In this document: positions 1-64,000 of the stretch, one piece after another | Layout: the number at the start of each line of letters is the position of its first letter | How positions within the stretch are numbered: position 1 is the first letter of the stretch | Assembly: GCF_005160265.1 (NCBI RefSeq) | Contig: NZ_CP039865.1 | Span: forward strand, 3,496,828 to 3,560,827 | Source: Phreatobacter aquaticus | Lineage (GTDB): Bacteria; Pseudomonadota; Alphaproteobacteria; Rhizobiales; Phreatobacteraceae | Length of the DNA: 64,000 nt | Direction: 5' to 3' | Program-made: the position numbers and the translations under genes | The notes under the pieces: generated by a model | Told to the model about the DNA's origin: nothing | The model's database searches: none | What the model saw: the letters and a program-made list of their open reading frames with translations, nothing else

Positions 1-294
1 AAGCATGGGGCCGGGCTCGTTGGCGACGAGATAAGAGATCGCCGAGTCCATGAGCAACGATTTTCCGATTTGGGCCGCTGTCTTAAGGACGAGGGTTGTT
101 GTCCTAGGATTGTACACCTCATCAAGGATGGCCTTTTGATAAGGGAACAGCTTGATGGGGCCGGGGATGGCGACTGCAGATGCCGGAAGCTCGAGGTTTT
201 TCTCTACCCATTCACCCGGAGTGATGCGCTTCGGCGGGACAAGCGCGGCGAGCATCGCCTTAAGAATATCGTCCGCGTCATTGGTCGCGCGCAT
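1..294 (-). CDS. Phage terminase large subunit (GpA-like), N-terminal 98 residues; continues past left edge
   Basis: This is the motor subunit that pumps phage DNA into proheads and cuts it. Reading leftward from the ATG at 294, the first 98 codons are open to the window edge. The N-terminus has the GpA-type lead-in (ITPGEWVEKN, then FPYQKAILDEV) followed by TAAQIGKS at residues 72-79, the Walker A motif in the QxGK form typical of this family. The start overlaps the end of the terminase small-subunit gene by 17 bases, the normal terS-terL coupling. The nuclease domain is not in view, so intactness cannot be judged. Confidence 0.88.
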   Translation of the reverse strand, partial: MRATNDADDILKAMLAALVPPKRITPGEWVEKNLELPASAVAIPGPIKLFPYQKAILDEVYNPRTTTLVLKTAAQIGKSLLMDSAISYLVANEPGPML

Positions 295-898
295 GCTTGG
301 GAATATCCTCTAGGTCGGCGAGCGTGCCGAGGGCATCGCGTAGCTCGTCGTCAATGATCCGCGCGATTGATGCCGCGTCCTGCAGGCCGATGAGGCGTGT
401 CGAGACGCGGATCGGCACGGAAAACAGGGCCTGTCGAACGCGGGCCGCGAAGTTGGCACCTGCGCGGCGAGCCGCTTCCCTGTCGATCAGGTTGCCGCGC
501 TCCTTTTCGACAGCCAGCGTCATTTTCGCTGCCTTAGCCTCCTCCGATTGTATCTTGGCCAATGCGAGCCGCTCACTCGCATCGTTGCGCGCATGGATCT
601 TGCCGCCGTTCTCGCCTCGTGGCGTGATGCCGAGGCCCGCAAGGCTGCTGTCCTTGTCGCCTCCAGCTGCGGCGCCCATGGCCTTGCCCACGTCGATCGA
701 CGCGATCAATTCCGGCATCACCATGTCGACCAATTCGGAGTCGTAGCGCCCGGGCTCAACCTGGGGCAGCATTTCGCGGATCTTGCGGGCTACCGTCTGG
801 TATGACAGGCCGTATTTGGTTGCGATCTCCTTCGGCCCCATCGTGCCGGGTGATACAGCTTTCGATGGCTTCGTCGGTTTCGTCGTGCTTTTGGACAT
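278..898 (-). CDS. Phage terminase small subunit (Nu1-like DNA-packaging protein)
   Basis: A 206-residue protein that should recognise the packaging site and recruit the large subunit encoded just downstream. Residues 20-45 (MGPKEIATKYGLS, then QTVARKI) look like a helix-turn-helix, as in Nu1-type small terminases. The middle (about residues 105-140) is a charged helical stretch with the ERLALAKIQSEEAK and KERGNLIDREAARR patterns common in this family. The Lys/Thr-rich first 18 residues may be a flexible tail. The 17-bp overlap with terL supports the assignment. No strong ribosome site precedes the ATG; a start at Met20 (841) is possible. The 529 bases upstream are non-coding and full of dyads. 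Confidence 0.75.
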   Translation of the reverse strand: MSKSTTKPTKPSKAVSPGTMGPKEIATKYGLSYQTVARKIREMLPQVEPGRYDSELVDMVMPELIASIDVGKAMGAAAGGDKDSSLAGLGITPRGENGGKIHARNDASERLALAKIQSEEAKAAKMTLAVEKERGNLIDREAARRAGANFAARVRQALFSVPIRVSTRLIGLQDAASIARIIDDELRDALGTLADLEDIPKHARDQ

Positions 899-1173
899 GG
901 CTCGGAGCGCCTCGGAGGGAACTGGGTGTCCACTTTTGGACCCCTAGCGCCGTAACGACGGCTGCTAAGTAACTGATATTTCGTGAAAAAATGACCAGAC
1001 CGAACGAAAGAAGTGGGGCCGCGGACCGCAACGCATATCAGCTATGCGCTAGGAGGACCCCAGACGCGTATGACAACGCGTCGAGCCATGCGCTCATTGC
1101 GTGGGTGGTTGATGTCGCATGATACAAGTCAGACGCTGCTTCACGTCGTGGCCGGTGATGTCCGGTTGATGCG

Positions 1174-1229
1174 TCGTGCATGTACACGATGACATCAGGT
1201 CAGCTGACACAGGGGGCGGGGGCCGGGCT
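1174..1229. repeat. Direct repeat copy 1: dyad TCGTG-N6-CACGA plus GC-rich tail
   Basis: TCGTGCATGTACACGAT at 1174-1190 is a near-perfect dyad and matches 15 of 17 bases of 1393-1409. Both copies are followed by the 11-mer GGGGCCGGGCT (1219-1229 here, 1417-1427 in copy 2). The first copy has 28 extra bases between dyad and 11-mer. The symmetry suggests a protein-binding site. Confidence 0.6.
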
Positions 1230-1231
1230 AT

Positions 1232-1262
1232 CCCCACACCTACAGGGGCGGCAGGTGTGGGG
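1232..1262. other. 10-bp perfect stem-loop in the terS upstream region
   Basis: CCCCACACCT at 1232-1241 pairs with AGGTGTGGGG at 1253-1262 across an 11-base loop. No T-run follows on either strand, so it is not a classical intrinsic terminator. It may be part of a packaging site or slow transcription arriving from the gpZ-like gene. Confidence 0.5.
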
Positions 1263-1390
1263 GTCGCCGTGGTCGAGGGCATCACCGATGACCAGACCAA
1301 ACTGATGTCTCAACTGATCGGTTGACAGCGCAGCTACCGGGCGGGCCGGAGGGCGACTCGTGCGCTAATCGCACAACCATTGTCACAAGG

Positions 1391-1427
1391 TATCGTGCAC
1401 CTACACGATAGGGGCCGGGGCCGGGCT
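1391..1427. repeat. Direct repeat copy 2: dyad TATCGTG-N6-CACGATA plus GC-rich tail
   Basis: The sequence at 1391-1410 is a 7-bp-arm dyad with a 6-base spacer. The 11-mer GGGGCCGGGCT (1417-1427) abuts the stop codon of the gpZ-like gene at 1428. It is the partner of the repeat at 1174-1229. Confidence 0.6.
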
Positions 1428-2003
1428 TCAACGCCGGTTGTCGAGGGCAGCCTGCACCGCAGTGCCCAGCCGCTCCGAGAGCGAGCGCGTTGCCGTCCGC
1501 TTCCACAGCTCTTGGACCGGCCCGGGCTGAGCCAGCGACGTCGCCGGGTGTTCACCGTAGATCGCCTTGATAGGCTTCCTCGCCGAACCCTTGCGGACTG
1601 CGATGAATGATCCACCGTTGGCCTTGACCTGGAACGCCTTCGGCAGGCGGAGCGCGGTTGACTTGCCCGGGTTGAGCCGGTGCACCGATGCCGAGAGGCC
1701 GCTGCCCTTGCTGATGGACGCGCCAGCCACGTTCGCGATGCCGATCCGCAGCTTGCTCACCCGCCATGTGGCCGTGAGCGTGGCCGCGCTGGAGCCTTGC
1801 ACGAGAGGCGTGGCGTCGCGGAACCGCGACTGAGGAATGCCCATGTCAGCCGCCATCGCAACCATGGTTTCGCGCCGGGCATCACGCGCCGCGCCGTCAA
1901 CGCCTGCCCGGATCGCCTTCACGATCTCACCGTTGCTCAGTGTGGCCATGGCCGCGGTGAGCGGGCCGAAGTCAGCCTGAACATGCATGGACACGTTGGC
2001 CAT
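1428..2003 (-). CDS. Phage minor tail protein Z-like
   Basis: A 191-residue protein resembling the lambda gpZ family, which acts in tail completion and head-tail joining. It has the family layout: an N-terminal helical part (residues 10-50), a basic central part with IPQSRFRDATPLVQG and TATWRV, then a beta-rich segment, and a C-terminal helix starting at PVQELWKRTATRSLSERL. It is the last gene of the leftward operon K-D-Z (2983 to 1428), four bases after the decoration gene. In lambda, Z lies well downstream of the capsid genes; here it directly follows a decoration gene and precedes the terminase, so the order is unusual. The family call rests on pattern recognition only. Confidence 0.6.
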   Translation of the reverse strand: MANVSMHVQADFGPLTAAMATLSNGEIVKAIRAGVDGAARDARRETMVAMAADMGIPQSRFRDATPLVQGSSAATLTATWRVSKLRIGIANVAGASISKGSGLSASVHRLNPGKSTALRLPKAFQVKANGGSFIAVRKGSARKPIKAIYGEHPATSLAQPGPVQELWKRTATRSLSERLGTAVQAALDNRR

Positions 2004-2007
2004 GGCG

Positions 2008-2424
2008 CTATCCTGAGAAGCCCTGCGACTTCACGCCGAAGCCGACGGCCCGGAGCGCGATCTTCAGGTCAAGCATTGTCCAGCCGGGCGCATAGACGAG
2101 AGCCGCCTCGTTCAGCATTCCACCCGTCGCGACGGACAGATTGACCGGGCCGTTGGCGCCGGATGCCGCCGTGTTGATGCGGTGCACGTTCACAAATCGC
2201 GGCTTCTGAGATCCATCGGTCGCCGCCGGGTCCGACAGCTTGACCATGCCAGCATCGGGGCCGGTGTCGGCCTCTCCGAGCACAGCGCCGGTCGGGAGGA
2301 TCTGGCCAGCCGCGATGACGCGCGGGACGGTGGAATAGGAGCCCTCGCCGGATTGGAGGAACAGCGGAATGTGCACGAGGGAGTCGACGGTGCCCTGATG
2401 GGCACGCTCATTCGGGACGGACAT
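2008..2424 (-). CDS. Phage head decoration protein (lambda gpD-like)
   Basis: A 138-residue protein resembling lambda gpD, which binds as trimers on the expanded capsid and stabilises it against packaged DNA. The N-terminus (about residues 10-50) has HIPLFLQSGEGSYSTVPRVI followed by AAGQILPTGAVLGE. The C-terminal half carries SVATGGMLNEAALVYAPGW then LKIALRAVGF, matching the 'G.(F/M)N..AL......ALR..G' pattern of the family. It lies between an unrecognised gene (16-base gap) and the gpZ-like gene (4-base gap), clearly one operon. No major capsid gene is next to it, which is odd for this family. Confidence 0.68.
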   Translation of the reverse strand: MSVPNERAHQGTVDSLVHIPLFLQSGEGSYSTVPRVIAAGQILPTGAVLGEADTGPDAGMVKLSDPAATDGSQKPRFVNVHRINTAASGANGPVNLSVATGGMLNEAALVYAPGWTMLDLKIALRAVGFGVKSQGFSG

Positions 2425-2440
2425 GGTTCAGGATCCTTGA

Positions 2441-2983
2441 TCAGGCCGCGCGGGCCGGGTTGTGAGGGTTGCCAGTGTTGTCCAGCCACTGCCAGCGGCG
2501 CGGATCCCATGACCACGATCCGAAAGCCTGCGGAGGCTCGGGCCGGAGGAATTTGGCGACGATGCGAGCCGCCGGGATGTGCGCGCGGGCCTGAACCCAC
2601 TTTGCCGCCGAAAGACCATCGGTCGCATAGTCGGCCAACTCGACCTTGGGCAGCCGCCGCGAAGCAAAGTCGGCTCGGCAATTGGCCGCGATGTCGAAGT
2701 CGCGACAGACCTCCTCGAGGCGTTCCAATGGGATAATCTCAGCCGCCAGCCGTTCACGGGTTGAGGGCTCATTCTTCGCCACCAGGTCGGCATGCGAGGC
2801 CGTGGCTTGGTCGAGACGTTCCTGCAGCAGCCGCGCATGGAACGCGTCGATCTTGGCCTGTTCGACTCGCTCTTCCGGGGACAGGGTCGAGTAGACGCCG
2901 GGCTCGGCATCATCGGTCGAGAGGGCAGCGTCGGCCATAGCCTCAGCGTCTGCGGCGGCTGCCGTGTGTTTCGTTCGGGACAT
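2441..2983 (-). CDS. Unrecognised phage protein, first gene of the decoration/tail operon
   Basis: I do not recognise this 180-residue protein. The start at 2983 is chosen because GGAGAA lies at good distance upstream; the frame stays open to 3082, but that extension crosses a strong stem-loop and reads Pro/Gly-rich. The N-terminal 40 residues are Ala-rich and acidic, residues 45-95 are charged and probably helical (LSPEERVEQAKIDAFHARL), and the C-terminus is Trp/Pro-rich (FGSWSWDPRRWQWLD). It leads the operon with the gpD- and gpZ-like genes, so a structural or assembly role is plausible, but nothing in the sequence proves it. Confidence 0.6.
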   Translation of the reverse strand: MSRTKHTAAAADAEAMADAALSTDDAEPGVYSTLSPEERVEQAKIDAFHARLLQERLDQATASHADLVAKNEPSTRERLAAEIIPLERLEEVCRDFDIAANCRADFASRRLPKVELADYATDGLSAAKWVQARAHIPAARIVAKFLRPEPPQAFGSWSWDPRRWQWLDNTGNPHNPARAA

Positions 2984-3063
2984 GGGGTGTTCTCCAGCGC
3001 CATAGCGCAAATGGCCCGCGCCGGAGAGCCGGGCAGGGTGGTTAGGTTCAGGTTGTGAGGATG

Positions 3064-3119
3064 GCGGACCCGTCCCACCCATAGACCGGACAAGGTCTTA
3101 TCAATAAGGACGGGTCCGC
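3064..3119. other. Nested stem-loop in the leader of the decoration/tail operon
   Basis: GCGGACCCGTCC (3064-3075) pairs perfectly over 12 bp with GGACGGGTCCGC (3108-3119). Inside the loop ATAGACC (3081-3087) pairs with GGTCTTAT (3094-3101), one base bulged. The structure lies between the promoter at 3234-3253 and the first gene at 2983, so it would form in the 5' leader RNA. It has no terminator-type U-run; an attenuator, protein-binding RNA or DNA cruciform site are all possible. Confidence 0.65.
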
Positions 3120-3233
3120 AATTGTCGAGATCCAGCAAGGACGAACCGGCTCAATCGACTATTCAAGAATACAGCCGATCCGCTATCTCGTCAAACTGAG
3201 AAAAGCGCGTGATATCAACGGGTTGTCACTTTT

Positions 3234-3253
3234 ATTATATTGACAGCGTGTCA
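3234..3253 (-). promoter_or_regulatory. Leftward promoter with 13-bp palindromic operator (copy 1)
   Basis: On the minus strand a perfect -10 (TATAAT, 3239-3234) is separated by one base from the palindrome TGACAGCGTGTCA (3241-3253, plus-strand reading). No good -35 is present: the palindrome occupies that side. Transcription would begin near 3227 and run left into the operon at 2983. The identical layout occurs at 10338-10357. A bound protein could either block or replace the -35 contact. Confidence 0.6.
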
Positions 3254-3413
3254 GTATTCAGGGGCACCTATAAGAAAGTCTTACTTGGCAAGGATCGGTT
3301 AAACTATCGCCAGAAATAAGCCTAGGACGGGCGATCTCGACTTCTCCGGCATCACCCTAGCCGAGGTGCTGTCAATTGCCGTCCTGCCCCCGTTTCCCGG
3401 TCACGGCGGGAGA

Positions 3414-3503
3414 ATGCCGAGCGACCTGGAGCGGATCAAACTGACTTGCGAGAGATCCCGGGACGTGGTCCGCTCAGGTGACATGACGTTGGGGGAACCA
3501 TGA
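3414..3503 (+). CDS. Possible 29-residue ORF overlapping the secreted-protein start
   Basis: An ATG at 3414 opens a 29-codon frame rich in charged residues (MPSDLERIKLTCERSRDVV) whose TGA overlaps the ATG of the secreted protein by the ATGA junction at 3500-3503. Such junctions often couple translation. The frame is open back to a TAA near 3300 without an ATG, but a GTG is available near 3367. It could be a leader ORF or chance. Confidence 0.25.
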   Translation: MPSDLERIKLTCERSRDVVRSGDMTLGEP

Positions 3504-3838
3504 TCCAGAAGTCTCTTGCCGCCGCACTCTTCGCCTTGGCCCTTGCCGCGCCAGCCCAAGCCCAACAGCGTATGGTCTGGGTCCAAGGGCCGGTTATCAG
3601 CATCGCGGTTGTCGGCTCGGGTGGAAGTGCGAGCCGCCAATTGCAGGTCAATATCGCTGGAAATTCATTCACGAACGCAGGTGGTGTCGCTACTGGAGCC
3701 TTCGCTGGTCTGGTGACCGTGCTGTCCGGGGCATACTTCGCCCGGCAACCGGTTTGCGCTGGAATCTATAACGGCAATATCACGCTGGTTCAGGTCAGCC
3801 GGAACCCTGATCCTTGCGGACCAGCAGCGCGCCGCTGA
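3500..3838 (+). CDS. Small secreted protein of unknown function (possible lysogenic-conversion gene)
   Basis: A 112-residue protein with a clear Sec signal peptide: a short basic start (MIQK), a hydrophobic Ala/Leu core, and AQA at residues 20-22 as cleavage site. The mature part, about 90 residues, is Gly/Ser/Val-rich, mostly predicted strand, with two cysteines near the C-terminus that could form a disulfide. GGGGGAA precedes the ATG. It is the only confident gene on the plus strand within the element and is flanked by non-coding DNA, typical of a 'moron' expressed from a lysogen. I do not recognise the family. Confidence 0.6.
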   Translation: MIQKSLAAALFALALAAPAQAQQRMVWVQGPVISIAVVGSGGSASRQLQVNIAGNSFTNAGGVATGAFAGLVTVLSGAYFARQPVCAGIYNGNITLVQVSRNPDPCGPAARR

Positions 3839-3953
3839 CCATCGCTCCGTCGTCGCTCCACCGTCGCTCCGCCTTGCAGCTGCTAGCTATCGGGCGACTG
3901 ATCGGGAGCCGGTTGCATGACCACGCCGGGTGCGCTGGGTGCCGGGTATCTAG

Positions 3954-3966
3954 TGGCACCGTGTCA
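3954..3966. promoter_or_regulatory. Degenerate operator-like site TGGCACCGTGTCA
   Basis: This matches the 13-bp palindrome of the promoters at 3241 and 10345 except at one inner base of the left arm. It lies 116 bases after the secreted-protein gene, at the left of the putative origin. Confidence 0.4.
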
Positions 3967-4071
3967 GCCGCGCTCACTCTCAGGTGGTGCCGATATGGGC
4001 TTGTCCCGCCGTCCCATTTGTCCCCCTGTTTTGGTGCACTCGCTATACAGGAGCTATATACGGGGTGCGCA

Positions 4072-4091
4072 TGTCACGCTGTCATGTATAT
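4072..4091 (+). promoter_or_regulatory. Operator-like site with weak rightward -10
   Basis: TGTCACGCTGTCA (4072-4084) matches 12 of 13 bases of the promoter palindrome as read in the direction of transcription. One base later comes GTATAT (4086-4091), a weak -10 in the position expected from the two leftward promoters. If active it would fire rightward, antisense to the primase-helicase gene, toward the plus-strand terminator at 6970-7011. Confidence 0.35.
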
Positions 4092-4246
4092 CCGGCCTAT
4101 TATATGTACCTCCCGTATATCTCTATTATTAGGGGACATAGGGGACAGAGTATAAGAATATGAGTTATGGTTTTGATTATACTGGACAATTCCCGTCTCT
4201 TTTTCGGTCCCATGAGAGATCTGGTGACAGGGACCGTGGGACATAA

Positions 4247-4305
4247 TTACACGCTGTCCGTGACGTCGTGTCGGAATTTACACGCTGTCCGTGACGTCGT
4301 GTCGG
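4247..4305. repeat. Two tandem 28-bp direct repeats (31-bp period)
   Basis: The same 28 bases occur at 4247-4274 and 4278-4305, separated by AAT. Each unit begins with TTACACGCTGTCC, a degenerate form of the operator palindrome, and contains a second related stretch, TGACGTCGTGTCG (4261-4273, 4292-4304). The result is four similar sites in 59 bases, an iteron-like cluster. Confidence 0.7.
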
Positions 4306-4380
4306 CCCGCAAATAGTGAAGACTGTTGGTCTGTCCCCGAAACGTGCTTTCCTGAAAATGGTCCCTACCCGCAGGGGCCA

Positions 4381-4408
4381 GATCGGAGGCACCGAAGCGC
4401 CCCCGATC
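4381..4408 (-). terminator. Stem-loop just past the primase-helicase gene
   Basis: GATCGGAGGC (4381-4390) pairs with GCCCCCGATC (4399-4408), nine of ten bases, around an 8-base loop. It lies 10 bases beyond the stop codon of the leftward gene. No strong U-run follows on the minus strand, so terminator activity is uncertain. Confidence 0.35.
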
Positions 4409-4418
4409 GTCGCGGCAA

Positions 4419-6950
4419 TCACATGGTCGTCGCCTTGGTGAAGGCTTCTTCGGCCTCGTCCAGAGGTCGGAGGTAGACACCCCACGGCCTCACCCCGGTC
4501 TCGGGATCGGCGGGGCCGCGCGACCCTTTCCCCTTGTATCCCGGCGCCACCATGCCGATCCGAACAAGCTCGGGGAATAGCTGGCTCCATTTCGTATGGT
4601 AGCGCTCGCCGTGAAGCTTGGTGCCGTCCCGGTAGCGGCTCAGGATCTCCTTGCTGTCGAGGAAGATACGGCCCTTCTCGTCACCGTCCCGGTGCCACAG
4701 TTCCTGCTCTCGCAGTTCATCGGCGACCCAGTCCTGCCACGCCGGGCGATTGTGATCGATCTGGTTCTGCAGTTCCTCGGTCACATACGGCTTGTGCAGG
4801 TCCGTCGTGATCTGGCGCCGGAGGAGGTGGTGCAAGAGCGCCTCGTACCCTCCGTTCTCCAGTTCAACCATCATGGCCTTGAAGAAGCCCGTGTCCTGCG
4901 TCCGCTTCGGGGACACCCTGCAAATTGTCCACCTCCGCTCGCCTACAACGGCGGGGATCGCCGCGTCTGCGTTGGTGGTGACCAGCAACCGGGCGAATTT
5001 CCGGGCCGGTGCGGCATCAACCCCCTTGCGCTCGATCTGACCTTCGTCGGCGGAGATCAGATCCTTAAGCTTGTTCTCAGCCTTCTTATCTTTCGACCAG
5101 AACGCTTCTTCACCCTGTATCAGAAGGGCATTGCTCTGGGACGCATTGAACCTGCCGAGAAGGTGTTCCGAGCTAGACATGGACGTGTAGTGGTTGCCGA
5201 GGAGCCGACCGATCACCTTGCCGAAGATCGTCTTGCCCGTGCCGTGCTCTTTCGAGACTAGCGCCACGGCCACACTGGGCTTTTCCATGGGTGTCTGGAA
5301 GATCGACGCCAGCCAGTCCCATATCCAAGTGTCGAGCGCCTTGTCGCCGCTGCAGATGGTATTGAGGACGTGGTCCGTGAACATGTCGAAACTGCCGCCG
5401 GGCTTCTCCTTCACCCCCCAGCCCATCCAAGTGTTGAAGGCCGTTCCGCATTCGGCCTGCGGCTTGCCCGGGAGGAACTCGCTCGTTTCGTATTTCCGGG
5501 CGACCTTGCTCGCGAGCCAAGCGCTGGCGACCTGGATCGGCTTGCGCGTCTCCTCATCCGATTCCGGGGCATCAACGTCGCGGGAGCCGTGTGCGAGGCT
5601 CGCCGCCTTGCTGTCCACATAGAAGACGTCCTCCCCCCTGTGCTGCCTGAAATGCTCATAGGATGAGAGCGTGAACCGGCGGATGCCTCGCGAGTCTTCG
5701 ACGATTGTCGCGACCTTCGATGCGCCCTCCATGCTCACCCGCGCATATTTGCGATTGTACCGGAGGAACCATCCGCGCAACGTCGTGGGCTCGGCTTCGG
5801 GCTCGGTGGCTTTGCCGCCCGCGGTGCGCGTCTGGGGTGCGCCTGCGTCGTCCTCATCGGTCACGGCATTGAACTGCCCAGCGCCGATCACGCGCTTCGA
5901 CCATCCGGGCGGCAAAGTCCTCTTGCGAGCGAAGCGCTCAACAATATCGCGGATCTCGCCGACCATCTCCTCATCGACGCCGTTCTCGCGGAACAGCTCC
6001 TCGAACAGGCCGACCGCCGTGTCCATGGAGAGGTTGTAATCGATCAGCAGGTTGGAGCGCTGCATGATGAACGGTCGGCGCGTTCCTTCGGAACCCGCGC
6101 CCGCCTCGCGCCACTCGGATGCCAGCCACGCCTTCATTTCCATGATGGCGTCGAGGCTGTCCTCTTCCTCCTGCACGAGGCGCGCGCCCTCGGTCGTGAA
6201 CTGGCGCTCCAGATCGGTCTCATCAAGCACGCGCTGCGGCACGGCCACGGCCTCGGCACCATCGAGGAACCCGAAGCGCTTGGGCAGCGGATCCTTGCCG
6301 CCACCCTCGATCGCCGGACGCGCGGTATAGATCACCTGACTCGGGCGCCACACCGAGGCGTCAACATGGCGCTCGCCCATCTTGTCGCCGCCGACCCATC
6401 GGCGCATTCCGGCCTGTGTGACCTCGGCATCAAGCCAAAAGAACAGGCGAATCTTCCCGATCCCGGCCTTGAGCCCAAAGCCCGCCGTGAGCATGTAAAA
6501 ACACCGGACCTTATGGAACTCCGGCGGCAGGAAGGATCGACCCAACCGCACGATCTCCTCAGGCTCCTTCATCGGGTCGAAGAGGTCCGGATCGAACGGC
6601 AAGCTGTCCATGTCGAACGAGGTCCAGCGCCTCGGCACCTCGCGAAGGGTGGCCGTGCCGCGCTTCGTGTCGGCCAGGTCAATGCCGTCCGCAGGGTGTC
6701 CCCACACGATGGAAGTCCGGGGGTCCTTGGACAGGGTGCCGATGAGGATGCCGAGGCTGTTCAGGTCAGTGACCGGCGCGATCTCAAAGGAGAACCGCTT
6801 GGCGTTCTCATAGCCTTTGGTGACCTTGCCGGACTTGGTCTTCGGATCCCATTTGATGGTCTTCCGGAGTTCAGGGCCCTTCGACCTCAATACCGTGACG
6901 GTGTCGGACTGATCCGGGGTTGATACGCTGTCTGAAATAGGGTAAGTCAT
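4419..6950 (-). CDS. Primase-polymerase / D5-like SF3 helicase fusion (replication protein of the element)
   Basis: An 843-residue protein that should both prime and unwind DNA for replication of the element. The N-terminal part (about 60-240) looks like an archaeo-eukaryotic primase: SFDMDS with D113 and D115 as the metal-binding pair, LTAGFGLKAGIGKIRLFFWLD, and DASVWRPSQVIY. After a linker (about 365-395) a D5/VapE-type ATPase follows: HGTGKT Walker A (K573, T574), IQGEEAFW Walker B (E614, E615), TTN sensor (N660) and GERRW (670-674) supplying the arginine finger. All motifs are intact. The start at 6950 has only a weak ribosome site. It is the last gene of the leftward operon from 10255 and abuts the putative origin. 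Confidence 0.85.
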   Translation of the reverse strand: MTYPISDSVSTPDQSDTVTVLRSKGPELRKTIKWDPKTKSGKVTKGYENAKRFSFEIAPVTDLNSLGILIGTLSKDPRTSIVWGHPADGIDLADTKRGTATLREVPRRWTSFDMDSLPFDPDLFDPMKEPEEIVRLGRSFLPPEFHKVRCFYMLTAGFGLKAGIGKIRLFFWLDAEVTQAGMRRWVGGDKMGERHVDASVWRPSQVIYTARPAIEGGGKDPLPKRFGFLDGAEAVAVPQRVLDETDLERQFTTEGARLVQEEEDSLDAIMEMKAWLASEWREAGAGSEGTRRPFIMQRSNLLIDYNLSMDTAVGLFEELFRENGVDEEMVGEIRDIVERFARKRTLPPGWSKRVIGAGQFNAVTDEDDAGAPQTRTAGGKATEPEAEPTTLRGWFLRYNRKYARVSMEGASKVATIVEDSRGIRRFTLSSYEHFRQHRGEDVFYVDSKAASLAHGSRDVDAPESDEETRKPIQVASAWLASKVARKYETSEFLPGKPQAECGTAFNTWMGWGVKEKPGGSFDMFTDHVLNTICSGDKALDTWIWDWLASIFQTPMEKPSVAVALVSKEHGTGKTIFGKVIGRLLGNHYTSMSSSEHLLGRFNASQSNALLIQGEEAFWSKDKKAENKLKDLISADEGQIERKGVDAAPARKFARLLVTTNADAAIPAVVGERRWTICRVSPKRTQDTGFFKAMMVELENGGYEALLHHLLRRQITTDLHKPYVTEELQNQIDHNRPAWQDWVADELREQELWHRDGDEKGRIFLDSKEILSRYRDGTKLHGERYHTKWSQLFPELVRIGMVAPGYKGKGSRGPADPETGVRPWGVYLRPLDEAEEAFTKATTM
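6921..6933. promoter_or_regulatory. Operator-like site inside the 5' end of the primase-helicase gene
   Basis: TGATACGCTGTCT at 6921-6933 resembles the 13-bp palindrome read in the plus direction (10 of 13 bases against TGACACGCTGTCA). It lies 17-29 bases inside the coding region, so it may be chance or a site for autoregulation. Confidence 0.25.
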
Positions 6951-6969
6951 TGTCTTGCTTTGTGAATGC

Positions 6970-7011
6970 GGGCCGGTGCGAGGGTGATTGCCTCGCCCGG
7001 CCCTTCTTTTT
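6970..7011 (+). terminator. Strong intrinsic terminator on the plus strand, opposite to the surrounding operon
   Basis: GGGCCGG-T-GCGAGG (6970-6983) pairs with CCTCGC-CCGGCCC (6991-7003), 13 bp with one bulged T, followed directly by TTCTTTTT (7004-7011). This is a textbook intrinsic terminator for rightward transcription. All neighbouring genes run leftward, so it would end an antisense transcript; on the minus strand the same hairpin sits in the leader of the primase-helicase gene without a U-run. Confidence 0.75.
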
Positions 7012-7045
7012 GTCGCCCGCTCGTGCGGCGACGTTGGTCTCGTGG

Positions 7046-7579
7046 TTACGCCGTGAACTCGACCCGTTTGGCGAAACGCTGGTAATCTTCGAAAGTCTCA
7101 ATCGATGCCGCGTCTGGGACGTCTCCGCGCACCGTCCAACGCTGGAGATCCATCACGCTGCGCGCCGGACTGCACCCCAGCCTAGCGCCGCGCCCGATGG
7201 TAACGCCGGGGCCGACTTTGACCGGTCCGGAGATGGTGACACCGTCCAACACGCGCGCGCCGAGGCCGATGACCGACTGTCCTCCGACGCGGACCCCGGC
7301 GCCCAGTTGCGCCCCTGCCGCCACCACGCTTTCGGCGGCTAAGACCGTGCCATCGCTGATCGTCGCGCCATTGCGAATTGTTGCACCCCGACCGACCTTG
7401 ACGCCACGGCCTAGGACCACGCCGCGGTCGACTAGGGCATGGGCGTGAACCTCGGAACCGTCGCCGATCACCGCCGATTGATCGATCTGGGCCGCAAGGT
7501 GGATGAAGCAAGCGGCACCAATTCGGAACCCCTGTTGCCGCAACGCGTCGACCTTGTTGCACCCGTAATCCATGGTCAT
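7046..7579 (-). CDS. Hexapeptide-repeat left-handed beta-helix protein of unknown role
   Basis: A 177-residue protein made largely of hexapeptide repeats of the [LIV]-[G/x]-x-x-[ASVT]-x type, about 17 in a row from residue 32 to 135 (for example VGRGAT, IRNGAT, ISDGTV, LGAGVR, VGPGVT, IGRGAR). This predicts a left-handed beta-helix, normally a trimer as in LpxA-type acyltransferases and gamma-carbonic anhydrases. No acyltransferase signature or clear metal-binding His triad is evident. The C-terminal 40 residues are non-repetitive. AGGAGAAC precedes the ATG. It sits between the dead and the live D5-like helicase genes, an unexpected place for this fold. Confidence 0.75.
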   Translation of the reverse strand: MTMDYGCNKVDALRQQGFRIGAACFIHLAAQIDQSAVIGDGSEVHAHALVDRGVVLGRGVKVGRGATIRNGATISDGTVLAAESVVAAGAQLGAGVRVGGQSVIGLGARVLDGVTISGPVKVGPGVTIGRGARLGCSPARSVMDLQRWTVRGDVPDAASIETFEDYQRFAKRVEFTA

Positions 7580-7606
7580 GTTCTCCTGTTCTGTGAGGGG
7601 TTGCGA

Positions 7607-8554
7607 TCAAGCCGCTATCGACGCGCGCGGATCAAACCGGCTGAGATCTCGGCCCATCAGGTGAGCGAGGAAGCCCCCGGCGCCCGTCTCCAGCTGGGCC
7701 TCGATGGCGTTGAACTCGTCCAGCGTGCGCCCGAACCGGCCCGCCGTGATGGGCACTAGCTCAGGCCAATCCGGGGTAGCCCCCGGCGCGGCGGAGAGCA
7801 TGAAGCGCTGGTAGTTGATCTGAGGCCGGTAATCCCGCTGCGGCCGCACGGCCTCGCCTGCCAGCAACCGCCGAAGCTTCGCCAGTCGCGGCTTGGTGCC
7901 GGTGTCGAGAGCTAGCGTCGCGTGACCGATCAGCAGGTCGCGCGACGGGATAGGACCGCCATAGAGGATCGGATCGACGTTGTAGCTGTGCGAACCGGCA
8001 AGGCGACGGATGATCCGGGCCAAGAGCAAGGGCACGTCGCTGTCGCCGGTTTCAAGCACCAGTGCCGTACCGGGCCGCTCCGCCGGGCGTTGCACCATCT
8101 GAGCCAGCCAATCGAGCACATAGGCGGTCTGGGCTTCTGATCCGCTGGCAATCCGGTCGCGGATAAAGCGCTCGATCAGTGACCAATCGGCCCGACCATC
8201 CGGCGCCACGGCCCAGCCGCTCCAGCTGTTCCAGAAGAGCCCCTGATCGCCAGGTGCGAGATCCGGGGTGAACAGGACACCCGCCGGGAAGATCCTCTTG
8301 CCGGGCCACGCCTGCCACAGAGCCCTGATTTCCGCTTTGCAGGTGAAGCCGTCGCCGATGACGTCGATCGTCTTCGCGCCGGGGCCGATGGTCAGAAAGT
8401 CCCGAACAGACCACAGGCTGTAGGGCAGGCCGTGCCGGGTCCGCAGGATCTGGAGGCCGCGCGACGTGAAGGCGAAGGCATGCTCCAGCCCGAAGGCCTG
8501 CAGGTGCGGGATGACATGGGGGTTGCGGTCCCAGAAATGGGGGTCGATCTGCAT
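7607..8554 (-). CDS. D5-like helicase homologue with destroyed ATPase motifs (pseudo-helicase)
   Basis: A 315-residue protein that aligns by eye with the ATPase half of the primase-helicase encoded at 4419-6950. Shared blocks are W-x-GWAV (residues 111-116), Y/W-V/I-x-DWLA-x-x-x-Q-x-P, the ALVL strand, and GGFLAHLMGRDLSRF near the C-terminus. At the Walker A position it reads ETGDSDVP (168-175): the Lys is Val174 and the Thr is Pro175. The second Walker B acid is lost (ALDTG), and GERRW is replaced by a segment reading AGRFGRT. No primase domain is present. The start at 8554 follows AAGGAA; the frame is open to 8653. It probably acts structurally, for example as a helicase partner or inhibitor; that is inference. 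Confidence 0.7.
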   Translation of the reverse strand: MQIDPHFWDRNPHVIPHLQAFGLEHAFAFTSRGLQILRTRHGLPYSLWSVRDFLTIGPGAKTIDVIGDGFTCKAEIRALWQAWPGKRIFPAGVLFTPDLAPGDQGLFWNSWSGWAVAPDGRADWSLIERFIRDRIASGSEAQTAYVLDWLAQMVQRPAERPGTALVLETGDSDVPLLLARIIRRLAGSHSYNVDPILYGGPIPSRDLLIGHATLALDTGTKPRLAKLRRLLAGEAVRPQRDYRPQINYQRFMLSAAPGATPDWPELVPITAGRFGRTLDEFNAIEAQLETGAGGFLAHLMGRDLSRFDPRASIAA

Positions 8555-8589
8555 CAGGGTTCCTTGAAGGGTGCGCGGGGCTGCCGCGA

Positions 8590-9195
8590 TCAGAAGGCGT
8601 TGTGTCGGCTGTAGGTCGCGAGCGTCTCGCCATCGGGCCGGGCCATGCCGCACCAGACGGCGGAGGATCCGAGAACGGCCCTGATGCGCTCGGCATCAAG
8701 CCTCATCGCCAGCCGGAACCCGACCACGATCGCCGCTTCGATGGGGCCGACCGCGGCGCGACAGGCGCGGCGCGCATGGTCGAGGATCTCGCCGACGCGG
8801 CCCGGCTTTGCCTCGCCACGGATCAGGGCGTGACGGGAGAGGTTGGCATCAAGGCGGGCGAAGGTCCGGCCCCGAACCTGGATGGGAGCCCAGCGGCAGC
8901 CGCCGGTCCTTTGGATCTCGATTGCCCGGGTCTCCTCCGGGTTCTCTTCCCGCCAGCGCTCGGCATCGCGAGCCACAAGCCACTCCGTCACCGTGTAAGG
9001 GCACCGGGCCGCGTCTGGGCCTATGGACTGGGTGAGTCGCCGCGATAGGGCGTCCGGCTCGAGCCCTGCCCGGCGCGCGATATTGGCGAGGAGCGAGACG
9101 ATAGAGGCGGGGGTGATGGTGTAGCCGTGGCGGGCAGCGCGGGCCTTCAGGCGGTCGGCGGCTGCGATGAGGTCGGCGAGGGCAGGGGCATGCAT
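8590..9195 (-). CDS. Unrecognised protein of the replication operon
   Basis: A 201-residue, mostly helical, Ala/Arg-rich protein I do not recognise. It has an N-terminal segment (MHAPALADLIAAADRLKARA) and an Arg-rich middle with TVTEWLVARDAERWREEN, then a mixed C-terminal half. It follows the 120-residue gene by 93 bases and precedes the pseudo-helicase by 35 bases, so it belongs to the same leftward operon. No strong ribosome site is visible before the ATG at 9195. It lacks membrane segments and any nucleotide-binding motif. Confidence 0.55.
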   Translation of the reverse strand: MHAPALADLIAAADRLKARAARHGYTITPASIVSLLANIARRAGLEPDALSRRLTQSIGPDAARCPYTVTEWLVARDAERWREENPEETRAIEIQRTGGCRWAPIQVRGRTFARLDANLSRHALIRGEAKPGRVGEILDHARRACRAAVGPIEAAIVVGFRLAMRLDAERIRAVLGSSAVWCGMARPDGETLATYSRHNAF

Positions 9196-9288
9196 GGTGG
9201 TGTGTCCGGTCTTCTGGGTCTCCGTGCGCCGTCGTCAATCTTCAAGCTTGTGGGCCGCGCATGCCCGGTGGAGGGGAAGGGGCGCGAC

Positions 9289-9651
9289 CTAGAGGCCGCG
9301 CACCGTGATGTTCCAAGCGGCGCCGGGGTCGCCCTCAATCGCCGCGATAACAAGGTCGCTCGACGTCTCAAGAATGAAGCCGTGCGTGCCGGGGTCGCTG
9401 GCGGGGCTGATTTCCAACCTGACCTTGCCGGGTTGGGGCTGAGGTTCGGCCCGGCGCGCGGCCTCTTCTTCGGCCCGCTCGTGCCGTTCGATGATCTCGC
9501 GAAGCTCATCGTGGTGCTTGCGAAGGGCGTCCAAAGGCAACGCCGCAGCGAAGGCCTGCACAGCGCTCGTGAGCGCCCGGCCTGCCGGGCTATCGGCGAG
9601 GCGCCGCGCCGCGTCGTGGTCGAGGTCTAGGCCGTCAATCTGCAGGGTCAT
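9289..9651 (-). CDS. Unrecognised 120-residue protein, translationally coupled
   Basis: The ATG at 9651 overlaps the stop of the upstream gene (ATGA), with GGAGCC in front. The first 70 residues are helical, with a charged coiled-coil-like stretch (residues 43-67: DELREIIERHERAEEEAARRAE). The last 50 residues are predicted strands, ending in NITVRGL. It is part of the leftward operon headed by the AlpA-like gene. No family is recognised. Confidence 0.6.
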   Translation of the reverse strand: MTLQIDGLDLDHDAARRLADSPAGRALTSAVQAFAAALPLDALRKHHDELREIIERHERAEEEAARRAEPQPQPGKVRLEISPASDPGTHGFILETSSDLVIAAIEGDPGAAWNITVRGL

Positions 9652-10040
9652 GACAGGCTCCGTCGATCGCGCGGCGCCTGAGCGTTGACGGCTTCGGCGA
9701 TTTCGAGGGCGCGGCGGCTGCCGGGCTCGTTGACCTCAGCCGAGGCTTCCGACCAAAGCTCAGTCGAGAGGCCGGACATGGCGGCACCGAGGAGCGCCTT
9801 GGACAGGGTCGCCAATGCCTCTTCGTTCGCCTCGGCACCCGCCATGAGACGGAGTTGAGCCCCGACAAATAGGGAGATACCGAACAGTTCGTCTTCGATC
9901 ACCTCTTGCAGGCGTTCGGTCGCCCCATGAAGGGCAAGGGTCGTGGCCGGGGTGATGAGGTAACGGACGCCAGCGGGGAGGCTTGCGGCGAGCGCGGCCT
10001 CGGCAGCGGGGATCAGGGCCGTCTGTTTGCGCTTGCTCAT
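9648..10040 (-). CDS. Unrecognised 130-residue helical protein, translationally coupled
   Basis: The ATG at 10040 overlaps the stop of the AlpA-like gene (ATGA) and is preceded by GGGAGCGG. The protein is Ala/Leu/Glu-rich and predicted almost all helical, with a basic start (MSKRKQT) and a polar, Arg-rich end (APRDRRSLS). No motif or membrane segment is apparent. The tight overlaps on both sides suggest co-production with its neighbours. Confidence 0.6.
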   Translation of the reverse strand: MSKRKQTALIPAAEAALAASLPAGVRYLITPATTLALHGATERLQEVIEDELFGISLFVGAQLRLMAGAEANEEALATLSKALLGAAMSGLSTELWSEASAEVNEPGSRRALEIAEAVNAQAPRDRRSLS

Positions 10041-10255
10041 GCTGCCGCTCCCGTGCGCGGGGTATATGCCGGGAGGTTTTCGCAGAACCTGTGGATCTCG
10101 CTCACCCGGACGAATGCCCGGCCACCCATCTTGACGGCCTTCAGCTGACCTGAGTTCAGCAAATCATAGAATTTGCCACGCGAAACATGCAAAGCTTCCA
10201 TCGCTTTGCCAGCGGGAAGAAGAGGAGATTCGATTTCCTTAACGACTGTAGGCAA
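10037..10255 (-). CDS. AlpA-like / excisionase-type helix-turn-helix DNA-binding protein
   Basis: A 72-residue protein with a MerR-type winged helix as found in AlpA and excisionase-family regulators: LPAGKAMEALHVSRGKFYDLL (about 13-33) is the HTH, then the wing GQLKAVKMGGRAFVRVSEIHRF. The start is TTG at 10255 with GGAG nine bases upstream. AlpA proteins switch on integrase or replication genes of P4-like elements and PICIs. It is first in the operon ending with the primase-helicase and lies directly below the promoter-palindrome at 10338-10357, so it is the leading candidate to bind that palindrome. Confidence 0.8.
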   Translation of the reverse strand: MPTVVKEIESPLLPAGKAMEALHVSRGKFYDLLNSGQLKAVKMGGRAFVRVSEIHRFCENLPAYTPRTGAAA

Positions 10256-10337
10256 GAGACACTCTCCATAGAGCGCTGAGGCTGTACATAAGACCTCAGA
10301 TGACTATGGACGGAAGAATATCATTGAGCACAGGGCA

Positions 10338-10357
10338 AGTATAGTGACACGGTGTCA
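10338..10357 (-). promoter_or_regulatory. Leftward promoter with 13-bp palindromic operator (copy 2)
   Basis: On the minus strand a -10 (TATACT, 10343-10338) is one base away from TGACACGGTGTCA (10345-10357, plus-strand reading), exactly the geometry seen at 3234-3253. The -35 side is again poor. Transcription would run left through the AlpA-like gene to the primase-helicase. A CTGAGG/CCTCAG inverted repeat (10276-10281, 10294-10299) lies in the leader. Confidence 0.6.
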
Positions 10358-10403
10358 TTTCTGCATCACTGCGGTGTAATCCGTGTTTACATTGTGCGCC
10401 ATC

Positions 10404-10442
10404 AAACGAAAGGCCCGCGCGGCGGGGTGCCGGGCGAGCCTT
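10404..10442 (-). terminator. Intrinsic terminator of the small-protein operon
   Basis: Read on the minus strand, AAGGCTCGCCCGGC (10442-10429) pairs with GCCGCGCGGGCCTT (10423-10410), 12 of 14 plus a G-U, around a 5-base loop, followed by a T-rich tail (plus-strand AAACGAAA, 10404-10411). It separates the 10470-11216 operon from the operon starting at 10255. Confidence 0.65.
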
Positions 10443-10469
10443 GTCGGGCCAACTATGTGAGCGCGGGGG

Positions 10470-10664
10470 TTACCGCAGGAAGCGCCCGTCCTCCGACCAG
10501 AGGAACCCAGCCGCCGAAATCATATGGTCAGTCACCAGAATGACCGGATCGCCTTCTTCGGGGGCGCTGTGTTCGATGAACCATGCCCGGGCTCGGGACT
10601 TGGCCTCTGCTGAAAGCTCCTCAAAAGAGAAGCCCCAAACCTCGATCGTCATTGCTACAGGCAT
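10470..10664 (-). CDS. Small unknown phage protein (ELSxEAK-type N-terminus)
   Basis: A 64-residue protein. The start at 10664 is preceded by GGGTGAA and lies five bases beyond the stop of the upstream gene; Met5 is an alternative. Residues 10-30 (FSFEELSAEAKSRARAWF) match the opening of a widespread phage family of about 150-200 residues, so this may be a short or truncated member. The remainder, DPVILVTDHMISAAGFLWSEDGRF, would fit a strand-helix unit. Function unknown. Confidence 0.5.
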   Translation of the reverse strand: MPVAMTIEVWGFSFEELSAEAKSRARAWFIEHSAPEEGDPVILVTDHMISAAGFLWSEDGRFLR

Positions 10665-10668
10665 CGGT

Positions 10669-10944
10669 TCACCCGCGATAAGAGTTGAAGGGAGCGAGGC
10701 CGATCGCGGCCCCGGCAATGAGCGACGTCGCGGCGATGATGGCCGCGCCGACAGGATTGCGGGCCGTGTAGACATTGGCCGACAGGATCGCGGCCCAAAG
10801 GGCGCGGCTGCCGTTCACGGCCTGCAACACGGCAAGGCAGGCAGAGAAGCCTAGAACAAGGCCAAGCGGTCCTAGGATCAACCCACCGAAGCCAGTGGCG
10901 ACGACGATTGACAGAAAGTTGATGGCGCGGACGGTCTCGCTCAT
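10669..10944 (-). CDS. Small membrane protein of the element
   Basis: A 91-residue protein with two or three hydrophobic segments: about residues 10-40 (IVVATGFGGLILGPLGLVLG onward) and 65-85 (AAIIAATSLIAGAAIGLA). The ATG at 10944 overlaps the preceding stop (ATGA) and has GGAGCG upstream. Small membrane proteins at the edges of prophages often serve in lysis or superinfection exclusion, but nothing here identifies which. No family recognised. Confidence 0.55.
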   Translation of the reverse strand: MSETVRAINFLSIVVATGFGGLILGPLGLVLGFSACLAVLQAVNGSRALWAAILSANVYTARNPVGAAIIAATSLIAGAAIGLAPFNSYRG

Positions 10945-11216
10945 TGCACGCTCCGCCGTGCCGCCTGCCCAACTGCAGCCGACTGCATGCGGGCACCTGC
11001 AAGGTGCTGCCGCCATATGTCGCCCAAGGCCCTTTCAATGCGCGCCGCGACCTCAAAGCCGGTCCCATCATGGACCGGCAAGCAAGCGCCCGATTCGTCA
11101 TGAAGCTTGAAGACGCTCGCCGCATGGGCCGCGAATTGGAAACGGTGCGCGCCGATATGCGCGGTGCCCTCAGTGATTCCGCCGGGCATGGCGTGAGTCT
11201 CGATCTTCGTCCGCAT
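10941..11216 (-). CDS. Small unknown protein, first gene at the right end of the element
   Basis: A 91-residue soluble protein (MRTKIETHAMPGG onward) with several His residues, a central FQFAAHAASVFKLHDESGACLP segment and an amphipathic C-terminal helix (FEVAARIERALGDIW). GGGGA lies before the ATG at 11216. It begins a three-gene operon 86 bases from the tRNA-Cys 3' end. No family recognised; the position next to the attachment site is where cargo or lysogeny genes are often found. Confidence 0.5.
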   Translation of the reverse strand: MRTKIETHAMPGGITEGTAHIGAHRFQFAAHAASVFKLHDESGACLPVHDGTGFEVAARIERALGDIWRQHLAGARMQSAAVGQAARRSVQ

Positions 11217-11301
11217 TTGGTCCCCAGTGCATAAGGAAGGACACAAGGGGGTCGGCGAAGGTCGAGAAACTCAGCGTTTTCAATGGGTTGGGGGAAGGAA
11301 G

Positions 11302-11375
11302 TGGAGGCCTCGCCCGGAATCGAACCGGGGTGCAAGGATTTGCAGTCCTCTGCGTAACCACTCCGCCACGAGGCC
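11302..11375 (-). tRNA. tRNA-Cys (anticodon GCA)
   Basis: The minus strand reads a complete cloverleaf of 74 bases including an encoded CCA. The acceptor stem is GGCCTCG/CGAGGCC, the anticodon loop contains GCA, the T-arm is CCCGG-TTCGATT-CCGGG, and the discriminator base is U, as required for cysteine tRNA. Its 3' end faces the phage-like element and is the likely attachment site. Confidence 0.97.
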
Positions 11376-11544
11376 GTCCGAGGTAACGCCGGCAAGCCGG
11401 CGCGGAGTGGGCTCGCTCTAGCATGGTGATCCCGGCATCGCAACCGAGCTTGGAGGACGGACGAGGTGCCTTGCCTTCCGTCCGGCACACCCGCTAAGAC
11501 GAAACAGCGCGGCCATCTGAGTGCGGCGCTTCGAGGACATCGCG

Positions 11545-12204
11545 ATGATCGATTACGCGCGCGCCCGCAGAACCATGGTCGACACGCAGATTCGCGTGAA
11601 CGACGTCACCGACCACAGAATCGTCGACGCCCTGTCGTCCGTCCCGCGCGAGACCTTCGTGCCAGAGGGCCGGCGTGATCTCGCTTATATCGACGATGAC
11701 GTCATGGTGTCCGATGGCACTGGCACGCCGCGCTACATTCTGGAGCCCATGGCGCTTGCAAAGATGCTTCAGGCCGCGGCGATCGAGCCCGGCGAATCCG
11801 TCCTCGATGTCGGCACGGCAACCGGCTACTCCGCCGCGGTTCTTTCTCAGTTCGCCGCCAGGGTCGTGGCTCTCGAGGAAGACGGCGCGCTCGCAGGTCT
11901 GGCCCGCCAAAATCTGGCCGGTCTCACCAATGTGGAGCTGATCGAGGGCCCGCTTGCAGCTGGCGCTCAGGCCATGGCGCCGTTCAACGTCATTCTGTTG
12001 CAGGGGGCCGTCGAAATCGTGCCGTCCGCGCTCACCAGCCAGCTGGCTGAGGGCGGGCGCCTGGTGGCCGTCGTCGGCAAGGGGCGGTCGGCGAAATGTC
12101 TGGTGCACAGCCGCCTCGGCAGCGAAATCAGTGTCCGGCAGGTCTTCGATGCCGCCATTCCGGCTCTGCCCGGCTTTGCCGCCACACGCGAGTTCATTTT
12201 CTGA
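11545..12204 (+). CDS. pcm: Protein-L-isoaspartate O-methyltransferase family protein
   Basis: A 219-residue SAM-dependent methyltransferase of the PCMT family, whose members repair isoaspartyl residues in damaged proteins. The N-terminus (ARRTMVDTQIRVNDVTDHRIVDAL, then VPRETFVPE) is the family substrate-side region. VLDVGTATGYSAAVLS (about 84-99) is the SAM-binding motif I, and the C-terminus ends ATREFIF. GAGGA before the ATG at 11545 supports this start over 11521. It is followed by tolC, a pairing frequent in Rhizobiales. Such 'Pcm-like' copies may differ in substrate from true Pcm. Confidence 0.85.
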   Translation: MIDYARARRTMVDTQIRVNDVTDHRIVDALSSVPRETFVPEGRRDLAYIDDDVMVSDGTGTPRYILEPMALAKMLQAAAIEPGESVLDVGTATGYSAAVLSQFAARVVALEEDGALAGLARQNLAGLTNVELIEGPLAAGAQAMAPFNVILLQGAVEIVPSALTSQLAEGGRLVAVVGKGRSAKCLVHSRLGSEISVRQVFDAAIPALPGFAATREFIF

Positions 12205-12344
12205 CAAAGAGTGTGTCTTTCGCACCGCACTCGCCGACTTAACGTGGCCTAAGCCATCGCGGGCCTTCCATCGCTTTCGTGATTTCGTTAACGAATCAAT
12301 CATTAGGCTCTGGGCAGTGGCGGACAGCCCGGAGTGACGCCAAA

Positions 12345-13784
12345 ATGCAGGTGTTTCGTATGACCGGAGCCACGTTGAATCGTGTAGGCTCCGCGGCGCT
12401 ACTTTCCGCCGCGATCCTTTCGCCTATCGCGCTCTCCGCTTCCGCGCGGGCCCAATCCATCGAGCAGACGCTCATTCAGGCGTACCGCAACAATCCAGAC
12501 CTGAATGCCGCTCGCGCCGGCGTTCGTGTGGCCAACGAAGGCGTACCGGCTGCCCTTTCGGGCTACCGCCCGTCGGTCACCGCGACCGTGACGGCTGCCG
12601 GGCAATATGCCGAGTCGAGCCGCGGAGCTACGCCCTACACCAACAGCCCGTTGAGTGGCGCCCAGTCCACGGTGCGCACATTTCCGCGTGCCGCGTCCTT
12701 ATCGGTTACTCAACCGCTTTTCGACGGCAACCGGACGACCAACACGGTTCGACAAGCCGACCAGAACGTGATGGTGGCCCGGGAAACGCTCCGAAATACC
12801 GAACAGACTGTTCTGCTCGCTTCGGCTACGGCCCACATGAACGTGCTGCGCGAGCAGGCCGTGCTCGACCTGCGGCGACGCAATGTTGAGGTGCTTCGCG
12901 AGCAGCTCCGCGCGACGCGCGATCGTTTCTCGGTCGGTGAAGTGACGCGTACGGATGTGGCGCTTGCGGAATCGGCCTTGCAGGCCGCCGTTGCAACCGC
13001 AAGCGGCGCCGAATCCGATCTGGCTAACTCGCGGTCGGTTTATGTACAGCAGGTCGGAACACCTCCCGCTCGCTTGTCGCCCGCCCGTACGATCGAACGG
13101 CTGCTGCCGGGCGCGTTGGAGCCGGCCATCATCGCCGGCCAGTCCGAGCATCCTGCGATTCGAGGCGCCCGGCACGGTGCTGACGCACAGCTTCTCCAAG
13201 TGCGTATCGCTGAATCTGCACTTTATCCCACGCTCGGCTTGAGTGCGACCCTGACAAGGGCTGCCGAGCAGGCCCAGACAAGCGGCCAGTCGATGTCGGC
13301 CAATGTGGGCGTCACGCTCACCATTCCGATCTTCGCCAACGGTGGCCGCGATTACGCGACGATTCGCTCGGCCAAGGAAACGTTTGGCCAGCGCCGCATC
13401 CAGATCGAGACGGCTCAGGCGAGCGTCCGGCAGGCCGTTTCGCAGTCATGGGCAGCGCTCGCTGCTGCCAAGGCACAGATCCAGGCCGCCGAGGTTCAGG
13501 TCCGTGCCCAGGAGATTGCGGTCAACGGTATCCGCGAGGAATACAAGGTCGGTCAGCGCACGATCATCGACGTGCTGAATGCGACCCAGAACCTCACCGA
13601 AGCGCGCGTTGCTCTCGTTCGCGCCCAGCGCGACCGGGTCGTGCTGTCCTACTCGGTTCTCTCCGCCATGGGCCGCCTCAACGGTTCGCGTCTGGCCCTT
13701 GCCACCGAGATATTCGATCCGACCCAGCATTATCAGCAGGTGCGCGATCTGTGGTCAGGCGTGCGGACGCCGGACGGTCGCTGA
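12345..13784 (+). CDS. tolC: TolC family outer-membrane efflux / type I secretion channel
   Basis: A 479-residue outer-membrane channel protein that would join inner-membrane exporters to the outside. The signal peptide runs to about residue 38 (AILSPIALSASARAQS). The mature protein shows the TolC tandem-repeat architecture: two copies of an OEP domain with long helices (EVTRTDVALAESALQAA in the first; KVGQRTIIDVLNATQNLTEARVALVRAQ in the second). The start at 12345 has GGAG about ten bases ahead; the frame is open from 12279. A very strong hairpin follows the gene. Confidence 0.92.
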   Translation: MQVFRMTGATLNRVGSAALLSAAILSPIALSASARAQSIEQTLIQAYRNNPDLNAARAGVRVANEGVPAALSGYRPSVTATVTAAGQYAESSRGATPYTNSPLSGAQSTVRTFPRAASLSVTQPLFDGNRTTNTVRQADQNVMVARETLRNTEQTVLLASATAHMNVLREQAVLDLRRRNVEVLREQLRATRDRFSVGEVTRTDVALAESALQAAVATASGAESDLANSRSVYVQQVGTPPARLSPARTIERLLPGALEPAIIAGQSEHPAIRGARHGADAQLLQVRIAESALYPTLGLSATLTRAAEQAQTSGQSMSANVGVTLTIPIFANGGRDYATIRSAKETFGQRRIQIETAQASVRQAVSQSWAALAAAKAQIQAAEVQVRAQEIAVNGIREEYKVGQRTIIDVLNATQNLTEARVALVRAQRDRVVLSYSVLSAMGRLNGSRLALATEIFDPTQHYQQVRDLWSGVRTPDGR

Positions 13785-13814
13785 CCGCCGCAAGAGTCTC
13801 TTAAATCTTTATCC

Positions 13815-13861
13815 CCAATCGTAAGGCCCGCTGACAGACCGTTGGCGGGCCTTACGATTGG
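13815..13861. terminator. 17-bp perfect stem-loop after tolC
   Basis: CCAATCGTAAGGCCCGC (13815-13831) pairs with its exact complement at 13845-13861 around a 13-base loop. It lies 30 bases after the tolC stop. There is no long T-run, but a perfect stem this long should block transcription in either direction. Confidence 0.7.
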
Positions 13862-13970
13862 CCGCGGCACGACTCCCGTGCATAGTTCCAGTTGTTGATT
13901 CGCATCGATTCCGGCTGCGCCCCGTGCCTTCGCACCGGCCATCGATCAGCGGCTGCAAGGTAGGAATTGG

Positions 13971-14651
13971 ATGTCACAGGCGGCCAAGGCAAACGAACCG
14001 TCGATGGAGGAAATCCTGGCCTCGATTCGACGGATCATCGCCGATGACGAGCCTCAGAAGCCGGCAGCCAAGGCCCCGGCCGCCGCGCCTCCTGCCGCTG
14101 CGCCGCCTGCCGCTGCCGAAGAGGCCCCGAAATCCCAGGACGATATCGACGCGCTGCTCGCAGGCTTCGATGCGATGGACGTGGAGCCGGAGCCACCGCC
14201 GCCCCCTCCTCCGCCGCCAGTGGTCAAGGCAGCACCTCCGCCGCCGCCGCCCCGGGCCCCCGAGCCCGACATCCTTGAACTCACCAAGGATGATGCGGTG
14301 CCGGACATGGTCGGCATGATCAAGCCGATCGCGCAGCGGGCCGATATCGCGTTCATGGATGCGGTTGAGCCCCCGCCGCCACCGCCGCAGCGTCACTATG
14401 CGCCGCCGCCCGAACCGGTTGCTGCCGGTCAGCCGCTGCTGTCGGCGGATGCCCATGCTGCTGTCGGCGCGGCCTTCGGGTCGCTCGCCAACACCATGCT
14501 GTCGAACAATGCCCGCACCATCGAAGACCTGATCAAGGACATGCTCAGGCCGATGCTGAAGAACTGGCTCGATGACAATCTGCCGCAACTGGTGGAGCGT
14601 CTTGTCCGGGCAGAGATCGAGCGGGTCTCGCGCGGCGGCCCGCAGCGCTGA
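13971..14651 (+). CDS. popZ: PopZ-like polar organizing protein (DUF2497)
   Basis: A 226-residue protein with PopZ architecture. The N-terminal conserved helix (KANEPSMEEILASIRRIIADD, residues 5-25) binds client proteins; a long Pro/Ala/Glu-rich disordered linker (about 28-140, including runs of prolines) follows; and the C-terminal oligomerisation helices (TIEDLIKDMLRPMLKNWL and LPQLVERLVRAEIERV) end the protein. In Caulobacter PopZ forms polar condensates that anchor the chromosome origin. GGAATTGG precedes the ATG. Its stop converges with the MFS gene, four bases apart. Confidence 0.88.
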   Translation: MSQAAKANEPSMEEILASIRRIIADDEPQKPAAKAPAAAPPAAAPPAAAEEAPKSQDDIDALLAGFDAMDVEPEPPPPPPPPPVVKAAPPPPPPRAPEPDILELTKDDAVPDMVGMIKPIAQRADIAFMDAVEPPPPPPQRHYAPPPEPVAAGQPLLSADAHAAVGAAFGSLANTMLSNNARTIEDLIKDMLRPMLKNWLDDNLPQLVERLVRAEIERVSRGGPQR

Positions 14652-14654
14652 GCC

Positions 14655-15866
14655 TCAGCGCGCCCAGAGGGCGCCAAGCCGCGAGCGGAACCAGAACACC
14701 AGCATTGGCATCAGGATCGCCGCCATCGTGAACAGCGGTGGCGCGCCGAAATGGTCGTAGATCCAGCTGGCCGCTGCCACCCCGACCGTTTGCCCCGCAA
14801 AGAACGAGAAGGCGAAGGTTGAGAGCGCCGCGCCGCGGGCTTCCGGATTGATCTGCGTCGCATTGCTCTGCAGCGAATTGTGCAGCAGGACGAAGCCCAG
14901 TCCGCCAGCAGTCAGCGCGATCGCGACAACCCAGAGCGGCGGCGTCAGCGCAAGCAGCCCGAAGCTGGCCATCAGGAAGAATGCCGCACTGCCGACCAGT
15001 GTCTGCTGGCCGAAGCGGCGCAGCAACATCGGTGCGAATAGCGAATAGGATGCGGCACCCGCGGCGCTGAGCGCCGTCAGGAGGCCGATCGCCGTGTAGC
15101 TGACGCCATAGGCCTGGCGCAGATGCGCGCCGACAAACGCCATGGCACCGATATGGATGGCTGCCTCGAGCGTGACCGTGCCGAGGAGCAGACGGGCTGC
15201 AGAACTCGTGCGGATCTGCAGGATCTGCAGGAATGCACCGCGAAGACCGCCCTCCGGAACAGCAGTCCGGCGCGACAAGACGGGATTGACCCTGAGCTGG
15301 ACCCCGAGCACGGCACCCGCAAGGATCAGCAATGTCCCGACCAGCACAAAGGCCGCGTGCCATCCGAAGGCATCTGCCAGGAGGCCGCCGATCGCCTGGC
15401 CGCTGATGGCCCCCATGCTCATGAACATGGCATAGCGCGCCATCACGGCCTGGCGATGGGCAAACGGGATGGTGTCGCCAATGAAGGCCAGACAGTTCGG
15501 GATGATCGCGGCGCCCGTCAGGCCGGCGAGGAAGCGAAACGTCGCCAACTGGCCGAGGCTGGTCGCATAGGCGGAAAACAGCGTGAACAGCCCGCAGAGG
15601 AAGGCGCCGGCAGCGATCATGCGCACCTTCCCGTAACGGTCGCCGAGCGGTCCTGTCAGCAGCTGGAACCCGCCATAGGCCACCGAATAGGTGGTGACGA
15701 CGATCGCCGCCGATCCGGGCGTTGTCTGGAAGGCATCGGCAATCTTGGGAAGCAGCGGGTCGCAGAAGCGCAGTGCCGAAGACGAGGCGAAGGACGCCAT
15801 GCCCAGCACGAACAGCGCCCGCCAGGGAACGGCGCCCGTCTCGTCATCAATCGCTGCAACCGCCAT
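14655..15866 (-). CDS. Major facilitator superfamily transporter
   Basis: A 403-residue inner-membrane protein with about 12 hydrophobic segments. The loop between segments 2 and 3 has GPLGDRYGKVRMI, the classic MFS motif (G-x-L-x-D-R-x-G-[KR]). The N-terminus (WRALFVLGMASFASSSALRF) begins the first segment. It looks like a drug/metabolite proton antiporter, but the substrate cannot be read from sequence. It is convergent with popZ and divergent from valS (155 bases between). Confidence 0.88.
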   Translation of the reverse strand: MAVAAIDDETGAVPWRALFVLGMASFASSSALRFCDPLLPKIADAFQTTPGSAAIVVTTYSVAYGGFQLLTGPLGDRYGKVRMIAAGAFLCGLFTLFSAYATSLGQLATFRFLAGLTGAAIIPNCLAFIGDTIPFAHRQAVMARYAMFMSMGAISGQAIGGLLADAFGWHAAFVLVGTLLILAGAVLGVQLRVNPVLSRRTAVPEGGLRGAFLQILQIRTSSAARLLLGTVTLEAAIHIGAMAFVGAHLRQAYGVSYTAIGLLTALSAAGAASYSLFAPMLLRRFGQQTLVGSAAFFLMASFGLLALTPPLWVVAIALTAGGLGFVLLHNSLQSNATQINPEARGAALSTFAFSFFAGQTVGVAAASWIYDHFGAPPLFTMAAILMPMLVFWFRSRLGALWAR

Positions 15867-16021
15867 CAGGCAGCTATGCGGTCAAGGCTTGCGCAACGGC
15901 AAGCGGCGAGGGCGCATGGCAGAAATGTTGACTTCTGGCCGGCAGCGCGGCTTTGGTGCGCTCCCCGACAATGCCGCGTCTGAGCGCCGTCCGCGCCGAC
16001 GCCCCGACCGACCGGAACGCC

Positions 16022-18814
<2,793 letters not shown>

Positions 18815-18846
18815 CTCCTTCTTGACCATCTGACAGATCGACATGG

Positions 18847-18872
18847 GGCGCCAGGTAACACCGGCGCCTTTC
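18847..18872 (+). terminator. Terminator after valS
   Basis: GGCGCC-A-GGT (18847-18856) pairs with ACC-GGCGCC (18860-18868) with one bulged A, followed by TTTCTCTTT. It lies 32 bases after the valS stop. Confidence 0.65.
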
Positions 18873-19162
18873 TCTTTGTCGGTGCCTCTGCCTTATCGCG
18901 CGGGGCGCTGTTTTCGTCTCCTTTTTGCAACACCTCAAAACTGCGTATGGCCGCAGCCATTGTTCACCATAATCCGCCGCAATCCCGCCACAGCCCAAAG
19001 CGACGAGTTTCCCTGCAAATGCTGGGATTTCGGCATGGGCGCTCTCTTTTCGCAGGCGTGGTCAGTCGAGTTGATGCCTTTTCAAGCTCTCCGGTCGATG
19101 TCAGGTCTTTCCCCAACGCTTCTCCATGCGGAAGCGATGACGGCACAGTCATGGGGAACGAA
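18873..19162. other. Long leader upstream of ilvD; no gene seen
   Basis: About 290 bases separate the valS terminator from ilvD. I looked for a leader peptide rich in Leu/Ile/Val codons followed by alternative hairpins, as in classical ilv attenuation, and found none. The promoter must lie here, but no convincing -35/-10 pair stands out. Confidence 0.4.
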
Positions 19163-20890
19163 ATGACCGCACCGACGTTTGATAAGGCGAAGCTTCCGTC
19201 CAGGCACGTCACGGAGGGTCCGAGCCGCGCTCCCCATCGCTCATACCTCTATGCGATGGGCCTTACCTCCAAGCAGATCCACCAGCCATTCGTTGGCGTT
19301 GCGACCTGCTGGAACGAGGCGGCTCCGTGCAACATTGCGCTGATGCGTCAGGCTCAGGCGGTGAAGAAGGGCGTCGAGTCCGCGCAGGGCACGCCGCGCG
19401 AGTTCTGCACGATCACTGTCACCGACGGCATCGCCATGGGCCACGCGGGCATGAAGGCCTCGCTGCCCTCGCGCGAGATCATCGCCGACTCCGTCGAGCT
19501 CTCCATGCGTGGCCATGCCTATGACGCGCTGGTCGGCCTTGCTGGCTGCGACAAGTCGCTGCCCGGCATGATGATGGCCATGGTGCGCCTCAACGTGCCG
19601 TCCATCTTCATCTATGGCGGCTCGATCCTGCCAGGCACGTTCCGCGGCAAACAGGTCACCGTCCAGGATCTGTTCGAAGCGGTCGGCAGGCATTCGGTCG
19701 GCGAGATGTCGGCCGAAGACCTGGACGAGCTTGAGCGCGTCGGCGCGCCGTCCGCCGGCGCCTGTGGCGCCCAGTTCACCGCCAACACGATGGCGACTGT
19801 GTCGGAAGCCATCGGCTTGGCGCTGCCCTATTCGGCCGGCGCACCGGCCCCATACGATATCCGCGACGCCTTCTGTTACGCCGCCGGCGAGAAGGTGATG
19901 GAACTCATCGCCAAGGGCATTCGCCCGCGCGATATCGTCACCAGGAAGGCCTTGGAAAATGCCGCGACCGTGGTCGCCGCCTCGGGCGGGTCGACCAATG
20001 CGGCGTTGCATCTGCCGGCCATGGCGCATGAGTGCGGCATCAAGTTCGACCTGTTCGACGTCGCCGAGATCTTCAAGAAGACGCCTTACATCGCCGACCT
20101 GAAGCCAGGCGGCAAATATGTCGCCAAGGACATGTTCGAGGCAGGCGGCATTCCGCTTCTGATGAAGGCGCTGCTCGACGGCGGCTTCCTCCATGGTGAC
20201 TGCATGACGGTCACCGGCCGCACGATTGCCGAGAACCTGGCTTCGGTGAAATGGAACCCGGACCAGGATGTCGTCTATCCGACGTCGAAGCCGCTGACCA
20301 AGACCGGCGGCGTCGTCGGCCTGAAGGGCAATCTGGCGCCTGCCGGTGCGATCGTGAAGGTCGCTGGCATGAAGAAGCTCAGGTTCAAGGGGCCAGCCCG
20401 CTGCTTCGACCGCGAGGAAGAGTGCTTCGCAGCCGTCACCGCCCGCACCATCAAGGACGGCGAGGTCATCGTGATCCGCTATGAGGGCCCCAAGGGCGGC
20501 CCCGGCATGCGCGAGATGTTGGCGACCACGGCGGCGCTCTACGGCCAGGGCATGGGCGACAAGGTGGCGCTCATCACCGATGGCCGGTTCTCCGGTGCGA
20601 CCCGTGGCTTCTGCATCGGCCATGTCGGGCCGGAGGCTCAGGTCGGCGGTCCGATCGCGCTTCTTCGCGACGGTGACATGATTGAGATCGATGCCGTCAA
20701 AGGAACGCTCAAAGTTCGCCTTACGGCCGCCGAATTGCGGGCGCGTAAGAAGGAGTGGCAGGGCCCGAAACCCACCGAGTACGGGTCGGGCGCCATCTGG
20801 AAATACGCTCAGCAGGTCGGCCCAGCGGTCGATGGAGCCGTGACCCACCCGGGTGCGGCAGGGGAAAAGCACGTCTATGCCGATGTCTGA
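19163..20890 (+). CDS. ilvD: Dihydroxy-acid dehydratase
   Basis: Catalyses the third common step of isoleucine and valine synthesis, dehydrating dihydroxy acids to 2-keto acids with an Fe-S cluster. The 575-residue protein carries the family cysteines in ATCWNEAAPCN (about residues 50-60), GLAGCDKSLPGMMMAM and GACGAQFTANTM, and GRFSGATRGFCIGHVGPEA near the C-terminus. The start at 19163 has GGGGAA upstream; Met at 19151 is an alternative. The stop overlaps the start of the exoR-like gene. Confidence 0.95.
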   Translation: MTAPTFDKAKLPSRHVTEGPSRAPHRSYLYAMGLTSKQIHQPFVGVATCWNEAAPCNIALMRQAQAVKKGVESAQGTPREFCTITVTDGIAMGHAGMKASLPSREIIADSVELSMRGHAYDALVGLAGCDKSLPGMMMAMVRLNVPSIFIYGGSILPGTFRGKQVTVQDLFEAVGRHSVGEMSAEDLDELERVGAPSAGACGAQFTANTMATVSEAIGLALPYSAGAPAPYDIRDAFCYAAGEKVMELIAKGIRPRDIVTRKALENAATVVAASGGSTNAALHLPAMAHECGIKFDLFDVAEIFKKTPYIADLKPGGKYVAKDMFEAGGIPLLMKALLDGGFLHGDCMTVTGRTIAENLASVKWNPDQDVVYPTSKPLTKTGGVVGLKGNLAPAGAIVKVAGMKKLRFKGPARCFDREEECFAAVTARTIKDGEVIVIRYEGPKGGPGMREMLATTAALYGQGMGDKVALITDGRFSGATRGFCIGHVGPEAQVGGPIALLRDGDMIEIDAVKGTLKVRLTAAELRARKKEWQGPKPTEYGSGAIWKYAQQVGPAVDGAVTHPGAAGEKHVYADV

Positions 20891-21695
20891 CGCCTTCAAG
20901 GTTCGCGCATTCGTCCTGGCGCTGGTGGTGGCTCTTAGCCCCGCCGTGCCGACGGGTGCGCTTGCCTTCGATGGCGTGCCGCGCACAGACGACCGCTCGC
21001 CGCTGGAAGCGTTCCGGGCAGGCGCGCGGGCGCTGCGCGACGGCCGGACGGATGAAGCGGTGTCGGCGCTTCAGTTCGCCGCGAATGGTGGCCATGCCGC
21101 ATCCGCCTGGAAGCTCGGGCGGATGTATATGGACGGCGACGGCGTCGCCCAGAACGACCTCAAGGCCTTCGAGACCTTCCGCCGCATCACAATCGAGCGC
21201 GGCGACGAAAGCCCGAACTCGCCGGACGCCCGGTTCATTTCGTCCGCCTTCGTGGCGATGGGCAATTATCTGATCGAAGGCATTCCGAACACCTATGTGC
21301 GGGCCAATCCGCAGCGGGCCTTCGAACTCTATTTCTACGCGGCCTCCACCTTCGGCGACGCCGATGGCCAGTTCCGCCTTGGCCGCCTGCTGCTCGAAGG
21401 GCAGGGGACCACGCGCGATCCCCGCCAGGCGGCGCGCTGGTTGTCGCTGGCCGCCGGCAAAAGCCATTACAAGGCGCAGGCCGTGCTTGGCCACATGCTG
21501 TTCACCGGCGCCGGTGTGCCGCGCCAGGCACCGCGCGGCCTGATGTTCCTGACGCTGGCCAAGGAAGCGGCGAGCGAAGAGGATACCTGGGTCACTGTCA
21601 TGTATGACGAGGCCATGCGGTCGGCCTCCGATGATGAGCGCGGCGTGGCGCTGCGCATGGTGGAAGCCTGGCTCAAGACGGCGCCAAGGCGCTGA
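20877..21695 (+). CDS. exoR: ExoR-like periplasmic Sel1-repeat protein
   Basis: A 272-residue exported protein with a signal peptide to about residue 31 and Sel1/TPR-like repeats (WKLGRMYMDGDGVAQND, FRLGRLLLEGQGTTRDPRQAARWLSLAA, AVLGHMLFTGAGVP). Order and spacing match ExoR of Sinorhizobium and Agrobacterium, which in the periplasm inhibits the ExoS sensor kinase and so controls exopolysaccharide, motility and acid response. No exoS/chvI genes are in the window. It overlaps the ilvD stop by 14 bases (start 20877; 20883 possible), suggesting coupled expression. Confidence 0.75.
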   Translation: MPMSDAFKVRAFVLALVVALSPAVPTGALAFDGVPRTDDRSPLEAFRAGARALRDGRTDEAVSALQFAANGGHAASAWKLGRMYMDGDGVAQNDLKAFETFRRITIERGDESPNSPDARFISSAFVAMGNYLIEGIPNTYVRANPQRAFELYFYAASTFGDADGQFRLGRLLLEGQGTTRDPRQAARWLSLAAGKSHYKAQAVLGHMLFTGAGVPRQAPRGLMFLTLAKEAASEEDTWVTVMYDEAMRSASDDERGVALRMVEAWLKTAPRR

Positions 21696-21702
21696 GGACG
21701 GT

Positions 21703-23079
21703 ATGAACGCGCAGGACATCCAGGCGCGCTTCGCTCCTCAGGGGCTCGATCATCCCGCAGAGCGGCTTGGCCCCTGGCGCTTCCTGCGCACCTTGATCCG
21801 CAACCCTCTCGAGACCTGGCCGCGAGCGCTCTTCGAGGAACGCTCGATGCGCCTCGACTTTGCCGGTCGGCCGCTGCTGTTCGTCATGGATCCGGCCGCC
21901 GTTGACGATGTGCTTGTCGGCAAGGCTGACATCTTCCCCAAGGCGCCGATTGTCCAGAGGGCCATCGGAGCCGCCGTTGGCACCAAGTCGATCTTTACGG
22001 CCGAGGGCGCCGACTGGCGCTGGCAGCGCCGGGCCTCATCCCCACCGTTCCGCCATGGCACCATCCTCGGCTTTGTGCCGGCCTTCGCGGAAGCCGCCGA
22101 GGCAACGGCCCGGGACCTCGCCGGCAAGGGCCAGGGGACGGTCGACATCGCCGAGGCGATGATGAAGACGACCTTCGATGTGATCGTCGAGACCATGCTG
22201 TCGGGCAGGGGCGGCTTCGACATCGAGCGCTTCGGCACCGAGATCACCCGCTACTTCGATACGATCGGCTGGGTCGCGGCCTATGCGGTGCTCGGCCTGC
22301 CGCAATGGGTCCCCTATCCAGGCCGCAAGGGCGCCCGCGCCGGCAACGGCTTCCTGCGCAAGGAGATGGCGCGCGTCGTCGCCGAGCGCCGGGCCCATCC
22401 CGGTGAGGTGCCGGATCTGCTCGACTTCATGATCGCCGCCAAGGATCCAGAGACCGGCCGCGCCATGACGGATGCCGAACTGGCCGACAATCTCCTGACC
22501 TTCGTCGTCGCCGGCCATGAGACGACCGCGCTGGCACTCACCTGGGCGATCTGGCTGACCGCCAATGCCCCCGAGGTCGAGCGCAAGGTGCTGGACGAGG
22601 TGGCATCGGTTGCTGGTGATGGCCCGATCGAGGCTTCCCATGTCGAGGCGCTTGTCTACTGCAAGCAGGTGATCCAGGAGGCGATGCGGCTCTATCCGCC
22701 GGCGCCGCTGATCCCGCGCATTTCGACCGAGGCGACGACTCTCGGCGAGGACCAGATCTTCGCCAACATGCCGGTCTATGTGCCGGTCTACGCCATTCAT
22801 CGCCACAAGCGCCTGTGGGACGAGCCGGAAGCCTTCGCGCCCGAGCGGTTCCGGCCCGATCTCGCCCGCGCGCTGCACCGTGGCGCCTATCTGCCGTTCG
22901 GTGCGGGCCCGCGCATCTGCATCGGCGCGGCCTTCGCCCAGATCGAGGCTGTCGTGATCTTCGCGACCCTGATGCGCGCCGTCCGCTTCACGCCTATCCC
23001 GGACCACCGGCCGATGCCGACGACGCGGCTGACGCTTCGCCCTGAGGGCGGCATGCCGATGACGGTCGCGCGGCGCTAG
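21703..23079 (+). CDS. Cytochrome P450
   Basis: A 458-residue soluble haem monooxygenase. It shows the oxygen-binding I-helix motif AGHETTALALTW, the K-helix ExxR (EAMRLYPPAP), and the haem loop FGAGPRICIGAAFAQIEA with its cysteine ligand. The sequence style (CYP102/CYP4-like class with ETT and FGxGPRxCIG) suggests fatty acid or hydrocarbon substrates, but this is a guess. GAGGACGG precedes the ATG at 21703, seven bases after the exoR-like stop, so they are probably co-transcribed. No ferredoxin or reductase gene is nearby. Confidence 0.9.
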   Translation: MNAQDIQARFAPQGLDHPAERLGPWRFLRTLIRNPLETWPRALFEERSMRLDFAGRPLLFVMDPAAVDDVLVGKADIFPKAPIVQRAIGAAVGTKSIFTAEGADWRWQRRASSPPFRHGTILGFVPAFAEAAEATARDLAGKGQGTVDIAEAMMKTTFDVIVETMLSGRGGFDIERFGTEITRYFDTIGWVAAYAVLGLPQWVPYPGRKGARAGNGFLRKEMARVVAERRAHPGEVPDLLDFMIAAKDPETGRAMTDAELADNLLTFVVAGHETTALALTWAIWLTANAPEVERKVLDEVASVAGDGPIEASHVEALVYCKQVIQEAMRLYPPAPLIPRISTEATTLGEDQIFANMPVYVPVYAIHRHKRLWDEPEAFAPERFRPDLARALHRGAYLPFGAGPRICIGAAFAQIEAVVIFATLMRAVRFTPIPDHRPMPTTRLTLRPEGGMPMTVARR

Positions 23080-23083
23080 AGCC

Positions 23084-23866
23084 TCAGACCCTGATCTCGC
23101 ACCAGACCGGCACGTGGTCGCTCGGCTTCTCGAAGCCGCGCACATGCTTGTCGATGCCAGCCGTCACCAGCCGGTCGGCGGCCTGGGGTGACAGCATCAG
23201 ATGGTCGATCCGGATGCCATTATTTCTGGGCCAGGCGCCCGCCTGATAGTCCCAGAACGAATAAAGCTCCGCGGACGTGTCGCAGGCGCGGATGGCATCG
23301 GTAAAACCGAGCGCCGCCAGTTCACGCAGCTTGCCACGGGATTCCGGCTGAAACAGGGCGTCATTGACCCAGTCCTTCGGGTTCCTGGCATCGATAGGCA
23401 TGGGAATGACATTGTAGTCGCCGCACAGCAGGAACGGCTCCTCGAGCGTCAGCCGGTTGCGGGCATGGGCGATCAGGCGGTTCATCCAGCCGATCTTGTA
23501 GGGAAACTTCTCCGTGCCGAGCGGATTGCCGTTCGGCAGATAGAGACTGCCAATCCGCACGGCGCCCGCCGGTGTCGACACCACCGCTTCCAGATAGCGC
23601 GCCTGTTCGTCGGCATCGTCGCCAGGAAGCCGAGGGGTCACGTCCTCAAGCGGCAGTTTCGACAGGATCGCCACGCCATTGTAGGTCTTCTGCCCATGGG
23701 TCGCGACATTGTAGCCCGCCGCCTCGAAGGCCTCCCGCGGAAACGCCTCGTCGACGCATTTCAGCTCTTGCAGACAAACGACATCGGGGTTGCGCTCCTT
23801 CAACCAGGAGATGGTGTTCTCGACGCGGATCTTGATGGAATTGACGTTCCACGTGGCGATGATCAT
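23084..23866 (-). CDS. xthA: Exodeoxyribonuclease III (AP endonuclease)
   Basis: A 260-residue Mg-dependent AP endonuclease for base excision repair. Diagnostic motifs are ATWNVNSIKIR (residues 4-14), LQELKC with the catalytic Glu, SLYLPNGNP, GDYNVIP, and the C-terminal DHLMLS and SDHVPVW. The length is normal for the family. It converges with the P450 gene (4 bases between stops). Confidence 0.95.
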   Translation of the reverse strand: MIIATWNVNSIKIRVENTISWLKERNPDVVCLQELKCVDEAFPREAFEAAGYNVATHGQKTYNGVAILSKLPLEDVTPRLPGDDADEQARYLEAVVSTPAGAVRIGSLYLPNGNPLGTEKFPYKIGWMNRLIAHARNRLTLEEPFLLCGDYNVIPMPIDARNPKDWVNDALFQPESRGKLRELAALGFTDAIRACDTSAELYSFWDYQAGAWPRNNGIRIDHLMLSPQAADRLVTAGIDKHVRGFEKPSDHVPVWCEIRV

Positions 23867-23922
23867 GGCGCTCTCGCGATTCTGGCTTCGACCACCTTAG
23901 CGCGACCGGGGGGACATGGGCG

Positions 23923-24531
23923 ATGTGGATCGACACGGAAGCGGATCTGAAGGCCCTCTATGGCACGGTGGGAGAGGCCTCCGTTCTGAAGGAGACCACC
24001 AGCCTCACGCCGGAATACCGGGCCCTGATCGCGGCCTCGCCGTTCTGCGTGCTGGCGACGGTCGGCCCCGAGGGCCTTGATGCGACGCCGCGCGGCGATG
24101 CGCCGGGCTTCGTCGATGTGCTTGATGAACGCACCCTGGTCATGCCCGACCGGCGCGGCAACAACCGCATCGACAGCCTGCGCAATGTGGTCCGCGACCC
24201 GCGCGTCGGCCTGCTGTTCCTGGTTCCTGGGGTCAACGAGACCCTGCGCCTCAACGGGACGGCGCGCATCTCCGCTGATCCAGCTCTGCTTGGCCGCTAC
24301 GCCGTGGACGGCAAGATCCCGGTGACCGCGCTCGTCATCACCATCACAGAGGTGTTCTTCCAGTGTGCCCGGGCGCTCCACCGCTCCGCGCTCTGGGACG
24401 CTGCGCGCCACCGCTCAAGGCGGGAGCTGCCTTCGGCCGGGGATATGCTGAAGGGCGCCTCGGCGGGCCAGGCTGGCGGGGCTGAGTATGACAATGGTCT
24501 GGAAGAGCGCCACAAGCAGACGCTCTACTGA
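23923..24531 (+). CDS. Pyridoxamine 5'-phosphate oxidase-family flavin protein (MSMEG_1061-type)
   Basis: A 202-residue protein of the split-barrel FMN-binding fold. Family features are FCVLATVGPEGLDATPRGD (about 43-61), VMPDRRGNNRIDSLRNV (the flavin-phosphate region), VGLLFLVPGVNETLRLNGTARI and FFQCARALHRSALW. Proteins of this subtype are annotated as FMN-dependent oxidoreductases of unknown substrate. It reads divergently from xthA and converges with erpA, three bases between stops. Confidence 0.8.
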   Translation: MWIDTEADLKALYGTVGEASVLKETTSLTPEYRALIAASPFCVLATVGPEGLDATPRGDAPGFVDVLDERTLVMPDRRGNNRIDSLRNVVRDPRVGLLFLVPGVNETLRLNGTARISADPALLGRYAVDGKIPVTALVITITEVFFQCARALHRSALWDAARHRSRRELPSAGDMLKGASAGQAGGAEYDNGLEERHKQTLY

Positions 24532-24534
24532 GCT

Positions 24535-24864
24535 TCAGACGGTGAAGCTCGTGCCGCATCCGCAACTTGCGGTTGCGTTGGGGTTCTCCAGCTTGAATGC
24601 CGAGCCGATCAGGTCTTCCACCCAGTCGAGCCGGGTACCGGCCATATAGGGCAGGGAAATCTCGTCGACGAGGACGGTCGCGCCCGCCTTTTCGATCACC
24701 AGATCGTCGTCGTTCCGGTCAGTGGTGAAATCAAATTTATATTGGAAACCGGAGCACCCGCCGCCCTCCACCGAGATGCGCAGCATCGATCCAGGCGGCT
24801 CGGTGCCCAGGATTTTCGAGATGCGCTCGGCGGCGCGATCGGTGACGGTGACGGCTTCGGTCAT
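24535..24864 (-). CDS. erpA: Iron-sulfur cluster insertion protein ErpA (HesB/IscA family)
   Basis: A 109-residue A-type Fe-S carrier that hands clusters to target enzymes. It has the invariant cysteines: [10 protein letters not shown] (about residue 36) and the C-terminal SCGCGTSF pair. The length and the absence of other domains fit ErpA/IscA. It is divergent from the dGTPase gene with about 130 bases between; ilvD and other Fe-S enzymes nearby are plausible clients, though no direct link is shown. Confidence 0.92.
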
Positions 24865-24995
24865 GTCTGTCTCCCCGGTTCAAGGCCGGAAACACGGCTT
24901 CGCTCCTTGCAGGAGCCATGCCCAATAGGTATGTGCGCCTGTGGCAGGGGTCAACGGGTACATCTGCCCGCAATTGGTGCCCGTTCGGGGATCGC

Positions 24996-26213
24996 ATGGC
25001 CGTCGCGAGCTACTTCTATCCGCCACTGGCGCCCTATGCCTCGGATTCACGGCAGAGCCGGGGCCGGCTGGTCGCCGAGCCGGTCTCGCCGACCCGCACC
25101 GAGTTTCACCGCGACCGCGACCGCATCGTGCACGCGACGGCCTTCCGGCGGCTGAAGCACAAGACCCAGGTCTTCGTCGCCCCCGAGGGCGATCATTACC
25201 GCACGCGGCTGACCCATACGATCGAAGTGGCGCAGATCGCCCGCTCGCTCGCCCGGGCGCTGGGTCTGGACGAGGATCTGGCCGAAACCCTGGCGCTCGC
25301 CCACGATCTCGGCCACACGCCGTTCGGCCATACCGGTGAGGACGCGCTCGACGAGGTCATGCGGCCCTATGGTGGCTTCGACCACAATGCCCAGTCGCTG
25401 CGCATCGTCACCCGGCTGGAGCGGCGCTATGCCGGCTTCGACGGGCTCAACCTCTGCTGGGAGAGCCTGGAGGGGCTGGTCAAGCACAATGGCCCGCTGC
25501 TCGAACCGGACGGCCAGCCGATCCCGAAATATCGCGAACGCGGTATTCCCGTTGCAATCCTCGAATATGACGCGCTGAATCCGCTGGATCTTGGCTCGCA
25601 TGCCAGCGCCGAGGCGCAGGCTGCGGCCATTGCCGACGATATCGCCTATGACGCGGCCGATATCGACGACGGCCTGAGGGCTGGGCTCTTCGCCCTCGAC
25701 GACCTCGGCCACGCGGTTCCGCTAGCCGGAGCTTTCCTGGAACAGATCAGAGACCTCTATCCGGCTCTCGACAAGGCGCGCGAGATCAACGAACTGACGC
25801 GGCGGGTGATCACCCGGCTGGTCGAGGACGTCATCACCGAGGCGACCCGTGCCATCGCCGAGGTGCAACCTGAGACGGTCGATGACATCCGCGGTTGTGG
25901 TCGCACGCTGGTCCAGTTCTCCGAGCAGATCCGCGACTATGACCGCGGCATCAAGGATTTCCTATTCGCCAATGTCTATCGCCATGCCCGGGTCATCCCG
26001 GTCCGGCGCGAGGCGGCGATGGTGGTCAAGGACCTGTTCAAGGCCTTCTTCGATCACCCCGTCGCCATGCCGCCGCTGTGGTCGGCGGATATCGCCGACC
26101 TCGATGAAGCCCGCCGCGCGCGCCGTGTCGCCGACTTCATTGCCGGCATGACCGATCGCTACGCGCTCGACGAGCACCGCCGGCTGTTTGATCGCACTCC
26201 CGATCTGCGGTAG
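24996..26213 (+). CDS. dgt: Deoxyguanosinetriphosphate triphosphohydrolase-like protein
   Basis: A 405-residue HD-domain phosphohydrolase that cleaves dNTPs to nucleosides and triphosphate. The HD metal site appears as [13 protein letters not shown] (first His) and [15 protein letters not shown] (HD pair). [22 protein letters not shown] is the conserved N-terminal substrate region, and [10 protein letters not shown] follows. The start at 24996 ([10 protein letters not shown]) fits the family; the extension to 24918 does not. The erpA-dgt-argS order is typical of Rhizobiales. Confidence 0.92.
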
Positions 26214-26243
26214 AGCCGGCCTCCGTCTATCTCAGGGTCCGGA

Positions 26244-27998
26244 ATGAACATCTTCGCTGCCTTCACCGCCCATGTCCGCGAGGCCGTGGCTTCGCTTGCC
26301 GCCGACGGCATCGTTCTGGGGCAGGCCGCCCTTGATCGCGTCGTGGTCGAGGCGCCGCGCGATCCGACCCACGGCGATCTCGCGACCAATGCGGCGATGG
26401 TGCTCTCGAAGGATGCCGGCATGAAGCCGCGCGACCTTGCCGACAAGATCGCGGCCAAGCTTGCCGTTCTGCCCGACGTCGCCAAGGTCGACATTGCAGG
26501 CCCGGGCTTCATCAACCTGACCCTCACGCAGAGTGTCTGGCCGAAGGTGCTCGAGGCCGCGGTCCGCGAAGGCCAGGGCTTTGGCCGTGGCGCGGTCGGC
26601 AACGGGCAGATGGTCAATGTCGAATATGTCTCGGCGAACCCCACCGGCCCGATGCATGTCGGCCATTGCCGGGGCGCGGTGTTCGGCGATGCGCTGGCGA
26701 ACCTTCTGGACGCTGGCGGCTATTCGGTCACCCGCGAATATTACATCAACGATGCCGGCGCCCAGGTTCAGGTGCTCGGCCGCTCGGCCTATCTGCGCTA
26801 CCGCGAGGCGCTCGGCGAGACGATCACCATCCCGGAGGGGCTCTATCCCGGCGATTATCTGAAGCCGGTTGGCGAGGAACTCGTCGCTCGCCATGGCCGG
26901 AGCCTGCTGGATGCGCCCGAAGTCGAATGGCTGCCGATCTGCCGGGATGCGGCGATCGACCTGATGATGGCGGAGATCCGCGGCGATCTGGCCGCTCTGA
27001 ACGTGCGTCACGCCGTCTTCTTCTCGGAACGCTCGCTGCAGGCCCCGGTCGACAAGGTGCGCGCGGCCATCGAGACCCTGCGCGCCCAGGGCAACATCTA
27101 CGAGGGTGTGCTGGAGCGGCCCAAGGGCGCCGATGACGACGAATGGGAAGAGCGCGAGCAGACCCTGTTCCGCTCGACGGCCTTCGGCGACGATGTCGAC
27201 CGTCCGCTGATGAAGTCGGACGGCTCCTACACCTATTTCGCCTCCGATATCGCCTATCACCAGGACAAGGCGGCGCGTGGCTTCGGATCCCAGATCGACG
27301 TCTGGGGCGCCGATCACGGCGGCTATGTGAAGCGCATGCAGGCGGCGATCAAGGCGATCTCCGGTGGCAAGGCGAGCCTCGACGTCAAGCTGGTCCAGCT
27401 GGTCCGCCTGTTCCGCAATGGCGAGCCTGTGCGCATGTCGAAGCGCTCCGGCGACTTCGTCACGCTGCGCGAGGTTGTCGAGGAGGTCGGTCCGGACGCC
27501 GTCCGCTTCATGATGCTCTATCGCAAGAATGATGCGACGCTCGACTTCGACCTTGCCAAGGTCGTCGAGCAGTCAAAGGACAACCCGGTCTTCTACGTCC
27601 AATATGCCCATGCCCGTTGCCGGTCGATCCTGCGCAATGCCAGGGAGGCCATGCCGGATCTCGATCTGTCGCCATCGGCGCTGGGTGACGCTGAGCTCGC
27701 CAGGCTCGACGATTCCGGCGAGATTGGCATCATCCAGAGGCTTGCCCAGTACCCGCGCCTGATCGAGACGGCGGCCCAGGCCCATGAGCCGCACCGCGTC
27801 GCCTTCTACCTCTACGAGCTTGCCTCCGACTTCCACTCGCAGTGGAACAGGGGAAAAGATTCGCCGCATTTACGCTTCATTATCGAAAATGATCCACTAA
27901 TGACGACGGCGCGCCTTGCGCTGGTCCAGGGTATCGTGGCCGTTCTGAAGTCGGGACTTGCGATCCTTGGTGTTGAGGCCGTCGAAGAGATGCGTTGA
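26244..27998 (+). CDS. argS: Arginyl-tRNA synthetase
   Basis: Charges tRNA-Arg. The 584-residue class Ia synthetase has the N-terminal Add-1 domain, then [17 protein letters not shown] (the HIGH-type site, about residues 131-147), [12 protein letters not shown] and [12 protein letters not shown] (KMSKS-like). The DALR anticodon-binding domain follows, with [13 protein letters not shown]. Its last codons overlap the frame that leads to the SPOR-protein start. Confidence 0.96.
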
Positions 27999-28045
27999 TC
28001 GCGCCGCGCGTGCTAATGTCGCGGGGCCAACCGACGGCGAGGCCC

Positions 28046-29953
28046 ATGGCCAACGATTCTACTGTGCGCAGCTATCGCGACTATGACGCCTACGAGCGCC
28101 AGGACGAGCCAGCGGAGCCCGTCCGCAGGGCGCCTGCGGGCGATCCGTTGGCCGAGCTTGCCCGCATCATGGGGCAGGACAATTCCTATGCCGATCTCTT
28201 GAAGAGTGTGGCCCGGACGCGCGGCGATGCCGCGCGCACCGAACCGACCTTCGAGAGTGCACCGCCGCTGGCGGCCGGTGCCGATCATCACGATGATGCG
28301 GATGAGATCGATATTCCCGCCATGCCGCTGAGCGGTGCTGGCGAGCCTGAGGCCGTCGACTGGGACGATCTCGAGGCCGAGCTTGAGACTTACGCCCGGT
28401 CCGGTGCCGGTCATCATCCCGCAGGCCGTCCGGCCGCTGCTCCGGCGCCTGGTGCCGAGGCCGTCGGTCAGCATGAGCCGATGTTCGACGAGGACGAGGA
28501 TCGCCATGTTGCGGCGCCGGCGTCCGAGGGATTGCGTGGCACCTATCAGCCCGAGATCGGCAACGAGATCGACGAACTGGAGCGGCTGCTGCGCGAGCAC
28601 GATGCCGCAGCGCAGCCGTCCGGTCACGGCCGTCAGAACGAGGCCTATGCGCAGTCCGCCGGGATCGCGCCCTATGCCGTCGCAGGCGCCGCCGCTGTCG
28701 GCCTGGGAGCCGCTGCCTGGCAGGTCACACGTCCGGCCGCCGTTGCGGCTCCGGCCTCTGAGCCCGCCTATGCCGACGATGCTCACGTCCCGGCGCGCGA
28801 CATCGACTATTCCGAGCCGGTTGCACCGCGCAGGCGCCGTGCTGGCGTGACCGCGGTTCTGGCCGTGGTCGGCCTGTCTGTTCTCGGCGGCGGCGGTGTC
28901 CTTGGTTACCGTGCCTTGACCGGTTCGGCCGGCATGGCCGGTGAGCCGCGCACCGTGCGCGCCAATCCCGAGCCGGTGCGCGTCCCCGTGCAGCAGGCAC
29001 AGGACCCGAAGCCGGTGACCGATCGTGTTCCCGGTGGCGAGCGCGTCGTGTCCCGCGAGGAGCGTCCGGTCACCCCACGCGAGCAGGCATCCCAGGTTCA
29101 GGTTCCGCCGCAACCCCGCGTCATTCCGCTGGCAACCGCGCCCGCAGCGCCCACACCCGCGCCGATCGGCAGCGTCATCGATCCGGGCCAGCCACCCATT
29201 CGCAATGTCCAGGCCGTGCCGGTTCCAGGCGGCTCGCCCCAGTCGATCGTGGCCCTGCGCCAGACCGGGCCTGAACCGATCAATCCCGGCGAGGAGCCGC
29301 GCCGCGTCCGCACCGTTCCGGTCGGTCCCGACAATGCGCTGTCCGGCCAGGCACTGCGTCCGGCGGTGTCGAGCCCGCTCGTGGCCAGCCCGTCGCCCGT
29401 ATCCAGCCTGCCGGTGTCCAGCCCGTCACCCATGTCCGTGGTGCCGAGCGCCCCGGCCCAGCCGCAGGCCGCAGCGCCCGCCCTGGCCGCCGCAGATGCC
29501 CGGCCGGCATCGGCGCCCGCGCCGCAGCCCCGCCCGGTCGTCACCCAGCGGATCATTCCGCCGGCCCAGGCTGAAGCCAATCGCCAGCAGCAGGCTGCCC
29601 AGCGCTCGGTCGTGCCCGCGGCCAACGCGCCGCTGAGCCTGGCGCCCCAGCGCACCGCCGCGCTCGCTCCGCAACAGACTCAGGCGGCCCCCGTGACCAC
29701 CGCCTCGACGTCAGGTTCCGGCAGCTTCGTCCAGATCTCGTCGCACCAGTCGGAGAGCGAGGCGCGCAACGCCTTTGCCAGCGCCCAGCGCCGCTATTCG
29801 GTGCTGCAGGGCCGCCAGCCGAACATCCGGTCGGCGGAAATCCCGGGCCGCGGTACGTGGCATCGCCTGCGGGTTGGCCCGTTCTCCCGCGCCGAGGCCC
29901 AGAGCTTCTGCGAACGGCTGAAGTCATCCGGCGGCTCCTGCGTGATCAACTGA
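28046..29953 (+). CDS. SPOR-domain cell-envelope protein
   Basis: A 635-residue bitopic inner-membrane protein. The N-terminal 270 residues are acidic and low complexity. One membrane span follows (AVLAVVGLSVLGGGGVLGY, about 275-293), then a long Pro/Ala/Val-rich periplasmic linker. The C-terminal SPOR domain (about 560-635; FVQISSHQSESEARNAFA, then RRYSVLQGRQP and HRLRVGPFSR) binds denuded glycan strands at the division site. It is followed seven bases later by nagZ. The start at 28046 is preferred to 27995, which would overlap argS. Confidence 0.85.
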   Translation: MANDSTVRSYRDYDAYERQDEPAEPVRRAPAGDPLAELARIMGQDNSYADLLKSVARTRGDAARTEPTFESAPPLAAGADHHDDADEIDIPAMPLSGAGEPEAVDWDDLEAELETYARSGAGHHPAGRPAAAPAPGAEAVGQHEPMFDEDEDRHVAAPASEGLRGTYQPEIGNEIDELERLLREHDAAAQPSGHGRQNEAYAQSAGIAPYAVAGAAAVGLGAAAWQVTRPAAVAAPASEPAYADDAHVPARDIDYSEPVAPRRRRAGVTAVLAVVGLSVLGGGGVLGYRALTGSAGMAGEPRTVRANPEPVRVPVQQAQDPKPVTDRVPGGERVVSREERPVTPREQASQVQVPPQPRVIPLATAPAAPTPAPIGSVIDPGQPPIRNVQAVPVPGGSPQSIVALRQTGPEPINPGEEPRRVRTVPVGPDNALSGQALRPAVSSPLVASPSPVSSLPVSSPSPMSVVPSAPAQPQAAAPALAAADARPASAPAPQPRPVVTQRIIPPAQAEANRQQQAAQRSVVPAANAPLSLAPQRTAALAPQQTQAAPVTTASTSGSGSFVQISSHQSESEARNAFASAQRRYSVLQGRQPNIRSAEIPGRGTWHRLRVGPFSRAEAQSFCERLKSSGGSCVIN

Positions 29954-29959
29954 GCGATC

Positions 29960-31024
29960 ATGGCCGTCCATGCCGTGATCCTCGGCTGTGCCGGCACAGC
30001 CCTGACGCCTGACGAGATCGCCTTCTACCGCGATCTCGATCCCTGGGGCCTCATCCTGTTCCGGCGCAATTGCGCCGATCCCGACCAGATCCGACGCCTC
30101 GTCGACAGTTTCCGCGCGATCAGCGGGCGGGCTGACGCGCCCGTCCTGATCGACCAGGAGGGCGGCCGGGTGCAGCGGCTCGGACCGCCGCACTGGCCGA
30201 AATATCCGGCAGGCCGGACCTTCTCCCGCATTGCCGCCAATGATCCCATGCTCGGCCGCGAGATGGCGCGCCTCGGCGCCCGCCTGATCGCGCATGACCT
30301 GAAGGCGCTGGGCATCAATGTCGACTGCCTGCCGGTGCTCGACGTGCCGGTTCCCGGCGCCCACGACATCATCGGCGACCGCGCCTATGCCGAGGGCCCG
30401 GACCCTGTGGCAGCCTTTGGACGGGCGGCTGCCGAGGGCCTGATGGCCGGCGGCGTCCTGCCGGTCATCAAGCACATTCCTGGCCACGGACGGGCAGGGG
30501 CCGACAGCCATGCTGCACTGCCGGTCGTCGATGCCGCGCGCGAGACGCTGGAAGCGACCGACTTCAAGCCGTTCCGCACCCTGACCGACATGCCGCTCGC
30601 GATGACCGCCCATGTCGTCTATTCGGCGATCGACGCCAAGCGCCCGGCGACCACCTCGCGCACGGTGATGCGCCAGATCATCCGCGGCTCCATCGGCTAT
30701 GACGGGCTCGTCATGACCGACGACCTCTCGATGAACGCGCTGTCCGGCACGCTCGCCGAGCGCACCGGCGCCGCTCTTGCCGCCGGCTGCGACATGGGCC
30801 TCCACTGCAACGGCAAGCTCGCCGAGATGGTCGAGGTCGCCTCGGCCACACCCGTGCTCGCCGGCAAGGCACGCCGGCGCGCGGAGGCGGCACTCGCCCG
30901 CATCCGCCACGAGGTCGAGCCCTTCGATCAGCCGGAAGCCGCCAGTCGCTTCTTCGACATCCTGAAGCGCGCGGAGGTTGCGTCATCCACAGCCTTCGCG
31001 GCGGGCCACGCGCTCAGCGTCTGA
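29960..31024 (+). CDS. nagZ: Beta-N-acetylhexosaminidase (peptidoglycan recycling)
   Basis: A 354-residue GH3-type glucosaminidase that removes GlcNAc from anhydro-muropeptides in the cytoplasm. It has LIDQEGGRVQRL, the catalytic histidine loop KHIPGHGRAGADSH and the nucleophile region VMTDDLSMNAL. There is no signal peptide, as expected. The order SPOR-nagZ-scpA-scpB is conserved in Rhizobiales. Confidence 0.93.
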   Translation: MAVHAVILGCAGTALTPDEIAFYRDLDPWGLILFRRNCADPDQIRRLVDSFRAISGRADAPVLIDQEGGRVQRLGPPHWPKYPAGRTFSRIAANDPMLGREMARLGARLIAHDLKALGINVDCLPVLDVPVPGAHDIIGDRAYAEGPDPVAAFGRAAAEGLMAGGVLPVIKHIPGHGRAGADSHAALPVVDAARETLEATDFKPFRTLTDMPLAMTAHVVYSAIDAKRPATTSRTVMRQIIRGSIGYDGLVMTDDLSMNALSGTLAERTGAALAAGCDMGLHCNGKLAEMVEVASATPVLAGKARRRAEAALARIRHEVEPFDQPEAASRFFDILKRAEVASSTAFAAGHALSV

Positions 31025-31076
31025 ATTTTTCGACAAGCCTTTGGACTTTGCCCGGCCCATGCGGCATTTTCCCGCC

Positions 31077-31901
31077 ATGGCCAAGGGAACCGACCGTGTC
31101 GCACCGCGCGCGCTGCCGTTCGACGCAGTCGATCGCGGCGAGGCGGAGCCGTCTTTCGTCGTCGACGTCGACGGTTTCGAGGGCCCGCTCGACATGCTGC
31201 TGGCGCTCGCGCGCACCCAGAAGGTCGATCTCGCCAAGATCTCGATCCTCGCGCTTGCCACGCAATATCTGAGCTTCATCGACGAAGCCCGGAAGATGCG
31301 GCTGGAGCTTGCCGCCGACTATCTGGTGATGGCGGCCTGGCTGGCCTATCTCAAGTCGCGCCTGATGCTGCCCAATCCCGGCAAGAGCGATGAGCCCTCC
31401 GGCCTGGAAATGGCCGAGGTTCTGGCGTTCCGCCTGCAGCGCCTGCAGGCCATGCGGGAAGCTGCCGCCACCTTGATGAACCGCCATCGCCTTGGCCGCG
31501 ACGTCTTCGCGCGCGGCGCGCCGGAGCCGGTCGTGGCGGTGGCGCAGAGCCGCTGGGACGCGACGATCTACGATCTTCTGACCGCCTATGCCCAGCAGCG
31601 CCAGAAGAGCGCGCTGTCCTATGTCCATGTCGCCAAGCGGCAGGTCTGGTCGCTGGGCGAGGCCCGGGAGATCCTGGAGCGGCTGATCGGCACGGCCATG
31701 GACTGGACACCGCTCGATGCCTTCCTGATCCAGTATCTGACCACCGACGAGCGCCGGGCGACCGTGCTGGCATCGAGCTTTGCCTCCTCGCTCGAATTGA
31801 TCAGGGAAGGTGTCCTTGAGGTTCACCAGGACCGGCCGCTGTCGCCGCTCTTCATGCGCAGGCGCCGCGAACCCTCCGGTTCCGCTCCGCCGCGGACGTG
31901 A
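31077..31901 (+). CDS. scpA: Segregation and condensation protein A
   Basis: A 274-residue kleisin that with ScpB bridges the SMC heads in chromosome condensation. The kleisin signature FEGPLDMLLALARTQKVDLAKISIL starts near residue 33 (split in the middle for reading: FEGPLDMLLA, then KVDLAKISI), with YLVMAAWLAYLKSRLMLP following. The start is uncertain: 31077 and 31059 are both possible and neither has a strong ribosome site. It overlaps nothing and is followed by scpB after 13 bases. Confidence 0.9.
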   Translation: MAKGTDRVAPRALPFDAVDRGEAEPSFVVDVDGFEGPLDMLLALARTQKVDLAKISILALATQYLSFIDEARKMRLELAADYLVMAAWLAYLKSRLMLPNPGKSDEPSGLEMAEVLAFRLQRLQAMREAAATLMNRHRLGRDVFARGAPEPVVAVAQSRWDATIYDLLTAYAQQRQKSALSYVHVAKRQVWSLGEAREILERLIGTAMDWTPLDAFLIQYLTTDERRATVLASSFASSLELIREGVLEVHQDRPLSPLFMRRRREPSGSAPPRT

Positions 31902-31914
31902 TAGAAGCGGCCAG

Positions 31915-32639
31915 ATGAGTTCAGGCGATCCCCATTCAGGGCCCGGCGACCACGAACCGTCCTTCGGCAACCCTCTCGGGATCGTCGAGGGACCGGTTGA
32001 GCAATTGCGCATAGTCGAGGCGCTGCTGTTCGCGGCCTCCGAGCCTCTGAGCGAGGAGCAGCTGGCCGAGCGCCTGCCGCGCGGCGCCGATCTGCGTTGG
32101 CTGCTGGTCACGCTCCAGGCGTTCTATTCGTCCCGTGGCGTCAATCTTGTCCGGGTTGGCGGAAAATGGACCTTCCGCACCGCCGAGGACCTCAGCTTTC
32201 TCCTGCACAAGGAAACGGTGGACGAGCGCAAGCTGTCGCGCGCCGCCCTCGAGACCCTGGCGATCGTTGCCTATCACCAGCCGGTGACGCGCGCCGAGAT
32301 CGAGGAGGTGAGGGGGGTCGCGGTTGCCAAGGGCACGCTCGACCTTCTGCTCGAGACGGGCTGGCTGCGTATCCGCGGCCGCCGCAAGGCCCCCGGCCGC
32401 CCCGTCACCTTTGGCACGACCCAGGCCTTTCTCGAACATTTCGGCCTGGAGGCCATTGGCGATCTGCCGGGCCTCGACGACCTGAAGGCCGCCGGCCTGC
32501 TCGATGGCCGCCTGCCGCCTGGCTTCCAGATCCCCATGCCCTCCGACGATCCGACACTCCGCGACGACGAGGAGCCGGACGACCAGGGCCATCTCGACCT
32601 GTCGCTGATGCCCGGCCTCGACGATGACGAGGCTGCCCG

Positions 32640-32643
<4 letters not shown>
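31915..32643 (+). CDS. scpB: Segregation and condensation protein B
   Basis: A 242-residue protein with two winged-helix domains, the partner of ScpA. EALLFAASEPLSEEQLAERLP (about residues 24-44) and TLAIVAYHQPVTRAEIEEVRG are hallmark stretches; GRPVTFGTTQAFLEHFGL closes the second domain. The C-terminal 40 residues are acidic. The start at 31915 has a short Ser/Gly-rich lead. The stop overlaps the following ABC gene by ATGA, so the two are translationally coupled. Confidence 0.92.
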
Positions 32644-33749
<1,106 letters not shown>

Positions 33750-33839
33750 TTTCCCCCCGACGCGGCTGACACGCCGCAAACGAAACGTGCCGCGCGCCAG
33801 GTCGCTCATGACCGCGCAGCGGCTACCGAGGAGTGAATG

Positions 33840-34115
33840 ATGGGTTCCTTTAGCGCTTGGCACTGGATTTTGGTGGCCATCGTCGTGCTGCTCCTGTTCG
33901 GTCGCGGCAAGATTTCCGAGTTCATGGGCGATGCCGCCAAGGGCATCAAGGCCTTCAAGAAGGGCATGGCAGAGGACGATACGGTCACTCCGCCGGCGCC
34001 GCCCGCCGCGACGCCGCCCTCGACCACGATCGACCATCACCCGGTCGCTCCGCAGACGCCCGAGACGGCTGCTGCCCAGCCGTCGTCTCCCGCCCAGGCC
34101 CCCAAGGCCAGCTGA
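33840..34115 (+). CDS. tatA: Twin-arginine translocase subunit TatA
   Basis: A 91-residue pore-forming subunit: a short N-tail, one membrane helix ([14 protein letters not shown], residues 8-21), the [23 protein letters not shown] hinge and amphipathic helix, then a disordered Pro/Ala tail. GAGGAGTGA precedes; the second of two adjacent ATGs (33840) has the better spacing. First gene of tatABC. Confidence 0.94.
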
Positions 34116-34189
34116 ACCGACAAGTGGCCGGTTGGCATTGGCCGCGGGCTGTTCCTGTCCAAGGCCGGTGCTCCGGACGGTGAGATGAT

Positions 34190-34801
34190 ATGTTCGACCT
34201 GAGTTGGGGCGAAATCGCCCTGATCGGCGTAGTGGCGCTGGTCGTGATCGGTCCGAAGGAATTGCCCGGCGTCCTGCGCGGGCTTGGTCAGGCTTTGACC
34301 AAGCTCAGGCGCATGGCGTCGGATTTCCAGTACCAGTTCAACCAGGCCTTGCAGGAGGCGGAGGTCGACAAGGTCAAGTCGTCGCTGTCGAGCGTGACCG
34401 ACAGCGTCTCGACAACGACGCCGGCGTTCAATCCGATCGATTACGCCCGCGAGCAGATCAAGTCGGCTGTGGACGACGTGAAGGGCACCACGACGCCGGC
34501 GCCCGCCGCGCCGTCCGCCAACCTCGTCGGCCCGGTGACGCCAGATGTCGCGGCACAGATCCCGGTTCCGCCGAGCTATTCGGCCGATCCGAACTCGATC
34601 CAGAATGCCTTCTCGACCCCTGTGACACCCCCGGCGCCGCCGCCGGTTGTCGAAAGCCCCGCCGAGCCCGAGCCGAAGAAGCAGCGCTCGCGCGCCAAGG
34701 CCGCGCCCGCCGAAAGCGCGCCGCCTGAATCCATCCCCGCTGCCGTTGAGCCTGAGCCGGCTCCGGTCAAGCCGAAGCGTGCCCGGAAGACCGCGGAATG
34801 A
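34190..34801 (+). CDS. tatB: Twin-arginine translocase subunit TatB
   Basis: A 203-residue receptor subunit with the TatB N-terminus ([26 protein letters not shown]), an amphipathic helix ([20 protein letters not shown]) and a long Ala/Pro-rich C-terminal tail with basic end ([10 protein letters not shown]). It works with TatC to bind twin-arginine signal peptides. The stop overlaps tatC by the ATGA junction. Confidence 0.95.
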
Positions 34802-35790
34802 CTCTCGCCGACACCAAGGACGACAAGATCAAGCGGGACGAAGAGGCGATCGACGCCTCCAAGGCGCCGCTGATCGAGCATCTGATCGAACTGCGCACAC
34901 GCCTGATCAAGGCCATGCTCGGGTTCCTGGTCTGCTTCATCTTGTCGTTCGTCTTCGCCAAACAGGTGTTCCAGATCCTCATGCTGCCCTACGAATGGGC
35001 GGCGGATTATCTGAAGATTCCGCGCTCGGAAGTGCGCCTGATCTATACGGCGCCGCTGGAATATTTCTTCACCCAGCTGAAGATCGGCATGTTCGGTGGC
35101 GCCTTCCTGGCCTTCCCGGTCATTGCGATCCAGCTCTACAAGTTCGTCGCGCCCGGCCTCTACAGCCACGAGAAGGATGCCTTCCGTCCCTATCTGATCT
35201 GGACGCCGATCTGCTTCTTTGCCGGCGGCCTGTTCGTCGTGCTGTTCGTCATGCGCGCGCTGATGCTGTTCTCGCTCGGCATGCAGCAGGCGCCGACCGA
35301 TACCGCCGCGGCCATCCAGTATCTCGGCCGGGTCGAGGACTATCTCAGCCTCATCATGACGCTGGTCTTCGCCTTCGGCATTTCGTTCCAGCTGCCGGTG
35401 ATCATCGCGCTGCTCGGACAGATCGGCCTGGTCGACACCAAGTTCCTGCGGGCCCAGCGGCGCTATTTCATCGTCATCGCCTTCATCATCGCGGCGGTGC
35501 TCACCCCGCCCGACGTGATCAGCCAGCTGTCGCTCGCGATCCCGCTCTGTCTGCTCTACGAGGTCGGCATCTTCGTCGTCGGCCGGATGGAGAAGGGCAT
35601 GGTCGATTCCGAGGCGGAAGCCGAAGAGGAAGCCGCCAAGGAGGCTGCCAAGCAGGCTGCTGCCGAGGCCGAAGCTGCTGCTGCTGCTGCTGCTGCCGCC
35701 GCCGCAACGCCCCCGGTCGATCCGGCGCCGCTCGCCATCGAGCACAAGCCTGGCGATCCGCCCCCGGAGCCGCCCAAGACCGGCGCCTGA
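34798..35790 (+). CDS. tatC: Twin-arginine translocase subunit TatC
   Basis: A 330-residue six-helix membrane protein that recognises Tat signals. [17 protein letters not shown] (about residues 23-39) is the family N-terminal motif, and [13 protein letters not shown]-type segments (here [21 protein letters not shown]) and [19 protein letters not shown] follow. The C-terminus carries an unusual acidic/Ala tail with a run of 11 alanines from a GCT/GCC repeat. Candidate Tat substrates in the window include the DctP-like protein (RR in its signal). Confidence 0.95.
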
Positions 35791-35820
35791 TCCACCGGCG
35801 CCTGATCCACCGGCGCCTGA
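35780..35820 (+). repeat. 15-bp tandem repeat across the tatC stop
   Basis: CCGGCGCCTGATCCA occurs at 35780-35794 and 35795-35809, with a partial third copy to 35820. Each copy carries the TGA, so the stop is present three times in frame. A slippage product near the end of a gene. Confidence 0.8.
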
Positions 35821-35827
35821 CCTGATG

Positions 35828-35847
35828 CCGGCCGGACTTCCGGCCGG
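35828..35847 (+). terminator. Hairpin after tatC
   Basis: CCGGCCGG (35828-35835) pairs with CCGGCCGG (35840-35847) around ACTT. It sits 38 bases past the tatC stop and ahead of psd; the T-run is short (TTC). Confidence 0.5.
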
Positions 35848-35914
35848 TTCAGTCACTTATCGCCGTTGACCACGGCCCTTCCCGAGAGCGCGCCCACGGC
35901 GCCACGAGGTAGCG

Positions 35915-36616
35915 ATGTCCATTATCGACAGCATCAAGACGACCGTCATCGTTCCGGTTCATCGCGAGGGCTATCCGTTCATCGCGATTGCCGGTGCCGG
36001 CACGCTGTTGCTGCTCTGGTTCGGGGCCTGGCTCACCTGGCCGATGCTGGCCCTGCTGGTCTGGGTGATCTTCTTCTTCCGCGATCCCGTCCGGGTCACG
36101 CCGGTGCGCGACGGCCTTGTCATCGCGCCGGCCGATGGCCGGGTGTCGCTGGTGTCGAACGTCGTCCCGCCGGTCGAGCTCGGCCTCGGCACGGCGCCGC
36201 TGCCGCGCGTCTCGATCTTCATGTCGGTGTTCGATTGCCACGTGAACCGCGCGCCCATCGCCGGCACGATCACCAAGATGGCCTATCGTCCCGGCAAATT
36301 CCTCAATGCCGATCTCGACAAGGCCTCCGAGGACAATGAGCGCAACGGCCTCGCCATCAAGACCGCCCATGGCGATTTCGGCGTCGTGCAGATCGCCGGC
36401 CTGATCGCCCGGCGCATCGTCTGGTGGGTCGGCGAAAACCAGCCGATCGCCACCGGCGAGCGATTCGGCATGATCCGCTTCGGGTCCCGCGTCGACGTCT
36501 ATTTCCCCGAGGGCGCGCGTCCGCTGGTCTCGGTCGGCCAGCGGTCGATCGCCGGTGAGACGGTGCTGGCCGACATGACATCGGCCGAGCCGTCCCGCGC
36601 CGTGCGTATCGGCTGA
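35915..36616 (+). CDS. psd: Phosphatidylserine decarboxylase proenzyme
   Basis: Makes phosphatidylethanolamine from phosphatidylserine. The 233-residue protein has membrane segments near the N-terminus ([30 protein letters not shown]), [18 protein letters not shown] and the self-cleavage region [15 protein letters not shown], where cleavage between Gly and Ser would give the pyruvoyl group. This is the short, archaeal/rhizobial type. It is followed by pssA, its pathway partner, 31 bases on. Confidence 0.94.
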
Positions 36617-36647
36617 CGTGATCGCAAATCCCGGCTAAGGTCGCGTC

Positions 36648-37499
36648 ATGTCATCGCTGTTCCAGCCCTTCGCGCCCGACCAGAACGAGCCGCCTCGCCG
36701 GCGTTTCCGGCCGGTGCCGCTGCGTCTCCTCATCCCGAACCTGATCACGCTGCTGGCGCTCTGCGCCGGTCTGAGCGCGATCCGCATGGCGTTCGAGGGC
36801 CGGATCGACTTCGCGGTCTATCTGATCCTGGCTGGCGCCGTGCTCGATTCGATGGACGGGCGCATCGCGCGCATGCTCAAGGGCACGTCCAAGTTTGGTG
36901 CCGAGCTCGACAGCCTTGCCGATTTCGTGTCGTTCGGCGCGGTGCCCGTGCTGGTGCTCTATCTCTGGGGCATGAAGGATGCAGGCCCGATCGGCTGGAT
37001 TGCCGTCCTGGTCTTCGCGATCTGCGGCGCGCTGCGGCTTGCCCGGTTCAACGTGCAGATCGACGACCCGAACCAGCCGGCCTGGATGGCCAATTACTTC
37101 ACTGGCGTGCCTATCCCGGCCGGTGCCATCCTCGTCATGCTGCCGATCTATGTCGAGCATGTGGGCGTGCCGCACTGGACGATCCATCCGCTGCTGGTCA
37201 CCGCCTATACGATCGTGATCGCCCTCTTGATGGTGTCGCGGCTGCCGGTCTTCTCCGGCAAGAAGCTGACCGCGAGGATCCCGCGCGAGCGGGTCCTGCC
37301 GCTCTTTGTGCTCGCAATTGCCTTCGTCGCGCTGCTTGTCAGCTATCCCTGGGCGACAATGGCTTTCGGAACGCTCGCCTATCTCGTGTCGCTGCCGTTC
37401 GGCGTCCGCAAGGCGCGGGAATTGGCAAGAGCGGATGCCATGGCCGCGGCCCCGCCGCCGGTGTCCGATGCGCCGCCGGAGACACCCCCGGCAGCCTGA
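36648..37499 (+). CDS. pssA: CDP-diacylglycerol-serine O-phosphatidyltransferase
   Basis: Makes phosphatidylserine from CDP-diacylglycerol and serine. The 283-residue membrane protein has the CDP-alcohol phosphotransferase motif D-G-x2-A-R-x8-G-x3-D-x3-D (DGRIARMLKGTSKFGAELDS starts it, continuing LADF), with about eight hydrophobic segments. Adjacent to psd, so the two steps to phosphatidylethanolamine are encoded together. The C-terminal tail is Pro/Ala-rich. Confidence 0.94.
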   Translation: MSSLFQPFAPDQNEPPRRRFRPVPLRLLIPNLITLLALCAGLSAIRMAFEGRIDFAVYLILAGAVLDSMDGRIARMLKGTSKFGAELDSLADFVSFGAVPVLVLYLWGMKDAGPIGWIAVLVFAICGALRLARFNVQIDDPNQPAWMANYFTGVPIPAGAILVMLPIYVEHVGVPHWTIHPLLVTAYTIVIALLMVSRLPVFSGKKLTARIPRERVLPLFVLAIAFVALLVSYPWATMAFGTLAYLVSLPFGVRKARELARADAMAAAPPPVSDAPPETPPAA

Positions 37500-37505
37500 T
37501 CAAGG

Positions 37506-37706
37506 TCAGGGCTTGCGCCAGCGGGAGATGGCCGCAACGCGCTCGCAGAGCGGTGCCCAGGGAAATGATTTGCGCAGCGCCGAGAAGGCTTCGGAATCCG
37601 ATTGCGGCATGAGCCGGCCCAGCAGCGCCACCATCTCGTCCGCGCCGACCTCGGCCGGCATGCGGAAGCGATCCGGGATGGGGAGCAATGACTGCGCGTC
37701 GGCCAT
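37506..37706 (-). CDS. Conserved-type small protein of unknown function
   Basis: A 66-residue protein (MADAQSLLPIPDRFRMPAEVG onward) with a mid helix (ADEMVALLGRLMPQSDSEAFSALRKSF) and a basic end (ISRWRKP). GGAG precedes the ATG at 37706; the frame is open to 37757. It converges with pssA (6 bases). No membrane segment. I do not recognise the family; the well-formed start and amphipathic pattern suggest it is real. Confidence 0.5.
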   Translation of the reverse strand: MADAQSLLPIPDRFRMPAEVGADEMVALLGRLMPQSDSEAFSALRKSFPWAPLCERVAAISRWRKP

Positions 37707-37998
37707 GGATGGTCTCCGAGGTTTACCTGCGGACAACTCGCTCACACTTGCATGCACGTCAGTCTGAAGCCTGACATCGAGAGGTTAACGAAGGGTGAAG
37801 CCTGCGACCGTTAACGGTACGCCGACAGTGCCCGATTCTCGCTGATGCCGCTGTGCGCGATTGCCACATCTGCGGTCCACAACGCGCACTGTACCCGGTG
37901 GTTCCCCGTCGAATCGCCTCTTCGCGCGGCCTTTGCCCATTTTCCAGGCTTGCCGCCGCATCGGGCGGGCTCCAAGATCGCCTGCGAAGAGGTGGGGC

Positions 37999-38868
37999 AT
38001 GACGATTGCGCTGGCGGCCGACTGGGACCGCGCCGCTGCACGGGCCGGGACCGCGGGTGCCATGCAACGCGCCCACGGCGTCGGGCGCCTGTCGTTCCTG
38101 CGCCGCGGCGACGTGACGGCCATCCACGATTCGTATCAGGAAGCGGCGCTGCGCCTGCGCATGCCGAAACCCGAGCGCGGCGGCCCGCTCGAGGTCGTGA
38201 TCATCAACACGGCCGGGGGCCTGACCGGCGGCGACCGTTTCGACCTCTCAATCGATGCCGGTCCCCAGACCCGCGCCGTGGTCACCACGCAGGCCGCCGA
38301 GAAGGTCTATCGGTCCAGCGGCGACAAGGGCCGGTTTCATACCACGATCAAAGTGGGCGAGGGCGCCTCGCTCGACTGGCTGCCGCAGGAGGCGATCCTG
38401 TTCGACGGTTCTGCGCTCGACCGGCGGCTCGACGTCACCATGGCCACCGATTCGACGTTCCTGGCCGTCGAGGCCGTGGTCTTCGGACGTCTGGCGCGTG
38501 GCGAGACGGTCGACAGAGCCTTCCTGTTCGACCGCTGGCGCATCCGCCGGGGTGGCCGGCTGGTCTATGCCGAGGGCCTGGCAGTGGAGGGCGATCTCGC
38601 CGACCAGATTGCCCGCAAGGCGGCGGCCGGTGCCGGCCTTGCCATTGCCAGCGTCGTGCTGGCCAGCCCCGATGCTGAGACGAAGCTCGAGGCGCTGCGC
38701 GCCGTGCTCGACGCCGCCGCGGCTGACGATGTCGAATCCGGGGCCAGCGCCTTCGACGGCCTCTTGACCTTGAGGCTTGTCTCGGCCGATCCCTTCTCCC
38801 TGAGGAAGCTCCTCGTGACGCTGCTCGAACACCTGCGCGGGCCGCTTCCCCGCGTCTGGTCCTGCTGA
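37999..38868 (+). CDS. ureD: Urease accessory protein UreD
   Basis: A 289-residue scaffold protein that with UreF and UreG inserts nickel into urease. Family stretches are HGVGRLSFLRRGDV, IINTAGGLTGGDRFDL (about 75-90), TTQAAEKVYRS and LDWLPQEAILFDGS. The start at 37999 has GAGGTGGGG. First gene of the cluster; ureA follows after nine bases. Confidence 0.92.
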   Translation: MTIALAADWDRAAARAGTAGAMQRAHGVGRLSFLRRGDVTAIHDSYQEAALRLRMPKPERGGPLEVVIINTAGGLTGGDRFDLSIDAGPQTRAVVTTQAAEKVYRSSGDKGRFHTTIKVGEGASLDWLPQEAILFDGSALDRRLDVTMATDSTFLAVEAVVFGRLARGETVDRAFLFDRWRIRRGGRLVYAEGLAVEGDLADQIARKAAAGAGLAIASVVLASPDAETKLEALRAVLDAAAADDVESGASAFDGLLTLRLVSADPFSLRKLLVTLLEHLRGPLPRVWSC

Positions 38869-38877
38869 GGAAATGCC

Positions 38878-39180
38878 ATGAACCTGTCCCCGCGCGAGAA
38901 GGACAAACTGCTCATCTCGATGGCCGCCATGGTGGCGCGTCGCAGGCTGGAACGGGGCGTGAAGCTCAATTACCCCGAGGCGATTGCCTTGATCACCGAC
39001 TATGTGGTCGAGGGCGCGCGCGACGGCCGCATGGTCGCCGACCTGATGGAGGCGGGCGCCCATGTCATCACCCGCGATCAGGTGATGAGCGGCATTGCCG
39101 AGATGATCCACGACATCCAAGTCGAGGCCACCTTTCCCGACGGCACCAAGCTCGTCACAGTCCATAATCCCATTCGCTGA
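38878..39180 (+). CDS. ureA: Urease gamma subunit
   Basis: A 100-residue structural subunit of urease. It begins [20 protein letters not shown], has [24 protein letters not shown] (split: [24 protein letters not shown]) and ends with [14 protein letters not shown], all hallmarks. Length is normal. It lies between ureD and ureJ. Confidence 0.97.
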
Positions 39181-39193
39181 TCCGGAGGCCATC

Positions 39194-39790
39194 ATGTCCC
39201 ACCTGCGCTCCAAGCTTGCCCTCCTTGCCGTGGTCGCCGCCAGCTTCGCCTCGACGGCCGCCGAAGCCCATACCGGCATTGGCTCCACCTCGGCCTTCAC
39301 GGCTGGCCTGATCCATCCCCTGAGCGGCGCCGATCACATCCTCGCCATGGTGGCGGTCGGCCTCTGGGCGGGCCTGCGCGGTGGACCGGCGCTCTGGGTC
39401 TGGCCGGCAACTTTTGTCGGCGCGATGCTCGCCGGCGGCGCGCTCGGCATGGCCGGCATGGGCCTGCCCTTCGTTGAGCAGGGCATTCTCGCCTCGGTTC
39501 TGGCGCTGGGGGTTGCTGCGGCCCTGGCACTTCGGCCCTCAGTTGCCCTCGGCATGGCGCTGATCGCGCTGGCCGGCCTGTTCCACGGTCATGCCCACGG
39601 CACGGAAGTGCCGGCGGACGCCTCTGGCCTCACCTACGCGGCCGGCTTCGCGCTGGCGACTGCTGCTCTTCATGCCGCCGGCATTGCCGCAACAGTGGGC
39701 GCAACCCGCTTCGCGCTCCCGGTCGTCGCCCGCATCGCCGGTGCGGTCACTGCGCTCGCCGGTCTCGGCCTGATGATCGCGGGGACCTGA
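39194..39790 (+). CDS. ureJ: HupE/UreJ-family nickel-related membrane protein
   Basis: A 198-residue membrane protein with a signal-like start ([21 protein letters not shown]) and six hydrophobic segments. The family motif [20 protein letters not shown] (residues 37-56) holds the His residues thought to bind nickel, and LFHGHAHG repeats the His pattern. In Rhizobiales ureJ sits inside urease clusters as here, between ureA and ureB. Role in nickel supply is inferred from the family. Confidence 0.88.
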
Positions 39791-39791
39791 C

Positions 39792-40097
39792 ATGATCCCC
39801 GGCGAAATCATCACGCCCGAGGGCACGCTGGAGCTCAATGCCGGGCAGAACAGCGTCACGCTTGTCGTGTCGAACACCGGCGACCGTCCTGTCCAGGTCG
39901 GCTCGCACTACCATTTCTTCGAGACCAATCCCGGCCTCGACTTCGACCGCGCGCTGGCGCGCGGGATGCGGCTCGACATTCCCGCCGGCACCGCCGTGCG
40001 CTTCGAGCCCGGCCAGACCCGCGAAGTGACGCTCGTGCCCTATCGCGGTGCCAAGACCGTCTATGGCTTCCGCCAGGACGTGATGGGCAAGCTCTGA
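39792..40097 (+). CDS. ureB: Urease beta subunit
   Basis: A 101-residue structural subunit: [11 protein letters not shown] start, [19 protein letters not shown] (about 32-50), [18 protein letters not shown]. It starts one base after the ureJ stop, so expression is tightly coupled. Separate beta and gamma genes are usual in bacteria. Confidence 0.97.
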
Positions 40098-40118
40098 CAA
40101 GGCCCTGAGGAGAGACGC

Positions 40119-41834
<1,716 letters not shown>

Positions 41835-41852
41835 CGATCTCTGTGCCGGCTG

Positions 41853-42926
41853 CTAGGCGCCGAACTCGGCATGGTCGTCGGCGATCCGCTTCAAGGCGGA
41901 CTTGGCGCAGTCATGGAGCCAACCGGGCGTCTGGCCTTCGGCATGAAGGCGCGCCTTCTCCGCCAGGCGCGGATTGTCGGCGTGGCAATTGGCGACTTCA
42001 CGGCCCATGAGGCGCAACATGCGGGCGCGCAACAGCAGATCGAGATCGTGCTTGGCCTCGATCTTCCGGCTGCTGGGTGACAGGCGCCGCACCAGAATGC
42101 CGCTGGCCTCCTTGTAATGCGGGTCTGGCGCGCGAGCGCGGCCGCGCGCAATCCTGTTGAGGTGCAGAGTCGTGTCGCTCGGTCGATGGGTTCGGTTCCA
42201 CGCCGATGAGACGATCGCCTTCGCCTCGCGGACCACCGGTCCGCCGAGCCATTCGGCATGGGCGACAAGGCGCGGCCGCCCGAGACTGCCGGTGCCGCGG
42301 TGGCTTGCCTTGAACGCCACATCATGGTGGGAGTCCGGCAGGGCGTCGATCAGCGCCTTGCGGAAGCGTGGCGACGGCTGCTGGGTCGCCAGGCCATCAA
42401 GCTTCTCCCAGAAATGCCGGCGCTGGTCGTTCGACAAGGCAAGAGCCTTGCGCAGCCAGGCATTGTCGCGATCGAGGACCACCGGCTCGGGCTGGCAGAG
42501 CCCATCGCGATAGCCGTCCAGGATCAGGGTGCAGATCCGCTTGCCACCCAGTTCGTCATCCTTGCCAGCGGTCTTGACGGCCAGTATCGCGCTGCATGCG
42601 AGCCGCACGAGGTCCAGCGCATAGGGCATCGTCGCGGCTTCGTCGAAGTCATTGACGCCCCAGATCAGTCGGCCCTCCAGGTCGCGCCATGTCCCGAAAT
42701 TCTCAAGGTGGACATCGCCGATCGCGAGGACCTGCGGCAGATCGGCGAGTTCGGGGCAATCGGCAAGAATCGTCTCTGCCCACCTCCAATAGGTCGCACG
42801 CAGGAAGGAGAACGGGTCGTGGACCATTTTCTCGTGCTTTTTCTCGAGATCGTCTTTGACCAGCCCGCTGCCGATCTGGTCGCGCAACCAAGCTTCATAG
42901 GCAGTTGTTGACTGATGGATGTTCAT
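41853..42926 (-). CDS. DUF2252 family protein
   Basis: A 357-residue protein of the DUF2252 family, which has a kinase-like fold. Visible motifs are IGDVHLENFGTWRD (about 66-79) and WGVNDFDEAATMPYALDLVRLA (split: GVNDFDEAATMP; ALDLVRLA), resembling the catalytic-loop and metal-binding (DFD) elements of aminoglycoside-kinase-like proteins. The reaction is unknown. It lies antisense between ureC and ureE, splitting the urease cluster; the flanking genes are otherwise in normal order, so it looks like a later insertion. Confidence 0.85.
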   Translation of the reverse strand: MNIHQSTTAYEAWLRDQIGSGLVKDDLEKKHEKMVHDPFSFLRATYWRWAETILADCPELADLPQVLAIGDVHLENFGTWRDLEGRLIWGVNDFDEAATMPYALDLVRLACSAILAVKTAGKDDELGGKRICTLILDGYRDGLCQPEPVVLDRDNAWLRKALALSNDQRRHFWEKLDGLATQQPSPRFRKALIDALPDSHHDVAFKASHRGTGSLGRPRLVAHAEWLGGPVVREAKAIVSSAWNRTHRPSDTTLHLNRIARGRARAPDPHYKEASGILVRRLSPSSRKIEAKHDLDLLLRARMLRLMGREVANCHADNPRLAEKARLHAEGQTPGWLHDCAKSALKRIADDHAEFGA

Positions 42927-43037
42927 CGTCGCCGTCTCCCGTTATGCGCGAGTTGATCCCGGATAGCGTTCCTTTGCAAAGGCTCGATTACGCTAGGTTA
43001 GGTTGACGCCAACAATCCCTGTGGCAGAGATAGGGTC

Positions 43038-43754
43038 ATGATCCGCGCCACCACAGTCCGTCCGCCCCATTCCTTCGCAGAGACCGCCGTGATTGATCGC
43101 GTGGTGCTCGATTATGACGACCGGCACCGCCGGCGCATGACCATGGAGGGCGTCGAGGGCACGGAATTCCTGCTCGACCTCGCCGAGGCCATCCCGCTGG
43201 TCTCCGATTGCGGCCTGGAATTGGAGAATGGCCGGATCGTCCAGGTCGTGGCCGCTGCCGAGCCGCTGGTGGAGATCCGCACCACCGATCCGAACCACAT
43301 GGTCCGCGTCGCCTGGCATCTCGGCAACCGGCACCTGCCGACCCAGATCATGGGCTCGAAGCTCCGGATCCGCCGCGACCATGTCATCGAGGACATGGTG
43401 CGTGGCCTCGGCGCCAAGGTGGTGCTGATCGAGGCGCCCTTCGATCCAGAGGGCGGCGCCTATGGCCATGGCACGGTGACCGGTCATGACCATGGGCACG
43501 GGCATGACCATGGCCATCACGACCATGGCCACGGCAAGCATGATCATGCCGATCACGGCCATTCCCATGCGCCGAAGCCTGCCGCGCGCGACGTCTTGAG
43601 CGTCAAGACCGCCGAGCACGTCCACGACGATGCCTGTGGCTGCGGTCATGACCACAGCCACGACCATCACGGCCACGATCACCACGACCATGATCACAAG
43701 GGTCACGACCATCACCACGGTCACGGCCATTCCCACGGCCACAAGCATGGCTGA
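43038..43754 (+). CDS. ureE: Urease accessory protein UreE (nickel chaperone) with extended His-rich tail
   Basis: A 238-residue metallochaperone. The N-terminal part (residues 1-75) is the peptide-binding domain; the metal-binding domain has [15 protein letters not shown] with the conserved His. From about residue 145 the tail is dominated by His, Asp and Gly (for example [16 protein letters not shown]) with a break at [13 protein letters not shown] and a DACGCG motif. The tail probably stores many nickel ions. Its stop overlaps ureF by eight bases. Confidence 0.93.
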
Positions 43755-44439
43755 CGGATTTCGGCCGGGGGCGCTCTACCGGCTCCTGGCCTGGCTCTCG
43801 CCCTCCTATCCGGTCGGTGCCTTCAGCTATTCCCACGGCATCGAATGGGCCGTGGAGACCGGCGATATCGCCAGTCTCGGCAGCCTGACCGACTGGCTGG
43901 AGGTGGTGCTGCGCCATGGCTCGGGCCTGGCCGATGCGACCTTCTTCGCCCATGCCCATCGGGCCGTCGCGGCGGGCGATCTGGCCGCGCTGACCGAGGT
44001 GGCCGAACTGGCGGTGGCCTTCCAGCCCTCGAAAGAGCGCAGGCTGGAGACGACCGCGCAGGGCAATGCCTTCATGATGGCGACCGAAGCCGCCTGGCCG
44101 GCTGCGCCACTGGCTCTTGTGCGGCAGGCCTGGGACGGGCCGGTGGCCTATCCTGTGGCCGTCGGCGCGGCAACCGCCGCCCACGACATCGACCTTGCCA
44201 TGGCGCTCCACGCCTACCTCCATGCGGTCGCCGCCAATCTGGTCTCGGCCGCGGTGCGCCTCGTGCCGCTCGGCCAGACCGACGGGCAGCGGGCGCTCTC
44301 AGCGCTCGAGCCGATCCTGGAGGCCACAGCCGAGGCGGCGCTCCGAACCTCCCTCGAGGATCTCGGCGGCCATGCACTGCGCTCCGATCTGGCGTCGATG
44401 CGCCACGAAACCCAATATACCCGCCTGTTCAGGAGCTGA
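43747..44439 (+). CDS. ureF: Urease accessory protein UreF
   Basis: A 230-residue helical protein that forms the UreDFG activation complex. Signature stretches are [25 protein letters not shown] (split: [24 protein letters not shown]), [27 protein letters not shown], and the C-terminal [17 protein letters not shown]. The start at 43747 overlaps the ureE stop; longer readings into the ureE His tail are artefacts. Confidence 0.93.
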
Positions 44440-44443
44440 TCCG

Positions 44444-45079
44444 ATGACGAGCCCCGCCCAGAAATCGCCCCATGGCCCGCTGCGCATCGGCATTGGCGGC
44501 CCCGTCGGCTCCGGCAAGACGGCGCTGATGGACGCGCTCTGCAAGCGCCTGAAATCAACCTACGAGATCGCCGCCATCACCAACGACATCTACACCAAGT
44601 GGGATGCCGAATATCTCATGCGCTCCGGCGCGCTGCCGACCGAGCGGATCATGGGCGTGGAGACCGGCGGCTGCCCGCACACCGCCATCCGCGAGGATGC
44701 CTCGATCAATCTGGCGGCAGTGGCCGAGATGCGCGCCAAGTTCCCCGAGCTCGATCTCATCCTGATCGAATCGGGCGGCGACAATCTCGCCGCGACCTTC
44801 TCGCCGGAACTCGCCGACCTGACGATCTATGTGATCGACGTGGCGGCGGGCGAGAAGATCCCGTCCAAGGGCGGGCCCGGCATCACCCGGTCCGATCTTC
44901 TGGTGATCAACAAGACCGACCTCGCCCCCATGGTCGGCGCCAATCTCGACAATATGGCTGTCGATTCCAGGCGGATGCGCGGCGCGCGGCCGTTCATCTT
45001 CACGAACATCAAGACCGGGGCAGGGGTCGAGGACGTGGCCCTCTTCGTTGAGTCGAAGGGCGGCCTGAAAGCCGGCTGA
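44444..45079 (+). CDS. ureG: Urease accessory GTPase UreG
   Basis: A 211-residue GTPase that powers nickel delivery. P-loop [17 protein letters not shown] (about residues 14-30), then [29 protein letters not shown] with the conserved Cys-Pro-His nickel site, and NKTDLAP for guanine specificity. CAGGAG precedes the ATG, four bases after ureF. Confidence 0.96.
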
Positions 45080-45145
45080 GTTGGCAGGCGATCCCCAAGT
45101 CCCTGGCGGACCTGCGACCATTTCGCTTTTCTGGGATCGATCCAA

Positions 45146-45184
45146 AGTCCACTATGCGCGCGTGGACTGGCGCCAAGACGCCAG
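45146..45184. promoter_or_regulatory. Two adjacent inverted repeats before the UxaA-type gene
   Basis: AGTCCAC/GTGGACT (45146-45152, 45162-45168) and CTGGCG/CGCCAG (45167-45172, 45179-45184) lie in the 132-base gap between ureG and the sugar-acid gene. They could be an operator or a terminator for ureG; no T-run follows. Confidence 0.3.
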
Positions 45185-45211
45185 CCAGACGATCCCCGAG
45201 GAGACGGCTCA

Positions 45212-46732
45212 ATGACCACCCAGCCCCGCTTCATCCGCCTGGCCACCGGCGACAATGTCGTCGTCGCCGTCGACACGATCGATGCCGGCAAGCGTGTTGA
45301 CGGCGTCTCGGCAACCGCGCGGGTGCCCAAGGGCCACAAGATGGCGATGCAGCCAATCGCCAAGGACGCGCCGGTGGTCAAATATGGCCAGATCATCGGC
45401 TTTGCGTCCGAGGACATCACGCCCGGCGCCTGGGTCCACACCCACAATTGCGCATTCGCGACCTTCGACCGCGATTATGCCTTCGCCCAAGGCGCCGAGC
45501 CCGAGGCGATCCTGCCATTGGCTGACCGCGCGACCTTCCAGGGCTTCCGCCGGCCGACGGGGCGCGCCGGCACGCGCAATTACATCGCGATCCTCACCTC
45601 GGTGAACTGCTCGGCCTCGGTCGCCCGCTTCATCGCCGAGGCGGTCAACCGGTCCGGCATGCTGGACGCCTATCCCAATGTCGACGGCGTCATTCCTCTG
45701 GTCCATGGCACGGGCTGCGGCCTGGCAGGCGAGGGGGCAGGCTTCGACATTCTGGAGCGCACCATCTGGGGCTATGCCACCAATCCCAACGTCTCCGCTG
45801 TCCTCATCGTGGGTCTCGGATGCGAGGTGTTCCAGATCCCCGGCCTGATGAAGCGCTACGGCATCCATCCCGGCGCGCATTTCCAGTCGATGACCATCCA
45901 GGAGACCGGCGGCACCAAGAAGTCGATCGAGGCCGGCATGGCGCGGATCGCCGAGATGCTGCCGATCGTCAACCAGACCAAGCGCGAGACGCTGCCGGCC
46001 TCCGAACTCTGCCTGGCGCTCCAGTGCGGCGGCTCCGACGGCTATTCCGGCATCACCGCCAATCCGGCGCTCGGCAAGGCGGTCGATATCCTGGTGAAGC
46101 ATGGCGGCACGGCGGTGCTCTCCGAAACGCCGGAAATCTATGGCGCCGAGCACCTGCTCACCCGCCGCGCCGAGAGCCGTGAGGTCGGCGAAAAGCTCGT
46201 TGGCATCATCAAGTGGTGGGAGGACTACACCGCCAAGAACCATGGCTCGATGGACAACAATCCCTCGCCCGGCAACAAGGCGGGCGGCCTCACCACCATT
46301 CTGGAGAAGTCGCTGGGTGCCGCCGCCAAGGGCGGATCGACGACGCTGCGCGCCGTCTATCACTATGCCGAGAAGGTCGACCGCGCCGGCTTCGTCTATA
46401 TGGACACGCCCGGCTACGATCCGGTGGCCGCCACAGGCCAGGTTGCGGGAGGCTGCAACATGCTCACCTTCACCACCGGCCGCGGCTCGGCCTATGGCTG
46501 CAAACCGACGCCCTCGATCAAGCTTGCGACCAATTCCGACATCTACACCCGCATGATCGACGACATGGACATCAATTGCGGCGATGTCCTGGATGGCGTG
46601 TCGCTGGATGAGAAGGGCCAGGAGATCTTCGAGCTGATCCTGAAGACGGCATCGGGCGAGAAGACCAAGTCTGAGCTGCTCGGTTATGGCGACAACGAGT
46701 TCGTGCCCTGGCAGATCGGCGCCACCATGTGA
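45212..46732 (+). CDS. UxaA-family sugar-acid dehydratase (altronate/galactarate type)
   Basis: A 506-residue lyase with the fused layout of altronate dehydratase: an N-terminal SAF domain (residues 1-95; GDNVVVAVDTIDAG, KMAMQPIAKDAPVVKYGQ, WVHTHNC) and a C-terminal dehydratase domain (FRRPTGRAGTRNYIAIL, HGTGCGL, GLGCEVFQI, LQCGGSDGYSGITANPALG). The cysteines fit Fe binding. It probably removes water from a hexonate or aldarate; the exact substrate is unclear. The following TRAP transporter likely brings in the substrate. Confidence 0.8.
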   Translation: MTTQPRFIRLATGDNVVVAVDTIDAGKRVDGVSATARVPKGHKMAMQPIAKDAPVVKYGQIIGFASEDITPGAWVHTHNCAFATFDRDYAFAQGAEPEAILPLADRATFQGFRRPTGRAGTRNYIAILTSVNCSASVARFIAEAVNRSGMLDAYPNVDGVIPLVHGTGCGLAGEGAGFDILERTIWGYATNPNVSAVLIVGLGCEVFQIPGLMKRYGIHPGAHFQSMTIQETGGTKKSIEAGMARIAEMLPIVNQTKRETLPASELCLALQCGGSDGYSGITANPALGKAVDILVKHGGTAVLSETPEIYGAEHLLTRRAESREVGEKLVGIIKWWEDYTAKNHGSMDNNPSPGNKAGGLTTILEKSLGAAAKGGSTTLRAVYHYAEKVDRAGFVYMDTPGYDPVAATGQVAGGCNMLTFTTGRGSAYGCKPTPSIKLATNSDIYTRMIDDMDINCGDVLDGVSLDEKGQEIFELILKTASGEKTKSELLGYGDNEFVPWQIGATM

Positions 46733-46762
46733 TCGCCAGCGGGTTTTCGCCGTCCTTTGGTT

Positions 46763-46791
46763 GGTTTCGCAACTAATTTGGTTGCGAAGCC
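46763..46791. promoter_or_regulatory. Inverted repeat between the dehydratase and dctP
   Basis: GGTTTCGCAAC (46763-46773) pairs with GTTGCGAAGCC (46781-46791), 11 bp with one G-U, around TAATTTG. It may be an operator or a hairpin that adjusts expression between the enzyme and the transporter. Confidence 0.45.
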
Positions 46792-46880
46792 CGCGGGCTG
46801 GTCGCTAACCTCCGGTGATCGAAGACCAAGAGGCGCCGAAGAGCGCCCAACCGGCACAAGCCGTCCCGAGGAACCGACCC

Positions 46881-47960
46881 ATGACCTCCAAGATACCCCT
46901 GTCGCAAAAGATCCTGACCCGCCGTCACGCACTGGCCCTGGCCGGTGCCGCCATTGCCGCTCCTGCCACCCTGCGCTCGGGCTTCGCCCAGGCCCCGCAG
47001 GTGACGCTGCGCATGCATCACTTCCTGCCGCCCGTGGCCAATGCCCATGCTCGCTTCCTGCTGCCCTGGTCGAAGAAGGTCGAGGCCGAATCCGGTGGCC
47101 GCATCAAGATCGACATCTTCCCGGCCATGCAGCTCGGTGGCGCGCCGCCCCAGCTGTTCGATCAGGCCCGCGACGGCGTGGCCGACATCGTCTGGACCCT
47201 GCCGGGCAACACGCCGGGCCGCTTCCCGTCGGTGGAAGCGATGGAACTGCCCTTCATCGCGGGCAAGCGCGGCGTCACCAATTCGCGCGCCATGGCCGAA
47301 CTGGCCCCGACCCATTTCGTCAAGGAGTTCAGCGAAGTCCACACTCTCTGCCTGTGGGCGCATGACCATGGCCTGATCCATTCGAACAAGCCTGTCCGCA
47401 GCCTGGACGACATGAAGGGCCTGAAGCTCCGCTTCCCGACCCGCCAGGCCGGCGAAGCGCTGCGGGCGCTTGGCGCCACCGCCATCGGCATGCCGGTGCC
47501 CCAGGTGCCGGAGGCGCTGGCGCAAGGGGTCATCGATGGCGCGGTCGTGCCGTGGGAGGTTGTGCCGTCGCTGCGCCTGCACGAACTGGTGCGCAACCAC
47601 ACCGAATTCCCGGGCTCGCCGACGCTCTACACGGCCACCTTCATCCTCGCGATGAACAAGCCGAAATATGAGGGCCTGCCGGCCGACCTGAAGAAGGTGA
47701 TCGACGACAATTCCGGCATGGTTGCCGCCGTCATGGCCGGCGCCATGTGGGACGAGCGCGGAACGGCGGTGGCCGAGATGGTCAAGGCACGGCCGCGCAA
47801 CACCATCATCCAGCTGTCGGCGGACGAGGTCGCCAAGTGGCGCACCGCCACCAAGCCGGTCGAGGAAGCCTGGATCAAGTCCATGAAGGAGCGCAATATC
47901 GACGGTCAGAAGCTGGTCGACGACGTGCGCGCGGCTGTCGCCAAGAACATGAATGCCTGA
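46881..47960 (+). CDS. TRAP transporter substrate-binding protein (DctP family)
   Basis: A 359-residue periplasmic binding protein. The signal peptide has twin arginines (TRRHALALAGAAIAAPA, residues 13-29) and may use Tat. The mature domain shows MHHFLPPVANAHARFLLPW, RIKIDIFPAMQLGG and the conserved LKLRFPTRQAGEALRALGA region, where the Arg binds the substrate carboxylate. GAGGAA precedes the ATG. First gene of a dctPQM operon next to the sugar-acid dehydratase. Confidence 0.9.
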   Translation: MTSKIPLSQKILTRRHALALAGAAIAAPATLRSGFAQAPQVTLRMHHFLPPVANAHARFLLPWSKKVEAESGGRIKIDIFPAMQLGGAPPQLFDQARDGVADIVWTLPGNTPGRFPSVEAMELPFIAGKRGVTNSRAMAELAPTHFVKEFSEVHTLCLWAHDHGLIHSNKPVRSLDDMKGLKLRFPTRQAGEALRALGATAIGMPVPQVPEALAQGVIDGAVVPWEVVPSLRLHELVRNHTEFPGSPTLYTATFILAMNKPKYEGLPADLKKVIDDNSGMVAAVMAGAMWDERGTAVAEMVKARPRNTIIQLSADEVAKWRTATKPVEEAWIKSMKERNIDGQKLVDDVRAAVAKNMNA

Positions 47961-47966
47961 TCCTCG

Positions 47967-48482
47967 ATGACGTCCAATGAGCATGATGGCGCGGGTCCCG
48001 CCCGCGCGGCGGTGGACAGGGTCGGCGCAATTGCGCGGACCCTGGCCATTTTCGGCGGGGCGCTGATGCTGGTCACCGCCGTGATGGTGACGCTGTCGGT
48101 CGGCGGCCGCTGGGCGCTGAGGTCGGCCATTCCCGGCGATTTCGAGCTGGTGCAGATCGCAACCGCGGTTGCGGTCTTTTCGTTCCTGCCGCTCTGCCAG
48201 CTCGGGCGCGGCAATGTCTTCGTCGATACGTTCACGCTTCGCGCGCCTGACTGGTTCAACCGCTCGCTCGATATGCTCTGGGACCTGGTCTATGCCGGCT
48301 TTGCCTGGCTGATTGCCTGGCGCCTGGCGCTCGGCGCCTATGACGCCATCTCGTCGAAAACCAGTTCCATGGTCCTGGCCTTCCCGATCGGCTGGGCCAT
48401 TGCGGCCTGCGCGGTCATGGCGGCCTTCCTCGGGCTCGTCACGCTCCTGACCATGATGAAACTCGGACGGGGCGGACGATGA
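47967..48482 (+). CDS. TRAP transporter small membrane subunit (DctQ family)
   Basis: A 171-residue protein with four membrane spans (ALMLVTAVMVTLSVGGRW; LVQIATAVAVFSFLPLCQL; a third near LVYAGFAWLIAWRLA; WAIAACAVMAAFLGLVTLL). The layout and the position between dctP and dctM define it. It overlaps dctM by ATGA. Confidence 0.85.
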   Translation: MTSNEHDGAGPARAAVDRVGAIARTLAIFGGALMLVTAVMVTLSVGGRWALRSAIPGDFELVQIATAVAVFSFLPLCQLGRGNVFVDTFTLRAPDWFNRSLDMLWDLVYAGFAWLIAWRLALGAYDAISSKTSSMVLAFPIGWAIAACAVMAAFLGLVTLLTMMKLGRGGR

Positions 48483-49798
48483 GCGGGGCAGGCGTCGCTC
48501 TCACCGGCTTCCTCGGCATGCTGGTACTCCTCGGCCTGCGCATGCCGATCGGGCTTGCCATGCTGACCGTCGGATCGCTGGGCTATGTGCATTTCACGAG
48601 CCTGCCGATCTTCATGAACTATCTGAAGACCACGCCCTATCACCTGTTCGCCAATTACACGCTCTCGGTCATCCCGCTGTTCATCCTGATGGGCGCGCTG
48701 GCCGAGAAGTCCGGTCTGTCGACCGCTTTGTTCCGGGCGGCGGCGGCCTTCCTCGGGCACAGGCGCGGCGGGCTCGGCATGGCGCTGATTGGGGCCTGCA
48801 CCGGCTTTGGTGCGATCTGCGGCTCGTCGGTCGCCACCACTGCGACATTCGGGCGGGCGACCCTGCCGGAATTCAAGCGCTACAATTACGATCCGGGCTT
48901 CGCCACCGGCATGATCGCGGTCGGCGGCACGCTCGGCATTCTCATCCCGCCATCGGTGATCCTGGTCGTCTATGCGATCACCACCCAGCAGAACATCGCC
49001 AAACTGTTCATGGCGGCGCTGATCCCGGGCTTGATGGCGGCGGTTTTCTACTGCGTCGTCATCGCCATCGTGGTCCGGCTGCGGCCGGAGGCGGGGCCGG
49101 CCCTGCCGCGCATCGGCTGGGCCGAGCGGCTGTCGGTCGCCGTCACGGTCTGGCCGGTCATGCTGATCGCAATCATTGTGGTTGGCGGCATCTATGGCGG
49201 CATCTTCACGCCGACAGAGGGCGCATCCGTCGGCTGCATCGCCATGCTGGCGGTCGGTCTGCTGCAGGGCACGCTCGGCTGGGCCGAGATCAAGCAGTCG
49301 ATCATCCAGACGGCCGAGACCTCGGCGATGATCTTCATGATCCTGCTCGGCGCCGAGGTGTTCAACGGCTTCCTGGCGCTGTCGCAGCTGCCGGACATGG
49401 CGGCGCAGATGGTCGCCCAGTCAGGGCTTCCGGGCTATGGCGTGATCGTCGCGCTGCTGATTTTCTACATCATCCTCGGCGGTGTCATGGACGAACTCGC
49501 CATGATCCTCCTGACACTGCCGATCTTCTTCCCGATCGTGACGGCGCTCGACCTCGGCATGCCGGCCGATGATATCGCCATCTGGTTCGGCATTCTCGTG
49601 CTGATGGTGGTCGGCATCGGGCTCACCGCGCCGCCGATCGGGCTGAATGTCTTCGTCATCTCGGCCATTGCCCGCGACGTGCCGATCACGCGCACCTATC
49701 GCGGCGTGCTGCCCTTCGTGATGGCGGATGTCGTGAGGCTCGCCCTTGTGGTGGCGTTCCCGGCGCTGGCGCTCTGGCTGGTGAACTGGCTGACCTGA
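48479..49798 (+). CDS. TRAP transporter large permease (DctM family)
   Basis: A 439-residue permease with about 12 membrane helices that couples sodium flow to substrate uptake. GACTGFGAICGSSVATTATFGRATLPE (split: GACTGFGAICGSS; VATTATFGRATLPE) and GGTLGILIPPSVILVVYAI are family signatures, as is GGVMDELAMILLTLPIFFP. Co-translated with dctQ (ATGA). Confidence 0.93.
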   Translation: MSGAGVALTGFLGMLVLLGLRMPIGLAMLTVGSLGYVHFTSLPIFMNYLKTTPYHLFANYTLSVIPLFILMGALAEKSGLSTALFRAAAAFLGHRRGGLGMALIGACTGFGAICGSSVATTATFGRATLPEFKRYNYDPGFATGMIAVGGTLGILIPPSVILVVYAITTQQNIAKLFMAALIPGLMAAVFYCVVIAIVVRLRPEAGPALPRIGWAERLSVAVTVWPVMLIAIIVVGGIYGGIFTPTEGASVGCIAMLAVGLLQGTLGWAEIKQSIIQTAETSAMIFMILLGAEVFNGFLALSQLPDMAAQMVAQSGLPGYGVIVALLIFYIILGGVMDELAMILLTLPIFFPIVTALDLGMPADDIAIWFGILVLMVVGIGLTAPPIGLNVFVISAIARDVPITRTYRGVLPFVMADVVRLALVVAFPALALWLVNWLT

Positions 49799-49804
49799 AT
49801 GCGG

Positions 49805-50230
49805 TCAGCCGCCTGCCGACAGGCGGCGTGCGTTGGCCTTGACCTTGCGGGTCGCCGGCTTGGTGGCGGCAACGCCGATCTTCATCAGGCCGTGGGCGAT
49901 GTCGTCGGGCGAAACCTGACCCATGGCCGAGCGCATGACGAAACGGCTGGCTTCCGCCGCCGCCGCGAACGAGCCTTCGGCCGCCGCGTCCATCTTCTCG
50001 GTGACCATGCGCATGGCCTCCGCGTGATTCTTGCTATCCGACATGGCGGACGGATCGGCCAGCATGGTCATGCGGTGGGCGATCGTCAGGCTGGCGGCCA
50101 TGGCGGCCGAGGCCGAGACGCTTGCTGCTTGCCAGGCGGCTTCCGTGAAGCGCGGCATGTACCAATTGAACAATCGGGCGTCCTCGTTCGTCCGGTTAAC
50201 TTGCAGCCGGGCCAATGACTTTGCGACCAT
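49805..50230 (-). CDS. Phasin-like helical protein
   Basis: A 141-residue, predicted all-helical protein, Ala/Met-rich, with the amphipathic pattern of small phasins or phasin-like granule proteins (AAWQAASVSASAAMAASLTIAHRM; EKMDAAAEGSFAAAAEASRF) and a basic C-terminus. The start is uncertain: 50230 or Met25 (50158); an open frame to 51133 is antisense noise. It converges with dctM and diverges from the thioesterase. Confidence 0.5.
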   Translation of the reverse strand: MVAKSLARLQVNRTNEDARLFNWYMPRFTEAAWQAASVSASAAMAASLTIAHRMTMLADPSAMSDSKNHAEAMRMVTEKMDAAAEGSFAAAAEASRFVMRSAMGQVSPDDIAHGLMKIGVAATKPATRKVKANARRLSAGG

Positions 50231-50260
50231 TCGCGCCAAATGCAAGCGAAGGTGTTCGGA

Positions 50261-50725
50261 ATGACTAAGGATGTCCCGCATTTTTCCGTGAAGGATCCCG
50301 ACTACGAGGCGCGGGGACGGCGCAGTTTCGCCAACCAGACCCTGATGACGACGCTGGGTGCAGCACTTGGCGATGTCCAGCCTGGCCATGTCGAGATCGT
50401 CATGCCCTTCGCGCCGCAAATCCTCCAGCAGCACGGCTTCGTCCATGCCGGCGCCATTTCGGCCATTGTCGACACGGCCTGCGGCTTTGCCGCCATGACG
50501 CTGATGCCCAAAGGGGCAGGCGTGCTCACCACCGAGTTCAAGATCAACCTGATGTCGCCAGCCAAGGGCGAGCGGTTCATCGCGGTCGGCCGCGTCATCA
50601 GGCCCGGCAACAAGCTGATCATCACGCTCGGCGAGTGCTTTGCCGAGACCGACGGCAAGCGCAAGCTGATCGCCCTGATGACCGCCTCGATGATGGTCAT
50701 GGACACACCCGGCATCGTCGACTGA
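50261..50725 (+). CDS. PaaI-type hotdog-fold thioesterase
   Basis: A 154-residue acyl-CoA thioesterase of the hotdog fold. QHGFVHAGAISAIVDTACGFAAMTLMP (split: QQHGFVHAGAISAIVDTACG; FAAMTLMP) is the diagnostic helix-strand with HG..H and the catalytic Asp. LTTEFKINLMSPAKGE follows. The start at 50261 is preferred to 50240. It is followed 22 bases later by an enoyl-CoA hydratase gene. Confidence 0.85.
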   Translation: MTKDVPHFSVKDPDYEARGRRSFANQTLMTTLGAALGDVQPGHVEIVMPFAPQILQQHGFVHAGAISAIVDTACGFAAMTLMPKGAGVLTTEFKINLMSPAKGERFIAVGRVIRPGNKLIITLGECFAETDGKRKLIALMTASMMVMDTPGIVD

Positions 50726-50747
50726 CGCCAACAAGGAGACAAGGGCC

Positions 50748-51548
50748 ATGACCGACCTGACGATCGAGCGCAACGGGCCGGTGACGACGCTGATCCGCAC
50801 GCGCTCGGCGGCACGCAATGCGATGAACCCGGAAGGCGCCATCGCGCTGTTTGAGGCGCTCAAAGCCTTCGATGCCGACGAGACCGCCAGTGTGGCCGTG
50901 CTCTGGGGCGCAGGCGGGGCTTTCTGTGCCGGCTTCGACCTCAAGGTTGCGGCCACCGGCGAGACCGACACGGTCGGCGGCGGGCTGGACATCCCGGACG
51001 GCGAGGGCGTCTGGCCGCGCGGTCCGATGGGACCGACCCGGCTCATGCTGTCGAAGCCGGTGATCGCGGCCATTGCCGGACCGGCGGTCGCAGGTGGCAT
51101 GGAGATCGCGCTCTGGTGCGACCTGCGGGTCATGGAGGAGGACGCCTATATGGGCGTCTATTGCAGGCGGTGGGGCGTGCCGCTGATCGATGGCGGCACC
51201 GTGCGCCTGCCGCGCATCGTCGGCCAGGGCCGGGCGCTCGACCTCATTCTCACAGGGCGCAAGGTGGAGGCCGAGGAGGCACTCCGCATCGGGCTTGCCG
51301 ACCGGGTGGTGCCGAAGGGAACGTCACGGGAGGCGGCTGAAGCGCTGGCGCATGAGATCGCCCGCTTCCCGCAGGGCTGCCTGCGCTCCGACCGGGCGTC
51401 AGCCTATGCGCAATGGGATCTCAGCATCGAGGACGCGCTGCGCAACGAATGGCGGACGTCCTCGCCCATGGTCGCCAAGGAAGGCGCGGCCGGCGCCGCC
51501 CGCTTCGCCGCCGGCAAGGGGCGCGGCGGCGATTTCGGCAATATCTAG
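50748..51548 (+). CDS. Enoyl-CoA hydratase/isomerase family protein
   Basis: A 266-residue crotonase-fold protein. The oxyanion-hole strands are visible as GAGGAFCAGFDLK (about 58-70) and IAGPAVAGGMEIALWCDL (about 108-125). The usual catalytic Glu of hydratases at the second site is not obvious (YCRRWGVPLIDGG), so it may be an isomerase or have another specificity. It likely works with the adjacent thioesterase in acyl-CoA metabolism. Its stop overlaps that of the dehydrogenase gene on the other strand. Confidence 0.88.
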   Translation: MTDLTIERNGPVTTLIRTRSAARNAMNPEGAIALFEALKAFDADETASVAVLWGAGGAFCAGFDLKVAATGETDTVGGGLDIPDGEGVWPRGPMGPTRLMLSKPVIAAIAGPAVAGGMEIALWCDLRVMEEDAYMGVYCRRWGVPLIDGGTVRLPRIVGQGRALDLILTGRKVEAEEALRIGLADRVVPKGTSREAAEALAHEIARFPQGCLRSDRASAYAQWDLSIEDALRNEWRTSSPMVAKEGAAGAARFAAGKGRGGDFGNI

Positions 51549-52642
51549 CTGGCCAGCAGCGTTGCCTTGATGACGTTGTCGCCAATGCCCAGCCGCTTTG
51601 CCGTATCGACGATCGCGTCCCAGGTGCCGTCCGACAGCGGCACGCCGTCCTTCAGCTTCTTCGCCTTGCCGCGCGCCTCGGTCTCGCCCGGCACCAGAAC
51701 CTCGCCGCCCGCTTCCACCGGCCGCGAACTCTTGTAATAGGCGACATAATCGGCGCATTCGGCCGGGAAGAAGCCATCGGGATCGACGATCTTCGGGTCG
51801 ATATAGATCGACATCATGCCGTTGCAGAACCTCTTGCCAGGGCCGGTTGCGCCAGCGCCCGTCAGCGCGCCGCCGAGGATCTCGCACATGAAGGCAAGGC
51901 CGGAGCCCTTGTGGTCGCCAAAGGCGCGGATGGCGCCAGGACCGGCCTGCGGGTCGCGTGGGCCTGGACCTGAGGGGTAGGGGCCGTAGAGCACGGCCGG
52001 GTCATTGCTCTTGGAGCCATCCGGCGAGATCAGCGCGTCGCCGGGGATCGGCTTGCCGCCAAAGGAGGCCACCAGCACCTTGCCCTCGGCAACCAGCGAG
52101 GTCGCGAAATCGAGCAGCAGCGGCGATTGGCCGTCCGGCCGCGGCACGCCGATGCAATAGGGGGCGGTCGAGATCCGCCGGTCGACGCCGCCATGGGGTG
52201 CGACCAGGATGGATCCGACCACATTGACAAAATGGATCGAGACCAGGCCCTCGGCCGCCGCCATCTCGGCGAAATCGCCGATCCGGCCGAGATGGCCGGC
52301 ATGGCGCAGCGCCACAGCCGCGAGGCCCTGGGCCTTCGCCTTGGCAATACCGATCCGCACAGCCTGCGGCCCCACCGTCTGACCAAAGCCGTAATGGCCG
52401 TCGAGCACCGCGAGCGAAGGCGTGTCGACCACCGCCGTCACCTCCTTGCCGGCCTCCACCTTGCCCTCGGCCAACCAGTCGACATAGCGCGGCACGCGCG
52501 CAACGCCATGGCTGTCATGGCCCGCGAGATTGGCCTCGGTCAGATAATGGCCAATGCGGCCAGCCTCCGCCTTGTCGCAGCCCGCAGCTTCAAAAATGGA
52601 TGTGACCAGCGCCACAAGGCGCCCAGCATCGACCAAGGCCAT
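51545..52642 (-). CDS. Ldh family oxidoreductase (malate/L-lactate/ureidoglycolate dehydrogenase type)
   Basis: A 365-residue NAD(P)-dependent dehydrogenase of the type-2 malate/lactate family. NLAGHDSHGVARVPRYVDWL (about 37-56) holds the catalytic His-Gly-x-x-R, with FGQTVGPQAVRIGI, RHAGHLGRIGDFAEMA and GDHKGSGLAFMCEILGGALTGA. GGGAGG precedes the ATG at 52642. In sugar-acid loci these enzymes reduce or oxidise 2-keto acids, which fits the UxaA/TRAP genes 5 kb away, but no direct link is shown. Confidence 0.88.
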   Translation of the reverse strand: MALVDAGRLVALVTSIFEAAGCDKAEAGRIGHYLTEANLAGHDSHGVARVPRYVDWLAEGKVEAGKEVTAVVDTPSLAVLDGHYGFGQTVGPQAVRIGIAKAKAQGLAAVALRHAGHLGRIGDFAEMAAAEGLVSIHFVNVVGSILVAPHGGVDRRISTAPYCIGVPRPDGQSPLLLDFATSLVAEGKVLVASFGGKPIPGDALISPDGSKSNDPAVLYGPYPSGPGPRDPQAGPGAIRAFGDHKGSGLAFMCEILGGALTGAGATGPGKRFCNGMMSIYIDPKIVDPDGFFPAECADYVAYYKSSRPVEAGGEVLVPGETEARGKAKKLKDGVPLSDGTWDAIVDTAKRLGIGDNVIKATLLAS

Positions 52643-52785
52643 ACGATTCCTCCCGGATTTTTTCCGATGATGGACGGAGCGGCGCGCGATGCAAAGTCCC
52701 GCCTGTTGACGGGGAGGATTGCACCATCCGGCCCCTTCCGGCGGGCCGGCCTGTCGGTCTAGGCTCGCCACCCCGGAGGACCGCC

Positions 52786-53616
52786 ATGACCAAGCCCATT
52801 CCCGCCTTCACCGCTGCCCGCCTGACCCGCCCCGATGGCGCGGTCATCCAGTACGAGACGGCGGGCGAGGGGCCGGCCATCGTCTTCGCCCATGGTCTCG
52901 GCGGCAATCATTTGAGCTGGTGGCAGACAGCGCCGGTCTTCGCCGCCGATCATCGAGTGGTGGTCCTGTCGCACCGCGGCTTCCCGCCCTCGACGACGCC
53001 CGGCGGCGTGCCGGAACCAACCCTCTATGCGAGCGACCTCGTGGCACTGCTGGACCATCTCGGCATCGACAAGGCGGTGATTGCCGGCCAGTCGATGGGC
53101 GGCTGGACCGCGGTCGAGACAGCGCTCCTGGCGCCTGAGCGGGTCGCCGGCCTCGTCATGGCCTGCACCACCGGCTCGTTCGACTATGACCGGTTTGATG
53201 ATGCCGAGGTGAAGATCTGGCGCAAGGCCATGCCGGCTTTCATCGCCGATCTGGCGTCACGCGGTATTCATCGCGCCGCCGGCGCCCGCATGGCGGAGGA
53301 CAATCCGCCTCTGCATGCGCTCTATCAGGCGATCGATCGCCTGTCGCTCGGGCTGAACAAGGAAGAAGTCGGCAACCGCATCCGCGCCATGCGGACCCGT
53401 GGCGCCGCGGACGCCGCCCGGATCACCTGTCCGGTCCAGTTCATCATCGGCACCGAAGACCCGCTGATCTGCCCGCGCGGCATCGAACTGGTGGCGGCAA
53501 CACTGCCCAACGCCAAGTGCCACGTCGTCGCCGGCGCCGGCCATTCCGTCTATTTCGAGAACGCGCTGCTCTTCAACCAGATCGTCGATGAGTTCCTCAA
53601 CGGGATCGGTTGGTAG
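52786..53616 (+). CDS. Alpha/beta hydrolase
   Basis: A 276-residue alpha/beta hydrolase. The oxyanion strand FAHGLGGNHLSWWQ (about 33-46), nucleophile elbow AGQSMGGWTA (Ser near residue 102), the acid in IIGTEDPLI, and the catalytic His in GAGHSVYFENA complete a triad. The family covers esterases, lactonases and 3-oxoadipate enol-lactonase-like enzymes; the substrate is not identifiable. It is divergent from the Ldh gene. Confidence 0.88.
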   Translation: MTKPIPAFTAARLTRPDGAVIQYETAGEGPAIVFAHGLGGNHLSWWQTAPVFAADHRVVVLSHRGFPPSTTPGGVPEPTLYASDLVALLDHLGIDKAVIAGQSMGGWTAVETALLAPERVAGLVMACTTGSFDYDRFDDAEVKIWRKAMPAFIADLASRGIHRAAGARMAEDNPPLHALYQAIDRLSLGLNKEEVGNRIRAMRTRGAADAARITCPVQFIIGTEDPLICPRGIELVAATLPNAKCHVVAGAGHSVYFENALLFNQIVDEFLNGIGW

Positions 53617-53658
53617 TAGCGTTGGGTGTTGCCTGCGGCAATCGGGGTGCAGACCCGC

Positions 53659-53752
53659 CGTCATGCCCGGGCTTGTCCCGGGCATCCACGCCTTCAACTG
53701 GGTTCACAGGGGACGAAAGACGTGGATGCCCGCCACGAGGGCGGGCATGACG
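53659..53752. repeat. REP-like paired palindromic repeat
   Basis: Two 32-base palindromic units face each other: 53659-53690 (CGTCATGCCCGGGC...CATCCACG) and 53721-53752 (CGTGGATGCC...GGCATGACG). The outer nine or so bases of each (CGTCATGCC and CGTGGATGCC) are complementary, so the pair forms one large inverted repeat. The GTCATGCCCGGG/CCCGGGCATCCACG style is typical of dispersed repeats in Rhizobiales chromosomes. It lies between the hydrolase and the motB-like gene. Confidence 0.75.
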
Positions 53753-53784
53753 ACTGGTGAGGGGGCCGCTTGTGCGGACGTCGC

Positions 53785-54609
53785 TCAGTTGCCGAGGAAC
53801 TGCCGCGGCGCCACGGGGGCTTCCTTCATCAGAAGGATCGACACGCGGCGATTGGCGGCGAGATAGGGATCGTCCGGGAACATCGGCTCGGTATCGGCCT
53901 TGCCGGTGACGGCGAAGATGCGGTCGCCTGGCAGACCGTTCTCCTGCAGGACCATGCGCACGGCATTGGCGCGGTCGGCCGTCAGATCCCACGCGCCATA
54001 GCCGGGCTGGCCGAGCACGCGGGTGCTGGAAGTATGACCGGTAATCGTCACGCGGTTCGACAGCTGGCGAAGCGCCGGCGTGAGGGCGGCGATCAGCTGC
54101 CGCGTGCGCTCATAGGGTTCGCGCCCGTCGGGCGGGAACATGGCACGGCCGTCCTGATCGACGATCTGGATGTCGAGGCCGTCGGGCCGTTCTTCCATGA
54201 TGACGTTCTTGGAGATCTCGGCGATCTCCGGCATGGCCTGCATGGCCTGGCGCAGGCTTGCGGCGGCAAGCGCCATCTGGCGGTCGATCGCCTGCTTGAG
54301 CGCATCGGGATCGGCCATCTGCAATTGCGGGCCGGGGCGGTCGGTTGGCGATTCCGGGGTGGTCGAGACGTTCTGGATCTGCGGGCGCGTCGGAATGCCG
54401 TTCAGCTCGATCATGCCGGTCAGTGCGGTGTTGCTGGTCGTGCCGAAGGCTTCGCGGAACGAGCCGGTCATCATGTGCTTCTTGCGCTCGTCCTGGTTGG
54501 ACGAGGCGACGATGACGACGAAGAATGACATCAGCAGTGCCATCAGGTCGGCGAAGGTGACGAACCAGCCGTGACCGCCGTGACCGCCACCGTCCTTGCG
54601 CTTGGCCAT
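53785..54609 (-). CDS. motB: MotB/PomB-type stator protein
   Basis: A 274-residue stator subunit. One N-terminal span carries FVTFADLMALLMSFFVVIVA, with the ion-carrying Asp21 at its start. The plug and linker follow, and the C-terminal OmpA-like peptidoglycan-binding domain (about 165-262) has VTITGHTSS, DLTADRANAVRMVL and NRRVSILLMK. It is downstream of a PomA-type motA gene (eight bases). The gene pair stands apart from other flagellar genes in this window. Confidence 0.88.
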   Translation of the reverse strand: MAKRKDGGGHGGHGWFVTFADLMALLMSFFVVIVASSNQDERKKHMMTGSFREAFGTTSNTALTGMIELNGIPTRPQIQNVSTTPESPTDRPGPQLQMADPDALKQAIDRQMALAAASLRQAMQAMPEIAEISKNVIMEERPDGLDIQIVDQDGRAMFPPDGREPYERTRQLIAALTPALRQLSNRVTITGHTSSTRVLGQPGYGAWDLTADRANAVRMVLQENGLPGDRIFAVTGKADTEPMFPDDPYLAANRRVSILLMKEAPVAPRQFLGN

Positions 54610-54616
54610 GGGATCC

Positions 54617-55387
54617 TCAGGCCGGCTCGGCCAGCGAGTGGCGATCGTGCTCGGTCAGATAGGCGAGCAGCATTTCCTTGATCACCTGCGGACTCTTTTG
54701 ATTGCGGATCTGCACCACGCCATCGATGATGATCTGGCGGGCGATATCCTCTTCCACCATCTTCACGTGGCACTTGTCGGCAATCGGCATGCAGACGAAG
54801 TTGGCGACCACGGCGCCGTAGAGGGTCGCGATCAAGGCCATGGCCATGATCGGGCCGAGCTTGGTCGGATCGGTCATGTTGGCGAACATGTTGACCATGC
54901 CCAGCAGCGTGCCGATCATGCCGAAGGCCGGTGCGCAATCGCCGATCGAGCGATAGATCTTCTGCGCCTCGTCCAGCTGCATGTAGATGTTGTCCTTGTC
55001 CGTCTCCATCGTCTGGCGGATGAAGTCGGCGTCGTAGCCATCGGCGATATAGCGCACGCCCTGGGCGAGCACCGGATCGTTGATCGTCAGCTTTTCCAGC
55101 GCGTTCGGGCCCTGTTTGCGGGCGACGTCGGCGATATTGGCGATTTCCTCGACGAGGTCGCGGTGCTGGATGGTGCGCATGGCAAGCGCGCATTTGAAGC
55201 CCATCGGCAGGCCATGCATGACGACATGCAGCGGATAGCGCGTCAGGGTCGCGACAGCCGCGCCACCGAAGATGATGATCACCGCGTGCTTGTCGTAATA
55301 TTGGCCGAAATTGCCGCCATCGATCATGATCAGGATGATGATGACGGCAGCGGCGCCGACAAGTCCGATGACTGTTGCGATATCCAT
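54617..55387 (-). CDS. motA: MotA/PomA-type stator protein
   Basis: A 256-residue four-span protein. It resembles the short PomA class (Vibrio sodium motor; MotP) rather than the longer MotA of Rhizobium: MDIATVIGLVGAAAVIII at the start, VARKQGPNALEKLTIND, APAFGMIGTLLGMVNMFANM and ALIATLYGAVVANFVCMPIADK. The ion (H+ or Na+) cannot be inferred with certainty. It is co-transcribed with motB on the minus strand. Confidence 0.88.
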   Translation of the reverse strand: MDIATVIGLVGAAAVIIILIMIDGGNFGQYYDKHAVIIIFGGAAVATLTRYPLHVVMHGLPMGFKCALAMRTIQHRDLVEEIANIADVARKQGPNALEKLTINDPVLAQGVRYIADGYDADFIRQTMETDKDNIYMQLDEAQKIYRSIGDCAPAFGMIGTLLGMVNMFANMTDPTKLGPIMAMALIATLYGAVVANFVCMPIADKCHVKMVEEDIARQIIIDGVVQIRNQKSPQVIKEMLLAYLTEHDRHSLAEPA

Positions 55388-55549
55388 AAGTGTCTCCGCG
55401 CAGCGCGCGTTGGCCCTGTTGACTTGAACCCTAGGCGAGGCGGCTTAAAAGGGGCTTAAGGTTGAAGCATCGTTGAACCCAACGGTGGTTCTTGCGACGA
55501 TTTGTCGATGGCGCCGACGAGAGCGCCGCTTGAAGGGGAGTGCCTATCC

Positions 55550-55762
55550 ATGCCGAAGACGCTCGCGGCCGCCTGCGCCGTCCTCGCACTGACCATTCTC
55601 TCCGGGTGTTCGACGGCTGCGCCGCCGGCTCCTCCCGGCCCGCCGGTCGCCAATGCCACGCCGCCGCCGCTGCCGCGCGATCCGGCGCTGGGACAGGCGC
55701 CGGCCGAGACGCCGGCTGCCACAGGCCGCCGTGGGCGGGCCCGCGCCGCCCAGCAGAACTGA
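55550..55762 (+). CDS. Small lipoprotein
   Basis: A 70-residue protein with a lipoprotein signal: MPKTLAAACAVLALTILSGC, the lipobox LSGC placing the lipid-modified Cys at residue 20. The mature part is Pro/Ala-rich with a basic C-terminus (GRRGRARAAQQN). GGGGAG precedes the ATG at 55550. No known family; probably a disordered envelope lipoprotein. Confidence 0.6.
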   Translation: MPKTLAAACAVLALTILSGCSTAAPPAPPGPPVANATPPPLPRDPALGQAPAETPAATGRRGRARAAQQN

Positions 55763-55852
55763 GCCATCGGGCGGGCCGGCACGCGTGCCTGCCTCGATTT
55801 CGACACGGGATGCGGCTTGTTAATGCCGTATCGCCGGTCCCGGAGGAGCGCC

Positions 55853-56494
55853 TTGCCTGATTTCCGCCTTCACTGCTTCGCCCAGTCCGGCAACGCCAAC
55901 AAGGTGGCGTTGATGTTGAATCTGGCGGGGCTCGATTGGGAGCCGGTGCCGGTGCAGTTCTTCGCTGGCGCCACCCGCGATCCGGCCTGGCGCGCCGAGG
56001 TCAATCCGATGGGCGAGGCGCCGGTGCTGGAACATGACGGGCGCCGTCTGTCGCAATCCGGCGTGATCCTGACCTATCTCGCGCGCCGTTCGGGCAAGTT
56101 CGGGCCGGCGAACGAGGATGAGGAACTGGAAATCCTGCGCTGGATCCTGTTCGACAACCACAAATACACCAGCTACTTCGCCACCCACCGGTTCATGTTC
56201 TCGCTCGCCGGCAAGCCAGCCGATCCGGCCGTGCTCGGCTTCATGCGGGCGCGCACGGAGACGGCGCTCGGCATTGTCGAGCAGCACCTGGCCGGGCGAA
56301 GCTTCATCGTGGCGGAGCGGCCGACCATCGCCGACCTGTCGCTCGCCGGCTATATGTTCTATCCGACCGAGGAAACCGGCTTCGATCTCTCTGTATCCCA
56401 CCCCAATATCGACGCCTGGCGCCAGCGGATCGCCGCCATGCCCGGCTTCAAGCCTCCCTATGAGTTGATGCCGGCGGCTCAGCCCGCCTCATGA
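55853..56494 (+). CDS. Glutathione S-transferase family protein
   Basis: A 213-residue GST. The thioredoxin-like N-domain has SGNANKVALMLNLAGLDWEPV (split: SGNANKVALMLNLAGL; DWEPV), the cis-Pro/Ser-rich loop NPMGEAPVLEHDGRRLSQSGVIL, and a helical C-domain with RPTIADLSLAGYMFYP. The start is TTG at 55853: GGAGGAG stands eight bases before it, while an upstream in-frame ATG (55817) lacks a ribosome site. Its stop overlaps the next gene by ATGA. Confidence 0.87.
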   Translation: MPDFRLHCFAQSGNANKVALMLNLAGLDWEPVPVQFFAGATRDPAWRAEVNPMGEAPVLEHDGRRLSQSGVILTYLARRSGKFGPANEDEELEILRWILFDNHKYTSYFATHRFMFSLAGKPADPAVLGFMRARTETALGIVEQHLAGRSFIVAERPTIADLSLAGYMFYPTEETGFDLSVSHPNIDAWRQRIAAMPGFKPPYELMPAAQPAS

Positions 56495-57021
56495 TCGGAA
56501 TGTCCATGCGCCTCGTGTGCCTTTTCGCCTCGTCCCTGACGCTCGCCGGCTGCATGACCAGTTCGGACTTGCCCACGCCGCTGGCGCAGGCGCCCGCCCA
56601 GCCTGTTCCGGTCCAGGCCGTGACCAGCACGGCTCTGCCGCCCGTGGGTGGATCGAGCCAGGTGGCGATGCAGTCCGGCGCGTCCACGACCACAACGACC
56701 ACCAGCACGGCACCGCCCGTCACGACCTCGGCTCTGATGGGCCGGGCGCCGGGTGCCCGCGAGAGCGCGAGCCTGAGCAACGTCAGCCATGTGCGCTCGG
56801 GCGCCGCCACCAGCGGCAGCCCTCTCGGCGGCACGATCGTGTCGGGCCAGCAGGCTGGCGCCATTCCGAGCGTCGTCGATCGCAACCGCGAACCGGTGCG
56901 CGTGCGCCGGACCGCGCCCGTCGACCCGCTGGGTCCCGGCACGGCGCCGCCGATCATCGCGCCGGAGCTGCGCGACCAGACCGGCAACACGCTGCGCAAC
57001 CGCCAGCGCGTCGATTTCTGA
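56491..57021 (+). CDS. Putative lipoprotein of unknown function
   Basis: A 176-residue protein with a lipoprotein signal (MRLVCLFASSLTLAGC; lipobox LAGC, Cys at residue 21). The rest is Thr/Ala/Pro/Ser-rich, low complexity (a run of threonines at about 67-74), ending in a more ordered basic part (VVDRNREPVRVRRTAPVDPLGP and RNRQRVDF). The ATG overlaps the GST stop (56491), though Met at 56500 or 56506 could also serve. No family recognised. Confidence 0.6.
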   Translation: MIGMSMRLVCLFASSLTLAGCMTSSDLPTPLAQAPAQPVPVQAVTSTALPPVGGSSQVAMQSGASTTTTTTSTAPPVTTSALMGRAPGARESASLSNVSHVRSGAATSGSPLGGTIVSGQQAGAIPSVVDRNREPVRVRRTAPVDPLGPGTAPPIIAPELRDQTGNTLRNRQRVDF

Positions 57022-57123
57022 CTTGGTTTCAACGGGCATCGGCTGCTGAAACACGGATTGTGAGCCGGCGTGACGCCGGTGCAGCCTCGCAGTGACACAA
57101 GACGGCACTCTCAGGAGCCCGCC

Positions 57124-58488
57124 ATGTCGTCACACAGCATCACCCGACCGCTCGGTCAGCGGATCCGGCCGCTCGGCCTTGCGGCCGCTCTGCTCCTGTC
57201 GGCGCCATTGCCCGCCGCCGCTCAGGCCAGCCTTCCGCCGTGTTCCATGGGCGACCGCGACTTTCGCGATGACGCGACCCTGGCTGCAGCGCGCCATATG
57301 TCGCAGCGCCACATCAGTCTCAGCCCGCTGACCTGCCAGACCGTTGAGAATCAGGTTCATCCGCTCGGGTCGAGCGAATTGCAGGTGCTCAGGGCCAAGG
57401 TCTTCGAGAGCGCCAGCGAAGGGCAGGGTGTCCAGCAGAGCGTCAATCTCATCGTGCTGACGCGCAGATCCCAGGGTCAGGAAATGGTCTTGGCGCGTTT
57501 CCTCGTGCCTTACGACGTCTCGCGGGACGAGCCCTATTTCTTTCCCATGGTGAACAAGGTCGGCGACGGCTTCGTGCTCCAGCTCGGCGAGCGCATCCGC
57601 ACCGCTTACCGGATCACGGGCGAGAACGTCACGCCGTTCGACAGCCATGCTTGGGCCGGTGACGCAGGCATCGCAGCCGGCAGCCGCTGGGTGGCCGGTC
57701 AGGTGCGCAGGGTCGATTTCATGCAGATGATCGGCTTCCTCTCGGTTTTCCGCTCGGGTTCGGACGATCCTGCAACACCCGGAAGCGCCTTTGACACCGG
57801 CAAGGCCGTACAGGTGGCGCTTGCCTTCGAGGGCGACCGGCTCGTTGGCCGCGAGCCTACGGTCGTCGAGTCGCAGTTCATCCAGGACGTCGAGGACTGG
57901 ACGGCAATGGTCGAGAGCCAGGAAGAGGCGCGCAAGGCGCGCCGGCGCCTGCCGCCGCGCACCGAACCCTGCGAGATTTCCGGATGGTCGGTCGATGCCG
58001 ATCCGGCCGGGCTGAATGTCCGCGCCGAGCCTTCCGCCCGTTCGCGCGTCGTCGGCATCGTGCCGCCCGCCTGGGTCGCGCCCGGTCGCGACGGCGACGC
58101 CGGCCAAACCTATCGCGCCGAGTTCAGGATCGCCGGCTATCGCGACGGCTGGTTCCTGATCCGCTCGATCAAAGCACCGGGCGCCGAATATGGCGAGCGA
58201 TATCCCCGTTCGCGCCCGCAGCCCCATCGCGGTCAGGGATGGGTGTCGGCGCGCATGGTCGGCGCGGCGCTCGCCAATGCCAATCTGCCCGTGGGGCAGC
58301 TCCTTCAGGCGCCAAGCCGGCATGCGGCGGTCAGGCCGGTCCGTCGTACCAACGGTGAGCCAGCCGGCGCCGGCGACGTGATCCAGCGCCTGCATGCCTG
58401 TTCCGGCGGCTTTGGCCTCATCGAGATCGAAGGCGTGCGCGGCTGGTGGAGCGGCCTCTGCTCGAACCAGGTGACCAATTGCAGCTGA
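57124..58488 (+). CDS. Secreted protein with C-terminal SH3-like domain
   Basis: A 454-residue exported protein. The signal peptide ends near AAAQASLP (about residue 34). Residues 40-290 form an unrecognised domain with several Cys, and the part at about 300-375 is a bacterial SH3-like unit (SGWSVDADPAGLNVRAEP, SRVVGIVPP, RDGWFLIRSI), a fold that often binds cell-wall peptides. AGGAG precedes the ATG. The function of the N-terminal domain is unknown. Confidence 0.65.
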   Translation: MSSHSITRPLGQRIRPLGLAAALLLSAPLPAAAQASLPPCSMGDRDFRDDATLAAARHMSQRHISLSPLTCQTVENQVHPLGSSELQVLRAKVFESASEGQGVQQSVNLIVLTRRSQGQEMVLARFLVPYDVSRDEPYFFPMVNKVGDGFVLQLGERIRTAYRITGENVTPFDSHAWAGDAGIAAGSRWVAGQVRRVDFMQMIGFLSVFRSGSDDPATPGSAFDTGKAVQVALAFEGDRLVGREPTVVESQFIQDVEDWTAMVESQEEARKARRRLPPRTEPCEISGWSVDADPAGLNVRAEPSARSRVVGIVPPAWVAPGRDGDAGQTYRAEFRIAGYRDGWFLIRSIKAPGAEYGERYPRSRPQPHRGQGWVSARMVGAALANANLPVGQLLQAPSRHAAVRPVRRTNGEPAGAGDVIQRLHACSGGFGLIEIEGVRGWWSGLCSNQVTNCS

Positions 58489-58551
58489 CGGGCTTGTCAT
58501 TGCGTGACGGCGCTCCGCCGGGCTATACGGCGTCACCTCTTACAGCAGGCG

Positions 58552-59301
58552 ATGACAGTGGCGGACAATAGCAAGGACAAGGGCGGCATCGGCGAAACCG
58601 TCCGCGTGGTCATCCACGCGCTGCTCATCGCCCTGGTCATCCGGACATTCCTGTTCCAGCCGTTCAACATCCCCTCCGGCTCGATGAAGGATACGCTGCT
58701 GGTCGGCGATTATCTGTTCGTGTCGAAATTCGCCTACGGCTATTCGAAGTTCTCGCTGCCCTTCTCGCCCAATCTGTTCCAGGGGCGGATCATGGGATCG
58801 GTGCCGTCGCGCGGCGATGTCGTGGTGTTCCGCCTGCCGCGCGAGCCTGATGTCGACTATATCAAGCGCGTGATCGGCCTGCCGGGCGAGAAGATCCAGG
58901 TGATTGGCGGCGTCGTCCACATCAATGGCGTGGCGGTCAAGCGCGAGCGCGTCGACGACTTCGTCGAGGTGGAGGACGGTCGCGAGACGCGCACAAGGCG
59001 CTATCGCGAGACCCTGCCGAACGGTGTCGTCCACTACACGCTCGATCTCTACGAGAACGGCTTCTACGACAACACGCCGGTCTATGAAGTGCCGGCCGGC
59101 CATCTGTTCATGATGGGCGATAACCGCGACAACTCGACCGACAGCCGCGTGCTCAGCCAGGTCGGTCCCATCCCCCTCGACAATCTCGTCGGCCGGGCGG
59201 AGCTCCTGTTCTTCTCCATCGAGGAGGGCGAGCGCGCCTGGGCGTTCTGGCGCTGGCCGTGGTCGATCCGCTGGACCCGGCTTGCCAATCTCGTCCGGTA
59301 A
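58552..59301 (+). CDS. lepB: Signal peptidase I
   Basis: A 249-residue membrane peptidase that removes Sec signal peptides. One N-terminal span (VIHALLIALVIRTFLF) is followed by the catalytic Ser44 in IPSGSM, Lys105 in YIKRVIGLPGE, and the conserved GDNRDNSTDSR box. The start at 58552 has no good ribosome site; a GTG lies at 58558. The stop is overlapped by the start of rnc. Confidence 0.94.
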   Translation: MTVADNSKDKGGIGETVRVVIHALLIALVIRTFLFQPFNIPSGSMKDTLLVGDYLFVSKFAYGYSKFSLPFSPNLFQGRIMGSVPSRGDVVVFRLPREPDVDYIKRVIGLPGEKIQVIGGVVHINGVAVKRERVDDFVEVEDGRETRTRRYRETLPNGVVHYTLDLYENGFYDNTPVYEVPAGHLFMMGDNRDNSTDSRVLSQVGPIPLDNLVGRAELLFFSIEEGERAWAFWRWPWSIRWTRLANLVR

Positions 59302-60049
59302 CGCGGCCTTGGCTCCCGGGCGCAAGGCGAAACCGACGCGGCCCAGCGTGGAAGAGGTCGAGGCACGCCTTGGTCACATCTTCTCCGACAAGAGCCTGCT
59401 CGACCGGGCTCTGACCCATCCGAGCGCGGTCAGCGGTACCGACAAGCGCGACAAGTCCTATCAGCGGCTGGAGTTTCTCGGCGACCGTGTCCTCGGCCTG
59501 ACTGTCGCGGACCTGCTCTACCGCACCATGCCGGCCGACGACGAGGGCACGCTGTCGCGCCGCCTGTCGGATTTGGTGCGTGCCGAAACCTGCGCCGAGG
59601 TCGCCGCCGAACTCGATCTCGGCCAGGCGATCAAGGTCGGCCCGAGCGAGAGCCGCACCGTTGTCGGCGCCCGTGCCAGCGTGCTCGCAGATCTCTGCGA
59701 GGCGGTGATCGGCGCGATCTATCTCGATGCCGGCTGGGGCGCGGCGGAAGCTTTCGTGACCCGGCTATGGTTGTCGAGGCTCGCTGCAGGCCCCGCGCTC
59801 CAGCGCGATGCCAAGAGCGCGCTGCAGGAATGGGCGCAGGGGCGCGGCCTGCCGACCCCGGTCTATCGCGTCAGCGAGCGAACCGGGCCGGACCATCAGC
59901 CGATCTTCACCATGGCCGTAGTCATTCCCGGCATCGAGGACGGTTTCGGCCAGGGCGCCGCCAAGCGCCAGGCGGAGATCGCCGCAGCGACCTTCGTGCT
60001 GAAACGCGAGGGCGTCTGGCCTGACGACACGAAGGGCGGAACGCCATGA
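59282..60049 (+). CDS. rnc: Ribonuclease III
   Basis: A double-strand RNA endonuclease for rRNA and mRNA processing, about 246-255 residues. The catalytic motif is YQRLEFLGDRVLGL, with the acidic residues of the active site including DLCEAVIGAIYLD. The C-terminal dsRNA-binding domain (KSALQEWAQGRGLPTPVY, ending GFGQGAAKRQAEIAAA) is complete. No ATG starts the frame: TTG at 59282 (overlapping lepB) or TTG at 59309 are the options. The stop overlaps era (ATGA). Confidence 0.94.
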   Translation: MPISSGNAALAPGRKAKPTRPSVEEVEARLGHIFSDKSLLDRALTHPSAVSGTDKRDKSYQRLEFLGDRVLGLTVADLLYRTMPADDEGTLSRRLSDLVRAETCAEVAAELDLGQAIKVGPSESRTVVGARASVLADLCEAVIGAIYLDAGWGAAEAFVTRLWLSRLAAGPALQRDAKSALQEWAQGRGLPTPVYRVSERTGPDHQPIFTMAVVIPGIEDGFGQGAAKRQAEIAAATFVLKREGVWPDDTKGGTP

Positions 60050-61005
60050 GCGACCAGACGAACCCGAGCGACCAGACGAACCCGAGCGACAAGACCGTCG
60101 CGGACGATCCAACCCGTTGCGGCTTCGTCGCCCTGATCGGTGCGCCCAATGCCGGCAAGTCGACTCTGGTCAATGCACTGGTCGGCGCCAAGGTGACGAT
60201 CGTTTCGCACAAGGTGCAGACGACGCGCGCGCTGGTGCGTGGCATCGTCATGGAGGGCCAGGCCCAGATCGTGCTGGTCGACACGCCCGGCCTGTTCTCG
60301 CCGAAGCGTCGGCTCGACCGCGCCATGGTGACGGCCGCCTGGGGCGGCGCCGCCGATGCCGACCGCGTTCTGGTGCTAATCGACGTGCGCAAGGGCGTCG
60401 ACGAGCAGGTCGAGGCCATGTTCGAGAAGCTTGGCGATGTCCGCCAGCCCAAGGACTTGGTGCTGAACAAGGTCGACCTTCTGGATCGCCCGAAGCTGCT
60501 CGACCTGGCCGCCGATATCAACACGCGCACCCGCTTCGAGAAGACCTTCATGGTGTCCGCCACGACCGGTTCGGGCGTTGCCGATCTCAGGCGCCATCTC
60601 GCCGAGATCGTGCCGGCTGGCCCCTGGCACTATCCGGAAGACGAGATTTCCGACGTCCCGGCCCGGATGCTGGCGGCCGAGATCACCCGCGAGAAGCTCT
60701 ATCACCGCCTGCACGACGAGTTGCCCTACGATTCGACCGTCGAGACCGAGGCCTATGAGGAGCGCAAGGACGGCTCGATCCGCATCGAGCAGACGATCTA
60801 TGTCGTGCGCGAAGGCCAGCGGAAGATCATGCTCGGCAAGGGCGGCGAGACGATCAAGGCAATCTCCAAGGGCTCGCGAGAAGAGCTGAGCCGCCTGTTC
60901 GAGGTTCCGGTACACTTGTTCCTCACCATCAAGGTGCGTGAGGACTGGGGCAACGATCCCGAGCGCTACGAGCGCATGGGTCTCGAATTTCCAAAAGGCA
61001 GGTGA
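60046..61005 (+). CDS. era: GTPase Era
   Basis: A 319-residue GTPase for 16S rRNA and 30S maturation. G1 GAPNAGKST, G3 DTPGLF, G4 NKVD, and a C-terminal KH domain with KIMLGKGGETIKAISK. The N-terminal 20 residues begin with an 18-base tandem repeat encoding SDQTNP twice and are not conserved. It overlaps rnc by ATGA, and the lepB-rnc-era order is standard. Confidence 0.95.
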   Translation: MSDQTNPSDQTNPSDKTVADDPTRCGFVALIGAPNAGKSTLVNALVGAKVTIVSHKVQTTRALVRGIVMEGQAQIVLVDTPGLFSPKRRLDRAMVTAAWGGAADADRVLVLIDVRKGVDEQVEAMFEKLGDVRQPKDLVLNKVDLLDRPKLLDLAADINTRTRFEKTFMVSATTGSGVADLRRHLAEIVPAGPWHYPEDEISDVPARMLAAEITREKLYHRLHDELPYDSTVETEAYEERKDGSIRIEQTIYVVREGQRKIMLGKGGETIKAISKGSREELSRLFEVPVHLFLTIKVREDWGNDPERYERMGLEFPKGR

Positions 61006-61010
61006 CGATC

Positions 61011-61247
61011 ATGCTGACCGCGATCTCGTCGAAGAAGACCACCACGCTCTATCGCTACATCACCGGCCCGGACGACAGCGCGTTCTGCCACCGGATCAGC
61101 GAGGCCATCAACAAGGGCTGGCAGCTCTATGGCCAGCCGACCCTGACCTTTGATCCGGTCAAGGGCCGGGTCATCTGCGGCCAGGCGATCATGCGCGAGG
61201 TCGAGGGCATTTCCTATTCGCCCGACCTCAAGCTCTCGGATTACTGA
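61011..61247 (+). CDS. DUF1737 family protein
   Basis: A 78-residue protein: TTTLYRYITGPDDSAFCHRI, INKGWQLYGQPTLTFD and the C-terminal GQAIMREVEG match the DUF1737 family of unknown function. An ATG at 61011 is preferred; a GTG at 61002 also lies in frame and would overlap the era stop. It sits between era and recO. Confidence 0.75.
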   Translation: MLTAISSKKTTTLYRYITGPDDSAFCHRISEAINKGWQLYGQPTLTFDPVKGRVICGQAIMREVEGISYSPDLKLSDY

Positions 61248-61256
61248 TAAGCCGCC

Positions 61257-61967
61257 ATGCAGTGGACCGACGACGGCATCGTGCTCGGCGTCCGGCTCCA
61301 CGGCGAGACGAGCGTGATCCTGGAGCTGTTCACCCGGGAGCACGGCCGCCACCTCGGCCTGTTGCGCGGTGGGCGCTCGCGGCGCAACCAGGCCATGCTC
61401 CAGCCCGGCAACACGGTGCTGGCCACCTGGACCGCCAGGCTTGACGAGCATCTCGGCAATTACACGATCGAACCGACCATCTCGCGGGCCGCGCGGTTGA
61501 TGGAGGCGAGGGCAGGGGTCGCCGGCATCACCCATCTCTCGGCGCTTGCCCGTCTGATGCCCGAGCGCGAGGCGAGCCCCGGCCTGTTTGACGTGCTGAC
61601 CATCATCGCCGATGCCTTGCCGGATGCGAGCCTTGCCGCGCCGCTGATCGTCCGGCTGGAACTTGAAGTGCTGCAGGACCTGGGCTTCGGTCTCGATCTG
61701 ACCGAATGCGCATCGACCGGCCAGACCACGGATCTCATCTATGTCTCGCCAAAGACCGGCAGAGCCGTATCGCGGGAGGCGGGCGAGCCGTGGAAGGACC
61801 GCTTGTTCGCACTGCCAGCCTTCCTGTCCGGGGAGGGGCCGATGGACCGCGACGCAGTCCTCGCGGGCTTCCGCCTGACCGGCCATTTCCTGTCGCGCCA
61901 CGTCTTCGAACCGCGCGGCCTGACCATGCCGGATGCCCGCGAGGCGTTCCTGCGCGCCTATGGCTGA
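61257..61967 (+). CDS. recO: DNA repair protein RecO
   Basis: A 236-residue protein of the RecFOR pathway. The N-terminal OB-fold has DDGIVLGVRLHGETSVILELFTREHGRH (split: GIVLGVRLHGETS; VILELFTREHG), then GGRSRRNQAMLQPGN. The C-terminal helical domain lacks an obvious four-Cys zinc site, as in many alphaproteobacteria. The era-recO linkage is common. Confidence 0.92.
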   Translation: MQWTDDGIVLGVRLHGETSVILELFTREHGRHLGLLRGGRSRRNQAMLQPGNTVLATWTARLDEHLGNYTIEPTISRAARLMEARAGVAGITHLSALARLMPEREASPGLFDVLTIIADALPDASLAAPLIVRLELEVLQDLGFGLDLTECASTGQTTDLIYVSPKTGRAVSREAGEPWKDRLFALPAFLSGEGPMDRDAVLAGFRLTGHFLSRHVFEPRGLTMPDAREAFLRAYG

Positions 61968-62072
61968 CGGACGGCGCTTGCCAGAGCCCAAGGGCTCGCT
62001 TAATCCCGCTTGCTATCGGGGTTGACCGGCGGAATCGCAGTCGGCTTCCCGTCCGTTGCGACCGAGACCGTC

Positions 62073-63362
62073 ATGCACGACATCCGCTGGATCCGAGACA
62101 ACCCGCAGGCCTTCGACCAGGGGCTTGCCGCACGCGGCCGCGAACCGCTGTCCTCGGCGCTCATCGCCCTCGACGATGCCCGCAAGGCAGCGGTCGGCAC
62201 GCTCCAGGCCTGCCAGGAGCGCCGCAATGCCGCGTCGAAGGAGATCGGCCAGGCCATGGGCGCCAAGGACATGGCGCGGGCCGATAGCCTGAAGGCGGAA
62301 GTGGCCGCGCTGAAGGACCGGATGGCGGAAGCCGAAATCGCAGAGAAGAAGGCCAATGCCGATCTGACAGCAGCCCTCGAAGTGCTCCCCAATCTGCCTC
62401 TCGCCGAAGTGCCGCTCGGCCCTGACGAGAGCGCCAATGTCGAGCATCACCGCTTTGGCGCTCCGCGCCAGGTGACCAATGCCCGCGAGCATTTCGAGCT
62501 CGGCGAGGCCCTGGGCCAGATGGATTTCGAGGTCGCGGCCAAGCTCTCGGGCTCGCGCTTCGTCGTGCTGAAGAAGCATCTCGCCCGCATGGAAAGGGCG
62601 CTGTCGCAGTTCATGCTCGATCTCCACACCGACACGCACGGCTATACCGAGGTCAACCCGCCGGTCCTGGTGAAGAGCGATGCCGTCTACGGCACGTCGC
62701 AATTGCCCAAGGCGGCCGAGGACATGTTCCGGACCGAACAGGGCCTCTGGCTCACCCCGACCGCCGAGGTGACGCTGACCAATCTCGTTGCCCAGGAGAT
62801 CGTGGCCGAGGAGGTCCTGCCGCTCAGGCTCACCGCCGGCACCCAATGCTTCCGGTCCGAGGCGGGTGCTGCCGGCCGTGACACCCGCGGCATGCTGCGC
62901 CAGCACCAGTTCCTCAAGGTCGAGCTGGTCTCGATCACCGCGCCGGAACAGTCCAACGACGAACACGAGCGCATGCTCGCCTGCGCCGAGGAAGTGCTGA
63001 AGCGCCTCGATCTCCATTATCGCGTGGTGACGCTCTGCACCGGCGACATGGGCTTCTCGGCTCGCAAGACCTATGACATCGAGGTCTGGCTGCCGGGCCA
63101 GAAGGCGTTCCGCGAAATCTCGTCCTGCTCCACCTGCGGCGATTTCCAGGCCCGCCGGATGAACGCGCGCTACCGGCCCAAGGCCGTCGATGGCAAGGCG
63201 GGCAGCCCGCAATTCGTCCACACGCTGAACGGTTCCGGCACGGCGGTTGGTCGTGCGCTGATCGCGGTGATGGAAACCTACCAGCAGGACGGCGGCGGCA
63301 TTGCCGTTCCCGCCGTCCTTCAGCCCTATATGGGCGGCCTCCAGATGATCGAGAAAGCCTGA
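62073..63362 (+). CDS. serS: Seryl-tRNA synthetase
   Basis: Charges tRNA-Ser and selenocysteine-tRNA. The 429-residue class II synthetase has an N-terminal coiled-coil arm (about 30-105), motif 2 ([21 protein letters not shown], split: [21 protein letters not shown]) and motif 3 ([19 protein letters not shown]). The start at 62073 ([10 protein letters not shown]) fits the family. Its stop TGA overlaps the surE ATG (TGATG). Confidence 0.96.
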
Positions 63363-64000
63363 TGCGGATCCTGGTCACCAATGACGACGGCATCCACGCA
63401 GCCGGCCTGCGCACCGCCGAGCGGATCGCACGCTCGCTCTCCGACGATGTCTGGATCGTGGCGCCCGAGACCGACCAGTCCGGCGTCTCGCATTCGCTGT
63501 CGCTCAACGATCCCCTGCGGCTGCGCGAGGTCGGCGAGAACCAATATGCGGTGAAGGGTACGCCGACCGATTGCGTGATCATGGCGGTGAAGCACCTGAT
63601 GGCCGGCGAGCCGCCTGACCTCGTGCTCTCCGGCGTCAACAAGGGCCAGAACGTCGCGGAGGACGTTACCTATTCGGGCACGATCGCCGGCGCGATGGAG
63701 GGCACGATCCTCGGCATCCGCTCGATCGCGCTCTCCCAGGCCTATGGCCCCGAGACGCGCCATCAGGTGCCGTTCGAGACGGCTGAAGCCCATGCCCCCG
63801 GCGTCATCCGCACCATTCTGGAAGAGGGTCTGCCCAAGGGGACGCTGGTCAATATCAACTTCCCCAACCGCAAGCCCTCCGATGTCCGGGGCATCAAGGT
63901 GACGGCCCAGGGGCGGCGCGACCAGGAAATCCTGACGATCGATCCCCGCCATGATGGCCGCGGCAATCCCTATTTCTGGATCGCTTTCTCGCGGAAGCCC
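63362..64000 (+). CDS. surE: 5'/3'-nucleotidase SurE, partial (continues past right edge)
   Basis: A survival protein that removes phosphate from nucleoside monophosphates. The visible 213 residues begin [16 protein letters not shown] with the metal-binding DD, then [39 protein letters not shown] and NINFPN, all conserved. The start overlaps the serS stop by one base, so they are coupled. The C-terminus lies outside the window. Confidence 0.95.

Follow-up and report, generated by a model that had tools for sequence, protein, structure and literature searches.

Two distant operons of a mobile element in Phreatobacter aquaticus appear to start from promoters built in the same way, which raises the question of whether one regulator controls both and, if so, which protein it is. 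The sequence analyzed is a 64-kb stretch (the window), and the two promoters are laid out as follows:

3241–3253, minus strand: site A, a perfect TGACA-N3-TGTCA palindrome, TGACACGCTGTCA; candidate operator of the decoration/neck operon
3234–3239, minus strand: -10 hexamer TATAAT, one base from site A
10345–10357, minus strand: site B, a perfect palindrome, TGACACCGTGTCA; candidate operator of the alpA/replication operon
10338–10343, minus strand: -10 hexamer TATACT, one base from site B

Read on the minus strand, the first promoter runs from 3253 down to 3234 as TGACACGCTGTCA-A-TATAAT and the second from 10357 down to 10338 as TGACACCGTGTCA-C-TATACT. In both cases, a single base separates palindrome and -10 and the promoter points leftward, i.e. 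the shared layout claimed in a preliminary description of this DNA is confirmed, with site, gap, and direction identical. The palindrome fills the promoter spacer; for a start about 7 bases past the -10, its center would fall near -20. The same description held that neither promoter has a decent -35, and this is also what we find: the best candidates read by eye (CTGAAT for A and TGCAGA for B, spacer of 16) each match TTGACA at 3 of 6 positions, and a promoter scan lists neither promoter.

Both sites belong to a 23,994-bp insertion at a tRNA-Cys gene. Its left end carries a 15-bp repeat and an integrase (L006:7151-8606), and its right end is the tRNA-Cys at 11301; Rfam reports the tRNA only. 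The flanks are 24.1 kb apart here. In 11 other genomes of the genus, this distance is ∼0.39–0.49 kb (8 genomes), ∼1.5 kb (2 genomes), or 7.5 kb (1 genome), and the element is absent from these 11 relatives. The annotated features considered here are:

278–898, minus strand: terminase small subunit (TerS)
1428–2003, minus strand: neck/tail completion protein
2008–2424, minus strand: head decoration protein D
2441–2983, minus strand: o180, which opens the operon after site A; no family match
4419–6950, minus strand: primase-helicase of 843 aa (DUF5906; phage primase)
10037–10255, minus strand: AlpA-like small protein of 72 aa (HTH_17/excisionase domain)
11302–11375, minus strand: tRNA-Cys, whose 3′ end (11301–11315) is the right attachment repeat

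These genes agree with the operon contents proposed earlier, i.e. replication genes after B, and decoration and tail genes after A. Downstream of site B, the operon runs from the AlpA-like gene, which is the first, to the primase gene, while site A is followed by o180, the decoration protein D gene, and the neck/tail-completion gene. Further genes of the element encode TerL (gpA type), a lambda-type portal, W-like and FII-like adaptors, a tail assembly chaperone, and a tape measure protein. PHROGs and Pfam scans of the tested ORFs recognize no major capsid protein, though a very divergent one is possible, and no tail tube, baseplate, or fiber is recognized among the element genes. A 148-aa ORF matches just the C-terminal part of the head maturation protease profile. 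The tape measure, o201, o130, and AlpA-like proteins have no match in phage records, and single-sequence folds of o130 and o201 are poor (mean pLDDT of 53 and 42, respectively). The element may be a satellite or a decayed prophage. Searches of the 11 other genus genomes, of viral contigs, and of genome contigs give no close relative, and samples of the order and class give matches of 28–42% only, mostly in the helicase domain. Because close relatives are absent, there is no evolutionary footprint of the sites.

The palindrome is rare outside this element. TGACAN3TGTCA is found twice in the 64-kb window, with 0.03 copies expected, and two copies are reached in 0 of 100 shuffles of the window. 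The complete genome (4,974,952 bp) has three exact copies. Besides A and B, the third lies within a coding sequence, and this 402-aa reading frame resembles CheB as judged by eye. Each of the 11 other genus genomes has 0–2 exact copies. With three exact copies in 4.97 Mb, the palindrome is not common across the host chromosome, the outcome that the preliminary description had named as evidence against its proposal. When up to one mismatch is allowed, 37 sites are found in the genome, 5 of them in the element, which makes up 0.5% of it (Poisson probability ∼1e-6, or 7e-4 for the three sites that did not define the motif). All five are intergenic, and by our own gene list 86% of the element is coding. 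These five sites with 9 of 10 matches or better compare with a shuffle mean of 0.33 and a maximum of 3. The only pair of such sites elsewhere (556396/556579) is tied to a single coding sequence, with one site inside it and the other just beyond it.

The three near-copies, and a set of weaker ones, are located around a putative replication origin and before terS:

1190–1202, no strand assigned: near-copy TGACATCAGGTCA (9 of 10), in the gap between the neck gene and terS
3954–3966, no strand assigned: near-copy TGGCACCGTGTCA (9 of 10), just outside the origin iterons
4002–4147, no strand assigned: putative origin, with TGTCCC iterons of 8–9-bp period in two inverted sets (4130–4147 and 4002–4024) and an AT-rich core
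4072–4084, no strand assigned: near-copy TGTCACGCTGTCA (9 of 10), at the midpoint of the putative origin
4247–4305, no strand assigned: two 28-bp direct repeats with 31-bp spacing, holding four 8 of 10 motif copies, between origin and primase

The near-copy at 1190–1202 has no adjoining -10 by eye. The preliminary description does not include the near-copies of the origin region.

By eye, iterons can be recognized in this element from the word TGTCCC; they are graded "weak" by our script, and they form the densest stretch of GTCCC/GGGAC in the window. In relatives of the DUF5906 primase, short iterons of 8–9-bp period lie in the first ∼330 bp after the gene, where two inverted sets flank a core of roughly 95 bp and outlying copies occur to either side. 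The script calls at least five copies in 23 of 28 loci, i.e. 27 relatives and this element, all with enough sequence after the gene (G446 was left out). Iterons are weak in this element, G338, G068, pTH2c, and pSR5, and the 23 clear-iteron loci include two small alphaproteobacterial plasmids and one Citrobacter plasmid. No cluster of two or more iterons is found outside the origin in these 23 loci.

Which proteins accompany the motif elsewhere? A scan for TGACACSSTGTCANTATANT in one genome per species returns 72 loci, judged by neighboring genes only and mostly from Clostridia by their titles. A TetR-family gene is found at 47 of them (43 within 800 bp), using a profile seeded from six of these loci, and an N-terminal TetR profile matches at 49 of the 72. 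TetR proteins mostly repress, and the geometry seen here, TGACACSSTGTCA one base from a -10, is the same as in TetR-regulated operators. Other neighbors, identified by eye, are an Arc-like gene (L245), a GntR/MocR-like gene (L269), and, under a looser pattern, a CI/Cro-like (XRE-like) pair that adjoins the site in a phage contig (L049). The motif with its one-base spacing is a recurrent repressor-type operator reached by several protein families and, as such, it does not name the protein that binds it in this element. In viral contigs, the strict pattern has 2 matches, including the element's own copy, vs 1 for a scrambled control, and the loose pattern has at least 120.

Among the ORFs of the element there is no TetR match, and the AlpA-like HTH_17 protein is the only recognized regulator-type DNA-binding protein. 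Nor is a repressor gene recognized beside the matching host sites examined, i.e. 29 stretches from the 32 sites that lie elsewhere in the genome and differ from the motif by no more than one base; in these stretches, each site falls within an open frame of at least 90 codons (stop to stop, a weak criterion). A host regulator with its own matching operator was rejected as a candidate, as the clostridial N-terminal profile finds no TetR in the ORFs of the 29 stretches. The same applies to a helper phage carrying the same sites, as no other genome of the genus has more than two exact ones. For the helper-phage regulator suggested in the preliminary description, no gene was found, and no other genus genome has clustered sites.

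We consider it about an even bet that a single symmetric, probably dimeric regulator uses the palindrome as its operator and controls the whole element. That the operator is shared by both promoters is well supported, and the earlier proposal of one regulator for both operons is strengthened by the identical site, gap, and direction, by the genome-wide rarity of the motif, and by the three intergenic near-copies. We infer that protein binds at the sites, that it is a single protein, and that it represses. The placement is of a repressor type, in that an identical site at an identical distance from a -10 adjoins TetR-family genes at 47 of 72 loci elsewhere. The regulator would sit at the alpA/replication promoter and the decoration/neck promoter and, more weakly, at the center and edges of the origin and in the gap before terS. 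While the element is quiet, bound regulator would block RNA polymerase at both promoters, and perhaps also initiation at the origin, and its release would switch on replication and particle genes together. The gene for such a protein could be one of the element's orphan ORFs, or the protein could come from the host or a helper. Several observations speak against this reading. Promoters that lack a -35 are more readily explained by activation than by repression, the origin and terS sites are imperfect (8–9 of 10), a similar pair occurs in 1 of 28 comparison loci, and neither a recognized repressor gene, in the element or by matching host sites, nor a footprint is available.

In a possible, though less probable, explanation, the AlpA-like protein binds the palindrome in the spacer and activates its own operon together with the structural operon. 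The absence of a -35 at both promoters fits this. In EcCICFT073, a phage-inducible chromosomal island (PICI) of E. coli, the promoter of alpA and genes of the island are activated by AlpA (PMC6092414, available excerpts), and the available excerpts on EcCIMP1 report positive autoregulation by AlpA (PMC11773190). A different protein named AlpA, from P. aeruginosa, has a putative binding element between -10 and -35 (PMC7969949, available excerpts). The AlpA-like gene is also the first after site B, and its product is the only recognized regulator-type protein of the element. However, none of seven loci with AlpA-like relatives has the palindrome/-10 arrangement, even if sites may differ at 32–40% identity, and at other loci the site goes mostly with TetR-type genes. 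Excisionase-type proteins usually bind direct repeats, not perfect palindromes. The preliminary description's candidate is a possible regulator.

We regard as improbable that the palindromes are sites of an autoregulating replication initiator, as in iteron plasmids. Motif copies do cluster around the origin, and TGTC is common to motif and iteron, but the iteron word of the element (TGTCCC, 8–9-bp period) differs from the palindrome. We set the Rep-iteron reading aside because the TGTCCC iterons are separate and the iterons of relatives occur at the origin only.

Chance was assessed with 600 dinucleotide shuffles of the 23,994-bp element. In 0 of 600 does a palindrome with 5-bp arms, whatever its sequence, occur twice beside a -10 with the same gap and direction, while 6 of 600 contain a looser version. 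The comparison with real DNA is less extreme, as 1 of 28 loci has a palindrome family with two -10 neighbors (AGCGC, gap of 3). Coincidence, in which two good palindromes happen to lie close to -10 boxes and share no function, may draw on that locus, on the lack of a footprint, and on the pattern having been picked after reading 64 kb, yet the shuffles and the three further near-copies, all intergenic in the same element, make it very unlikely.

The two promoters and the origin form a compact and testable operator set, and a short DNA bait could fish out the binding protein. If AlpA binds the palindrome, an AlpA target site is defined; if not, the missing repressor may be found.

How does this element compare with known systems? 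PICIs of the EcCICFT073 type have an integrase at one end, an AlpA-like regulator, and a primase-replication gene, and the E. coli PICI origin consists of two iteron sets around an AT-rich region after the primase-replication gene (PMC6092414, available excerpts). The element resembles Gram-negative PICIs in its integrase at one end, its tRNA-type att insertion, and the origin that follows its pri-rep gene, where two iteron sets (by eye) surround an AT-rich core. By contrast, the AlpA-like gene is here at the end opposite int and on the other strand, and not downstream of int. An operator common to the alpA and structural promoters also sets it apart from EcCICFT073, for which none is described in the available excerpts of PMC6092414. 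Unlike classical PICIs, the element is 24 kb long and has its own TerL, portal, tape measure, decoration, and neck genes beyond terS. Capsid-forming PICIs are satellites with their own packaging genes and their own major capsid protein. The element is likewise satellite-like with its own packaging genes, but it has no recognized major capsid protein, and a tape measure protein and tail assembly chaperone are present.

Autoregulatory TetR operators of Clostridia have the same palindrome and the same one-base gap to the -10, while the element has no recognized TetR gene beside the operator. Rep autoregulation in iteron plasmids differs in that the promoter operator here is not built from the origin iteron TGTCCC. 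In the archaeal plasmid pRN1 (orf56/orf904), a small regulator gene and a primase-helicase gene are followed just downstream by a putative origin (PMC4234260, available excerpts). The order of regulator gene, primase-helicase gene, and origin is the same here, but the pRN1 origin is a stem-loop lacking iterons and pRN1 has no structural operon. In the open-licence literature, we found no description of this arrangement under shared satellite operators, AlpA sites, or DUF5906 origins. Tentatively, one element-wide operator might join the alpA/replication promoter, the virion-part promoter, and the origin in a satellite of a new kind, with its own terminase, portal, decoration, and tape measure proteins and a borrowed capsid shell. 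The layout is a variant of known element-wide control.

The tRNA-Cys element spans 24 kb, from position 7151 of the adjoining stretch (L006) to window position 11315, and it carries genes for a terminase, a portal, adaptors, a decoration protein, a tail assembly chaperone, and a tape measure protein. No gene for a major capsid protein, a tail tube, a baseplate, or a fibre was recognised in it. The element is possibly an unusual satellite, and a decayed prophage is likewise possible. A phage nuclease-like gene lies near its left end:

L006:10241-10654, minus strand, PBECR3-type phage nuclease-like gene

Also at this end, 105 bp inside the element and close to where the integrase gene begins, a single CGTGTCA is found at about L006:7256, and this is a half-site only.

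The replication operon, which carries the DUF5906 primase-helicase, also includes:

7046-7579, minus strand, hexapeptide-repeat (left-handed beta-helix) protein
7607-8653, minus strand, o348, a second, shorter primase-helicase relative

Specifically, o348 is 28% identical to the primase-helicase over 476-713. Downstream of DUF5906 primase-helicase genes, origin architecture is highly regular—i.e. short iterons with an 8–9-bp period form 2 inverted sets flanking a core in 23 of the 28 loci tested (27 relatives and the element itself).

Site A, the candidate operator preceding the decoration and neck operon, is followed by a leader with a predicted strong structure (z −3.1):

2984-3227, minus strand, leader after site A, 244 nt

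The predicted fold contains a long stem. There is no U run after this structure, and it is therefore no plain terminator.

Operators placed one base from a −10 box are also found in other organisms. In Clostridia, TGACACSSTGTCA occupies this position and is common to one TetR-like family, where it adjoins either the TetR-like gene itself or transporter or flavin-reductase-like genes. In Paraburkholderia ginsengiterrae (L245), there is a longer palindrome, ATAGTGACACGGTGTCACTAT, that overlaps an Arc-like ORF at its start. Most of this palindrome is matched by site B, the candidate operator preceding the replication operon of the element.

Follow-up and report, generated by a model that had tools for sequence, protein, structure and literature searches.

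The window that we analysed, a 64,000-nucleotide stretch of Phreatobacter aquaticus (contig NZ_CP039865.1, positions 3,496,828 to 3,560,827), contains a run of replication genes that belongs to a ~24-kb, virus-derived element integrated in a tRNA-Cys gene and extending from about -12677 to 11315 in window coordinates. One att copy coincides with the 3' end of the tRNA gene (Table 1), and the second lies ~24 kb leftward, outside the window (at about 7151 of locus L034), where it adjoins a tyrosine integrase gene. Four congeners have the empty site, in which no more than a few hundred bases separate the left flank from tRNA-Cys, and the gene that is the subject of this study, P0001, is absent from the congeners. 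The element encodes TerS, TerL (622 aa), a lambda-type portal, a tape measure protein, a tail chaperone and a head-decoration protein; no major capsid protein is recognisable among its genes, and it may therefore be defective or a satellite. Since the phage genes around P0001 look incomplete, the element may also be decaying. The same element is found in IMG/VR as a 21.65-kb viral contig. The order of its head genes is unusual, with decoration and neck genes upstream of the terminase, and a PBECR3-type nuclease-like protein (Pfam E=2e-8; L034:10241-10654) is encoded near the integrase end.

P0001 lies on the same strand as the primase-helicase P0002 and two genes upstream of it. The gaps around P0001 and onward to P0002 measure 27-95 nt, and the two genes are probably co-transcribed. 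A left-handed beta-helix protein parts the dead from the live helicase within this run. The 201-aa protein directly upstream of P0001 has no relatives in phages or congeners, its single match being a weak and partial one to a viral contig.

Table 1. Features of the replication gene run and of the element end in the window
Feature	Position	Strand	Basis
Probable replication origin, directly 3' of P0002	3990..4360		AT-rich dip + motif cluster
28-bp direct repeat, copy 1, iteron-like	4247..4274	+	
28-bp direct repeat, copy 2	4278..4305	+	
P0002, live-looking primase-helicase, 843 aa	4419..6950	-	motifs, DUF5906 E=2.7e-21
Hexapeptide-repeat (left-handed beta-helix) protein, between P0001 and P0002	7046..7579	-	short gaps
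P0001, putatively motor-dead DUF5906/NrS-1-like SF3 helicase homologue, predicted Head + pseudo-AAA+, 315 aa	7607..8554	-	
P0001 nucleotide-binding core, residues 169-285, worst family fit of 49 sequences, codon periodicity kept	7700..8050	-	
P0001 degenerate Walker A, residues 169-175, TGDSDVP replacing G..G.GK	8030..8050	-	alignments
Protein of 201 aa, no family, directly upstream of P0001	8590..9195	-	
Small protein, no family given, upstream in gene run	9289..9651	-	
Small protein, no family given, upstream in gene run	9648..10040	-	
HTH_17 / excisionase-like DNA-binding protein, head of gene run	10037..10255	-	
att repeat GTGGAGGCCTCGCCC, 15 bp, 3' end of tRNA-Cys (tRNA 11302-11375, minus)	11301..11315		

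The reading frame of P0001 is intact, running from an ATG at 8554 to a stop codon at 7607-7609, with a Shine-Dalgarno-like AAGGA directly 5' of the start. In good agreement with an initial, sequence-only reading of this DNA, P0001 aligns beyond chance with the helicase half of P0002 (BLASTP E=1e-13, 25% identity over 230 aa). P0002 is also its sole other match in its own genome (tblastn E=5.2e-12), and the two proteins are the only family members found in this genome. Homology to DUF5906 / PHROG 1156 relatives spans residues 14-312 and includes the family-typical residues W80, P97, N109, W111, G113, A151, Q155 and P157; the P0001 frame matches the family profile with E=1.6e-38. Searches of Pfam, including DUF5906, gave no match to P0001, and a PDB sequence search with P0001 alone returned chance matches only.

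The AlphaFold2 model of P0001 has a pLDDT of 88.3 and a pTM of 0.87, values to be read with the input in mind: an alignment of 78 relatives, all active, which can impose their fold. By a wide margin, the best structural match to the model is the C-terminal region of the NrS-1 phage primase-polymerase (6k9c, Z 22.0, 277 residues, rmsd 3.5), followed by SaPI5 PriRep1 (7om0, Z 16.7), ASFV PrimPol and poxvirus D5/E5. The predicted structure thus has the SF3/D5-like fold that had been proposed for this protein. When the model is superposed, residues 11-315 correspond to NrS-1 303-607 and end short of the Tail. The published limits of the NrS-1 domains are 304-391 for the Head, 404-593 for the helicase domain and 619-718 for the Tail, and hexameric rings are formed by the Head and by the helicase domain (PMC7102993). 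It follows from this correspondence that P0001 is, as modelled, a Head + AAA+ protein with both ends at domain borders, having neither primase domain nor Tail; the absence of the primase domain had been noticed earlier, and the protein indeed begins at the Head. Taken together, sequence homology and the predicted Head + AAA+ fold place P0001 evolutionarily among the NrS-1-like / DUF5906 SF3 helicases.

While the family fold is predicted to persist, all five motor elements are lost: the Walker A Lys, the Walker B acidic residues, the sensor-1 Asn, the arginine fingers and the DNA-hairpin Lys. Two gapped alignments, made separately, both place Pro175 opposite the Walker A Lys and Leu176 opposite the Thr. 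The sequence-only reading had described these changes as Lys to Val and Thr to Pro, which reflects an ungapped comparison; its conclusion that Walker A is lost stands, because P0001 has no Lys anywhere between residues 87 and 220. This Lys is kept by every relative that was aligned over the site, a set of more than 120 sequences drawn from phages, a plasmid, GTDB genomes and IMG/VR; P0001 alone lacks it. At the Walker B site P0001 reads LLIGHATLA, as compared to LLIQGEEAF in P0002, and the arginine finger pair R/R is replaced by W263/P264, so that the reported disappearance of the Walker B Glu and of the arginine fingers is borne out by the alignments. The sensor-1 Asn column is deleted, and Asp241 takes the place of the DNA-binding hairpin Lys (NrS-1 Lys525), which grips DNA in NrS-1 (PMC7102993). 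Judging from these residues, the best explanation is that P0001 would no longer be able to bind or hydrolyse ATP or to pull DNA. The earlier description of a dead catalytic core therefore holds and was, if anything, somewhat understated. It had overlooked the loss of the hairpin Lys, the missing Tail and the distance of P0001 from its neighbour.

This set of losses separates P0001 from the known proteins that it otherwise resembles. The NrS-1 primase-polymerase (PDB 6k9c, 6k9e, 6lrb; PMC7102993) shares Head and SF3 AAA+ domains with the P0001 model, but works as an active hexameric helicase equipped with a PrimPol domain, a Tail, Walker A Lys453, hairpin Lys525 and Arg555/556, none of which occurs in P0001. 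The DUF5906 / PHROG 1156 primase-helicases are homologous to P0001, and all those spanning the site keep G.GK, unlike P0001. SaPI5 PriRep1 (PDB 7om0, 7ola) and SCCmec Cch2 (PMC7581432) belong to the same fold class as the P0001 model; they are single active helicases, and no dead paralogue is described in the text consulted.

A recent duplication of P0002 can be discarded as the source of P0001, given that the two are 25-28% identical and that a sample of 397 genomes from the order yields about a dozen other primase-helicases with a better score to P0001 than that of P0002. The original idea of a copy derived from the neighbouring enzyme is thus not supported. The best matches to P0001 are helicases of Hansschlegelia and Methylopila, with 30-33% identity, and ~42% in residues 80-168. 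That P0001 is closer to the helicases of other elements than to P0002, and that dozens of known phages carry this helicase family, would suit a protein directed outward, which would enter the rings that competing phages or helpers form and block their replication (superinfection interference) while sparing the divergent P0002. In a tree built on the conserved parts, however, the position of P0001 is weakly supported and both P0001 and P0002 sit on long branches, and the higher similarity to other helicases may just reflect the long P0002 branch; we regard an outward poison as rather improbable.

Searches through 12 congeneric genomes, some 400 of the order and some 385 of the class, and through IMG/VR and GTDB, which were samples or pattern scans rather than exhaustive, found no orthologue of P0001; none with intact Walker motifs, which would make the losses a local mutation, was thus encountered either. 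Two family members at one locus were not seen at any other locus examined. The survey also met damaged members of the helicase family. Genome G146, which belongs to the order, carries a 102-aa remnant that does not extend to the Walker A site (L158:6582-6887), a true fragment unlike P0001. In Roseovarius confluentis a stop codon breaks the family gene into two open frames (L164:4411-7134), and in genome G177 part of the core of a family gene lies in another frame (L010/L125); sequencing error or decay may account for these two cases.

With a single example at hand, purifying selection on P0001 could not be measured directly, and we assessed possible decay from the gene itself. Family fit was scored by segment against 48 non-redundant relatives. 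It is ordinary in residues 126-168 and 286-312 (ranks 11/48 and 20/48), at the low edge in residues 1-125 (ranks 0-3 of 48, z -1.8 to -2.5) and far below every relative in residues 169-285 (z -5.7 to -7.7). Across residues 169-315, GC content by codon position remains strongly periodic (0.70/0.52/0.82). In neutral simulations, about 0.57 substitutions per site were needed to turn an intact core into one with a P0001-like score, by which point a run contains, on average, two to three stops (only 3-12% of the runs being stop-free) and codon-position GC has flattened to about 0.62/0.54/0.69. Neutral decay is accordingly disfavoured by the simulation together with the regional conservation. A local frameshift yielding a garbage core can be set aside as well: the family profile is matched by the annotated frame only, so a frameshift does not explain the divergence. 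None of the marks of a pseudogene that we looked for (stops, frameshifts, a lost codon signal) was found in P0001, which, on these sequence features, does not look like simple decay.

These results bear on whether P0001 is a relic, that is, the leftover of a second, horizontally acquired primase-helicase that has been truncated at both ends and has no function today. The singleton status of P0001, its missing primase and Tail domains, the seeming lack of a recognisable major capsid protein in the element and the true fragment in G146 are all consistent with such an origin. Nevertheless, the gene has an open frame, a codon periodicity that persists through the dead core, and conserved flanking segments, and the protein ends at domain borders, has a Shine-Dalgarno-like start and sits in a tightly packed run of genes; we therefore consider the relic unlikely. 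The earlier suggestion that the element keeps P0001 as a structural partner gains indirect support from codon periodicity and regional conservation, while its stronger form, a 'conserved pseudo-enzyme', is a label that cannot be claimed because P0001 is one example. The roles first suggested for such a partner, in a mixed hexamer, as a loader or as a self-inhibitor of replication, are plausible conjectures.

P0002 looks like a live enzyme, with all the motor motifs present (Walker A GTGKT, Walker B QGEEAFW, TTN and ERRW); its structure prediction, made from a 9-sequence alignment, is of low confidence and allows no conclusion on its primase domain. Within the region directly 3' of P0002, GC content falls to 37% (4100-4199), and this dip is flanked by TGTCCC/GGGACA motifs, which occur six times as compared to 0.12 expected, the densest spot in the window. 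The two 28-bp repeats are perfect and occur nowhere else in the genome. Going by these features, the region is a probable origin. In SaPI and SCC elements, too, the origin iterons directly follow the helicase gene on its downstream side (PMC7581432); the region 3' of P0002 is similar to a SaPI-like replication module in combining iterons with an AT-rich region, a likeness of layout only and not of element homology.

We tentatively propose that the element maintains P0001 as a pseudo-helicase, one that tunes replication by joining or capping rings of P0002. Its homology, the fold model, the segment fits, the codon signal, the gene run and the adjoining probable origin speak for this proposal, and its singleton status, the 25% identity, the bias of the model, the weak fit of residues 1-125, the incomplete phage genes and the absence of a Tail speak against it. 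P0001 would be a two-domain ring protein, related to the NrS-1-like SF3 primase-helicases, that retains their ring-forming Head, or collar, and a folded shell of their AAA+ domain, and has shed the parts for binding ATP, for completing hydrolysis in the neighbouring subunit and for pulling DNA. Most simply, it would enter or cap the Head/AAA+ ring of P0002 as a non-hydrolysing subunit or template, and in doing so damp or time initiation, or tune copy number, at the adjacent probable origin. In this scheme we infer that P0001 is expressed, that it contacts P0002 and whether its effect is positive or negative. Inhibition would be more likely than activation, because a subunit with neither Walker A nor arginine finger would disable two ATP sites of the ring. 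That the two proteins would assemble together at 25% identity is a guess.

P0001 might also function without any contact with P0002, forming its own Head/AAA+ ring or remaining a monomer and acting as a scaffold or loader on DNA or protein. Its predicted fold is self-contained, with two domains, and the beta-helix protein and the 201-aa protein, both encoded on the same strand, are examples of conceivable partners; nevertheless, the hairpin Lys that would serve DNA binding is lost (Asp241) and the analysis revealed no partner, which makes an independent structural protein quite unlikely in our view.

Cells rely on dead paralogues of AAA+ ring subunits for important regulation, as in clamp loaders and MCM-type rings. 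To our knowledge, no pseudo-SF3-helicase of the P0001 kind has been described: our search for literature on dead SF3 paralogues gave no relevant match, and the literature searched contains no account of a dead ring-subunit paralogue among SF3 primase-helicases of mobile elements. Vaccinia virus offers a precedent in logic: its pseudokinase B12 represses the replication of viral DNA, and the live paralogue, the B1 kinase, counters B12 (PMC6395007); with kinases being unrelated proteins, the comparison with P0001 and P0002 is an analogy only. A more general formulation, which we consider somewhat doubtful, would be that a phage replicative helicase has become, in the service of a mobile element, a motor-dead ring subunit acting as a dominant-negative brake; its target would be the element's own primase-helicase, for copy control, or else the helicases of rival phages, for interference. 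If P0001 does enter P0002 rings, then the enzyme, its dead partner and the probable origin, all located within about 5 kb, would constitute a compact and genetically simple system for studying heteromeric SF3 rings, copy control and phage interference.
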